Origin: Branchiostoma floridae
Taxonomy: Eukaryota > Chordata > Leptocardii > Amphioxiformes > Branchiostomatidae
DNA length: 64,000 nt
Reading direction: 5' to 3'
Assembly: GCF_000003815.2 (NCBI RefSeq)
Contig: NC_049979.1
Location: 20,160,291 to 20,224,290 of the forward strand
The position numbers and the translations under genes are program-made. The notes beneath the pieces are model-generated. The model had not been told where the DNA came from, did not search any database, and saw only the letters and a program-made list of their open reading frames with translations. Shown piece by piece: positions 1 through 64,000 of this stretch. Numbering within the stretch: position 1 is the stretch's first letter; each line of letters starts with the position of its first letter.

Positions 1-1830
1 TGTCCTACATACCGCATACTTCAGAATAACCTGAAATTTTGTATAGCTTAGGGCAACTATTTTTATCTGCCCAATTCGCCTATAGGGATCACATCTGTAC
101 ATGTTTAACTTCACGTGTCACATGTTTAACTTCTCTTAACACAATAGTAAAGAGGTGGTCGCATTACGTATACAGTGATCATGTATGTTGTACGGATAAA
201 CAATTTGGCACCGACTGCACGTTTCTGTTTAATATAGCTTTTTTTGGGGGGGGGGGACCTTGCATGTTTAACAAGTCTATTTTGTTTGGTTTTATCATGG
301 ACACAATTTGGGAAACATGTTTAACCTCAATGCTTGGTTTACAATTTTCACAATGTACTAAACACTGTCTCTGTCATCGATTCAATTTATGCAACAATCA
401 TAACCTCAGGAGAGGCTAGTATCGGACTTACAATGCTTTCTTTTGTAAACGATAACGATATCGCTATTAATCAACAATTATATATTATACCATATTCCGT
501 AACTTATACAAATCAACTCTATATACTAGTTTGTTTGTGTACTGATAATATGGGACGAGCGTTTGATATAATTTGGACTTTTGTTTCTGGCTTTCCGTAA
601 ATGTTTTTATGTCAATCTTCATTGTTTTTATCAATAAGTAAACAAATAAACAGAAAGCAACTAAAAATGACCTCTAACCTCTGGTACTGTTGTCATCCAC
701 CAGTATGACCTCCGCTAGTAGATGCGGAGGGGTTCTGTTGATGATGCTGTGAACGGACCGCATCACTGCCGAGAAAGCCTCATCAGTAAAGCACATGATG
801 ACGCTTGTTGGCGGTAAATACTCTGGGTACTTCTTTGTCTTACACCTGTATGAGAAACAAACAATAGTCTATGTTGAACTATGTCGTGTTGTATTGAGAC
901 AGGCCCAAGTATTAACAATATCTAGCTTCGAACTTTGTACTTGTACAACTCTTACTGTTCACCTTGATCTTACAAGCACAGTCCACTTTGACAATTTGAT
1001 TTACGTGTAAGAAGATATCATATCTTGTGTTTACATTATGGTGGCATGGAGATACCGTAACATAGAAAAATTAACATGCCCGTCCAAATGTTAGGTGAGA
1101 TAGGTTGTAATGTGCATGTAGGGCATTTCTTCCACTTAATACGACAAGTGTTACATGTACGTAGATAGAGACTATTGTGATATTTTTGTGCAACACTTAA
1201 TGATAGACAAGCTAACGGCAAGACAATTATCAGTGGGATGCATACGACGGAAAAGAAAAAGAAAGTACTAGTAATTTCGTATGCAGTAGATCATAAACAT
1301 AAATGATATCTTGTCTAAGTACTGTGGCCCAGTAACTTGATTGGGGTTGTGAAAAATTAATAGGTTGTCATTTAATGTCTACGGCTTCGTCATTGTCTGG
1401 TGTGTCGGACAAAGCGATATCGCACGTCCGGAGGGGGAGAGAGCTCTCAACCCCCTAGAGTCCGAAATTAAAGTTTAAAGTGCCCTAGTGTCCACGGGGA
1501 GGCTCAGACGCAATTACAGCAAATGGAGAGTACAGCGATACATTTTGTCGTAGTGTAGATTGCTAAGACGGTAAGCATCGGCACGTGTATATATGGTCTT
1601 GTTTAACAGATGTAGTATAGTTACAAACATGATGTATTACCGTGTCAGTCGTGCTCCCCTTTCTCAGTATTTCCACATCCCAGTCATTCATAACAAAGCA
1701 ATCAGGGGTCCTGATCTCACTTAACCCCACAGAATTAAACACCACTTAAACAATATGGGGCCCACCTCCTCGAAATTCAAAACACTGATTTGTACCTCGC
1801 CCCTCCTACAAATCTAAACCTGGCAGCAAG

Positions 1831-1882
1831 TGTAGTAGTAGTTGTAGTTGTAGTTGTAGTAGTAGTGGTGGTGGTAATAGTG

Positions 1883-1914
<32 letters not shown>

Positions 1915-1990
1915 GGTAGTAGTAGTAGTCGTAGTAGAAGTAGTAGTAGTGGTAGTAGTAGTAGTAGTAATAGTAATAGTAGTAGTAGTC
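1831..1990. repeat. TAG/TTG trinucleotide microsatellite
   Basis: About 160 bp of GTA/GTT/GTG triplets, seen directly. It creates artificial poly-Val, poly-Thr and poly-Tyr ORFs on both strands. Confidence 0.95.
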
Positions 1991-2439
1991 AGCCACGGAG
2001 GTACTGTATATTCAAACATTGATGTAACGGTGGCCATAGTCGAGTACCGGTAGTACCTGAGGGATGAGGACGTTGTTTTATCTATTTCAGCAGCTGTGTC
2101 CGTTAAACGCCCGGATATCGGACATGTCGGAGGGAAAGGCCGTTGTTATATATTATGTGGTAACCATGTCCAGAGATAAAAAGAAACGGCGCCCAGCGGG
2201 GTACTTTACAGACTACTGGCGATAGACGGCTTTTAAACATGTGTTTGTCTGCATGACGTGGCCTGTTTCAAAATTAACGCTGTTGACTGAACGCTTGACG
2301 ATCTTATTTTGTTCTTTTTGACCTTATGTTTGATAGGCATAAACAATATCGCCAGTGCTGATAGACTAGAAACAAGAGAGCGGCTGACTAAGCGTTTATG
2401 CTACACAGTCGGAGTGCACAAAATCGATCAAAGTTTGGT

Positions 2440-2520
2440 TGCTGAGACCCTGCGGCCTGGGAATCGAACCCGGAACTCTGGCCCACTTGCCAGCAACATT
2501 CTTACGTGGCCAAGGATATG
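2440..2520 (-). repeat. tRNA-derived SINE fragment or tRNA pseudogene
   Basis: The minus strand holds a perfect Pol III box B (GGTTCGATTCC, near 2461-2471) inside a T-arm-like CCGGG...CCCAGG stem. It is preceded by an anticodon-arm-like hairpin (CTGGC AAGTGG GCCAG). The anticodon loop has six bases instead of seven and no clean acceptor stem is visible, so this is not an intact tRNA gene. Confidence 0.45.
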
Positions 2521-2665
2521 TCCCGCTGTTGTGTACATGTGTCAATGCGGCGACAGCCAAACGTTTACACACAAGAACACTGTGACGTTGTTCAGGTTTA
2601 ACAAGCGTACAATTAGTGACTATTCAGTCACAAGGGTCTGGGAAAGTATGGATTGGGTTACTCAC

Positions 2666-3231
2666 TCTGGTAGCCTGGTGTCTGGAATAGACCGCTCGTA
2701 AGAGATTTTGTCGCTGACGTATTTGTTGAAAGAAGCGAGTTTCCAGCCCGCCTTTACTTGAGGCTCTTCCTCGGGTTTTGTGGTGACACCTTTCCCGTGT
2801 TCTCCCGGCCCGTTCGGGTCCCTGGGCATAGAAGTCACGTCGTAATTTAACGGAGGCATCCATTTGATGTCCTCGTTGCGGATTTCCTTCCATTTTTGGT
2901 TTACCTGTGGTATCTTAGGCCACGCGTCCTTCTGTTTGTCTACTTCCGGTTGACCCCCTTTCACAGGTGGGACGTTCTGTATACTCTCCGCAGGTGAGTC
3001 CGGGTACACCTGGCCGCGGGGAGGGCCCCTCCTCCTGTGTCCTGCCGCCGCGTCATCGGGATAAACAGGGTCGTCTCTCGGCTTGAGGGGTCTCCCCTGC
3101 GCGTCCCTGAACGCCCTGACGGCGGTGTTGTCTTGCCATGTTCCACAGAAGGACAGCAGTACTACATCCACAGCGACCCAGAACAGACTGGTGACGATGA
3201 CTGCGTGTAACACCTTCGGGTTCACGCCCAT
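2666..3231 (-). CDS. GALNT: Polypeptide N-acetylgalactosaminyltransferase, first coding exon (partial)
   Basis: The family starts mucin-type O-glycosylation in the Golgi by moving GalNAc from UDP-GalNAc to Ser/Thr. The exon encodes a type II membrane start: a short N-terminus, a hydrophobic anchor at about residues 8-28, then a proline- and charge-rich stem. Near the end are two family signatures: RDPNGPGEHGKGV (the RDP-x-x-PG-x-x-GK pattern found before the catalytic domain) and FNKYVSDKISYERSIPDTR, matching the conserved FN-x-x-x-SD-x-I-x-x-x-R-x-x-PD-x-R block. A GTGAGT donor follows the codon for P (phase 2), at the point where family members continue into the Cys-containing glycosyltransferase-A domain. 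No downstream exon was recognised between 1 and 2665, so the first intron is at least 2.66 kb and the catalytic domain is outside the window. The exon is GC-rich. The paralogue cannot be assigned. Confidence 0.85.
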
Positions 3232-4529
3232 TCTCCGTGTAACGTTACCTCACCTGTCGACACCCCCGTCCTCCCCCACACACCTTCACGGCCGCATGCT
3301 GTAGCCGGCTCCAATGTTTCTGTCCCGCAAAAATCCTGGAATTCCGTGGCACGCGGTTTTGTTGCAGCTCTGACGTGGAAGCGTAGTTGTGAAGGGGGTA
3401 GTCCGACTTCCCGTGCCCTGGTGACCCCGCGGAACCGGTTATTATCACACACTTGATGACGCAAGGCGACTGCGCATGTGCCGTGCTATTATTTACCTGT
3501 GCAAACATTTACATGTCCCAGCTGGCTGCTCCAAGATAGGTGTGCCAAAGTGCGTGACAAACCATGTGGCCTCTGGGACAGAAAGCCTTTTTTTCATACA
3601 AAAAGAGCTCGCACTATATATGTATATAGTCCCGGGCTAATTCTCTCAGCTGGCGACGCCACATAAAACGCCTCCCCTACCAAGCCCGGGTAGAACACAA
3701 AGCGCGCTGGCAGTCCTGAAGGGAATTCCTCTCGGAGCTTGAAAATTCCACCGACTTCCGTGGTTTCCTGAGTTCAAAGATTCGCGTAAATGTTTTCACT
3801 TGTATAAACGACGCACGCATTGGGCCTTCGTACTATGGAAGGTATTTACGAGACCGTCTTTGACTCCTAAGTCTTTTAAAGTTCGGCTGTTTCTATCCAA
3901 GTCCAAAGCACGACCCACAGACCAGTCGTGACTACTTCTCGAAGTTCTATACCAAAGTTACGTACGCTTCAATAGTGTAGAAAGATCCACATGGTTTCAG
4001 GTCGTCCCCAGGGCCTGTATAAAGTGTTCCCCGCGGCCAGAGAGCACGGAATCAACTACTTCTCCAATCGCGCTGGCATGCCGAAATCCTCCGCAGTGTT
4101 TAGTGTTTTAGATAACAAAGCCCGCGGACGTGTGGGAGCTTATCCACCAGTTAGGCTTAATAATGCCGGTAGCGCCGCGCACAGAAAGCCGTCTTGAAAG
4201 TCGAAGCTTGACTCTGTAATCCAATTTTTCCGTTCCTTTTCTGCTCAGCTTCAGGCAACACCGGTCGGAACGCAACTCAAAACACCTGTTCAAGCATCGA
4301 GGTGAGTGAACGCCAACGCCTGCGTCGGACAGTGACCCCCCGTGCAATATCGATATGAGGAGGGATGAAGGTCCAGAAAACCGCACATTGGATCGCTTGC
4401 TGCTCAGCTGCTGTTACAGTACTTGGCGTGCGTTTTCGGCATCTCTTTTCGGCCATGAGTCCACTTGGTAAGAAAACAAACCACAGAGACGATAAAAAGG
4501 CAGTTAACGCAGCGGCATGGGAACTTCAG

Positions 4530-4718
4530 TACTGTATATTGATTTAAGTTCGCGGGACTTAATTTCGCGGTGTCTAAAACAAAAGGGAAAGGAGATGTTC
4601 AAATTCATCCCGAGGGACGCATAAGAATGAGAACGAGTAGTAGATGTTCGCGGTGGCTTAAGTTTGCGGTGGAGAAGTAACCGTGAACACCACCGCGACT
4701 ATTTCTAGATTTACAGTA
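4530..4718. mobile_element. MITE, TACTGTA/TTCGCGGT family, copy 1
   Basis: The ends are TACTGTAtatt and the reverse-complementary tagaTTTACAGTA. Inside are repeated GTTCGCGG and TTCGCGGT motifs in both orientations, shared with the copies at 38331-38531 and 56011-56222. No coding capacity. Confidence 0.7.
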
Positions 4719-4792
4719 AACAGGGGATACTACAGCACTAGACATAGCAAGTAGTCTAATCCGTCACATGAAACCTTGGTTTTCCTTGCTTT

Positions 4793-4933
4793 TCTCCAAA
4801 CAGAGGCTACATGGTGTGTGTGTGTGGGGGGGGGGGGGGGGGTGTAATAGTAGCGGCCGCGATTTGGACTGGGCAGACAGGCGAAAGAAATCAATACTTA
4901 GTACTAGCCACGACCGTAATCTCTGCTTGGAGA
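4793..4933. mobile_element. MITE, CTCCAAGCAGA family
   Basis: Inverted ends TCTCCAAACAGAG (left) and CTCTGCTTGGAGA (right) enclose about 140 bp, including a GT/poly-G run. Same terminal motif as the elements at 5818, 14733, 16482, 27088 and 39901. Confidence 0.6.
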
Positions 4934-5817
4934 ATAGCGCCCCGCCAGTTTTTTTTTCTACGGCTGCCAAAAGATTGCACATCTTGAAAAATCATCTAGT
5001 CTGGTTTCGATCGCCTCAGTCTGATAAAGGTAAACATGTCAAGTCAAAAGTCGGGGTTTCCGTCTCAGATTGAGGAAACTGACACGGAAGAACATTCCAG
5101 TGGGGGCGATGTAGAATTAGAAACCTCAGCCTGGATTCCGGACCCCCAGCACGATCTCAATAATATCTGATCATATCTATTGTGTTGGCCTAACTGTGTA
5201 GACCATGGAAACAGTCTAGCATCCGGGTTATAGAAACCTCTGAACGCTGTAATGCACAAGCCTGATAGAAGCTATCCTTGCCCGACCATCCTTCAAGCTT
5301 CTAGCAGCCCTACCACTACTGTCCAGGCTTCTCGGTTGGAGGCCCAATATAATGAGCCCCCAACATGAAAAGTTGTGTAACACAGGCTAGAAACTATCTC
5401 ATCTCATCAGATCTGTTGTCAAAAATTTCTCATCTTTGATTACAAACCCTCTCTACTACCTCCCTGTAGGTAGTACGTAATCCCGAACCCCTATGGTATT
5501 GTATGTAGGACATGTGTAGGAAAAAACGAAGCGGAAGGGCGGACCTGTCTTTAGCCGAGAGGGCCAGTCAGACTTGATTAAAGGACCAGACCTTCAAAGA
5601 TCGTGTCTGTGAGAAGTTAATCTCCGTAAATAAGACGGACAGATGACCCGGATGTGATAATGGGTGTAAGTAAGTAAGGCGCTAAGTTAGCGGAATTGAT
5701 GACACGTAATGACAAGAAAGAATGTAACTAAAAGCAGTCTTCATGAACCTCCTATTTTTATCATAATCGACACTGCTTTTTTTTACAAGTTACCTTCAAA
5801 CTAACTAAATAACTTCA

Positions 5818-5955
5818 AGCCCCAAGCAGATATGTTAGAAGGGAAAATTCATTTCCTACATTACCTTTCTGTGAGTAAGAAAAATGTAGCAACTGATTTT
5901 TTAATATGAAAATTCATCTTTCGACCTTTCCTTGCAAACATCTGCTTGGAGATGG
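5818..5955. mobile_element. MITE, CTCCAAGCAGA family
   Basis: Left end CCCCAAGCAGATATGTT and right end ACATCTGCTTGGAGATGG form imperfect inverted repeats around about 138 bp of AT-rich DNA. Confidence 0.6.
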
Positions 5956-8900
5956 CTGCTATATTTCCTATATCTTTAGAAGTACACAATGTCAGAACAG
6001 ACTAAAACAGTCTTCCTTTAACAGAATAGCAATGCATGAATCTTTATTGAATCTCATGAAGAGATTGGTCCAGTACGTGTAAAAAAACGCGGCTTCAAAA
6101 TTAAAAGGCTTTGGTTTGAAAACATCGATCAGTCGTGAAAGAAGAATAGACCTGACGTTGAGAATATGTCATTCACACGAAGTAAGATGTCACATATGAC
6201 TGAAACGATGATCAAACCCATACTCTTCTAACATCTAACACGATGAAATACACATAACTGGTAGAGAAGGGCACCCCAGAGGAACAGATCTATCAGGTGC
6301 TGTCTCCCGTAGTGAGACCTGGCTCCGTCGCCGAAACCCCACAAATCACCTGATTGGAGCGGAGCCAGTAGACCGGGATTCCCGCCGGGAGCGGCCGCTG
6401 CCACCGCCGGGTCAAAAGGCTTCCCCCGTCTACCGCTAACAAGATCTTTGATGACCTGATTAAGTCCAACCTGGAGCTCCCTGTACGCAACACTCCCCTA
6501 AATACCCCTTATCTCTCTGTACGTCTGGAATAATACTAGTCCTACACGGGGCAAAGTGGCCTTCCACGGTTCGGCTTCGTCTGTCGTTTATGCTGAGAGA
6601 AAGCTTAGTATGGACGAACAGCGACTCGGCCCTGACGTGTATAAAGTGAATGCAGGTGACATCCAGGAGGGGGGTTGGGCACTCACAAGCTTACTGCGAG
6701 TTGATTGGTTCATTTAAGTGCAATAAAACCTCAGCAGATATGGACCATTTGTTATTGTTGTTTCTTTACGGTAAGAAGAAGAGTTTTTCCTCTACTCAGG
6801 TCATTGCCCTTTTGGCTCTAATTCAACGTTAAGCGTTCTTGACAAATCATTCGGGAAGCGTAATTGATTGTATTATTCCTGGTAGCAAATTAATTCTAAC
6901 CTGAATTCATCGTTAAGCGTTATTATTAACTTAAAGCGAAGTCGAACGCCAGATCGTCCAAAGCACAGCGTCCGATTGTGTCGATGTTCATAAAAAAGTA
7001 ACTTTTGTACAATGTACAGAGTATGGCATCTACTGGTATATAACTACAGGTCCATAAACGTAATCTAATTGATACAAGGATGTGTATATAGTATGGGGTG
7101 AGAATGGGCTTTTACAAAAGGCATTGGAGTAATTTCTAACGTCTGATATATTCTCTGATATATATTTTCCCATGTATTACCGTGCAGGGATTGTCACGTG
7201 GTATTCAATTCTGTATTTAAATCTGACATTCAACTCCTAGTTTTGTCACACATCCCATGAATGCAACGGAACAATCCATTGAAATCCTTTACAAAACCTT
7301 TCTCAATAACAAAGGAGATTATTTTTCGTATAACTTTGTAATAACAAGTCAATGTACCGTTAACGTCAACCAGTCCTTCTGATTTCCCATTACGTTGCCT
7401 GTGTTCTAAATGTGCCATTTGCCAGGGTCCCTTTTCCTCTATAACGCTTGTTTTTTTAGACCTTGGGGGCGTCTAATAGACAAAAACATTAGACAGCCAA
7501 CTTTGAAAATGCCTAAAAAGCACAAGTGTAAACACCTAGGCGAACCATACATCTGTTTGGAGATCAAAAGTGGGTAACACTACTAACAGGGTACTCGCTA
7601 CCCAAAGAACAGGTGTAGGTTCACGCGCCAATTCCAAACATCACAGGCACCATACCACAAGTACACGTGTTTTACATTTGATGGCCCGGAGCGCATTCAG
7701 AAGACGTCCAAGAACAAGTTTCCGTACAGACCAGACTTATGTTCGTCTTAGTTACTCCGTGACCTGTCTGCTCCACGTGCCAACAACGACTGACAGGATG
7801 ATTTGTCGTCTGAAATTTGAAAAAAAGACTACATTTTTCCCAGTACTTTTTTTATTCCTCTTATTTTCTTCTTTCGTTTGCCCACTCGCAGACGATTCGT
7901 TATTTGCCGAAGTACAGCCACCCCAACGGACATACCCCTTCAGGTCTCTTTCCCAGTGCATTTATCTGTAAATACTTGTCCGTGAATAGCATCTTTAAGA
8001 ACTTCATTAAGAACTGATGTGAATTTAAAACTTCTCTCAAATTCTCTTACATAATTTTTCCATATTTTCTAGATATCATGATGTTGTTGAACTTAGTCGG
8101 TCGGAGAAACGTAACGCATTTATTTCAACCAATAGGATTTGATGGAGACTTTAAAAACAAATACACATGTATAGATGGGGCAACAACAGAGGCAACGTCG
8201 AAAATTAAAACCATTGGACGACTCTAACTCTGTACTGTGACATTCGAAAGAGCTCTGGCTTGATGAAAGATGCACAATTCGAATAATGTTGATGGTTCTA
8301 TGATTCGTAGGCATCAACACCCATATCTCTCCTTCGCACTAGTCGTCAAGTTCATTTAAATACCCACATTTATGGTTGATATACAGAACATACGTTTGAT
8401 ATACAGAATGTACTTATATATAGTGCAGTCGTTAATAAGAACCATATTTCGCGGTTGTCTGTATTACATTAACCCTAAGCACTTGAAAGGTCATCCTTTG
8501 GGTTATCAAACCTTCCGTAGAACTTCATTCTTCTGAAATATTTCACCTGCAATAACCTCTAACTCGGGGTCAAATCAGGTCTACGTCTCGCAGGGGCTTC
8601 AAAGGTGTGTTGAATACATTGGACTTTTAACTATGTATGATTTCGCTCTAAGCGCTCCTTTCTCGAGATCTTTGATATTTCCCGGTATAGAGTCATGGGT
8701 AAAGTCATGCTCATTAATTTCTTCACATATGTCTCCCCTTTACATGGGCCCGTAGAGACATTACCAGGAAATGTTGAAGACAACGATGTCGTTTGATACC
8801 ATGGTAACCGTGTACCCAGCCAGAGCTTGCATACCAAAACAAAATGGACAGGTGTCGCTTTTTCAAGCCAGTTGGCTGTGTCGTTTTTCGTGTGAGGCCG

Positions 8901-9592
8901 GTGATGCACGTCTACATTTGTACTAGCGAGCCTGAGGGCCTTTTGCACTAATTTGAGGGGTGTAAATTGGTGGAAAAGATTTCTATGTTCGCATTTTATG
9001 TGAACACTCCTAGTTGGAATCCAATGACAGAGCTTTAACACAAGGTCAACCGTAGTGTATGAAGATTAAAGAGATTCAATGCCAGTATTTTTGCATCCAA
9101 TGAAATGATGTCACCAATGAGTATCAATGCCCTTCCCGCTACAGCGACGCTGTAAACATTTAACCAAGTTTGTTGAACATCCATCAGTAATGTCACCGAA
9201 ACACAGCATATACTTCAGTCCATACTAACGTTAAATGTACAACATGCCGGAAAGTGTCTTTTGCATCTTCGCTAACATACGAAGGACATAACGTTACATA
9301 TGGCCTAAAGATAATACATATATGAACATCAAAATTTGTATTTTGATAGATTCTACTGATATTTGGTAGGTGGGTAGAGGTCTCTTACTCTCTGCTTCGT
9401 GAGCTACCGACTATCAAAAATCACGACCAAGGCATGTTCGGAGCACGAGATATCAAAAGTGGAATTTCCAATGCAGTACCTCAAAAAGTTTCCAGGGGCC
9501 AATTATCGAACTTGACATTCGTTTTGCTGACCTACTAAATATCAGTAGAATCCATCAAAAGCCTCTTGAGTTATGCTGGTGACAGACAGACA

Positions 9593-9650
9593 GACACACA
9601 CACACACACACACGCACACACACACACATGACACACACATGACACATACA
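9593..9650. repeat. CA microsatellite
   Basis: Runs of CACACA with a few interruptions (cgcaca, atgaca). Confidence 0.9.
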
Positions 9651-10339
9651 GACAAACACTTCCAAAAATACCTTTCTTGGCGAAGGTATTGATGAATTCA
9701 AAATTCCATCGTCAATGTAGGTTTTGCTGTCTATGATACAAAAGGAATACAAAAGGACAGTCCTGTTCTGGAGTTGACCCGAATTGGTAGAATTCACAAA
9801 ATGCACATACTGTAGTTTTACTTGTACCAAAAACTGTGTCGCGAAGTAAACTTACTTGAAAACTGTGTAGACAAATTAACTTGCCAAGACACTGCCGGTT
9901 GGTCTGGTGCGGCAGCTACAATATTCATGTAATTTGTCTGCGGACACCGGGTGTTATTACATGTTTTGTGGCGTGATGTATTGTTGCCAGAGGCCTGTAC
10001 GCTTCCATTTTCATCCGTAACGCCGATATAGGTATGATCTTCAATTTAAGCATAAAGGGACCTCGTAACAGTAGAGGCTGTCAGTCATTCAAGTCTTGAT
10101 CATCACTGTTTATATCAGACTGGAGTTAACAATTGGTCTGTACAATGACATTATACAGGGATGTCCTTGGTATGCAGAATAGCAGACTCATTAAAGAACA
10201 ATTTCCAGTCTGTTGCAATCGAAAAGTCCTTCCGTGTCCAGTCTTTTGCCTGAAGGCCGGAACAGGAAGGTCCCGTTACTACCAGCGAGGAAATAACGGG
10301 ATTCACGTGGCAAATGACCTCCCCAATCCCCGACAATGA

Positions 10340-10420
10340 TTGGTCAGAAGCTGAGAGCTGCAACCAATCAGAGGAGTTGCTCTCCTGATCGATTTGGATA
10401 AACAATGTCATAAAAGGGTA
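10340..10420 (+). promoter_or_regulatory. Probable promoter of the LRR receptor gene
   Basis: An inverted CCAAT box (ATTGGTC, about 10339) and a direct CCAATCAG (about 10374) precede a TATA-like CATAAAAGG (about 10410). This fits initiation near 10440, followed by an untranslated leader. The boxes are visible in the sequence; the assignment to the downstream gene is inferred from strand and spacing. Confidence 0.5.
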
Positions 10421-10439
10421 AACGTTGGAGTTACTGACT

Positions 10440-10540
10440 GTGCGGACCAAGATATCGTTTTCAAGCTACAAGCTTTCAATCATCGAGCATTTGTTGAGTG
10501 ACCACCGGTGAGAAAACGACGGACAGCTCACTGAAGGAAG
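10440..10540 (+). other. Probable 5'UTR exon of the LRR gene
   Basis: Downstream of the promoter boxes a good 5' splice site (GAAG|GTTAGT) ends at 10540. A pyrimidine-rich acceptor (CCTTTCTCCAG) ends at 11743, 24 bases before the ATG. That would make a 1.2-kb intron in the 5'UTR and leave the CDS intact. An alternative donor (CCG|GTGAGA) lies near 10507. Inferred, not shown by transcripts. Confidence 0.4.
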
Positions 10541-11767
10541 GTTAGTAACAGATTGTGTTTAAACGCGCTATCATGGTGTATCGATCATGGTGTGCTCGTC
10601 AATATGACCAATATGCCATTCTGCTATGTCGCGTGTTAACCATACTGTTTAGCACCGATATGTTCTAGCTTCAAGTCTGAAAGTATGATAGGTCCTTACT
10701 AAATGTAGCTTACAAACTGAAATTCATACAATTTGCGAGAGTTTACGATATTGTAAGATTGTCTTACACCCATGGCCCTTATTAGCTCTTGCGAAAATTG
10801 CCTCGGCGTCTTTTCGCCAGTAGCTAAATGTCGAGCATTGCCTTGTCTTACATAGTACAGTACCTAATATTTAAAGTAGTTGGGATTCGGTTGTTGGATG
10901 AAAATCATTGTAACAGTTGCCTGATCCATAAGATAAGGAGGTATGAGGAAATTGGACCAAAATGTTCCTTGATGTTCCTTTCCCTCCTCCATCCGTCCAT
11001 TCAATTGATGAAATGACATAACCTTCTTTGCCATAAATCTGCGTGTTTGTTCCCAAACATAACTTAACCTGAATCTATCGCTTTCGCTTCGGTGAAAAAT
11101 AGAAAACCTCGTTGGATTTCAAAGAAAAAATACACGCATGTGGCTTATAGAGATTTGTATTTTTCAAGGAGGTTAAAATAGAGTTATAGTTATACAATAG
11201 CTAAAAGTTGGTAATGGAATTATTTGACTGCACGTTAATTTCGCTGCTTCGACGGACTTCCAAGGATGTGGTCAATTTGAAATTAACCCAGCCAGTCATA
11301 ATACTATGGAGAACAAATTGAGATATTTCAGTCTCAGGGAGATGCGCCTTTTATTTTTTGTGCCAAATTTCATCTCATTTGATGAAAAATTGAGCTTGTT
11401 GTAACACCAATGGTATTACTTTTTGAAGGAATCTCAAACAAAAGGACAAACCTCGACACCCTGCGATAGTAAAAAGTTTTTTAAACATCTGTTACAGAGA
11501 TCATCCCTGTCACTATAAATATTATAACTGTCATTCTTAGATTATAATTGCCATTCATATCCTCAGTCTGACGGTAATGTCGATGATGATAGTAGTGACA
11601 ATACAACTGAGTAGTGTCTACTGTTGCACACTGCAGGGTGATCTGGCCTTCGGATAGTTGTGGCTGACCAACTCGCAAATTTGACATCATCCTCTCAAGA
11701 CCAATAAAGAGCGAGACAAGGTCAGTGTTAAGCCTTTCTCCAGTGTAGAGCTTAGATACGACATCTA

Positions 11768-14506
11768 ATGGCCTTCGTTCGGGAAAATCACTGTCGGATG
11801 AGACGAACTGTCATCTTGTTTTTCCTGACCTTGCTGGTATCCCCTGGTACAGCTCTGAGCGGCTTCTGCCCCCATCAGTGTAGAAGAACAGACTTGGAGG
11901 AGTCTTCAAGCCTGTTCAACAGATTTAGGAGGACCGGGGCTTTGGAGGGTACAAACATGATATCTTTCGATTCATGGGTCGTGTGCAAGGGTCTAAATGG
12001 AACGATCACCACGGCTTCTTCTCTACCTTGCAGTCGCGAGGTAGTTTCTACAACGTTGACTACAGTTGCAGTGACGGGGTATCCTATCAGAATTCTATCG
12101 GCAAGAATATTGGCACACCATTCAAGAACCGCCACTCTGGCTCTAGTGGACTGTGAGATCACAGATGTTGAAGAGAATTCCCTTTCCGTATCTAGTCTTC
12201 CTCACCTGAGGGCCTTAGCTTTGGACTGGAACAAACTATCCCATATCAAGCATAGCGTTTTCTCAGTTTTGCCTCAGTTTCTCTTTTCTCTGAGCTTGTC
12301 CCATAATCAAATAGTACAGGTGGATCATGGGAGCTTAAAGAACCTGAAGTTTCTTCAGTTCTTGAGTCTGCAAAATAATCTGCTACGGGTTGTAAATCCT
12401 GACTGGTTTATTGGGCTACATGCCTTGACATTTCTCCATTTGGAAAGAAACAAGATTGAAGTCATTCCTCTGGGAGCATTCCGACACTTACCTATGCTCA
12501 TTGAGCTGCATCTAGGTGGTAATATGCTTACATCTCTGGGCGGAGAGTCGTTCTGGGGTCTTAGTGTCGCCAGGGCACTCCGTGACAAAGATAACCCTTG
12601 GCACTTTCGAAGACAGGAAGTTTCAGTTGTAGTATCCAACCGTCTCCTTTGTATCAGCAACGACCCTTGGAGCTATGTGAACGAACAGACTGTAGGGTGG
12701 ACATTTGATTTCAACAAGACTGTCCTTGATTACACACGCACTAAAGTCGACGTGCACGGCCCTTCTTGCAGCCTGGTGTGGGACGTTCCCGTTACAAAGA
12801 TCACAGCTCAGGCACCTTTTGTAGTTATCATGCAAAACGCTGTCTCGGATATCCCCAGTGTTGCTGACCAGTGCAGACAGGTGTGGGCTAACAATGAAAA
12901 GTTAACTATGGCCTTACAAGGTGGCCTGAGTCTCCGATTGGCTTTCTCTGGAGAGAGAGACACTAACATAGAAACCCTTACAATTGCTCTCAGTCCGACA
13001 ATCCACGCAAATAGCACTGCCGCTGGAAAACACATGAATAATATTATTGACACCAATATCACCTGCATTGTTCTTACTGAGGAGGATGCTAGTCAGATGG
13101 TGTTCAGTGTCCCTCCGGTGCAACTGAACAACGATGAAACATCTCTTGACTCCAATAGTGGTCCGACATCTCGTCAAAATCTTACAACAAAGAACGAGTC
13201 TACCGTACCACCAAACCTGACTGGGATGGCATCGAGGCCAGGAAACCACAACACGGTGCTAGCTCCGGTGTTACCTACATCAGAACATAAGACTACGATG
13301 TCACCGGCTTTTCCTCTGCATTTCAGCACTATCCTGACAAAGCCTGCCCAAGACAAACCAAGCCCAACCAGGACGTTCACAACCGCCTTGATTATTTCGA
13401 TACTAGGAGGTCTGATAGTGATAATATTTGTTGTCCTTCTCTTGAAAAGAACTTTAATGTCAAACAAGCAGGACGTCCAAGCCATCCCTGAGCGGCAGGA
13501 AGCTGTGCCGAGACGGGTACGGTCGGCCTCTCTACCTGACATTTCCCGCCGTAGCGCCATTTTACACCGCAAATCTTCCTGCAGATCTCTGCCTAGTGCC
13601 CTTCATTCTATCGAGCCCACGTACTGTGAGATTCCTGATGACGCTGTCTATGCTACTCGACCTCTCCCCGCCCTTCCACATACATACTGGGAAATCCCAG
13701 ACGTTGAACCGAACGAAGACGATGATGACGCGTTGCCCTTCTATGCTGCTGCCACAGATTTAACGCTCATGGGGAATGGGGGGAGTCTCAGCACCTACCA
13801 CGACACCTCGGCCACTACTGGTCGCCACCACAGGCCTTCACCTATCCAGCGTACAGCCATGTATGGAAAATCTCAGTCCCAACGCGTTACGTGTTACGAA
13901 AATGCAGGGAATCCCTCCTGCCACCGTGGCACGAGCGCTCGTGGGGCAGCTTCCGTACCCTTCTACGAAGGTCAGGGGATGGTGACATACATAAATGCAG
14001 CTAATATATCCGGCACGTCATTCGTAACTCAGTACAGAGCATCGAGGTCGAATGGATACGAATCCTCGCCAGCTTCTCAACTGACGGAGAATCAAGTCTA
14101 TAAGACTGTTCCAGACGAGACAGAGCCATGGACATCCTCGTCCAACACCTGGCCGTGGGAGATCTCCAATGGACAGTTAAGTAGAGCTCACTCGGTGCCT
14201 GCTATCTCCACATTTCCAAACACTTACTGGCCACGGCGAGAAAGCGCGTGCAGAAGTAGCCGAAGCCATCAGCGGTGGGCGTCCCTCCCCACACTCAGTA
14301 ATACCTACCATGAGACAACACAAACCGAGGTACCTTTAGTCAGTACAATACCAAACACGTACTGGCCGTGGGATATTTCTAGCTACGGGCACACTAACAC
14401 CTCGTGCCCTCGTGCTGTCCCCACCGTACCAAACACCTACTGGCCGTGGGAGCTGGCGGGTGAAGATATAACCGTAGCACACGACGACGTGCGTCTCTCC
14501 CAATAA
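11768..14506 (+). CDS. Single-exon LRR transmembrane receptor with tyrosine- and NTYWPW-rich tail
   Basis: The protein has 912 residues. A hydrophobic signal peptide lies at about residues 13-30, followed by a Cys-containing cap (CPHQC) and leucine-rich repeats at about 120-265 (patterns such as LxxLxLxxNxL). A Cys-bearing spacer and a Ser/Thr/Pro-rich stalk with several N-glycosylation sequons (NLT, NES, NST) come next. One transmembrane helix lies near 538-560, with a basic stop-transfer (LLLKR). The cytoplasmic tail of about 350 residues repeats a short motif: TYCEIPDD, TYWEIPDV, NTWPWEIS, NTYWPRRE, NTYWPWDIS and NTYWPWELA. It also has two YxN motifs (YENA, YINA), the Grb2-SH2 consensus. 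This suggests a cell-surface receptor signalling through tyrosine phosphorylation, but the ligand is unknown. The start is the first ATG of the ORF, upstream of the signal peptide. AATAAA overlaps the stop (14505) and recurs near 14578. I do not recognise a named orthologue. Confidence 0.88.
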   Translation: MAFVRENHCRMRRTVILFFLTLLVSPGTALSGFCPHQCRRTDLEESSSLFNRFRRTGALEGTNMISFDSWVVCKGLNGTITTASSLPCSREVVSTTLTTVAVTGYPIRILSARILAHHSRTATLALVDCEITDVEENSLSVSSLPHLRALALDWNKLSHIKHSVFSVLPQFLFSLSLSHNQIVQVDHGSLKNLKFLQFLSLQNNLLRVVNPDWFIGLHALTFLHLERNKIEVIPLGAFRHLPMLIELHLGGNMLTSLGGESFWGLSVARALRDKDNPWHFRRQEVSVVVSNRLLCISNDPWSYVNEQTVGWTFDFNKTVLDYTRTKVDVHGPSCSLVWDVPVTKITAQAPFVVIMQNAVSDIPSVADQCRQVWANNEKLTMALQGGLSLRLAFSGERDTNIETLTIALSPTIHANSTAAGKHMNNIIDTNITCIVLTEEDASQMVFSVPPVQLNNDETSLDSNSGPTSRQNLTTKNESTVPPNLTGMASRPGNHNTVLAPVLPTSEHKTTMSPAFPLHFSTILTKPAQDKPSPTRTFTTALIISILGGLIVIIFVVLLLKRTLMSNKQDVQAIPERQEAVPRRVRSASLPDISRRSAILHRKSSCRSLPSALHSIEPTYCEIPDDAVYATRPLPALPHTYWEIPDVEPNEDDDDALPFYAAATDLTLMGNGGSLSTYHDTSATTGRHHRPSPIQRTAMYGKSQSQRVTCYENAGNPSCHRGTSARGAASVPFYEGQGMVTYINAANISGTSFVTQYRASRSNGYESSPASQLTENQVYKTVPDETEPWTSSSNTWPWEISNGQLSRAHSVPAISTFPNTYWPRRESACRSSRSHQRWASLPTLSNTYHETTQTEVPLVSTIPNTYWPWDISSYGHTNTSCPRAVPTVPNTYWPWELAGEDITVAHDDVRLSQ

Positions 14507-14732
14507 TAAACATGTTTACCTTGTCATATCGACGATGAGCGACCACAGAATGAAGTTACGTGAGCCATAACACTACAAAATAAACATTTACTGGCCGTGG
14601 GCGATCTGAAGCGATGGAAAGGTCACATATCAATTGCGTCCAGAACCTGGCGCGCGCCTCATCGTACAAAAACATGACCAAGGGTAGTTAACATTACAGT
14701 AGTTACCCAAACAGGCGTCCTTTCCACCTGTT

Positions 14733-14806
14733 CTCCAAGCAGAGGTTGATGGGGACATCAAAAGGCGGACAGTCATTCTGATTTCTCCATACAACCTCTC
14801 CTTGGA
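14733..14806. mobile_element. Short CTCCAAGCAGA-family element
   Basis: Left CTCCAAGCAGAGGTTG and right CAACCTCTCCTTGGA are near-perfect inverted repeats 40-50 bp apart. Confidence 0.5.
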
Positions 14807-16481
14807 AGGAAGTCTTTTCACAAACTCCGAAACACCTCTACCAGAGACAACAATTAGTGAAGCGAGAAGGAAATTACCACAACCGACTTAAAACAGATTA
14901 ACCAGTTAGCGTAGAAACGGGACACTGTCTACATGCACGTTTGAAAGACTACACATATAATGAAGCAATGAACCAGAATCAGTCAAAGGTCTGTATCCTT
15001 CATTCTGATGTAGTCATGTTATTACATTTTAATTACATTATCATTACGTTTATATATAATTATAATGCATTAACATTTTATCAGTCAGTGTAATACTATG
15101 AAGCTGAAAGATTATTCCAAACAGTTTTCCACAATTTTACCAAGCTTGTACCTTTTAGGAGATCATCAAAGACTATATTTCTACTAAAAGCACGAAATCC
15201 AGTCATTATACAGAACGTGGGACAGATTATTGCCCACTGCATTCAAAGAAGTCAAACACGACAATAGCATACATTGTATCATATAGTTGAATAGACACTA
15301 GTGTTATGTACTCGTATTATTACTATTTACTTCACTTAGTCTATAAGAATGTACATACAATTAGCCTTCGGGCAAATATAACACAATTTTAATGCAAAGA
15401 CAACTGTTTGTCACGTTGAAGGTTCAAGCCTACAGCTGTGTAAAGCTTAAGCTTGGTCTGAGACTGGCTGCACGCCACGTAACCACAATTAGACGTCGGG
15501 AGAGGAAGAGGGGTAGGGGCACGTAGGATCGATTTTTAGCAGTAGTGACAGTAGTGCTCGCAGTTCTTGTTACGTTTAATATGATTATGACAGGCGGAGT
15601 ATATCCGGAACGTCTCTAACAACATGTATGATATGAATATGCGTTGCCAATTACCATATATATTTCGTGGAAATGATAGCTGCAAAAATCTTTAGAAGTT
15701 GTTTAGAAGGTCATCATTACATACTTGTTATTATCGCTATTGTGTTTGCTAGTAAAGTCATGGAGATTAGGCGATGTGTGTTTGTATATATGTAAGAGCA
15801 TATAAGTCAATTGAATAACGAAGTAATTGATTACAACGAATTCCCAACTGTATTTTCTGTAGGAAACAAAAGGATATTGCAATACATGTATCAGGAAAAA
15901 AAGAAGGAATGAGGAAGTCCGCAGATCGTCTTTATTCTCAACCACATGTTTGTTTTTATTTCAAGAGCCAACGTTTCGATGACCATCTCCCATGTTCTTC
16001 AGGGCAAAGATGGCCGGTTCACTTTGCACGGCAGCTAGGTGATTTTGCAACCGTTCCAATCGTATAAAGTACTGGCAAGTACATAGCTATTGTAAAACAA
16101 CAGTGTGACAATGCAGTTCCAAACGTACAGTACTGTCACATATACTAATATACACACTGTTAAGCAACAAGTAATACAAACAATTGTAGATCACGTCTGC
16201 TGAGAATACGGTCCCCAACATGACTAAGTCTGACCCCTCATCACGGTGCATGCATGGCTGGAGTGGACACGTGTCGGATCCATACAGACCCATTAATCAC
16301 GTGCAAATTTCAAGAAAGAGGAATAGCATCCAAACCAAAGCCTCTCTACTACCCCTGGTTGTTTTGTTTTTCTTGTTGACGCTGTAGTCAAGAGTGAAAA
16401 AAAGGTTTCCTTCAATAATGGGCTGGGCTACATGACCATATAGCTAGTGCACCCGTATACCAACACTGGCAGAGGTACTAC

Positions 16482-16623
16482 TAATCTCCAAGTAGATCCT
16501 ATGGTGGCATAACATAGTATCAAAACCCACCGAAGGCCAATGAACACCTTAATAAGCCGCCTACACTCATTTGCCAGCGTTTGATACTACCTTGATATCA
16601 CCGTGGGATCTGCTTGGAGATTA
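16482..16623. mobile_element. MITE, CTCCAAGCAGA family, with likely 8-bp target duplication
   Basis: Ends TAATCTCCAAGTAGATCC and GGATCTGCTTGGAGATTA are inverted repeats. The element is flanked by GGTACTAC on the left and GGTACGAC a few bases right of the end, a 7/8 match. This suggests a hAT-type 8-bp duplication. No ORF. Confidence 0.75.
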
Positions 16624-16655
16624 AGAGGTACGACCCCTTCGATAGAAGCATGACG

Positions 16656-18364
16656 TCAGCGGAAGAAGAGCCGCACGAGTTGACACAGGAGCAGGACGAT
16701 CAGTGATGACGACACGAACGGCACCCAGACCACCTGGTCCCGGCTGAGGGAGGTCGCCATGTCCGCTACACCCAGCACCACACCTCGCACTCCACGGGTC
16801 CTAAAAACCACGAAGTAACATATTAAAACGGCCAACCAATTGATTATTTACTGATGACTAATACCGTGAAGAAGCAGCAATGTCAATACCTATCACTTAC
16901 TAGTTATCTATCAATGATCTGTACATCAAAATCTAAATGTAACAAAATATCAAAGTCAAGTCGCTATCGCGTGCCGTATACAGCACATTTGAAGATGTGT
17001 TCACCTTTTATATCGAAGAGTACGATAGTTTCCTTAGCAACGGTTTCCATGGAAATACGAAAGGCACAGGCAAACGTAACAAATGAAAATTTTCCTGATG
17101 CTTGTGGCTTTCACTAGTTTTGATGTAATTTGGACAAGTATTACTCAAGTAATGCTGCTTTAGTTTGCATAAGGAGCCTTAAAACTATGAAATTGAGATA
17201 CTTCCACATCCAGATTTGCTTAAAACGTGTTTGATACTTTTGCACAAATCTGCACAATTCGCCTGCATGATTTTTCCAGCTATGCTGCTGGACTATCTGT
17301 AAACTGTAGATACCTTTCCCGCATGGCCCGTATGTCCTGTAGGTCCGTTAGCATGATCCGCAGAGTGACAAGTCCCTCTTGTAGCTCCTCAATTTCCTTC
17401 TGAGTATCGTCGTCTGACATGATCTGAGGATAGAAGGTAGTGTGACTGACCTGAAAGGGTGACAAAAGAATTTGGAGAAAAGACACACTAGAAGGACATT
17501 AACAGTTGACAGGAATATGCAGAACGACAGAGATAAAGAATTGACAAAGTATCTAACGTTAAGCTTATTTCTGATATAAATGTACGTGTATATACATTGT
17601 GCTGTCTGTTGAATACTTTAGGTAGTTTCATAGTTTTGAAATGCATTTGTTGTTTAAACATATGGCTCATACGCCGCCGACCATGCATAGCATGGTGTTT
17701 TATATTTTATTATTAATGTAGTCACCTCATCGTTTATTCTGTCGCACACCTCTTGGCTTATGCATGGCGTGTCTGCCACTGGTGCTACCTTCGCTTCCTG
17801 AAAAATAAGAAGAGCAGCACAGCAGCGCCACCTGTCGATAGTTCAAGGCTAGGTCTTAGCGTTATCGAACATGTATTTCACGTAATTCTTACGTTTGTTT
17901 CGGTCCATTTGGGTTTCGGAAGCTATTGATGATGAAAGTAAAGAAACAAGAGGAACACATATTGCCAATTTTGCGCTGCCAAACTGACCATGCTATGCAT
18001 CAACATCAAAATTGAAAATAACGTTAATATAAAAATAGAAAATAATGTTAGACGTTGTTGTACAACATTATTCTGATATCTTAGCGGCAAGCCAAATTGT
18101 TATCGTGGTTACCTGTTTCGCCTTGCCCTTTCCTATCCCAGCTCCAGTAGAAACCCTGTTGTCGTCAGAACTCCCCCTCCTGCCTACACCGGCCAGGCTG
18201 CGCCTCTCCGACACGTCAGCCGACGCTCTCCTGTCCCGGGAGCCGGCCGAGAGGCGTTTGTCGCCGCCCACGGAAGTTTTCTTATCGTCCTTCCCTCCCG
18301 TTAGAGATCTACTCCCCCTCAAATACCCGGTGGAAATCTTAGGGCCTGGTCTGACTGGGTCCAT
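16656..18364 (-). CDS. Probable tail-anchored coiled-coil membrane protein, unknown family
   Basis: Four exons join cleanly: 18113-18364, 17726-17797, 17314-17450 and 16656-16800 (all GT-AG), giving 201 aa. Residues 1-84 (exon 1) are basic, Ser/Gly/Arg-rich and probably disordered, with many RRxS-type sites. Exon 2 adds 24 residues with two cysteines. Exon 3 encodes an acidic, heptad-like helix (QKEIEELQEGLVTLRIMLTDL). Exon 4 ends in one hydrophobic segment (WVPFVSSSLIVLLLCQLV) followed only by RLFFR and the stop. A single C-terminal anchor without a signal peptide is typical of tail-anchored proteins of the ER, mitochondrial outer membrane or peroxisome; the basic end would suit the latter two. 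The start is an ATG in good context (ACCATGG). I do not recognise a homologue; the exon model rests on splice sites and phase. Confidence 0.65.
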
Positions 18365-19176
18365 GGTTTAACTTGGAGGATGAAGTGACTTTGGTAGAGG
18401 CACCTGTCACAGAGTTTATTCACCGATAATATCCGTCTTGGGGAAAATCATTTCTGGATGGGATGGGTACGGAGGTTTGGGTTGTTATGCTACGTCCTGT
18501 AACATTTAGTTGAACTGGCACTAATAAATGCAACCCCGAATTGCCAATTGTGCCGTTTCATACGAATGGATGAAATACAGAGATTTATACTCATTTGGGC
18601 GAGAGAGGCTACAGGATAAAGTTTAACCATCAACAACAACAACGGTTGGTCCCCTACTAACACGCACCTGCACTGCTCGTCCATTCACCGGTAACAGCTG
18701 CTTGCTTCTCACAAACAACGGGGAATATTACACACGCTAAGGTAACACCAGTTCAATAGGAATGGGTTTTACATTTTACAGCGGGGTATGAATGACTTCA
18801 AGAAGAACACAAATTGGTGGAGAAGGGGGGAATGGAGCATAGATGGGCTAAATATGCAAAACCGATCCTTACTGCACCGTTAATGATCACAATAATGAAC
18901 TACACACTTTCCCAGATATCATTTCAATTCCATCTTTATTCAACGATGTCCGGTTAGTACTAGTGTTTTGAAATAAGTCTCGATATTTCGACTTGTTTCA
19001 AAATATTGAATGGTTGCATAGAGTATTGACAATCTCAAAAACATAAACATCATGATACCGATTATATTGAACGTCAATAGTGTTTTAAGTCTTGATCTGT
19101 AACGCACTGATTTCTTCTTACATGCTTGTTTTGATATCCTTTGACATATATTGCATGTTTTATGATATAGAAGCCC

Positions 19177-21288
<2,112 letters not shown>

Positions 21289-23513
21289 GGCGATGGATAA
21301 CCTTCAGCTGAGGAGAATTTCCGCTTTCAAGAGATAGAAACATCGTTACATAGTACATTAAATGTCCAGAACAAGTTTGGTAGAGTTGCTGCTCTACACA
21401 AATTCATTTGCCATGTGTGTCGCAATTTCGTCGCCTCAATTAACACCTACCGTACTTAATTTACTGTGACTTCGTACCTACCTGTTAGCCATGACTTCTT
21501 ACCTTGACATCTTGTCAAGTAAAGATGACATGTCTTCATTTAGAAGCTATCCCTTTTGGCACAACTGTATCCTGTAGATAGCGTTTTTCTTCGCTAAACA
21601 CCTAAGTATTACTAAACTTAAGGACATAGAACAACTGTACCCTCCGTTCGCAAAACATTCAATTAAAATGTTACAAGCTGCTCTTAGATCTTAGGACTTT
21701 ACCCATTTTGTATTATGTTTTCGGAAACTCGAGAACGAAAAAACCTTTCGAACGAGACATTTCCTTACCGTATGGGGTATGCGTCCAGAAGAGTGCTGTG
21801 AACGAAATCTTGTTGATCAGGATAGAATGCGGAACAGGAACACATCAGCTCATTATTTGCGGCATTACCGCTTCCGCATTCGCCATTACGTTACAGCAAA
21901 ACAATGTGATGCTTGTGTCAGCTTTTCGCGTATTCGGTGAGTAAAGTTATTATCAGATGATTCAGACAGTTTATCTCACACCTCCCAATGAGATGAGATA
22001 CAGACTTCCTCAGTACTTTCGACCTTCATTATGATCATAATCCAGAGAATTAATTGTCTCGACCATATGATCAACTAGGAAATTAGGAATAGAGAGGGTA
22101 CAACGGAAATCATCAAATGTACATGTTTTATGTTGAGAGTAGTTTAGCGTGCTTTTACAAAAAAAAAGTTATTTCGGTTGCAAAATTGCAATCTCCAAGC
22201 AGATGCAGATAGGCCCTCTCCTCAGTGGAACAGGTAGCTTGAAACACGGTGACGCGGTTACGACTTTTCATTTCTACGTCTGCTTGTAAAATCGTAACTT
22301 ACCGGCTAATTGCAAGATGGTTCTTTTGTGTGGCCATAGGGCTCTAGTAGACAGGAGTTACAAAGATCTGCTGGCAGAGTAAAAAGGGACGCATCTACAG
22401 CTAGCTAAAACTCATTGTCTATAGCTCATAGTTTTATTAGTTTTATCCAGCTTGACAACGTGGTTGTAGAGTGGTGTGTAAATGTGCAAGAGGGAGACTG
22501 TTCACAAACATATTCATCTGTAGTAATGATATTAGAAAAAGGAAATTATGACGGTCTAACAGTTGGTAAAAAAAAGCATACCAATGTTTTGTATGTGCTG
22601 TTTTCTACCAAACTAGTCAGGTCGTTCTCTTAGCCAAAGGTCCATGATCCAGACTAGAGGCACAACTAGAGCGTTGGAAAGGTCAGAGGATAACGTTATG
22701 TTATCAGCCGTGAAGTGTGTGTACAATGTAAAGGGGATACGCTTGAAAGTTGAATGAAAGAAAGTGTTTATATGCAGTTGCACACATCTCAATGTTTTTA
22801 AAACAGCAGATAATTTCGAAATGAATCCAAACTTAGTACAACTTTCATTAAACTTTTTATTTTCAGTACCTGAATACATGTATTCCACAGTAAACCTACA
22901 TGTATAACTTATCCAGTGGAAATTACAGTCATATCACGTGTTTTAAGATACAAGTATGGTCAAGAATGCAATTGGCTTCTGTTGTTTTCGCCTGTGTTTA
23001 CACATGAGGTTAATGACCCCACTCTCTCCTAGGTGGTGGCAACTGTAAGGCCGACCGCTAGGAGCGCGATTTTAGCCAGGCTTCTGTTATTCATGATAGC
23101 ATATACTCTAAAGGGCGCAGTGATTTTCAAGACAAAACAGACACTGTCGACATTGTCCACAGAACGGCTAAAATACCCTTTACAAAGTTCGATTTATCCT
23201 TAGCTCAATTCTTGCCAATAAGGCATTATGATATCATTATGACATCCTCCATGGCCTAACGTTATGTTAATTATGCAGCAAAGCGTCTAGACGTCTTGAA
23301 GCCGTATTTGATGATTGTCACAGCAATGATTAAAAGCAGTTAGAGCTACCAGCAGTTCCGAAAAAAAATGCTCGGCTTGGGCGTGGATTTTCCGTTAAAT
23401 AGATACATGTACAAAAGCCGAATGTGATGGTACTGGGAATTTGAGGATAGCTTATTCTAGCGCCATTGAATAAGGAATGTTACTGAAACAGTCTGATAGA
23501 CGCTCCCACAGCT
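21289..23513. other. Intergenic between the two ML genes
   Basis: AT-rich, no supported exon. It holds the upstream region of ML copy 1 and a partial CTCCAAGCAGA motif near 22192. A third ML copy was looked for and not seen. Confidence 0.5.
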
Positions 23514-25791
23514 TTAGGCTAGGTCCCCCTCTGCCTTGATGCACAACATTTGATGGTTGTCCTGATTCAGCAAGATGGCCGTGCCGTTGTAGTGTCCCTG
23601 CAAGGGCGCATGTGCAAAAATGTCAGGCTGCACAAAATCGCTCATTTTATGGCTTATGAAACAGGAAGCCATGCTTCATCAACAGTGCATGTCAAAGGCA
23701 CATTACCAATATGTGTGGGCGACTAAATAGTCACCATACCAATCTATATGCATACTTCATAAAGAGAACAATCTACAAACATAACCAATATGTGTGCAGT
23801 GAACTAAATTGTCTTCATAGCAATCTATATGATAAGCTGACGAAATGAGAAGTTACAGGCATTTCAGGGGGGAAGTTGAACAACACTAAAAAGACAATAT
23901 CAGCCAGATTTTACGGAACAGAAAGTGTTCCGACTTTTTCTAATAACAAAAGGCGATATCTAAATAGAGATCGGTATTAAAACGGAACATCGTCATTTCT
24001 GCCACACTTTTGAGGAAGTTTTGAGTCATCATTTGCTAGAAGGGGGAACCGAAAACCGATCGAATTCTATTAATGTGTTTCAACAAAGGCATATTTGTAG
24101 TACTAGTACTTCAATTTTAAGGAAGTTCTGAAACACAGGACTGAAAAATAGGGATCTAGAGCCGCCGTTACATATATTTTGGAAGCCATGTCATGCTGAT
24201 ACCAACTGTGATACCGAAATCTTACATTTGTAAGACTGTACAACATTCTATTGCTCGGAATAAGCAGAGAGTTTAGCATGCAAGTTTCATCTTACCGGCC
24301 TCAGATATTTCGGCACGGTGACAGCTCTGGCTGCAGACACTTTCACTGTGGGATAAATAGACGTACAACAAACGTAAATATGGATCAAATGTACGTAGCT
24401 AACATCATAGTTTTCAACAAAGTAGGGGACCAATACAACTAAAATACGTGTTGAAGTTTGTGTGTTTCTTAAGCAGAACCGGCAAACGACCCAAACACCT
24501 CCGTTTCAAGTTCCAACTAAGAAGACGTCCCTATTCAAATATAGGTACTCAATGTCACCGGAGTCAAGTGAGGAAATAGGTGTTAAGCGCCTTTCCCGAG
24601 GGCAAAAGAATGGGGTCTGCTAGAGATCGAAACCTACAATCTTGAACTTTCAAGTCAACAACCATAACAAGTTCAACATACTAGTAACACTCTGTTTTGT
24701 TCAACAGATTTGCGCTAGGTCCTCTCCACGTCAAATGAAATAAACCAAAAACATATCAAAATGACAACTGCGAGCGTTGAACTAAAATGCTAAGTATGTA
24801 CATAGAAGCATGTATACACAACTTCCATTGTATCCCACCCAGGATCATACTCACCTCCCTTCTTCATGGGACAGTACCCCTTGGTGCTGGGGTTGCACTT
24901 GATAGGGAAAGGCACCTGGATCGCAGGGGAGCCGTTGTACCACAGGTCCACACTGAGCTTCCCACTGGTAAAATCAGCGTCTACAGTCCCAAGTACCGAT
25001 AACAATCACGTTAGTTACCATTTACGTTAATATGTTTGATACTCTACTTACGATCATAAATTTTGTAACGAATCCAAGGGCTGGTCATGTGCATGGGACC
25101 TGAAAAGAAAGTTTCCAAATTTCCTTTGCCTTTTCATGATCAACATCACGTATCTCATGACGTTAAGTTCCCATACTAGCGTTACATTTTTTTTTACAAA
25201 AAGTTTGCTGTAAAGAAGTGTCCCCTTAATCGTTCACACTTAGTCTCCCGTACCATCCTTCTTTCAGTGATTGATAGCTTGATCCTATCAGTCCATACCT
25301 GGTACAAAGGCAATAGAACCCTTGATCTTCCCTCCTCTGATTGGTGGGTTTGGGCTGATGGTTCCGTTAAAACTCTGAGTGGCGGGATCACCTGTAAGTG
25401 GGAGGGGGGCATCAGTTCACTAGTTATCTGACTTAAACTAGATGTAGGGTCAATAACACCTACACATCTGGATCTGATATAGTACAATGCTAAACTTTTT
25501 TCAAGAAAGCTAAGCATTGTTTTGTGATTAATATCAAACACAAATGAGCTTCCATGATACAAAGCTGACAAAATCCAGCGAAGTAACAAGACAAGAGAAA
25601 AAGTTCAAAGGAAGACATCATGTCGCGTTGTTGAATTCGCCCAACGTACCACAGTTAGACCAGCGCACAGGCCCCTTGAAGGCGAAGATGGTGAGGAAAG
25701 ATTCAGCATCTAGCCACGCTTCAGGCACCGGCACGGCTTGTGCGGCGGTGGCGGCCAGGAGGACTAGTGTCAGGAAAAGTGATGCTGCCAT
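23514..25791 (-). CDS. Secreted ML-domain lipid-binding protein (GM2-activator/NPC2-like), copy 2
   Basis: Exons 25650-25791, 25299-25391, 24855-24980, 24296-24345 and 23514-23597 (all GT-AG) give 164 aa. Residues 1-19 are a clear signal peptide (LFLTLVLLAATAAQA). Family marks follow copy 1 closely: WSNCGDP, NPPIRG, PIKC...YCPMKKG and GHYNGTAILLNQDNHQMLC, with four main cysteines. Lengths and phases of exons 2, 3 and 5 (93, 126 and 84 nt) are identical to copy 1. A possible 48-nt cassette exon (25052-25099) lies in the second intron. A 3' splice site (TTGTTAGCAG) ends at 25821, just upstream of the ATG, and suggests a 5'UTR intron. Predicted to act outside the cell or in lysosomes as a lipid carrier; the substrate is unknown. 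Confidence 0.82.
25052..25099 (-). other. Possible 48-nt in-frame cassette exon of ML copy 2
   Basis: It is bounded by CTTTTCAG and GTAAGTAG on the minus strand. It is 48 nt long, keeps the phase between exons 2 and 3, and has no stop. It would add 16 residues (PMHMTSPWIRYKIYD...) in a loop before the central strand. No equivalent was seen in copy 1. Could be alternative or chance. Confidence 0.35.
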
Positions 25792-25964
25792 GGCTGTGTT
25801 TCAAGGCTATCGATAGTCGACTGCTAACAAAAACACGAACATATAACGTTAGGATTAGGAATAAAAGAAATACTATAAACAAATTATGTAAGTTAACAGA
25901 TCTATTCACAGCGCTACACCTGTCCCGGCGACCACAGACAGGTGGTCAATTAACTCATTTGGAG

Positions 25965-26120
25965 GATAACCAATCAGGGGGGTTATGCAAATGAGCACGT
26001 ATGCTACTGAGCTAAGAGCAGGTGTATAAAAAGGGGAGATCTATTCACACTGCGCGATCATTGGTCAGCCGGAATCACGTGACTAAATCACACTATATAA
26101 GGCGTGGACAGAATCCATAC
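25965..26120 (+). promoter_or_regulatory. Two plus-strand TATA-type core promoters upstream of ML copy 2
   Basis: On the plus strand: CCAATCAG (about 25970), an octamer ATGCAAAT (about 25985) and TATAAAAAGG (about 26024), then ATTGGTC (about 26062), a CACGTG E-box (about 26077) and TATATAAGG (about 26094). Both TATA boxes have canonical orientation for rightward transcription. ML copy 2 lies to the left on the minus strand, so the boxes could belong to a divergent transcript. No coding gene is recognised to the right until 31.4 kb. Confidence 0.45.
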
Positions 26121-27087
26121 TGTCTCTTTCATCCGGAGAAATCCATATTACCGAAGAGCAAGATGGGACCGACCTTGTAGGTGAATAGAAGGGGGGAATG
26201 GAGAAAGCAGGAGGGTCCGTTTTCTTACCCACCCACCCACCCTTATCACTGAAGTAGGTTCATTTGCAGGGACTCGGCCTCCATCACGCGACTTCGGCAC
26301 TACCCCATAACTAATGAAGGATGATCCGATGATTGTCAGTGTGGATACTGTGCTATTTTTCCACAAAAGGTTGAAGTTTGACTTGGGAGGGAAAGCAGGA
26401 GGTGGTGGGAGAAATAGGCGAAAAGTCGGGGTGGTGGAGAAATAGACGAAAAGTCGGGAAAAATAGGGTTAGTAGGAAGGGAATGGGGATGTTAAGATAT
26501 GAAGAGGAAGGTAGGGATTAACCTCCTTGGGTAACACAGCGACATGTACGAAGAAACTATTGAGAAGAGACGCTTGGCGGAAGTAAACAGTACTGCAGCC
26601 GGCAAGTAAGGAACAGAACGCGGAAGTTCCGCTTTTGGTTAATCTCCGGCTGAAAGGGTGTCGCTCATTACTGCAAAGCACTCAGGATTTTGAGCGCCAA
26701 CAACGCAAACAAAGAAAAAGAGGAACACTCGTTAGATTAAAAACGTTTCGTGGCGCAAGTTATTTTACAAAGGCCCTCTTCACATACTTGTTTTGGGTTT
26801 GACTTTAATAATTTATAAGTCTATACTTGAACCCGGTGTTTTGTCTTCATAAAATATGACTATGCAGTATAATGCACGATTAAAAGACATACAAACGTGC
26901 TCTCCCTTGGTTCCATAATGTGAATATGATCGGTATGAAGTAAATCTTTGTATCATAGTTGTAGTAAGTCTCAGTTACAGCTGGCGTTAGTTATTGCTAC
27001 ATGCACGTTCTGTCTGACTCTGTTCTTCTGAAACAAGCCCGTACACCATGAAATTGGTGGTAGCACGCCTTGTAATGTATATGTTCC

Positions 27088-27258
27088 TAATCTCCAAGCA
27101 GATCCTTCGGTACCATAAGATACGTATCAAAGCTGGCAAAGCCGGCCAAAGGGAGTCAGACGGGCACCGGAGCAAACACACTCCTGGGCTGGCTTCACTC
27201 CTCAGTCAGCTTTTGATACTATCTTATAAATGCTACCGTACAATCTGCTTGGAGATTA
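27088..27258. mobile_element. MITE, CTCCAAGCAGA family, with ATGTTCC flanking repeats
   Basis: Ends TAATCTCCAAGCAGATC and the inverted GATTGTAC-like/ATCTGCTTGGAGATTA. Both flanks carry ATGTTCC, consistent with an approximately 8-bp target duplication (hAT-like). It shares internal TATCAAA/TTTGATA motifs with the element at 16482. Confidence 0.75.
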
Positions 27259-27516
27259 GCATGTTCCTGCTTCAATAATAGTTATCAGGTCATGTGCCCG
27301 AAAGTATAAGAAATGACTCACCTGTCCGTGAAAAGGTAACGTCGTAACACTCAAGTTAGCAGGGCGACAATGTCTTCTGTTGTCGACCAGGAAAGGGAAC
27401 TGTGAAGTCTATAAATAGTACTTGTATTTCACTTCCCTATTCAGTCCCTACAGGTAAGCAGTCACGTGACCCACTGAGGCAGTCGTACTGCATATGCTTA
27501 CAGTCAAGTATGACTT

Positions 27517-27895
27517 GCCTCCAAGCAGATATTGGGTGGAATTGCATAACGTTTTCTCGATGTTGCTCTGTCATCCAGTCCACGTGCCTTATATGTTGCT
27601 TCCCAGAAGGTCACAGATTGTCAAAATCAGCAGAGACTCAGGCATATTTTTTCACCTGAAAATCTACCAGATCATATTTGATGTGGATCATCGGACGTGA
27701 CCTGTAAACATCGGTCAACCTTTAAAGATCTTATAAAGAGAACACCGAGCGTATCACTACCGAAAAATGACATTTAGAGCTCGCAGACTCGTCGTCCGAT
27801 CGATTCTCCTACTGACAACATGGACAAGGGCATTACCCATTTACTGACATGCAACGATAGATCCGATCATCACTTCCAGCATCTGCTTGGAGATT
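27517..27895. mobile_element. Possible longer CTCCAAGCAGA-family element
   Basis: CTCCAAGCAGAT at 27519 and the inverted ATCTGCTTGGAGATT at 27881 are about 380 bp apart. The interior was not matched to other copies, so the two ends may be independent. Confidence 0.35.
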
Positions 27896-30800
27896 AGGAC
27901 ATCACGTCTTGTATGGCAAGATGATGGTCGATGATAACTGGCTTTATTATACGTCCAAGTACAAATGTTGCCAAACTGGTTTCGCAAATAGCTTAATCGG
28001 GTTGTAAGGTTATAGAACAAATACTGTTCTTGTGACACGCGGCGGACATTTCGCGGCAACTCCTCAGCTACTTCCGTCACGGCCTGTATGGATTCCTGTA
28101 CACACTGGAGTAGTGACGTTAAGTTTTCTATTGGTTGTGTTAAACCATTTTAGGTTGCACCGACATGGGTTTGAATTTTGAAATGCGTCCGCTTACTCTT
28201 AGAGACGTTACTGACAGTGTTTGCTTCTATCCACATAAAAAAATCTTTGGATAATTTTTTCACACATCCTTCCCCAGTCTGTTGTTTCCTTAGGAAAATT
28301 CCTTTCCATCGATCGATATACATGTTTGAAAGGTACCAACCTTCTGACTACATAAAGCGCGAGATGCTGAGGCAAGTGACAGCTACGCTAGGATGCTGAT
28401 ATAAAAAACAACGCGGACGTACAAACTTCAAAGATATGTATTTATCAAATACCTAAAAAAAGTTAAATATAACAACCACCTGACGTATAATTCACCTTAA
28501 TGGCTCTCTTATGTATCGAATTCTGGAGTGACGTTGACAAGCCAAAATAAATAGATCATTTAACATCAACATCGTAAACGTGTTTACATTTATATATGAG
28601 CTTATTTTCTAACAAAACATGCTATTTTCTATCTTTACCTTCCATGCAAGCATGGATTCTTTCTGCAGCATACGTAAACTGGTGAGGACATTGGTCATTG
28701 CAATAAGCCATCCCACATTTCAGTGCTACAGGGGACTGTGGGAAAGTTCAGAGGTTAAGGCCCCAGAGAAGTAAACAAACATCCATGCGGAGATTTTGCA
28801 AGCACCTCTAGAATTGTTCATAAATGAGGGACCTTAAACTTCGACTCTCTGTAAAAATATAACCTGCCATAGAAACAGAAAGGAAATCTGCTAACCTATA
28901 TGTGCCACTAGGCACTACATGGGTTACAACTGTTACAAGAAACTTTGACCTTATACAAATGTCCTGTAAAATGTCATATATACTTCTCTCTCTCTTGTCT
29001 TCTTGACTCTTCTGTATTCAGTTAGGAATTAAGACATATACATGTACACAGCTTGATGTCAGTTGGACATTTTCCAACTCATTAATTTGATTAATTAGAA
29101 TGTAATCTCCTTCATTACTTCAATATGTGGTACATCATGATTAACATACTAATTAACACAGCATCAAATATAACTAAATTCACAAAATCTTGAATCTGTA
29201 TAAACAGATTGTCCTTAGTTTTTCATGCCTACCTACCTAGGAGCAATAAACAGATAATTTATGGCTAGCTAGACCGCTGCATAAAGTACAAATACATACA
29301 ATCAGCTCTTTCCTGATGCAGCTATTGCCCCAATTAATACATGAATATCATGCAGTACTGTGTACGTGATATGCCTCTTTGAGGTACATGTAACATAGAA
29401 GTTTCAATTCATACAGATAGATATGTCCATTAATAAACTAAATTAAGAGTAGCTATATAAACTTGCAGTTATTTGTCAAAAGAATAACCCCTCCTAACAT
29501 GTTTGTAATCTTTCAGCATAATATAACAACATTACATCTACATTCATTATCAACTCAATTACTGTAAGAATTCCTTGGACCCAACTGAGATGCAGAAGGT
29601 GACTTCATTTCTCAACAATACCAATTATTTCTAAAAAAAATCAACATGGCACAGGCAATTGGCGTGCAGCTAATGTCATGACCTGATGATATGGCGTGCC
29701 CCATTATGTTTGTGATGTCTCCGGTGACCCCTGGCTCTTCCTAATGCACAGCTTCTTCCATCACTGTCCCATGATTACACTCTATCTGCTGAGAAATGAA
29801 ACAGTCTGGTAGTTACAGGGCCAATCTAAAACCCATTAGGGGCAATCAAAGACTGTCTATAGAATACAATGTATGGCAGGGGCATGTTGGACCGTGTCCA
29901 GCTGGCTCACTCCTTTGGCAAATGTTCAACCTCGTTAAAAGAAAATTGATACCATTTCTTCTACATTCCCCCTTTACCCACCAAGTCCATATTATCTGAC
30001 TCCTGAAAACATTGGGGAGTTAAGTTAAATATTATCTAATACAAAGCATAACCCCTATGATGTAACTGATGTTCAAGGTTCAGATGAAAGCTTTTTTTTC
30101 ACCAGAGTGATTTGAAAATAAATCATTGATTATATCTCTGCACAGAGTCCTTTCTTCGATTTACATTGACGATGCACTTTGCTATAGGGCACCCCTGATC
30201 CACTGATATGTATATTATCTACGGTATTGGCAGATATACAGTTCAATGATGTACACTGTAGATGTCTACACATAAAGGAGAACGTCTTTTAGAATTCATT
30301 CTATGAAAATAGCTGGTCCATTTTTTCTCCACATTGATCATGAAAGAAAGACTATTTTCACCTTCCATTAATCATTAATAAGTGACGTTACTAGTATCCA
30401 AAAGTTCCCATATTCCCCCCCAAAATTCCACCATAAAGGCTTTTATATGATAATAAATATTCTTTCTCTTACCCATACATTATATATGTTAGTCCTCACT
30501 ACACAAAATGCCTACCTAACCTTACCAGACAACAAAACCTTCAAAGGATACACTGTCGTATATACCTTTTTACACTATCTACATGTATAACAAATGTACA
30601 AATCCCTCTTTGCCACGTGTAAAAATGTCTATACCCAACAAAATGTTCCCACTTGCTAGATTTACCTTACAAGCATTCTCACTTTTTTTCCAACATAACA
30701 ATATCTAATATGCATTTTTTCTGTCAGAATTTTCACACCATGGAATCCATAAACTATACATTCAATGGTTACATCCAGTAAAGAATAAATTACATTCTTT

Positions 30801-30910
30801 TGCACATGTATGGTAAACAGGGGAAGTAGCCTTTAAAAGAGGTATGGGGTACTATCTAGAATTCTAGTAGCTCCATATGTGAAGTTAGGGTTCTACCCTC
30901 TGCACAGACG

Positions 30911-31315
30911 TCACATGTGCTGCAGTTTGGACCCATTAGCGTGGTGGAAAGAACTGTTGGCCTGTCCTTTACTGTTCCTGCAGACTGTGGACAGGTATAA
31001 CGGCCATATCCCGTACGCCATTCTGTCCGGATCGGGTTTGGTGCAGGCAATGAGAAGGCAGAACACCTGCAGGTAAGGCACCAGGAGAAGTAACAACCAC
31101 ATCCAGAACGGGACGGCGACCAGTTTCGTGGTCAGCGTCTGTCGCCAGGTGAGCTCGCTGGGGTCCTGCTGCGCCGTGGACTGGATGTGCTCCAGCGCCA
31201 GCACGTTGTACGAGTCCGAGATCTCAAACACGTAGTACGACATCCACGTACTGGCCAGCAGGAAGGTGAAGACCAGGAGCCAGGCGATGCGCTGTCGGAA
31301 ATTCATCTCCAGCAC
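30911..31315 (-). CDS. LYSET: LYSET/TMEM251, lysosomal enzyme trafficking factor
   Basis: The ORF of 134 aa closely follows vertebrate TMEM251/LYSET: the MNFRQR start, then YYVFEIS-x-x-YN-x-LALEHIQ after the first membrane segment, a Trp-rich linker, and PFWMWLLLLLVPYLQ in the second. Two transmembrane helices lie near residues 10-30 and 66-90. In vertebrates LYSET is a Golgi protein that anchors GlcNAc-1-phosphotransferase, so that lysosomal enzymes receive mannose-6-phosphate. The coding region is a single exon. An alternative start at the fourth codon (MNFRQR) would match the vertebrate short form even better. The C-terminal 25 residues (SSFHHANGSKLQHM) are not recognisably conserved. Confidence 0.88.
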   Translation of the reverse strand: MLEMNFRQRIAWLLVFTFLLASTWMSYYVFEISDSYNVLALEHIQSTAQQDPSELTWRQTLTTKLVAVPFWMWLLLLLVPYLQVFCLLIACTKPDPDRMAYGIWPLYLSTVCRNSKGQANSSFHHANGSKLQHM

Positions 31316-31430
31316 TGCTACACCTCACGGCTCTCTAGCTGTACCATCACTGTGCCAAACCTGAAACAGGAAAACAGTGTCAGTACGAGAGGATACATAT
31401 TAAGATAGGACTACACTGTAGGTATAAAAC

Positions 31431-31931
31431 ATGCTCTCCAAATCCAATATCACAGCAGCATTCACCAAAATGCAGCCACCAAAAGCTTGTTTCTCGAATA
31501 CAAATCTACTCTGTATTATTCAGTCCATCTTCTACATTTGGCTGAGTGAGACCTCCAGATGGCACATGCTGCATGATGAGGAATCCCTTCTTTCACAAAT
31601 GGTGGCTGACTTGCTAAGTCTCTCAAGGGCCTCCCAAAGTGCAGCCTACATTATGCAGAAATGCCATCAGCAGCACTCTGAAAGGATCCGGGCACTGGAA
31701 AATTGTTGCAGCAGTTTTCTCCAGATGATCAATGGCCCTTCAACGCCTTCCTCCCATAGAAAGTGTGCCATAATGATCAGTGTACATCAGCTATTCATTG
31801 GATCCTGTCCGTCTGAAGTTAGCTATGGCTGGGTGGCGGCACCGTTCACAATGGTTTGCCATTATTGCTATCTAACGGGAAGCCAAAGTGCTGCGAGGGT
31901 CTCCAAGCAAAAGCAAAACGCTGGGACGTAA
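31431..31931 (+). other. Orphan 166-codon ORF beside the assembly gap
   Basis: The ORF has a helix-rich, Cys-containing middle (EESLLSQMVADLLSLSRASQ...) but no domain I recognise. It sits in a slightly GC-richer patch ending at the N gap. It may be a fragment of a repetitive element whose remainder is in the gap, or chance. No splice or promoter evidence. Confidence 0.2.
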
Positions 31932-32010
31932 CGAAAAGTGACATGCTGATGCACAAAGAGAGTGGTGGAACGTTTCAGGGAGTCCTCAAAAGTACCAAAT
32001 ACATTTATCC

Positions 32011-32689
32011 NNNNNNNNNNNNNNNNNNNNNNNNNNNNNNNNNNNNNNNNNNNNNNNNNNNNNNNNNNNNNNNNNNNNNNNNNNNNNNNNNNNNNNNNNN
32101 NNNNNNNNNNNNNNNNNNNNNNNNNNNNNNNNNNNNNNNNNNNNNNNNNNNNNNNNNNNNNNNNNNNNNNNNNNNNNNNNNNNNNNNNNNNNNNNNNNNN
32201 NNNNNNNNNNNNNNNNNNNNNNNNNNNNNNNNNNNNNNNNNNNNNNNNNNNNNNNNNNNNNNNNNNNNNNNNNNNNNNNNNNNNNNNNNNNNNNNNNNNN
32301 NNNNNNNNNNNNNNNNNNNNNNNNNNNNNNNNNNNNNNNNNNNNNNNNNNNNNNNNNNNNNNNNNNNNNNNNNNNNNNNNNNNNNNNNNNNNNNNNNNNN
32401 NNNNNNNNNNNNNNNNNNNNNNNNNNNNNNNNNNNNNNNNNNNNNNNNNNNNNNNNNNNNNNNNNNNNNNNNNNNNNNNNNNNNNNNNNNNNNNNNNNNN
32501 NNNNNNNNNNNNNNNNNNNNNNNNNNNNNNNNNNNNNNNNNNNNNNNNNNNNNNNNNNNNNNNNNNNNNNNNNNNNNNNNNNNNNNNNNNNNNNNNNNNN
32601 NNNNNNNNNNNNNNNNNNNNNNNNNNNNNNNNNNNNNNNNNNNNNNNNNNNNNNNNNNNNNNNNNNNNNNNNNNNNNNNNNNNNNNNNN
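32011..32689. other. Assembly gap (N)
   Basis: 679 unknown bases. ORFs drawn across it have no meaning. Confidence 1.
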
Positions 32690-35600
32690 AGTATGATCTC
32701 AGGCCTGCTCATAAACAGTCTGGCTTATTATCATATATATTAAGATGTGGTGTGAAAAAATAGAAATGCAAAACAAAAACTTTCCCCACTGCTTGAACAG
32801 TTAATTTTGACGTAGTGTACAATGTACAGTCTGGTTTAAACCATAGGATTGAACTATGAACATTAACAGCCTACATCATCATGCGTATATGACTATAAAT
32901 TAGTATAATCCAGATTTCTCAAATGTACCACAATCAGGGCTCCTCTGATACCAACTTACTATAATTAGATAAACATTTCCAATTACCTCCCGTCGATTCA
33001 TTATCATCTCTGTTGCCCTCTGAAGTGACTTAATTGTGCAATCAGTACAATCATACACCCAAGGGGGTAGACTGGTACTCCATTTCAATGCATGAACCTT
33101 TAAAGTTATGGCTGTCCCCTCAGCAATTCTACAGTAAGATTACTAATTGATAACACATCATAAATTACAGAAGCAAATATACATTAGATACATATTACAT
33201 TAGATCCCTCTGGTGTATGCGTTGAGATAATGGCCTCTATAAAATCACCAGTTATGCCTCGCAGGTAGCTCAAGACCTATTACTAATAGTGCAGTATGGA
33301 ATCATGAATCTCAAGGTTCAAGCCTAATGGATTTCTCAATACAATGTGTCGCACAAATTGACAACACTTCTGAGGCATTTACTATCCAGGTCAGTCCATG
33401 GCCATGAATTCTGGCTGGCACCAACATATTTTTATAGTCAAATTTATCATTTTGCTGTACGTCTATGCAACAAATTTGGACCTAAGGTCTAGATAAGGTC
33501 TCTACACATAGAAGAATTGATTGCAAGCTGTTTCTTACACGCATCTTTAAATTACATTTTGCAGTTTCTCAATTGAATTTGGAAATGGAATGTAATGTAG
33601 CGATTACAAGTGCTATGATAATCATGATAAAACAGTAAATATTGGGGGGGCATAATGGTGTACACTAAAATTTCTATCGATACGACAATGGTGCAGTGGT
33701 GATAGCTTTACAGCAGAGATTGTATATATCACTGAAGATCAAAATGCTCTTAGGCATATCCTATGGTAAGCGGGATGATCTACAACGACATTTCTTAATG
33801 GAAACAAAGATACCGTATATTCAAGTATTTTCAACAAATATACCGTAGGATGGGAAAGGAGGTTTTTGAAACTTGTTTGCAAATCGATGTTGAAACAATT
33901 CTATAGTACAATAGAACAGTGGAATTCTGCATATTTGTCGTGTCATGATTTTGTACCGAGAAAGCTACCACAGACATTTTAAGGTATACAGTACGGTATC
34001 TTATGCAAGAAATCTAAGTCAGTCTCTTTTCATATTATGCAAATGATGTCTCTGTGTGTGTATGTGGGTACTTAATGAAGACTCTAGGTTTCAAATAGTC
34101 CACATACATACATATCTCCGCCCTTTCAAGTTTATCTGATGAATCAGAATGTTAATCGATTCCCCTTCAAACAAACTATTTCCAAATTGAATTCCCAACA
34201 TGACTAATCGGTAATAACTGTTTTACTAGTTTCAATATATCCATCATACAGCTATATTCAGACTGTTATATTGCCTACAAAAGGCACTGTGTTCTCATCA
34301 AGATGGATTAAGCTCATCAAGACAGACCTTCAGAGTAGATTGAGGGAAGCTTAATGAAGTTACTGCCTTGGAATCTAATCACGGAAGGTCTGACCAAGGT
34401 GAATTACATCTTCTTGGAAGGAAAACACATGGCATCTAAGGTATTGATCACTTCCGGGGTCGATTTGGAGTGTTTAAACAAAATAGAGATTTTCAATAAA
34501 TTTTTATTGGTATTCATTTATTTGCATGTGGAAAAAAACATCGCTTACTTAAAATCAATTCACGATTTCTTGTTTGCCATAGCAAGAAAAAAAGTCTGAA
34601 TCTTCAAGTAATTGTAAATCAGAAATTCAGCAAGGAAAAAAGATTTTAAATTTAGATGGTCTCTAACTTCTAGGTTCGCAGAAAATTTGGTACAGAATAG
34701 CATCCTTAGATTGCAAAATATTCAAAGTGCCTAAAATTCCTCCAACACAAAGACCCTTGGTACTTCCTTGATGTCAACACAAGCTATCAACTACCATAAG
34801 AGAATATAGTACCTTGCCCCTGGTATTACCAGTACGAAGAAACTACGTTTGAATGTGGTGCTCAAAAAATTTTGTCAGAACGTAATTGTAAAAGATAATT
34901 TCTGGCTAACCTGGGATTCACAGTCATTACTAGTGAGCCCAGTATATCATAGCAAACATTAGAAAATTGTGCTGGATGGCCTTGAAACAATGGCCAGTAT
35001 ATATCAAACTGTGCAAGGAGCAAAACACATTACCTCAGTCCTGCCTCTGCCAGCCCTCTCTGCCTACTCATCAGAGATAGCAACACCGATATGTGCACTG
35101 TGGCAGTCTCTGACCGCTATTCCCCACGACAAGCTGTTAAGTGAATTGTCCGTGAAATGAAAGCAGATTTCACGATAGACGACAAGGCGGCAGTTTGCTA
35201 TTGCTAACTCAAAACACGAGCCAAAACGGCACTCGTCGCAATCAAATATATTTTCCGGTAATGTGGCCAGCGTCGTGAGAAATGCCGCCAGTGATTGCTT
35301 GGTGATTGTTTTAACAAATTACCAGGTCAATAACGATGCCGTTTACCTTTTAATGGGAGCCAATGGAAACCGTGATTTGCAGCAAATCTAAAAGACAAAC
35401 AGCGGCAGTTAAGAGAGAATACATTGGCACCCCCTCTTCTGTCAATGTTTTAAGGGCTACTAAAAAGGCAACAGCAATTTGTTTCCTTGGCTCTCCAACA
35501 TTTCAAGGTAATAACTTAGCAAGAGCACCACACGGAAACAGATTCGAAGGCTAAAGGGGAAATCTTGAAACTGACTTAAGTAATTAGTCCTTGAAACTCT

Positions 35601-37824
35601 GTGTATGCAGTTTTTACCTAAAGACCTTACCTCTACTTCAAGGACCAACAAATCACACTGGCATGTCCTTACCTGACAAATTTCCCTGAAATTACTTGCC
35701 AATGTTTTCGGCTAGCCTTTTTATTGATTCCCTGCCTGCTTGGGAGTACGGAAACTGCATGGTCGTCTAGTTGTATCCCTCATTTCTTATTAAGGTGACC
35801 TGGTTTTGGCTCGACCACAAATTACCTGGCACGGAATCTACATACTAGTACTGCAATGTCTGCAAAATTTATGTGCCTATTGGTCAAATGCATTTTTTGA
35901 GCCATAAAGTAGTGAAAATGATAGTCTTAAAAACGCACACTAACCATTATGCTAGATGTGTGTACATGGAGGTACAGTAAATATGTGACTTGGGGAACAT
36001 TCACTATGCTGAGAGGGTGTTCAAGATTTGAAAAACAGTCTATCTAAAATGGGTGTATTCAGTTTCAGGGTATTACTTAGTAGCAAATTGATCCCAAGAC
36101 ACGTGTACCAAATACTCAATATCTCTGTCTATTACATTACTAGTACATGTGTCAGCACTCAAAATTAAATCTGATTGCAAGTGTCTTGAATCTTGAGCAA
36201 AAATTATATACATCATACATACATGTATAACACATAGACTTAGTCAGTCAAGTGCATGCTTAATACTGCACCACCATATATATAGCAAGGAGCTTTAAAT
36301 AACTTATAAGTAGAGTCCACACATCAAAACATCAGCCTGGTGAATTTTCTCATGTCACAAGAACATACAATGTAACTTGTCTATGTAAAAAGGAAGGGGA
36401 GTGCTGAATCTCTAGCTGACAGGATTGGCTGAGTCCATTGGTCTGATTGCCGGGGGCAACTAAAAGTGCTGATCAAGATTTGGCAAGCGCATATCGTCCT
36501 ATACTACAAGACCGTGCAGTTTGGGTAGATATTGGCAGTCTGACTAAATTGCGCTCCCAACAGCTTTATGTGTCATTATGTTGCAATTTTAAGACCTTAT
36601 ATCCGTGCACAAAATAAAGCGCTTACCAACAAGCTTTCGATCAGTCCTCTGATCCTTATCATAGGAAAGAAGAAAACCTTTATTTGAATTTTGAAATAAT
36701 CTATAGAGAATTCAAATTTCTGAAGTTAGGCAGTATAAGGTTTGTAAATAGGTTTTGCTAACATTTCACGTCATTTTATGTCATGATGCAGACCCAAGAT
36801 ATATATCGATTCCTGTTCACATGTTCTGTCTTAGATACACCCCATCATAAACAATAATTTATAAAGGAGGTGCTGTACTGAATACAAATATCACACAAAT
36901 GTCACCCTCAACACAGCAACTTCTCGCAAACTACTTAGTGCCTCTTTCTCTGCAGGTGGAATTTCCGTGGAAAACCTTTTCCCCCACTCCATACCTAACT
37001 CGCTCCAGGAGGAAAATTCTAAATCACCTGGGGAAAATTCCCTACTTAGTCAACAGACACAAGAGATGGGGATATTCCTCCCAGGCCCCAACAGTTACTT
37101 TGAAGAGCAGTCTCTCTATCAGTCACCACTCTGACAGCTCTATTGGCAAGTATCTCCTGGGCATTGGTTGGGTATTAGAGTTATCTGTTATGTAGTAATT
37201 AGGACTGACAGTTCTGAGTGCCGTCCCACTTGCCGAGAATGGGAAACCAATACGTTTCTGTACTGGTGCGATGATGCGGGATTATTACATCAAAGGCAGG
37301 GGTTGACAAGCATGTAAATGTCTTGGTACAGTGGCAAATTGTAATCACCTTCGACAGTGGGATTTCCAACTGCCATATTCGATTTGGAATTAATTTTACA
37401 CAAATCGTCACATATTGTTTGCTTAATTACGCAAACAGCATCACAACTAAAATGTGAGGTGATGATTTTTAAAATTCTTTTCCAAATTCTGAATCCTCAA
37501 TTAACAAGCTTCTAATTCCATGAATATAACACCTGGTTATCATAATTAGTCATAAATATCACATGTGTGAAAATGTGTAATAGCAATAACATGTACTTGG
37601 ATATCACTGTTAGACTGGGCTACTAAAGATGTTAAATCTAAAACTTGAGAGAGGTATCTCCCTCTAATCATATATTCAGCTTAGCCCATGCTAAAGTCGT
37701 AGTAAAGATTCATAACTTGGCTGTTTCTGATATTGGGTCGACCTGGTGTAAAAATTATTATGCCCTGAGGCTTACATTCGAAGCAATCCATACGTTAGCA
37801 TTGTAAATCTTGTACAACTTCCAT

Positions 37825-38010
37825 TCAATAGGAACAGCCCCCATCCATAAACGATTCATGCGTGTACATATCGCCCCCCCCTAGAGGGGACGGAGGAACG
37901 ACAACGGTCGCAAAACTGTCGGTAGCTCGTAGATCTAGAGACGAGATCAAGTCCCGGGGCATGGAGGGTGGCGATCTGTCCATCATCTGGGACTGTAATT
38001 CACTGTTCAT
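37825..38010 (-). other. Possible orphan (last) exon, unknown gene
   Basis: A 61-codon minus-strand ORF in a locally GC/CpG-rich patch within AT-rich DNA. It is Ser/Pro/Asp-rich (DLISSLDLRATDSFATVVVPPSP) and ends at a natural stop just after MDGGCSY. AG acceptors exist at its upstream end (GAACAG, TTACAG, CCCAG) but the pyrimidine tract is weak. No partner exon was identified. Confidence 0.25.
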
Positions 38011-38330
38011 TGATAGATAATGAAGTCTTGCCTCCGTGTTTAGAGGAATTCAGTGAACTACAGCTGTTATGTAAGAAGCTATTTCTTTCATCTTATCATA
38101 TGCAAAAAGTGTAGGTAAGAAATGATAAAGACAAATTATCAAACTATAATCTTTAATAACACAGATTTCTGTAATAAACACCTCAAATGATATCAGTAGC
38201 AGTCAGACAATATCTTGATTCACTACTAGTAAATTGATTAAATAGAACTAACTCCATAAGAAGCACAAGAGCATAGGAATGCCTTCTGGACATCATATAG
38301 TACAAGATATTATGAGGCCAGTGCTCAAAA

Positions 38331-38531
38331 TACTGTAAATGCAGAAACTTTCGCGGTGGTTTAATGTTCGCTGTTTTCACAGTGGCTGCTTCACCACGAA
38401 CTTAAAACCACTGCTAACATTTTTTCCATGGCATTAAGAGACTACATGGAGACAAATGGTGCTCCAGCGAAAAGTCCTATTTCCCGCTACCGCGAAACTG
38501 AACCCCTGCAAACTTAAATGCATTTACAGTA
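38331..38531. mobile_element. MITE, TACTGTA/TTCGCGGT family, copy 2
   Basis: Starts TACTGTAAATGCA and ends TGCATTTACAGTA. The interior has TTCGCGGTGGTTTAATGTTCG, CCACGAACTTAAAACC and similar motifs shared with the copy at 56011. About 200 bp, non-coding. Confidence 0.8.
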
Positions 38532-39900
38532 CTTTTTTTCTGCCAGGTTGTCCAGATGGCAACCTGAGTCAAAAGCCAAGTTGTGCCATCAACAAGTTAT
38601 TACTTTCTTCAAATCAACTACATGTATACTTACCCAATTATGCCCTTCCAATACGTTTCACTAGTATGAAATTCTATACAAATAATCACAAGAAAAGAGA
38701 GTAAAAATAATTTCCAAACAATATAGATAAGTTCTACTGGTACAGTAGCACAATTCTGTTAACTGCACGGAATCCCCAAAACCCAAACCAGTGCGGTCCA
38801 GCTGGATAACTTTGCATTATTGCACCAGCCAGATAATTGTATGAAATACGCTGGCAAATAGGCTGTGCAATTAAACAGCTTCTACTGTACATATATTACA
38901 TTAGAAAGGTGCTTTACCATCTACTCCTTAAGACTAACAGAGTAGAACCATTAATGGCACCAAGGTGCAATACTGTTATTTCCAGATTACCAGCTCAAGT
39001 TATTATTAACTATGGATCGGTCCCTTGCTGCATAAGGGCAAGGACGTTACAGGGAAAATTCCTGATCCCTCTTAGTTTATAACCTCTTTGATAAGGGTGA
39101 CAAAAACAAAGGACATGAAATTATGAACACCCTTCACTTCATCACAAATATTCTTCAGCCACATCTCAGGCAGCAATCGAAATCAAAGTATCGTATGAAA
39201 AAAGAGTACTACTGGTATACCTAAGTAGAGGCACCGTTTAAAGAATGTTTTCAGAAAATATTAAATAAGATGTGAAACATAGATGAAATTTCATTTTGTA
39301 CAAGCTCTAAGATTAACTGACTGTGACAAGTGTTAATATTAATGAGCTTAGACTAACACGCATGCGTAACGCAGGAGAGGAAGAGAACCTCAAGAGACCT
39401 CCACAATGCACGGAGGCTGCAGTGGATGTTAGAATAAACCAACTGTAGAAACGTACCGCGCCTGAGATGTCATTGCAGATGAGGGTTTGCATGCTCTTTT
39501 ATGTAAGGCGTAGGCGGTAATTTGTAGGGAAAATCATCTTATGTACGTAATTCGTAGCGAGGCGACCAAATTTAGCGAAATTGCCTTCCTTGATTTAGCG
39601 TAATATGTAGGGGGTTCTTCTGAATCGTTGTCGGGACCCCCCATGCAGACCCTCGCAGATGACTTGAGCAGATAGGCCTAGATACAGAGACCATAGAGGC
39701 AGCGAGTTACACTGACTTGATATGTTTTAAATGAAGGCAGTCTGGGTGATGATTTACATGAACGTGTGGTACATGCAAGGAGGTTGAAAAAGGGATTCTT
39801 GGTACAATGCACATGGCAACACTAATGCCAGCACCAGGCAATCCACTCCTTGACTCTTTGGTCACAAGATTATAGTATCATGGTGTCATGTGATCTGATC

Positions 39901-40041
39901 ATCTCCAAGCAGATGTTGGGTAGAATATTGTGACTTTTTCTGATTACCTCGCTTCTCTCCCTGTCCTCCTTGGGGAATAGACTGATGGCTGTCAGTGAGG
40001 TCCACTCATATAACCTTTAACCCAACATCTTCTTGCAGATG
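39901..40041. mobile_element. MITE, CTCCAAGCAGA family
   Basis: Left ATCTCCAAGCAGATGTTGGGT and right ACCCAACATCTTCTTGCAGATG are inverted repeats of about 20 bp enclosing 100 bp. Confidence 0.7.
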
Positions 40042-40233
40042 AAATTCACACGTTGTGTGCGCATCAATCACAGTCATTCTACTATACTAGAAAGGCCGAC
40101 ATTGGCTTGAGAGCAAATACAGCATATTTCAGCCATCTCCCTCCCCATGCAACAATAGGCTATTTCAAAATCACCCATTTGAAAAATCACTTTTATTAAT
40201 GACGGTTTAACCCAAAAATGAGTCTTACAAAAT

Positions 40234-40880
40234 TCCCCCGTTCAAGAATGGACTCCAGTGCACCCTATGTGAATTTGCACAATAGACCAGTCCAGAAATA
40301 CTCCCACTGAAACCTTGGCCTTTTGAATAAGAAACCAAATCCAAAATTGAATTTAGCAAAAAAAGGTCCCAGTGCATAAAAAGGTATGATAGACCAGTCT
40401 AAAAACACTTCCACTAAAATTGAATTTTGAATCATCACCCGTTCAAAACTGAATTTGAAAAAATCCCCCTTCCGTGTGCAAAAAATGGACTCTTCCATGT
40501 AAAGTAGAGCAGTCCAAAAATACGTCCGCTAAAATAGGACTTTGACATAATCACTGAAGTCCAAAAAATGGATTTTAAAAAAAGCCCCCTCTTTGCAAGA
40601 ATGGACTCTTCCAGAACACCCATGTAAAATTGCAAATTAGACCAGTCCAAAAATAACCCTACTGAAAGACTTTGACAAACTAGAAGTCACCAAAGTCCAA
40701 AATATGAATTTTGAAAAATCCCCCCTCCGTGCGAGAATAGACTCTTCCAGCACACATTCTGTAAAATTTCAAAATAGACCTGTCCAAAAATGCATCCACT
40801 GAAAGACTTCACCAGTCCAATGATGAATTTAAAAAAAAAATGAACCCCTCAGTGTAAGAATGGACTCTTCCAGATAACAC
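40234..40880. repeat. Minisatellite, about 120-134-bp unit, about five degenerate copies
   Basis: Recurring blocks read AAGAATGGACTCTTCCAG...(C/T)AAAAT..AGACCAGTCCAAAAATA..CCACTGAAA. Copies begin near 40234, 40371, 40477, 40597, 40731 and 40855. The minus-strand ORFs here (Phe/Trp-rich) are repeat artefacts. Confidence 0.75.
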
Positions 40881-40989
40881 CGGGCTCGCTGATTGGCTGC
40901 CACCCCCCCTCTTTAGGATATAGATTCAGGCTAAGTGATTGGTTACCTATCTAATTAGATTAAATAGACATATATGCCAGTAGGTGCAA

Positions 40990-41790
40990 TCTGCAGCTGG
41001 GGATCAACGACCTTAATTTTTTAAAATAAGGTCATTGACCCCTCTGGCTATTGGAAAATGACAAAAAAATCCCCAAATATATCATTTTGACGTAGTCTAT
41101 GACAAAAATTATACATGTGTCATTTGAATAAATATCTAGTGCACCCTTTTACCAAAATTTAGGTCATTTGGTTTTAAAATCAGAGCACAAGAACCAAAAG
41201 TGTAATTTTTGGTCATAAAATGGCCAAATAATCGCAAAATTGAGCATTTTATTGTACTGTATGCCTCAAGTGTTATTGAATCCATGTGCGCATATATCTA
41301 GGGCACTCCTATACCAAATTTCAGGTCATCCGGTTCTAAAACCAAGGTACAGGAGCCAAAAGTGTCCTTTTTTGGTAAAAAAATGACCAAAAAATCGCAA
41401 AAATAAGTATTTCGTTATACTGTACACCAAAACTGATATTGAATCTATATGGGGGACTTATCAAGGCACATCTGTACCAAATTTCAGCTCATTCGGTTAT
41501 AATACCAGGGTACAGGGGGCCCAAATATACAGTTTTGGTCTTAAGATGACCAAAAAACCTTAATAAAATCATTTAAGAGACAGATATGGAAAAAATGAAA
41601 AAAACGTCCGAGGGTATTGGCCCACTCTACCCTTGTGCCAAATTTCAAGTCATTCGGTTGAGGAACAAGGGAGATACCGTGTTCTGAAGATTTGACAGGA
41701 GAAAGAAAGAAAGAAAGAAAGAAAGAAACATTACGAATACAATATATTTCACCATACCTATGGTATGGCTGAAATATAATAATCCTGCCC
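40990..41790. repeat. Repeat element with tandem core, GAAA microsatellite and terminal hairpin
   Basis: Four degenerate units of about 120-180 bp share CCAAATTTCAGGTCATTCGGTT and GGTACAGG-GCC-AAA blocks (near 41150, 41320, 41480, 41638). A (GAAA)n tract follows (about 41700-41728), then a palindrome TTTCACCATACCTATGGTATGGCTGAAA near 41748-41775. Non-coding. The layout (tandem core, microsatellite, 3' hairpin) resembles non-autonomous Helitron/Helentron-type elements; that classification is inference. Confidence 0.55.
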
Positions 41791-43157
41791 CCCGGGCCCC
41801 CTCCCCTCCCACACGGGACTGACGGTATCTGACACGTGTATAAAGAAAACTATACCCGCCTGGCCTTTATTCAAACTTCTCGAGCAGGAAGATAACACTG
41901 GCTGGTTTTCAAAGCAATTGTCTGTGACTTTTTACAGCCATAAATCTATGAACCCAATCATTCCGGCCCAAAGCTTTAAAAAAAATTATAATCGTCGGAG
42001 CATGCTACTGCATCTAGTCCCGTAATTGACTCGTGCAAGGGCTGGCGAGAATTTCTTTTACAGAGCAGTATCACAGAAGGTATGTCGTTACTCCCGTACA
42101 CTCACCTGTGTCCGTGAACTTGTTACAGTCCGGTAGAAGGTATAAAACTGTCCGGAGAGACGCACACATCACAAACATGCCGCCATGTTGTCATCAGGTG
42201 GTTCGCCGCAATGCAACGTGGGAGTCGCAGGATGTTCCATTGCCACGTTTGGGAGGTTCACAGAGGATGTTGCTTTTCTTGAGAGATTTTTAACCTCCTT
42301 GCTTTTACAGACTTTGATTTCTTGCACTTTCTTTTATGTACAATACTAACAGTAAAACACATTGGCTGGTTTATGTTGCGGTTTGGTAAGGGACTCTCTC
42401 TCCGAGTATTAAAATGTGTATGCTCTTCAATCAAAGAGTCGTTGATGAGTCACAATGCTGCCAGTCCCAGGTGTGCATTCGGGTTTCGTGGCCTATTGTA
42501 GTATTTTCTCATCAATTATGTAAATGAGGCAATGATTTGCATAATATACAGGTGTCACATTTACTTAACCTTCAAATGGTCAGGTATGAGATTTCGTTTT
42601 TTACTGTTTATAGAATAAAACTTTTTCTCACTGAATATGCAAATTGAGTCCTCCTTTGCATCATCAACATTTGTCAACTGCCCCTGTCTCTCAGCTATAT
42701 GGCTATATTACACGTATGTCACATAACTGTTATATCTATCAGGTGGCGCATTTTTCAAAATGAAAATTCCATCATGCAAGTTTCTGATTTGCAATCTTAT
42801 TTTGTCCTATCATCCAAACATTATGGCCATATAGTACATCTGTATGACCGAGATATGAATACCGTAAGATTCACTGCAGTACCTCGGAAAACCGCAACTT
42901 AATCATGTCTAGTGTCTGACACACCATAGGAAAGCAGCGAATGCAACCAATCCATACCTCCATCCATTTTTATCTGTCAACAATGTATGCAAACCAGACA
43001 GAAGGTGGCAAGCAATAGTTTTCACTTCCCGCCATTGACATGTAACGGTTATAGCTTTATAGATATGGCCACACTTTTGTTGATTTTTGTCTTTGAGCTT
43101 TGATCACATAGATATACGTGGTACTTCGTGTTTTGCAACGTACGAATAATTATTAAA

Positions 43158-43239
43158 TTCGATCTTGTGATCTCTAAAACAAGCACAGTGAGAGAAATAG
43201 GAGTATTAAGGTACTCTTAATACTTATCACAAGATCGAA
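43158..43239. repeat. Inverted repeat abutting the assembly gap
   Basis: TTCGATCTTGTGAT (43158-43171) is matched by its exact reverse complement at 43226-43239, immediately before the Ns. It could be a foldback element end or an assembly breakpoint. Confidence 0.7.
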
Positions 43240-43890
43240 NNNNNNNNNNNNNNNNNNNNNNNNNNNNNNNNNNNNNNNNNNNNNNNNNNNNNNNNNNNNN
43301 NNNNNNNNNNNNNNNNNNNNNNNNNNNNNNNNNNNNNNNNNNNNNNNNNNNNNNNNNNNNNNNNNNNNNNNNNNNNNNNNNNNNNNNNNNNNNNNNNNNN
43401 NNNNNNNNNNNNNNNNNNNNNNNNNNNNNNNNNNNNNNNNNNNNNNNNNNNNNNNNNNNNNNNNNNNNNNNNNNNNNNNNNNNNNNNNNNNNNNNNNNNN
43501 NNNNNNNNNNNNNNNNNNNNNNNNNNNNNNNNNNNNNNNNNNNNNNNNNNNNNNNNNNNNNNNNNNNNNNNNNNNNNNNNNNNNNNNNNNNNNNNNNNNN
43601 NNNNNNNNNNNNNNNNNNNNNNNNNNNNNNNNNNNNNNNNNNNNNNNNNNNNNNNNNNNNNNNNNNNNNNNNNNNNNNNNNNNNNNNNNNNNNNNNNNNN
43701 NNNNNNNNNNNNNNNNNNNNNNNNNNNNNNNNNNNNNNNNNNNNNNNNNNNNNNNNNNNNNNNNNNNNNNNNNNNNNNNNNNNNNNNNNNNNNNNNNNNN
43801 NNNNNNNNNNNNNNNNNNNNNNNNNNNNNNNNNNNNNNNNNNNNNNNNNNNNNNNNNNNNNNNNNNNNNNNNNNNNNNNNNNNNNNNNNN
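43240..43890. other. Assembly gap (N)
   Basis: 651 unknown bases directly upstream of the ACE-family start. The promoter of that gene is probably within or beyond it. Confidence 1.
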
Positions 43891-43938
43891 CAGACATAGT
43901 TACATCACTTCACCTGAGTCAGCTGAGGAAAAAAAAAT

Positions 43939-46900
43939 ATGGCGCGTTTTATCCTGCACCTGAGCATCGTGGTTGTCGTTCTGTTTTCCGTCCCAATCCA
44001 CTGTCAGAAGAAGAACGAATCCGAGGGAGTGATATTTTTGGACGAGTACGACACACTGGCGAAGGAACTGCAGAACCGTGCCGTCATCGCTGGATGGAAC
44101 TACCAGACGGACTTGACTGACGAAAACGCCAAGAAACAGGTATCAAATATATCCTCAACTTTGTCTCTATGTCTTCTGTTTTCTTTAGTCGGGCAAAACT
44201 GAGATTGAGAACAAAAAAACGCAACGCATGTACTAGCGCCCGTTTCCTTGTCTCATGGGTTGGGCGGGGGTCTACGGTAATATCCCAACAAATGAATATG
44301 CCGTTTTACGTCTCCAGTGGTGCACTCTTTCTTTGGTCTTTATTGGTATAGAGCTATCTAAAGGTTAGCTGCTGTAAAAAAGACGTACAAAATAATTCAA
44401 AATCGTCCGAGACTAAGCCAGATCCAAACACACCTATGAAAGCACAACTAAGTAAAGCATTGTGCGTGTGGCATTTTTTCAAATCATTGCAGCTAGTGAG
44501 ACCGGTCTTACAGAAACTCGGCAATTCTCAGTGCAATTATGTCTGTTATTTTGTTTACCCACATTTTTGCAGATATACCAGGTATTGTTTCCTGGATCGT
44601 CGACAAAAAACTTGTGTATTACTTTTGGCAAACAAGTCTGACAGCGCACCTGAAAACTTTGTAATCATTTACGTGACCTGGCAGTTATCTAAGTTGAGGG
44701 AACGGCTACTCCCTCATTATCAAAGTGCATATTTGCACCACAATCTCTACTGAACAAACAAATCCTTACACAACTGCGCAGTATGAACCCAACCAACATC
44801 TTGTTGCGTTAGTTTAAAGCAGCAGGTCAAATATGTATATATCTATACTAAAGAGAAAGAAACAGAATGTTGATGAATAATGAAGGATGAAAATTATATT
44901 GCAACACAATAGGAGCAAGAAGGAATGGGAGAAGAACAAATCACGAGTATCTATTTTCGTTCGGCCTTTTTTGATGAAGAAATTATTCAAGGAGTGAGTG
45001 TTCAGAAATGGGCTGACATAGAAATGGCAACGGAAGGTACCTAGAAACAAGACAGATATGTCCATATAATATCTGTAACCTACTTTATAACGAGTGTTCT
45101 GTGCGTTGGAGACCAGACGTGAGATGGACTTCGGTCTCTGGCCGGCTCGTGTCGTGCCCTTTACTTAACCCCTTTTTAGGTTTTTGCAAGGGTCATACTT
45201 TCCACGGTGGAGATCGATAAGGGACTGCGTCTCCAAAAAACAACCCCCTCAATCACGCCTTAGTGACGAGAGAGGCCGGTAACGCTGGTTCACCTTTATC
45301 CGTGGGGTAATCTTTATCCGTTGTTTTTCAAAACAGCGTATTTAGGGATATGAAGTCGACAGACGGTTGTTTCAAATTGTAATATATCCAAAATATAGCA
45401 GCTTGAATTCAGATTTCTTAGGCATGATATCCCTATTATAAATACCCTGCTTTGAAAACAACGACTATAGGTTACCACGCGGATAAAGGTGAACTAGGGT
45501 TACCTATTATAATAAAAGACCGGGAAAGAAATGTAACGTCTCATATTTCCGGAAAAAAGTTGAGCTGTACGTGCACTTTTCAACACAACACACAAAAGAT
45601 CAGCTCCAGTCTTTGTCAAGAAAGGAAGAATCCACTGCACCTGTGTTGGAACTTACAGTTCACCCTTTTCCAGACTTTTACCAACACAGATGAACTTTCA
45701 AGTCTTTCAAGTCATGAACTTTCATTCCGTTGTAGAAGGTGTTGCGTAGTATTTTAGGAATGTGGGGCGTTATCAACACGACCTGGTTTTATCTGGAATT
45801 TTATCTAACTAGTTAAATACAGTTGGTCGATGACCAGACTTTCAAATCAACGGTTACAAGAAGGAGTAAATGCCACGTTGTGCATTTTTTGTATAGTACA
45901 CCCCTACACACGCAAACCACTACCGCCACCACAATCTTTCCTACTCCACCGCCTCTATGAAGACACCAATAACCTGCTAACGTGACAAACTACACATTGA
46001 TTAAACACTTAATGTGGATGGGGTTATCATATGGTTATTCTTCCACTTACCAAGCTCATGACCGTTGGAAGATTGGCAGGTTGTGTGTGCTTTCACTGGG
46101 CGCCAGGAGTAGTATGTCAATAACCTGAACCTCATCATGAAAAATCGGCTATACTTGCCCCCACCCACATCCCAACTACCCCATCCGTCCCCAATTCGGA
46201 TGTCCATCGGGACAATTGTGTGGCTTCAGATCTAGAACCCAGTCGGGGCTTTGCACTTTACGGGCACAGTACACCCGATGCAAATGTGACCGTAGCACAT
46301 GACAAACTTTTGTGAATCTTTTCTGTAAAACTTAAATACTTTCACAGGTTGAGCTGAACTTGGAGGTAGCAAAGTTTGCCAAAGAGGCGGCCACGAATGC
46401 CTCCCGAGTATGACTGGGAGAACTTCAGCAACGTCACGGTGAAGCGGCTGTTCAGTATGATCACCACGCTGGGCACGGCCGCTTTGGAGGACGAGGAGAA
46501 GCTTGAACAGGTGTGATACCACAAACAAAAATGACTTTATAATCTATAACAAACGAAACAATCTGTTTCAGACATTGCCAAGTATTACAGACTTGCATTC
46601 AGAGTGCAGTAGTACAATACTGTGTACTGCATCTGTACCTGGTGTGCAAATGTATTACATACGCATCGATCTACCGTTGTATTTTGAAGAGATCTACAGT
46701 CATTGTATTCCCTTGACGACGCAGGTAGAAGATATAAATCAGATCTGTTATCCACAAACATACTGAAAGTGAATACTGTATTTTGAACACACACAAACAC
46801 ACCTTCCCTGCTCCAATTTCACAGTTAAACAACCTACTATCGGAGATGGAAGAGATCTACAGCACAGGGCAGGCCTGCGAGTATGACGACCCCAAAACGT

Positions 46901-49900
46901 GCCTGGATCTGAACCCAGGTAAAAGGTCAAAATTCATTCGGACGATATAAACAATGTATGTATACCGCATACTTGTATTCTAGATTTGGAAAGTATGCGG
47001 TACTATGCATTATTAATTTGGGCCCCGCGAACGACTACTTAGTAAGCAATGTACGGCTTCAAAATCTGTACTGTCGATTTTGGTGACGCCTCAGGAGCGA
47101 AACCCGTGGTGTCACAACACCACGGTATTGGAGAAGTTTCAAACCCATGCATTCCCTAGGGTATTTCTAATGTTCCTGGATGACTTGATTTTCGTAGTTG
47201 CCTCTTGAAACCTGTGACTAAAATCGCACTCCTACTCGACAGGCCTGGAAGACTGCATGGCCGACAGTACCGACTATAACAGACTGCTGTTCTGTTGGGA
47301 GGGCTGGCGTGACGCGGCCGGGCGCCGTCTCGGAGATCTCTACTCGCAGTTCGTGGAACTCAGTAATGAGGCCGTGAGAGCAGATGGTAAGGGGAAACAT
47401 TAGCAGTTGACAACAGACCAAAGCTTAACATTGAAATTTTGTTTTTGAATTTGATTAGAGAACAACCGTTTAAGGAGCTATTTCTGTTACACGGAGCTGC
47501 TCACTAAGAAATCATGTTTCCTCACTCTGTATTTACCTCCGTGAGAGCCGAGGTATTGGTTTCGATTTCATTGTTTGTATTGGGATGTGTGCAAGGTTTT
47601 ACCTCTGGTCGGGGTCCAAGGTGCAGAATTTGTGGCGGGAAAAAGTGTGACTGTAGATTGGTTTAGCCCTGATCCAAAATTGATGGCAGAAACTGGGTAC
47701 AATCAATGTCTCACAATTGCAAGAAGTCAGGGAAATGCAAAGACGAACTTGGTGCAAAGACGAACTTGGCGATCGAGAAATTCACAATAATCAATAAAGC
47801 TAGAAATTCACAAAAACTTGAATATTTATACAGCACGGAAGTATGAGATGTTCCCCTGTTCATTTAGGTTGGAATGACACAGGGGAGTACTGGCGATCCT
47901 GGTACGAGACTGCAGACTTGCAACAGCAGCTGGAAACCATCTACCAGGACCTACAGCCGCTGTACCAGAACCTGCACGCCTACGTCAGGAGGAAACTCAT
48001 CAACACGTACGGAGCGGAAATGGTGAACGCCGAGGGGCCAATCCCGGCCCATCTATTGGGTGAGACTAAATTTGAGACCATGTAAAACTGTCATAAGCTG
48101 AACTGCATTCGAATACACAACACAACACAACACAACACAACTCATTGAATTTTAGCCATCTTCTTCAGTCTTCGTCAAGTTGGAATAACTTAACAGGTCA
48201 CGTGATCTTACAAACACGTGACGTCACAAATTGTAAACGGTGTCAGGACGTTTATATACCACCCTGTCTCTGTGTGTCAGGCTATAACTTATTTTGTGCT
48301 CTATTGTGATCCATCGTAGGTAACATGTGGGCCCAGACGTGGGGAAACATCTACAACCTTCACTGGAAAAAATGGGTTCAAATGCAGTCAAATCCGGGCC
48401 GTTATCTTTCCGTATCCTTGAAGGATACGATCGTTTACGGACAGATGCGAGCGGAATCTGTTACGGATCCGAAATTTCGGATTTTCTCGAATCCGGACTA
48501 ATTAAACACGGAAAAATACGAAATCCGTATTTTTGGCAAATACGGTAGTGGATCCCATTGGTATTTTTTCGTATCCTTACCGCGGAGAACACGTCGAAAC
48601 GTCGGTATTTTTCCGTATACTAACCAAATCCCAAACGTATTTGCTACGTATACGTAGATACGAAATTCGGACTTTCTCGGATTCTAACCAAATCCGAAAG
48701 CTGTATCCGCCCGTATTTTGGATACGTTTATGCAGATACGAAATGCGGATTTTCCCGGATCCTAACCAAATCCGAAAGCTGTATCCGCCCGTATTTTGGA
48801 TACGTTTATGCAGATACGAAATGCGGATTTTCCCGGATCCTAACCAAATCCGAAAGCTGTATCCGCCCGTATTTTGGATACGTTTATGCAGATACGAAAT
48901 GCGGATTTTCCCGGATCCTAACCAAATCCGAAAGCTGTATCCGCCCGTATTTTGGATACGTTTATGCAGATACGAAATGCGGTATCCGCCCGTATTTTGT
49001 CTAAGTTTAGATAGTACATACCTACGGAACAATTCAGATTTCGGATTTTCTTGAATGGGATCCAAGAAAAGTATACGTAGCAAATAAGTGGGGATACAGG
49101 TTTCGCATTTGGTTGGATCGGAAATATCCATATAGTCTTATATCCAGGTATATAATTTTGCGGCCTTTTATTCAAAACTTGTAGTTAACGTCGATGGCAT
49201 TGGGATCAATCGCAGTGACTGTGCAATTTCAAAATGATTCACGATTCTGTGCTGTGTCCAACCAATTGGTCCAACTCAGACTCCATTGTCCAGCGACACT
49301 CCGGGGCCGGGACCAGGGGTAGTTATTAAAAAGAGCACACGGTTCCAACAGGCTACGGAAGGAGGAATAATCCGCTGAGATTTGCGCAGTCCGATCCATA
49401 TGACTTGTGTTGGATAGGTCGCAAAGTTTGTTCACCTTGCAATCTCGGCTCAAAGTGAATTTACCATTCCGTGACCTTGCACAAATCTCCAACATAATCC
49501 GCCTCATCAACTTTGTACAGAATCCAGGCATCCTAGCGCATATAGCTTGGCGTTCTTTGGGTCGGCGGGGTCCCAGCTGGAAAGCAAAGTCCCGACCAGA
49601 ACTTCAGAGGTAAAACAGGTCCAAACTTTCTCCATTTCTTCTCCTCTCGCAACAGAGGCCCGGAAAATGCTTGCTTCGTCTCGCATAACGGTACATTTGA
49701 AATCCCCAGACTTGCCTGTCATTGGGTACTCCTTGTCACATGACTCTCATCTGGCCCGAACGGAGACCTGCCCCCCGTTGGTGCTGATTGCTTGTTTACC
49801 AATTAACACCGAATAAATTTACATTTAAAAAGCACAGTGGCTGTGACACGCATTTGACCCGGACAAAACACATGAAACAAGCAACAAGTTACTATTATTT

Positions 49901-52900
49901 TACCAGATCGACGCTGAATGGCCGGGAGAAGTGTATTAAACCGTTCGATAGGCGCAGGCAGAATTTCTGTTAGGACGCCTTTCTAAAGATTCTACTTGTC
50001 ACTTGTAGCTTTAATACAATTAAACACTCGAATCCTGTGTATTTTGTTATATTTCATTTAGCCATTTATAGCCTTTCTACAGCGTACGGATGGGTACGGA
50101 TCCCGGCAGATACCAAGGTATCCGTCAAATCTCTCAAATGTGGATGCGGAAGATTCCGAACAAATACGAACGAATCCCAGATTCTAAAGGATACGCCAAA
50201 GTACCGAACAGATGCGACACTGTATCTGCTGGAATTATAACACACAAGGAATACGCTGTCGTATATACATGGATCCCTGGCTGTCAACGAACATGGAAAT
50301 GCTCTTTTTGGGTCAGGAGAGCAAATTAATAGTTTTCAACAAACAAGGTGTATGTCTGATGTCGAGGAACCGTTCCGCATGCAATAAAGTTGGTTTCGAG
50401 GAAATCGGACATTGTTTCGCGAAACCTGAATTTTTTGTGAAAAATGCTCTTTTTGGCTCAGCAGAGGAAATTACCATTTGTCGACAAAAAATGTGTATGT
50501 CTGATGTCGAGGAACCATTCCGCATGCAATAAAGTTGGTTTCGAGGAAATCGGACATTGTTTCGCGAAACCTGAATTTTTTGTGAAAAATGCTCTTTTTG
50601 GCTCAGCAGAGGAAATTACCATTTGTCGACAAAAAATGTGTATGTCTGATGTCGAGGAACCATTCCGCATGCAATAAAGTTGGTTTCGAGGAAATCGGAC
50701 ATTGTTTCGCGAAACCTGAATTTTTGGTGAAAAATGCTCTTTTTGGCTCAGCAGAGCAAATTACCATTTGTCGACAAAAAATGTGTATGTCTGATTTCGA
50801 GGAACCATTCCGCATGCAATAAAGTTGGTTTCGAGGAAATCGGACATTGTTTCGCGAAACCTGAATTTTTGGTGAAAAAATGCTCTTTTTGGCTCAGCAG
50901 AGCAAATTACCATTTGTCGACAAAAAATGTGTATGTCTGATTTCGAGGAACCATTCCGCATGCAATAAAGTTGGTTTCGAGGAAATCGGACATTGTTTCG
51001 CGAAACCTGAATTTTTGGTGAAAAATGCTCTTTTTGGCTCAGCAGAGGAAATTACCATTTGTCGACAAAAAATGTGTATGTCTGATTTCGAGGAACCATT
51101 CCGCATGCAATAAAGTTGGTTTCGAGGAAATCGGACATTGTTTCGCGAAACCTGAATTTTTGGTGAAAAATGCTCTTTTTGGCTCAGCAGAGCAAATTAC
51201 CATTTTTCGACAAAAAATGTGTATTTCTGGTGTCGAGGAACCGTTCCGCATGCAATAAAGTTGGTTTCGAGGAAATCGGACATTGTTTCGCGAAACCTGA
51301 ATTTTTTGTGAAAAATGCTTTTTTTGGCTCAGTAGAGCAAATTACCATTTTTCGACAAAAAATGTGTATGTCTGATGTCGAGGAACCATTCCGCATGCAA
51401 TAAAGTTGGTTTCGAGGAAATCGGACATTGTTTCGCGAACCCTGTATTTTTTTGTGAAAAATGCTCTTTTTGGCTCAGGAGAGCAAATTACCATTTTTCG
51501 GCAAAAAATATGTATGTCTGATGTCGAGGAACCATTCCGCATGCAATAAAGTTGGTACGGAGAAAATCATACATCGTTTCGCGAAACCTGTACTTTTTGT
51601 GAAAAATGCTCTTTTTGGCTCAGCAGAGCAAATTACCATTTTTCGACAAAAAATGTGTATGTCTGGTGTCGAGGAACCGTTCCGCATGCAATAAAGTTGG
51701 TTTCGAGGAAATCGGACATTGTTTCGCGAAACCTGAATTTTTTGAGAAAAATGCTCTTTTTGGCTCAGTAGAGCAAATTACCATTTTTCGACAAAAAATG
51801 TGTATGTCTGCATGTTGAGGAATCGTTCCGCATGCAATTAAGTTGGTTTCGAGGAAATCGGACATTGTTTCGCGAACCCTGTATTTTTTGTGAAAAATGC
51901 TCTTTTTGGCTCAGCAGAGCAAATTACCATTTTTCGACAAACAAGGTTTATGCCTGATGTAGAGGAACCGTTCCGCATCCAATAAAGTTGGTTCCGAGGA
52001 AATCGGACATTGTTTCGCGAAACCTGAATTTTTTGTGAAAAATGCTCTTTTTGGCTCGGGGGAGCAAATTACCATTTTTCGACAAACAAGGTGTATGTCT
52101 GATGTCGAGGAATTTTTCCGCATGCAATAAAGTTGGTTCCGAGGAAATCGGACATTGTTTCGCGAAACCTGTATTTTTTGTGAAAAATGCTCTTTTTGGC
52201 TCAAGAGAGCAAATAACTATTTTTCGACAAACAATGTGTATGTCTGATCGGAAATCGGACTTCTTTTCGCGAAACCTGTACTTTTTGTGAAAAATGAGAG
52301 GTGGGGGTAACAAATCCATAGAAAATACGAAATGGTATTTCCTAGGATCCGTCTGCCGTGAGGTGGGGCAACGAATCCATAGAAAATACGGAAAGGGTAT
52401 TTCCTATGATCCGTCTGCTGTGAGGTGGGCAACGAATCCATAGAAAATACGGAAAAGGATTTGCTAGGATCCATCTGCCGTGAGGTGGGGCAACGTATTC
52501 GTAGAAAATACGGGAAAAGGATTTGCTAGGATCCATAGATTGACCCTGGACATTTCTGTCGCGAAGTGGGCCATCTGAACCATAGAAAATACAGAAAAGA
52601 GATTCGTTAGGATCTGCAGATTATCCTTGATGCCTTTTTGCCGTGAAATGGGCCAGCGGATCCATAGAAATACGGAATAGGGATCTTCTAGTATTTGTGT
52701 ATTTTCAGAACGTACTTTTATCGAAGAGTGGGCCCGCCGATGGGTAAAATGTTTTTATGACGCAAAAGGAAACTCAAGACCAGATTGAACATTGCAGATT
52801 TCCAAATTGAAGGATTCGAGCAAATGACATTTTCGTATTTGTTAACAGTAAGGGATCCAACTGTAGACGACATAGTATCTCTTCGTATTTTTCATCCTAG

Positions 52901-55900
52901 CGGATACAGTATCGTATCTGTTCAGTGTTTTGTCGTATCCTATTAGAATCTGTGATTCGTTCGTATTTGTTTGGATTCTTCTGCATCCGCACCTAACGAA
53001 TACCGCGGTATATGCCCGCATCCGTATCGGTATATGCCCGCATCCGTATCCATTTTGTCCAGTGCTTGTCATTCCGTTTCCCAACAAGCCAAGTATTGAC
53101 GTAACGGATGAGATGGTGAGACAGGTAAGAAAACTTCCAACATTTTTTCTGCTCGAGTCCCTCTTTATATAGGTATAAATAAGACAAAGTAGTGCTATCT
53201 AATGACATTTTATGACAATACAATGGTTGAATAAAACGATTTGAGAAGACACAAGGATTAGACTTCGATCGTTTCTCTGAGTTTCTTTCGCGCTTAAAGA
53301 TGAATGCGGACATGCAGGGGTTTTCAGTACACGTTCTATTACGGAAGTGTGGCGTGAACAATGGCTCAAATGTTGTTGGTAGTTAATAGAGATCCCCGTC
53401 CTGGTTCATTGATGGTAGATGTGTCGATTAACTTGTCAAAAACTTTGGTGATGTTACGAAGTTAATATTCTATTTACTACTACTCCGTATATCAACACAG
53501 ACTAACTTTCATGCTGTGTCCCACATTGCTATCTTATTTCCTAGCGTAAAAATAACCGTTAAATCATTTCTTTTGAAGGGTTACGACGCCCGGAGAATGT
53601 TCAACCTGTCGGACGAGTTTTTCCGTGAGATGGGGCAGATCCCGATGCCTGGCAGCTTCTGGGACAGGACCATGTTCGTCCGGCCTGACGACAGGGAGGT
53701 CGTCTGTCACGCCTCGGCATGGGACTTCTACCTGGACAATGACGTCAGGATCAAGATGTGCACGAAGGTGAACCAGGAGGACCTGGTGACGGTCCATCAC
53801 GAGATGGGGCATATAGAGTACTTCCTGCAGTACGCGCACCAACCGCTGCCCTTCCGCGAGGGCGCTAATCCAGGTACACTAGAATGAGATAGAACTTTCC
53901 AAAGATATTATCCATTAGTGCCACCTAGCTACTGAAAAAGCACTGCAGTATATCCCAGATATTCTTCACAGCCTAATACAGAGATCTAGAGGGAACGATT
54001 CGATGGAAAATAAGCAGCAACATTGGCTCTTTTTGTTTTTGATCGTCTATAACGTTACATGTTAAATATGTAAATAGTATTTTTATTTGCCAATCTCTCC
54101 AAATTTGAAGCAATATCTATTGAAGCTGGCCCGATTCGTGCCAATTATCGTTTGAAAAAGAAGACACCAGATTGCTAGTATGTAGCGTATGTCCTTTTGG
54201 CCGCCAGGGTTCCATGAGGCCGTGGGTGACCTGTTGGCTCTGTCCGTGTCCACTCCCGCCCATCTCAACAAGGTCGGACTCCTTCCCGAGCTGGTGGACG
54301 ATCCTGGTAAGTAGATATGGAGCTAAAACGTCTCTCTTGATCACAGCGTTAGCCCACCGGGTTAGCGATTTTCAACGTTAGCTAGGTTCTCTTATGTCGG
54401 GAAAGGGAGTTTGTTGAGGAAAGGAGTTTGCCGTGTGTGAAGGGAGTTCCCCGTGTACTAGTCCCGTGTACTAGAAGGGAGTACTAGTTTTCCCCAAGTA
54501 TGCGACGGGAGGCTACTCCAAGTCCAACTTAATAAATTCACTGTTTTATTCCTTAACGGAAAGGCTCAGCAGTTTTTAAAATCAAATGTTTTTGCAGAGG
54601 TTGACATCAATTTCCTGATGCAAATGGCGCTGGAGAAGATCGCTTTCCTGCCGTTCGGTTACCTGATCGACCAGTGGAGGTGGCGGGTTTTCGACGGAAG
54701 CACAACGAAGGACAAGTACAATGAGGAGTGGTGGAAACTGAGGTAGATGGGTAAAAACGTCAGTCTATGCTCTCAAAGCGATTTTGATAAAGGTGGCGGT
54801 TCATGGTAGCTTGCAATAGCATTTTACCGCAGCAGTTCAGTGCTTTGATATGAACCAGCCAGTCAGTGATAATGTATTTATAATCTTGTGACTTGTGACG
54901 TATCCTAATCGTGGGTAGTTTGCAGCTGAACGATCAAAACATTTCATGTGTAACCTTAAATGTGTTTTGAAAATAAAGGTAGAAATCTAAAATCATTAAT
55001 CGTTTGAAATAGTCTTTGTCTGCACGACTTGCTCTGAATGTTATACATTTGTACATGCTTTCCTCGTCGTTTAAGGACCCAGTACCAGGGTATTGTACCT
55101 CCTGTACCGAGAAATCCAGACAAGGACTTCGATGCTGGCAGCAAGTACCACGTTCCCGCCAATACTCCATACATAAGGTACGGGGCACGTTTGATTAATG
55201 TGTTCTCTACAACGTCAATACAAATGTTTAAGAACTGACATAATTCTTATTCTGTTAGGGTGACTTCAAATGCCAGTGCTGTCGATGTTTCCTTCTTGGC
55301 GGACCCACTAAAAGTTTACCATTGTGTATCTTCTATCGGGTGGTATAAACCACACAGTTCATTTTGCCGATAAGGTACTGGTCACATTCGTCGCACGATA
55401 AATAAACGACAGCAACTTGAGGATCGTCTTGGCTGCGTCGTAGAAGACGAGCAACACTCAGAACAAAAAAAACACGAACCCAACCCAACAAAACAAAGAA
55501 ACAAGCAAATACACACGTACACGGATTGCGTTTGGCTGACGTTACGACGTGCACACTCGGAGAATGTGAGATATGTAGTAGTAGACTACTGTCTGTTGAT
55601 AACTTCTGTTCCACTGTACTTGCAGATACTTTGTGAGTTTCGTCATCCAGTTCCAGTTCCATGAGGCCATGTGCAGTCTGTCGGGCTATACAGGAGACCT
55701 GCACAAGTGCGACGCGTCCGCCGGGGCCATGAAGGACGTAGCCGGCAGCAGACTGGCGTAAGATTTAGTGTTTTACCGTACTACGATGCAAAGGGACTCA
55801 ATTTTCTACAAAACAAACGTACACTATTGATGTCCCAGAAAGTAGGCAAACTTATTCCCATTTTGGTAGAGCTTGAATTAGCAACTAGAAGCTCAAGCTA

Positions 55901-56348
55901 TTTAAAGAACTAAAAAAAAGTTACCGTCACAATGGCTGTGTTTTTGCAGAAGTCGGACATGTAAGCATGGTTTTACCGACGTCTACTGAGATCAAGGTTT
56001 CATCATGACATACTGTAAATGCATTTAAGTTCGCGGGGATTTAATTTCGCGGTAGCGGGAAAAAGGACTTTTCGCGGTGGATTTAAGTTCGCGGTAACAC
56101 CATCGACTGCAATCTAATACCATAATAGAAAAATGTTCGCGGTGGTTTTAAGTTCGCGGTGAAGTGGTCACCGCGAAAACCGCGAACATTAATCCACCGC
56201 GAACATTTCTGCATTTACTGTATGTAAAATGAATCTATTTCAAAAGCAACCATGGAATAGAGACATTCAATATCAAGTGTTGCTTACATCTATCTTTGGG
56301 GGGAGATAAAAGATGAAGAGATAGCTACAGACAGGCAGATAGACAAAC

Positions 56349-56393
<45 letters not shown>

Positions 56394-57590
56394 ATCAGAA
56401 TGTTAATGTCTATCATATTGCAGTGAAATGTTGAGGATGGGAAAGAGCCAACCCTGGCCGGAGGCGTTCGAGGTTCTGACCGGAGATCGTGAGATGTCCG
56501 CGGCCGCCATACTACAGTACTTCGCTCCTCTGATTGACTGGCTGGAGAAACAGAACGAGAACGAGACTCTGGGCTGGAATAACGGCTGGACCCCACCATG
56601 TAAGTCACGACGTTTTATGAGAATGAAACAGGAAAAAAAGTGACAAAAAAGCTATATCAAGGAGAAGTGTCTTGAAAATCTGTAAAAAAATTCATCGTAT
56701 AATAGCGATTTGCATTGTGCTTCTCTATTAGTCGATTTTTGTCGGGATTTGTTCTCATTGCCGTTCTATCGCCCGGTAATGGTCAACTAGCGTCATCGTG
56801 CGGCAAAGTGTTTGAACTGCATGCGCGATGAAGGGGAAGAGTCTTCACGTCAAAGCATGAAACTAGTGAACAATCAGCCAGCTGGGTTGTTGTCGGATAA
56901 GTGGATTACGATATTAGCCTTTAAATGAGTCATCGAAATTTTAATCATTGAGCACTTCCACTCCATACTTTTATTTCAGGGTACACATGATTGTAGAGCA
57001 TATCATAGAATGCCATGCATCTAACGTTACTCTTTTCTGGACAAAATGCCCATGTCTGTTACCATTTGCTTGTCTTTACATAAATTGCTTTATTATATTC
57101 CATCTGCGCACCTGTACAGACGACTGTGAGGGAACAGGTGGCTTCACGTGTCTGGAGGGGTCCAGGTGTGTCCGGCCTGCCGACAAGTGTGACGGGATCC
57201 AGGACTGTGACGACAACTCAGACGAGGATCCGATCCTCTGTGAAACCCCGAACGGTAGGTCTTCGATCTACAGAGCGTTTTCATGTGACATGATATATAG
57301 TGGCAACAACATGGAGGCGTACCCAGATATTTGCTTTTTTTTTACATCTAAGCATCTTCTAACAATCAAACTCTAAACTAATATTTCAGCTCACAAAAGA
57401 GAATACTAGAATATCGCATAGAAATGTAACGTTGGTAGCGATAAGAACGAAAAACGATTATTGTTTGCCTTTGACTTTTTACATTGTCAATTTGTTGTTC
57501 ATCACAGATGATTCCCCAAGAATGACATCATCACTTGTTGTCGTCTTCCTGGCAGTCCTCGCCTCGACAGTGATGACGTCAAGGATCTAG
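43939..57590 (+). CDS. ACE: ACE-family zinc dipeptidyl carboxypeptidase with LDLa module, interrupted by a transposon and a frameshift
   Basis: Exons: 43939-44139, 46348-46510, 46825-46918, 47243-47386, 47868-48059, 48320-48360 plus 53068-53124 (one exon split by the insertion at 48361-53064), 53579-53873, 54208-54306, 54598-54742, 55076-55177, 55626-55757, 56424-56599, 57120-57254 and 57508-57590. Corrected length is about 685 aa. ACE enzymes (peptidase M2) cleave C-terminal dipeptides outside the cell. Seen here: a signal peptide (residues 1-22), [16 protein letters not shown], the zinc motif HHEMGH (about 370-375) with the third ligand in [17 protein letters not shown], and [17 protein letters not shown]. 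Exon 13 adds a six-Cys LDLa module ([13 protein letters not shown]). Exon 14 is a hydrophobic tail ending four residues before the stop, GPI-signal-like. Exon 2 carries one extra base (163 instead of 162 nt; stop TGA at 46411). Catalytic residues are intact, so the gene was recently functional or the disruption is allelic. Confidence 0.9.
44140..46347 (+). other. ACE intron 1, containing a MITE
   Basis: A 2.2-kb intron with GTATCA donor and TTTCACAG acceptor. Apart from the element at 45278-45504 nothing coding is seen. Confidence 0.7.
45278..45504. mobile_element. MITE with long terminal inverted repeats in ACE intron 1
   Basis: Left GGTAACGCTGGTTCACCTTT and right (reverse complement) GGTAACCCTAGTTCACCTTT continue as inverted repeats for about 70 bp (TATCCG, GGTAA, CGTTGTTTT, AGGGATAT). 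About 227 bp, non-coding, a separate family from the other MITEs here. Confidence 0.75.
46403..46413 (+). other. Frameshift in ACE exon 2 (one extra base in a CCC run)
   Basis: Upstream frame reads ...AATNASRV-stop at 46411. The frame one base later reads [18 protein letters not shown], which aligns with the family, and it runs to the phase-0 exon end. Flanking exons 1 and 3 are both phase 0, so the exon should be 162 nt, not 163. The CCC at 46403-46405 is the simplest site for the extra base. Confidence 0.85.
48617..48990. repeat. 78-bp tandem repeat, left subterminal region of the transposon
   Basis: CTGTATCCGCCCGTATTTTGG recurs at 48701, 48779, 48857 and 48935, an exact 78-bp period. Since 78 is a multiple of three, open frames of 173 and 184 codons arise on the two strands; these are repeat products. 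Confidence 0.95.
49140..50050. other. Unique core of the transposon, possibly captured or decayed coding DNA
   Basis: The only non-repetitive part of the element. On the minus strand two overlapping frames (49507-49722 and 49229-49531) have protein-like composition (for example [23 protein letters not shown], then [19 protein letters not shown]) and overlap as if shifted. No family recognised. This could be a captured host fragment or the remnant of an element gene. Confidence 0.35.
50295..52300. repeat. 145-bp minisatellite, about 14 copies, inside the transposon
   Basis: GCTCTTTTTGGCTCAG-type anchors recur near 50300, 50446, 50591, 50736, 50882, 51027, 51172, 51318, 51463, 51608, 51754, 51899, 52044 and 52190. 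Units share TCGACAAAAAATGTGTATG and GGAAATCGGACATTGTTTCG. Inner copies are nearly identical and outer ones more diverged. ORFs of about 70-77 codons in every copy follow the period and are not genes. Confidence 0.97.
52305..52720. repeat. About 62-bp tandem repeat, right part of the transposon
   Basis: Units of GTGAGGTGGGGCAACGAATCC...AGAAAATACGGAAA...GGATCC recur near 52358, 52420 and 52481. More degenerate copies continue to about 52720. Confidence 0.85.
56011..56222. mobile_element. MITE, TACTGTA/TTCGCGGT family, copy 3 (ACE intron)
   Basis: Perfect inverted ends TACTGTAAATGCA and TGCATTTACTGTA. The interior is a near-palindrome of TTCGCGGTGG and CCACCGCGAA units. Lies in the intron between exons 11 and 12 of ACE. 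Confidence 0.85.
56349..56389. repeat. GA microsatellite
   Basis: About 20 AG repeats in an ACE intron. Confidence 0.95.
57120..57254 (+). other. Exon encoding the LDL-receptor class A module of the ACE-family protein
   Basis: The exon has GT-AG borders and is in phase with exons 12 and 14. It encodes a canonical LDLa repeat: C-x-GT-GGFTC, [27 protein letters not shown]. The acidic Ca2+-binding cluster D-C-D-D-N-S-D-E is complete. LDLa modules bind basic or lipoprotein ligands. Such a module is not part of vertebrate ACE or ACE2. Confidence 0.9.
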
Positions 57591-58263
57591 AGGGCGAATA
57601 TTGTCGACGTCATGATTTAATTCGACGACGTGTATGCAATCATTGCAATAGCAAACCATAGCACAAAACTGCGTTTGCAATTATGAAGTAACGCTATGAT
57701 CGTTTTTACTGAATTGCTAGCTGTTTTAAACCTTTTACAGTCGAGTGGAAACATTGACCAAAAAATAGAGTTTTAAGTTAAGTTTGAATCATGAGTAAGA
57801 TATCAAAAATATTCTATTTGTGTCACGTACTACAAATACTGAACAGAAATTGCTGTAGCATGTTGTTACTATGTCTTCAGTATATTTTTTCTCTTACCTT
57901 TGAGTTACGATTCTATGTGAGTAGACACGCTGCATCTTTCACCCGCCCAACCCGGGTAACAGCGACACGACGTCCCCTGTCGACCTGTTAGGTACTGCAG
58001 CCCCTCACTAAACCAGGTGGCGTGTTCACTTGATAAAAACTGTGAACATGACATGAGATGTCGTTATGAGCTGCGCATGATCCGATGTTAACAAAATACA
58101 TGTATTGTATCACTTGGCTACACAGAGACTCTTTGTAACATGCATGTGCATAATCGATCATACATTAATTATTTTGAGCATTTTGTATTTTATATTGATG
58201 ACCCAATGATTACGACAATGCATTGTTTTATGCTCGAGTCATGTAGCCTTTTAAGGCTTGTTC
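57591..58263. other. Convergent intergenic spacer between ACE and hyaluronidase genes
   Basis: 673 bp that must hold both 3'UTRs. No other gene seen. Confidence 0.6.
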
Positions 58264-61200
58264 CTAAGTCGCAGCCAAAAAACAGCCGACCTGTTTGTTG
58301 GACTGCTGTCCCTGGCTTGTAGCGCCTTCTAGCGATTCCTGTGTACTCTGCACCACGCTTTGAATGCCCTCGTCCACATTGCCAAATCTTTTGGTCTTCA
58401 TTTGTGCGTCTAGTGACGGTCTTTCGTAAGCAGTTACGCATCTGCGAAATAGATAATGTGAAACAAATGGACATACGTACACAGTCAAAAATAAAAACAG
58501 TCAAATATGCCAAAACAGGCAAGTGGGTCAAAATCATATGTATGGTAAAAATTACGTATGAACACATTTCGCCGGCGTAGAACTATCTGCTGGTAAGAAC
58601 AGCAAAAATTGCCAACATTCAGATTTCCCAAATTCTAAAAACAAGCATACATATCATAATCTATAGTTTCTAAAGGGTGATAGTAAATAATACAAAATAG
58701 ATATTGGAATGACTGTCAAAATTTGATATCAATCCTTACTAAGAGGTACATTAGAGCTGAGAGCTTGGGATTCAAGCACCTGGTGGATGTATTCTACTGT
58801 CCTCTCTCACCTGCCGTTATTGCTGCACTCTCTCCTGCTACACTCTGCAGCCTGTTTCATCATCTCCTTTGCAAGTGGCCCGAATGTTGTCGTCACATAA
58901 TCCCGAAGTGATAAACAGTTCTCCTGAAACCAGGAACGATAATGAAAATCGACCTGTCGTTAAGATTATCTAGCAGCAGTGACATTTCATAAAGAGATTT
59001 GCGTATTCGTACTCTTTCGTACTCCAGATAGAGTGAAGTATGAATACATAAGCAAAAGTTACAGTTTCAGCCTATTAGAGACCATTAGAGCATAGTACCC
59101 GAACGGACGAGACTTTCTTAGTCTTGAATGAACAGTCGGCAAATTAGTTCGCATATCTCCGGATGATCCGTTCATACGTTCGTGCGATTCCGTAGAGTTA
59201 ATGGAATACTGTAAAATGTATTTGTCAGTTTATCTATATAACATGTGACATGCATTTCAGACTTTTAAGTGTTGTTCCTAAGTGCCAACAAGATTGGGTT
59301 TAATTTCTCTAAGGTACCAAACAGAACCAGCACTCTTACCTTGGAGCTGACGTCAGCCGAGGCCCCCCAAATGACCACGCCCGCTGAGCCCTGCCCGGCT
59401 GCTTCTTGTATGGTGGAGACCATATCAGCCTGAAGAACAAAAAAAGTTTTAAACAACACGGAAAGAAATAGAGTAATTTTTCTTAACAACCATTTTTCAT
59501 TTTAATTGTGCATTCAGGTTAGTGTTGTCCTAATATTACATCTACAAGACATGTTTTCTTTGCTCGCAATGTTTTATTAAAGCACAAATAATCACGTTTA
59601 TTGCAAAGTATATTGCATGTGTTTTCATAATCATGATACAAATGCAACTTAAATCGAGTCCGATTCATCTGTGAAAGGCATGTGTGACTTGAAGTTTCTT
59701 CGTGTAACTAGTAAAGACAAAAGCATTGATAACCTTCGTGAGGCATTCCATTGAATCCCGATACCGAAGGCGCACGTAAGGGTAGACGGGGATAGCCGAA
59801 CTTTGCCGACCGTCCATAACTCGGAAGGTCTCGGCCACTCGGGCGCGAACAAACTGTTCCGAACTGGGCAGTGTTTTGAAGACGTTGGTGAGGTATATGT
59901 TAGGGTACAGAGCTGAGCTTTCCTCCCACAGCCATTGTAGGCGGTCATTGTCAGATTTCACCTCCTGGAGAAAATAAAGAGCACTTTTGCAACAACATTG
60001 TGTTCAGTTATAGCGACATTCTGATTTTCAACGTATAGACCCACTGGTAAGTTCCAGAATGAGGAACGAGTGTCATCCCTTACATCCTATTATTCAACTG
60101 TTTCCATGTGTTCAACTTGTCGGCTTGGACCCTTTGCATAGTTATTCTATATAATATGTATTTTAATAAATCGTTACCTCCGTGCAGTCGTAGCTTGATC
60201 CCTGTTGGAGTTGAATTTCGCTTGGGGAATTGTAACAATCTGGGAATAGGTAAAACCCCCAGGAGCCTCCAGGGCGTAACGTCTTAACCAGACTCAAAGT
60301 TTTCCCCATCCACGCCCTCGCTGCTCCTTCAAACGCCACTTTCGCCATTGACGTCACTTCGTGTTCGGAAACATGTGGTGACGTTTGTCTGACGAGGTCT
60401 TCTGACTTTGTACGGTAGATGCTCTACGTCGGAAACAAAAAGGAAATTAATTTTCTTCGTATAGATATTAGGACAATGCAGATGTGTTCGGCACAGCACA
60501 TCATAGATTTGTTTCACGATAATATTTATGTCGATAAAGTACAACACATGAGAGTAAAACGGGTTTCGAGTGTGCAGAGTCGGTATACGTAAAAAACGTG
60601 AAGTGTTGTGGTCGTCGTAAAAATGCACTTTAGGCAAATACATAGGATAAAGTATCAGAATCAAGAATTTTCTACTCTCCACGCAAGCAGAGATTGAGGT
60701 TGAGTCGCGTAGATATACGTAGTCGGAAAAATTACACCGGCGCTTAAGAAGCGACTACTACCGACTTCTATACGAGTACTATATATACGCGACTCAGCCT
60801 CTGCTTAGAGAGTAGAATTTCCATGAGCAGAAATAAATGGTTCTAGTGTTGAACGTACCTGCCAAACTTACTTTTGACTCCAAGTTTCGCTTCCACAGCG
60901 GCCGCCATGGTTTGAAGTCGATCACCCCTAAACCTTGATAGTCGGCGTCAGGAATCAGTCGGTATATGTCGTCTGTAGCCTTGGCAAGATGGGCGTCAAT
61001 GTCGGCTCTCTGTGATATAAATATCAACGAAGTTACAACAGTATTCCATTGAAACATTTCCGCCAGGATTCTCCGTTTTCCCCAATAAGAATACTTCTTC
61101 ACAGAATTATCAAATTGTAACTAAAATTTATATTACATCTATTACTGCCTGTACCAGTAGAACGTAGCTATAGTAACTATCCTTTAAGATACTGATACTA

Positions 61201-62200
61201 TATCCATATATATCGGATGGAGAGATAGTGGGACAATGGGTATGATGAAATTCATACAAAATTCTTACGTCGATGAAGGTTAGACATTTAGGTAATAAGA
61301 TACGCCAAAAAGCAATCACTCAAGCAACTGGACATGGTTTTGGAAATAATTTTCTAAAACCATATCCAATTGCTTGAGTAACAGTTTTTTGGAGAAGTCT
61401 TTCTTGTCTCTCTGAAATTACCCATTACCTGAGGTATCCCGCCATTGATGTCCTGGCCCGTCTGCTCGTGTATTTTCGGAGACAGTCCGAGATTCTTTTC
61501 GTAGAATATAGTGACGTATGTTCCATTCCACTCCTGTCCGGGGTTGGAGACGATATCGTACTCGTCCAGACTGAACTCAACACTAAGTAATATACAACAT
61601 TTTGGTCTTAGTAAAAGTGATGCAACACACACAGATAGTAACTCTTCAGACTGATTTTATGTAGATCTGCTGACCCATTTACGTGTGACACGTGACTTTC
61701 TGGAAATGTGACGTCAGGAGTAGGTCAATGGCGTTCGGAAGTCTGTATCGCCCGCCGTCCCCGGTAATCATTACAGGAGGTGAAATTTGATTGTCTCTGA
61801 TATAGATGATCACCTTTACTTACATTCCTAACAACTTGTCATAGACTTTTGAAGTGTCCACTGATCGAATTCGAACACCACAAAACAAAATTTGAATATG
61901 TACATCTTTGTTTTGCATGTCTAACGTTGCATTTTTACAGATGTGCTCCATAAAAATGCTTCCGACAAAGGACTAGCTGAGTCTAGATAAGAACATACAT
62001 CAACACAATATACAGTAACTACAATATATAGTAGCACAGTTCTTTCCAGCTTACCCAAACTTCTCGGCACACTTTCTAGAAGGAACATTCCACACTATGT
62101 AAAAAGGTCTGTCAGGTAGTGCTGGTCCTCCATGTACTGTGATGTACGCCTGTCCCAAACACAGAAGTAACAGGAACTCGATCCTTGAATTTGGAGTCAT
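58264..62200 (-). CDS. HYAL: Hyaluronidase-family glycoside hydrolase (GH56) lacking the catalytic glutamate
   Basis: Eight GT-AG exons (62055-62200, 61429-61582, 60872-61009, 60178-60423, 59734-59964, 59340-59429, 58811-58923, 58264-58441) join in frame to 431 aa. GH56 enzymes hydrolyse hyaluronan or chondroitin in lysosomes or outside the cell. Seen: a signal peptide, PFYIVWNVPSRKC, DEYDIV, NGGIPQ, RPLWKRN, LRPGGSWGFYLFPDCYN, LWEESSALYPNIY, SAGVVIWG, and a C-terminal Cys-rich EGF-like start (ECSRRECSNNGRC). The catalytic segment, normally VIDWExWRP, reads VIDFKPWRP: the Asp is kept, the proton-donor Glu is Lys and the Trp is Phe. The substrate-positioning Tyr residues and the Trp of VVIWG are kept. 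The protein may therefore bind glycans without cleaving them. Exon 5 uses a weak donor (AAG|GTTATC). Convergent with ACE, 673 bp apart. Confidence 0.88.
60666..60819. mobile_element. MITE with long inverted repeats in a hyaluronidase intron
   Basis: AATTTTCTACTCTCC...GCAGAG...GAGTCGCGTA (left) is mirrored by TACGCGACTCAGCCTCTGC...GAGAGTAGAATT (right). Arms of about 55 bp with small indels, about 154 bp in all. Confidence 0.8.
61320..61378. repeat. Hairpin with 27-bp arms in a hyaluronidase intron
   Basis: TCAAGCAACTGGACATGGTTTTGG... is mirrored by ...CTAAAACCATATCCAATTGCTTGA, with a short AT loop. A few mismatches. Confidence 0.8.
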
Positions 62201-62520
62201 GTAGTATAGTAGTAGCGGCTGCAACATGTGTATAAATGCATATGACTACGTGTAGACCAAAACATGTCTGGCCAGCTGTCAGTCAACCTAGTGAACTTTG
62301 ACCTGCACTCATATGAGTAAATGTACAATATCTGTAAAAGACAATAGGGGTCGCTCGTTGGTAGCGTCTGAATTGACCTAAATCTTCCCGAGCTGCAGAG
62401 GTTCCCAACGCCTCTGTAGTCAGGAGAAAGAAGTAGCCCATTGTCGCTCCTCCGTCTTTCCAGAATCATTGTCCCTTTGCCAATTGGAAAGCTTAGAAGA
62501 AAGACCGGTCCGACAGTAGC

Positions 62521-62680
62521 AATCATCTTTACCATCGCGCATATCGCTAAAGTAAGACCGGCGTTCTATGCATGACTATCCCACATGCCTCCATAGCAGG
62601 CTCTCTATGGAGGCATGTGGGATAGTCATGCATAGAACGCCGGTCTTACTTTAGCGATATGCGCGATGGTAAAGATGATT
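62521..62680. repeat. Perfect 76-bp palindrome beside an assembly gap
   Basis: 62521-62596 is exactly reverse-complemented at 62605-62680 around an 8-bp loop (CAGGCTCT). The gap begins at the next base. Sequence just after the gap (62781 on) repeats the palindrome centre (CATAGAGAGCCTGCTATGGAGG) in inverted orientation. Most simply an assembly joint or inverted haplotype copy. Confidence 0.9.
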
Positions 62681-62780
62681 NNNNNNNNNNNNNNNNNNNN
62701 NNNNNNNNNNNNNNNNNNNNNNNNNNNNNNNNNNNNNNNNNNNNNNNNNNNNNNNNNNNNNNNNNNNNNNNNNNNNNNNN
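62681..62780. other. Assembly gap (N)
   Basis: Exactly 100 Ns, the usual placeholder for a gap of unknown size. Confidence 1.
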
Positions 62781-62843
62781 CATAGAGAGCCTGCTATGGA
62801 GGCTATACCTGTCAAGCTACAGCGGTTAGGCCTACTTAGGCCT

Positions 62844-63040
62844 ACGTCACATTTCCAAACCGGGGCCCAGGCGAGAGCTTTCGAGAAAAAAGTATGAAAA
62901 GCATGATAAAAGAGACACCAAACTACACAAGATGGTAACAGAATAGTCTTTGGCATTATTTGTGCATATTTTTACGTATACATGTCTATTTTTCGTTTCT
63001 ACAAACAGCCCGACCGGGCCCCGGTTTGGGAATGTGACGT
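62844..63040. mobile_element. MITE with ACGTCACATTTCC ends, unit A
   Basis: Left ACGTCACATTTCCAAACCGG and right CCGGTTTGGGAATGTGACGT are inverted repeats (about 25 bp with GGGGCCC). About 197 bp, homologous to unit B directly downstream. Confidence 0.75.
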
Positions 63041-63046
63041 TAGCCG

Positions 63047-63264
63047 TAGTCAAATTTCCAAACCAGGCACCGGCCGGGCAGTTTTCGGGAACAAAAGTAT
63101 GATATACATCTAAATCTACACATCTACACGATATAGAAGACACCGAGTTTCACAAGACGTAAAGAGAATAGTCGTGGAATTATTTGTGTATACTTTTACG
63201 TATGAATTTCTATTTCTAGTTTCCACAAAGAGCCCGACCGAGCCTCGGCTTGGAAGTGTGACGT
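63047..63264. mobile_element. MITE unit B, tandem relative of unit A
   Basis: Shares with unit A the blocks AAAAGTATGA, AGACACC, GAATAGTC, ATTATTTGTG, TTTTTACGTAT-like and AGCCCGACCG, in the same order. Ends GTCAAATTTCCAAACC and GGCTTGGAAGTGTGACGT are imperfectly inverted. Confidence 0.7.
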
Positions 63265-64000
63265 TAGCCTTACTCGTTTTTAAAAAGGGAGACACCGCTA
63301 AAACCCCCAACACTTTCCCCATCAAACTAGTGAGAATATCATTGCGAATTTATGCCACCAACAGACCAGTCTAACTGCTCCGGACCTTTTGGTCTGGCGG
63401 TTATGGCGTTGGGTTCGTGAGCTGGCGCCGCGGGAACCACGAGACCGCATGGTCTTTTTAGCGAATGCCCACAAACGCCCACTCTAGAGAAGTCCGCGCT
63501 GCACGAATCTCATTTTTTTTGCTTGGAATATGTCCACGTTGTGCTCCCATGTATTAATCCTGAGTTTCAAGTCAATCCATCGACCCGAAGTGACATAAAT
63601 CAAAGTTTTCGATTCTCGATGGTCTTTTTAGCGAACGCCCAGTAAAATGTCTTTTTAGCGAATGCCCACTATATCCACAAAAATATCGGCCGTCGCGCAA
63701 CGACACCTAAACCTACCGCCACAAACATGTTCAAGATGGTGTCCCATTGATGTGTACGGAGTTTCCGTGCTTTACAGGCATTTTAAGTCCCTGTTTTTTG
63801 GTCAAAATGTACGGCGACGATACTACCATACTTTAACTATAGCAATTCAAAATGGCGGGCACTAGTCATGTGACCTCCTTGCGGGACTGTTCTATAAGTA
63901 TCGCGGGAGGGACTGTTGTAGCATAGCTTCTCATACAACCATTTTAGAGTGAATTCTAAACAAGATTTTCATTTCATAGTGCTATCATCTGACTGATATT
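63265..64000. other. Right-end intergenic DNA
   Basis: Contains the SINE-like relic and three copies of GTCTTTTTAGCGAA(T/C)GCCCA near 63453, 63623 and 63650. No gene supported. Confidence 0.5.
63380..63450 (+). repeat. Decayed tRNA-derived SINE head
   Basis: GGTCTGGCGGTTATGGCGTTGG resembles the box A/D-arm of tRNA-derived SINEs, followed by GGCGCCGCGGGAACCACGAG where a box B/T-arm would lie. Box B is degenerate, so this is a relic at best. Confidence 0.35.

Follow-up and report, generated by a model that had tools for sequence, protein, structure and literature searches.

CACTA/EnSpm elements and their closest relatives

The closest described parallels to the insertion considered here are non-autonomous DNA transposons of the CACTA/EnSpm type, which include the dSpm element of maize and whose ends usually resemble CACTACAAGAAA. 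Members of this group, the soybean Tgm elements among them, have the same CAC...GTG ends, on the scale of 13 bp, the same 3-bp duplication and subterminal repeats, and are likewise inserted into genes, going by the available parts of their descriptions; the non-autonomous members also have no transposase within the element. As far as the accessible parts of the sources go, the Chapaev elements display 5'-CAC...GTG-3' ends and duplications of 3–4 bp, those of Chapaev3 being TWA (PMC4079192), and many families of introners display terminal inverted repeats (TIRs) and duplications of 3–9 bp (PMC9860276). In the window, i.e., the whole analyzed stretch of 64,000 nucleotides from the amphioxus Branchiostoma floridae, an insert of this general kind interrupts a gene for an ACE-like peptidase (Table 1). 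The reading that best explains it in full, and in which we have high confidence, is that of a non-autonomous CACTA/EnSpm-type element, mobilized in trans and recently inserted into exon 6 of the ACE gene.

Table 1. The insert, its parts and its host gene (positions in the window)
Feature	Position	Strand	Remarks
Host gene, single-domain ACE-like peptidase M2	43939..57591	+	14 exons, delimited by hand; PF01401
ACE exons 1-5	43939-44139, 46348-46510, 46825-46918, 47243-47386, 47868-48059	+	
ACE exon 2 (163 bp), apparently +1 frameshifted	46348..46510	+	second lesion or sequence error
ACE exon 6, 5' part, 41 bp	48320..48360	+	
Target-site duplication CTT, left copy	48358..48360		
Non-autonomous CACTA/EnSpm-type DNA transposon, 4,704 bp	48361..53064	+	ends, target-site duplication, 16 further near-identical copies
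Left TIR CACTGGAAAAAATGG	48361..48375	+	common to 16/17 copies; L035 has one change
ATACG/CGTAT-rich left subterminal region	48361..49090		includes 78-bp tandem array
78-bp tandem array, 4.3 copies	48645-48982		within left subterminal region
Low-repeat core without transposase homology	49090..50075		no Pfam match, ORFs of 60 aa or more
Inverted copy of right subterminal region	50095..50301	-	partner 52828-53026, 75%
145-bp tandem array, 13.4 copies	50297..52248	+	12 AATAAA on ACE sense strand
61/81-bp tandem arrays	52298..52681		
22-bp perfect tandem duplication	53006..53049		two units in ACE-exon copy only; one or none in other 16
Right terminus as putative 3' splice site (CCATTTTGTCCAG/TG)	53050..53062	+	hypothesis; in frame with exon 5
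Right TIR CACTGGACAAAATGG	53050..53064	-	identical in 15/15 copies having right end
Target-site duplication CTT, right copy	53065..53067		
ACE exon 6, 3' part, 57 bp	53068..53124	+	
ACE exons 7-10	53579-53873, 54208-54306, 54598-54742, 55076-55177	+	
ACE exons 11-14	55626-55757, 56424-56599, 57120-57254, 57508-57591	+	

Inverted CACTGGA(A/C)AAAATGG ends bound the insert and agree with each other at 14 of 15 positions; the A/C mismatch between left and right recurs in other copies. When the whole window was scanned for inverted 15-mers matching at 14 or more of 15 positions, 60–10,000 bp apart and with matching 3-bp flanks, nine pairs emerged, of which four are CA/GT simple repeats and one lies inside the element; only the pair of the ACE-exon insert, the one that was checked for a broken exon, starts with CACT. 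The preliminary description, which had placed a CACTG-ended transposon flanked by CTT at this site, proved right to the base, and its proposal of a CACTA/EnSpm-like class is supported by the CACT ends and by the varied sequences of the 3-bp duplications in the copies. Present are three features expected of a member of this group: inverted ends beginning 5'-CACT, a 3-bp duplication without a fixed sequence (14 of the 15 complete copies) and a repeated subterminal motif, ATACG/CGTAT, with a density of 23 per kb in both ends of the element (its first 780 and last 860 bp) as against 1.1 per kb outside it. The element differs from the known CACTA/EnSpm elements in its CACTGGA ends, which are not of the usual CACTACAAGAAA-like form, in the ATACG type of its subterminal motif and in the 145-bp and 61/81-bp tandem arrays of which its interior consists.

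A Chapaev3-type element of the CMC group would likewise have CAC...GTG ends, and the length of the duplication falls within the 3–4 bp given in the available part of the account (PMC4079192). However, only 1 of the 14 duplications is TWA, none of the 14 has the 4 bp of the other Chapaev type, and the subterminal repeats fit CACTA, as far as the sources at hand describe them, such that we deem this assignment very improbable.

Under the favored CACTA/EnSpm reading, a transposase encoded elsewhere would mobilize the element in trans, and a cut-and-paste insertion into exon 6 would have duplicated the CTT. None of the 16 ORFs (60 aa or more) inside or mostly inside the element scores above the Pfam cut-off, and outside the arrays none of the copies has an ORF of 150 aa or more. 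Weak matches of the translated tandem array to 13 families (best E 0.00057) and of a right-end ORF to two families (E 0.09–0.1) were taken as chance. The same genome has 28 matches to the CACTA transposase domain PF02992, seven of them with frames of 760–956 aa, and 0 of 14 control genomes were matched. Paired CACTGGA ends were absent around the 4 of these 28 matches that were read, three of the four stretches being only 6.5–7 kb long, so that they could miss the ends. At one PF02992 locus, L041, a candidate end pair begins CACTACA and is flanked by AAA, and at another, L044, it starts with CACTAGAG and is flanked by CTA; both pairs may be chance, since the scans were lax and 4 of the 15 positions mismatch in each. 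The PF02992 loci L042 and L043 gave no convincing pair, and single, unpaired resemblances to the ends of the element, with 3 mismatches, occur in L041 and L043.

Sister copies in the genome

Comparison with the 513.4-Mb assembly recovered 17 near-identical copies, that in the ACE exon included. The boundaries are identical in all 15 copies with both ends, and 14 of these have a perfect 3-bp duplication, with 12 different sequences among them and none extending to 4 bp (the chance of at least 14/15 is ~8e-25); the remaining complete copy, L036, is without matching flanks. The preliminary description had suggested a search for further copies sharing these ends and 3-bp duplications, and had named copies with different boundaries as evidence against its reading: the former were found, while all the complete copies are bounded alike. 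Genome-wide, there are 40 exact occurrences of the end pattern, as against one of a reversed-pattern control, with nine of the 40 belonging to none of the 17 copies (these nine were left unread), and left-end matches number 27 besides the ACE-exon copy, seven of them unread. Two exact patterns found no copies in viral contigs. Over about 1,109 bp, 16 copies lie 0–0.54% from the majority sequence, and the mean pairwise difference is 0.55%, the changes being mostly private.

The shared boundaries and duplications of the sister copies argue strongly against an assembly chimera, i.e., a repeat misjoined into the exon. Repeats do cause misjoins and the window has three runs of N, but the insert itself is N-free, its 3-bp duplication is exact, the ACE-exon copy has substitutions and the 22-bp duplication as private changes, and the same ends are seen in 14 other complete copies; we consider such a misjoin extremely improbable.

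The ACE gene and the predicted effect of the insertion

The host gene has GT/AG borders at 13 of 13 introns and codes for an M2 domain (PF01401), and its alignment to ACE spans the HEMGH zinc site; the assembly has a single copy of the inserted locus. Without the insert and one CTT, exon 6 amounts to 41 + 57 = 98 bp, which fits its start phase of 1 and the phase 0 of the next exon, and the joined flanks align ungapped with each of the two domains of 9clx_A, the best-matching ACE chain, upholding the earlier claim that an ACE-family exon was precisely interrupted. Translation from exon 6 into the element runs into a stop after 46 foreign codons, ahead of the HEMGH site in exon 7, and AATAAA occurs in the element 13 times in sense versus once in antisense, 12 of the 13 within the 145-bp array. 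A loss of ACE function is expected both because this stop precedes HEMGH and because the element adds the 13 sense AATAAA to the transcript; to judge from the sequence, the most likely outcome is a null allele, through either a premature stop or premature polyadenylation.

Alternatively, though we find this unlikely, the element might act as a partial intron, with the exon-5 donor being spliced to its right terminus (48059/53063) to yield an in-frame ACE mRNA shorter by 12 codons. In this predicted mRNA, 13 ACE residues are replaced by V. Exon 5 joined to the right terminus does give an open, in-frame reading up to and including exon 7, but one junction in three would be in frame by chance, and the segment lost is conserved in ACE. 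By an uncalibrated scoring matrix, the CCATTTTGTCCAG/TG terminus scores 3.4, as compared to -1.0 to 4.3 for the gene's own 13 acceptors (four of them higher), and ranks within the top 2.2% of the 3,689 AG sites on the + strand; however, it is surpassed by an internal AG of the element at 52899-52900 (3.9; exon start 52901). No GT in the element's initial 140 bp scores above -3, the three that do being at the start of exon 6 or within it, so that the insert would not be expected to be spliced out cleanly. Menssen is said to have reported in 1990, under a title to that effect, that Spm ends mimic splice sites. Such mimicry in maize, as given in the available part of PMC4219821, favors the splice. 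The element is also akin to introners, as far as the source at hand describes them, in its TIRs, short duplication and acceptor-like terminus, but differs in having no donor in its first 140 bp and, by the same uncalibrated matrix, no splice sites for clean removal; hence, no splice predicted here would restore the host exon. Quite unlikely, in our estimate, is a more elaborate scenario of an animal CACTA family active now or until very recently, wherein the right end would be a 3' splice acceptor and the array a polyadenylation trap, with insertions segregating as conditional gene-trap alleles and some ACE transcripts passing from exon 5 over the insert without a shift of frame.

The preliminary description had further invoked a nearly intact frame elsewhere in the gene. 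The 13 other exons are open in their phases, but exon 2, with its 163 bp between two phase-0 borders, changes frame inside; owing to this apparent +1 frameshift, the ACE frame is not clean evidence of recency, and the gene may have died before the insertion, unless the frameshift is a sequence error. That this ACE copy was already a pseudogene, with the insertion as a neutral passenger, is possible, if on balance doubtful: besides the frame change, diverged genome matches to the HEMGH-side exons suggest paralogs able to cover for it, whereas the 13 open exons with GT-AG at all 13 introns speak for an intact gene, and a single-base error in a gapped assembly would look alike.

Age and segregation of the insertion

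The claim of a recent insertion into the ACE gene thus retains the support of copy-to-copy identity and loses that of the reading frame. For Branchiostoma floridae, the species that all our age figures presuppose, the burst of copies would be some hundred thousand generations old and far younger than typical alleles, which leads to the prediction that the ACE insertion probably still segregates. Heterozygosity in amphioxus is very high, at 3.2–4.2% in the accessible part of PMC12862219. If it segregates, the insertion would give an ACE-like gene a natural loss-of-function allele, and the CACTA family would have moved within some hundred thousand generations. The event itself is of an ordinary kind, of which this is a clear and recent case; being precisely delimited and accompanied by 16 sister copies, this exon insertion offers material for polymorphism tests in amphioxus. 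One of the sister copies interrupts an exon of an H-type lectin.

Table: Features of the ACE-like locus and its surroundings (window coordinates)
Feature	Position	Size	Remarks
ACE-like gene	43939–57591		14 exons, hand model; GT–AG in 13 of 13 introns
ACE exon 2	46348–46510	163 bp	between two phase-0 borders; internal frame change
Last two ACE exons	57120–57254, 57508–57591		LDL-receptor class A domain (PF00057), then short hydrophobic tail
CACTG-ended element	48361–53064	4,704 bp	inverted ends and 3-bp flanks
Inverted copy of right subterminal region	50095–50301
Tandem repeat	41132–41516	163 bp, 2.4 copies	outside the transposon

The interrupted ACE-like gene

The exon pieces around the element are part of a single-domain ACE-like peptidase M2 (PF01401), and ACE matches are also seen in exons both up- and downstream of the interrupted stretch. 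Once the insert and one CTT are removed, exon 6 measures 98 bp (41 + 57), a length that agrees with its entry in phase 1 and exit in phase 0. Exons 5–7 joined together and aligned to the best ACE chain, the human 9clx_A, show no gap across the junction against either of its two domains. Thus, the earlier proposal that this exon matches the family once one CTT is removed is borne out. Likewise, the inverted CACTGGA(A/C)AAAATGG ends and CTT duplication are recovered: the terminal 15-mers, CACTGGAAAAAATGG on the left and CACTGGACAAAATGG on the right (reverse strand), share 14 of their 15 bases, with CTT on either side of the element. When the whole window was scanned for inverted pairs of 15-mers (≤1 mismatch, matching 3-bp flanks, spacing 60–10,000 bp), nine pairs came up; the element's own is the only one to start with CACT. 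Of the rest, four are CA/GT simple repeats and one lies within the element, leaving three more.

The exon phases of the hand model are consistent with the exception of exon 2, the 13 other exons being open in phase. The apparent +1 frameshift in exon 2 is independent of the transposon: it either disables the gene a second time or stems from an error in the sequence; hence, the near-intact frame elsewhere, which the preliminary description took as a sign of recent insertion, is a weak basis for dating. The window holds three N runs. The phases of the last two exons fit exon 12; vertebrate ACE is not known to have an LDL-receptor class A domain, and the hydrophobic tail is possibly GPI-signal-like. 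Several diverged DNA matches to the exon 7–8 stretch on contigs C16 (~3.8–6.4 Mb) and C6 (~17.17 and 24.65 Mb) probably reflect an expanded and partly clustered ACE-like family.

Genomic copies and classification of the element

In a whole-genome search (513,431,437 bases in 431 contigs, with the window at C1:20160291-20224290), the first 300 bp of the element had at least 28 matches, at least 17 of them at 99–100% including the window copy. Of the 27 other match places, 20 were examined as 10-kb pieces: 16 carry near-identical copies, making 17 with that of the window, and four are diverged, with no matching right end found there. The right end is present in 15 of the 17; it was not found in L023 and L030, two copies that contain N gaps. 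The search for further copies with the same ends and 3-bp duplications, suggested earlier, thus yielded identical 3-bp flanks in 14 of the 15 two-ended copies (CTT, TAT, TAT, AGT, TCT, ATA, GGG, CAT, TAA, AAA, TGG, AAA, TTT and TGA), the duplication reaching a fourth base in none of the 14. The remaining complete copy, L036 (G000:C1:22986242-22996241), has unmatched flanks (AAC/TTA) and is perhaps a recombinant. Searched genome-wide, the exact ends give 40 matches versus one for a backwards-read control; by position, 31 of the 40 fall in the 17 copies and nine elsewhere. Exact matches alone were used because allowing one mismatch gave 316 matches versus 141 in the control. Throughout the 17 copies the single differing end position is A at the left and C at the right; the copy L035 has one additional left-end change.

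The 5′-CAC..GTG-3′ ends and 3-bp duplications are EnSpm-consistent features according to PMC12730594, and a soybean CACTA element described in PMC2613891 has ends of 13 bp, duplicates 3 bp and carries subterminal repeats. Chapaev3 elements, in contrast, duplicate TWA (PMC4079192), which is seen in just one of the 14 copies with matching flanks. Together with the subterminal repeats, this upholds the proposed CACTA/EnSpm-like class. The genome has 28 matches to the CACTA transposase PF02992, seven with frames of 760–956 aa, versus none in 14 control genomes. At four PF02992 places that were read, three of them as short stretches (6.5–7 kb), no paired CACTGGA ends were found. One of these, L041 (G000:C5:3597700-3607500), has a 760-aa PF02992 frame inside a candidate CACTACA-ended element of 7,493 bp with an AAA duplication; its ends, CACTACACGAAAGCT/CACTACATGAAAAGC, are one of 82 pairs tested and might be due to chance; they resemble the plant-type CACTACAAGAAA end. 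At L044 a candidate end begins CACTAGAG with CTA, among other pairs, and could equally arise by chance; L042 and L043 show no convincing end pair.

A literature search of titles and abstract openings found no description of the element, whose family may already be named in Repbase; CACTA, CMC and EnSpm are absent from the main text of an amphioxus transposable-element paper (PMC5802833).

Anatomy, age and predicted segregation

ATACG/CGTAT is abundant at both ends of the element, at 23 per kb (780 bp on the left and 860 bp on the right taken together), versus 1.3 per kb in its middle and 1.1 per kb outside. The interior has 78-, 145-, 61- and 81-bp arrays, whose unit numbers vary between copies: perfect 145-bp cores number from 0 to 12, although N gaps interrupt some of the copies. 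None of the 16 ORFs (≥60 aa) inside or mostly inside the element has a Pfam match above cut-off, and no transposase-like ORF was seen in any copy among ORFs ≥150 aa. It is well supported that the ACE-like exon was hit by a recent non-autonomous CACTA element; such an insertion is an already-known kind of event. Two copies carry nested insertions: that in L024 (922 bp) has long inverted ends and TA flanks and is mariner-like by appearance, and that in L028 (1,221 bp) has GGCCATACCAATT-type ends and TAA flanks and is, again by appearance, Harbinger-like.

The mean difference among 16 copies is 0.55% over ~1,109 bp (L032 omitted for poor coverage), and the changes are mostly private. The window copy has four private changes over 2,082 bp (0.19%); pooled across the 17 copies there are 76 of 31,540, L032 contributing one of three segments and L023, L026 and L030 two each. 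Sequence errors would raise these counts. Taking 5.89e-9 per base per generation as the B. floridae rate and ~1.68 million as Ne (PMC12862219), the computed age is ~0.33 million generations for the window copy (0.09–0.84) and 0.41 million for the pooled copies, versus 2Ne of 3.4 million. Therefore, a neutral insertion of this age would most likely still be segregating, which is a prediction as the assembly has one copy of the locus.

Predicted consequences for host exons

Translation into the element would add 46 codons and then a stop, ahead of the exon-7 HEMGH codons at 53795. AATAAA occurs 13 times on the ACE sense strand of the element (12 in the 145-bp array) and once on the opposite strand. 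Spm ends that mimic splice sites are reportedly, going by its title, the subject of a 1990 study by Menssen. By a simple, uncalibrated matrix, the right end of the element (CCATTTTGTCCAG/TG, the slash marking the junction) is a good acceptor that scores 3.4, in the best 2.2% of 3,689 AG sites, the gene's 13 own acceptors scoring −1.0 to 4.3; a competing AG in the element's last 400 bp scores higher, at 3.9, and no GT above −3 is present in its first 140 bp. The exon-5 donor joined to the right end is in frame. Splice-site mimicry by Spm ends is also stated in PMC4219821.

A second interrupted exon encodes an H-type lectin; the copy that lies there, L027 (G000:C3:4709883-4719882), has a GGG duplication. 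With the insert taken out, this empty site yields an open frame of 110 aa whose residues 48–108 match the H-type lectin domain (E 2.5e-15), the junction falling at residue 51. Of 14 empty sites examined, five junction ORFs besides ACE were put through Pfam; L027 alone was above cut-off, with one weak match (E 0.034) for the copy L022.
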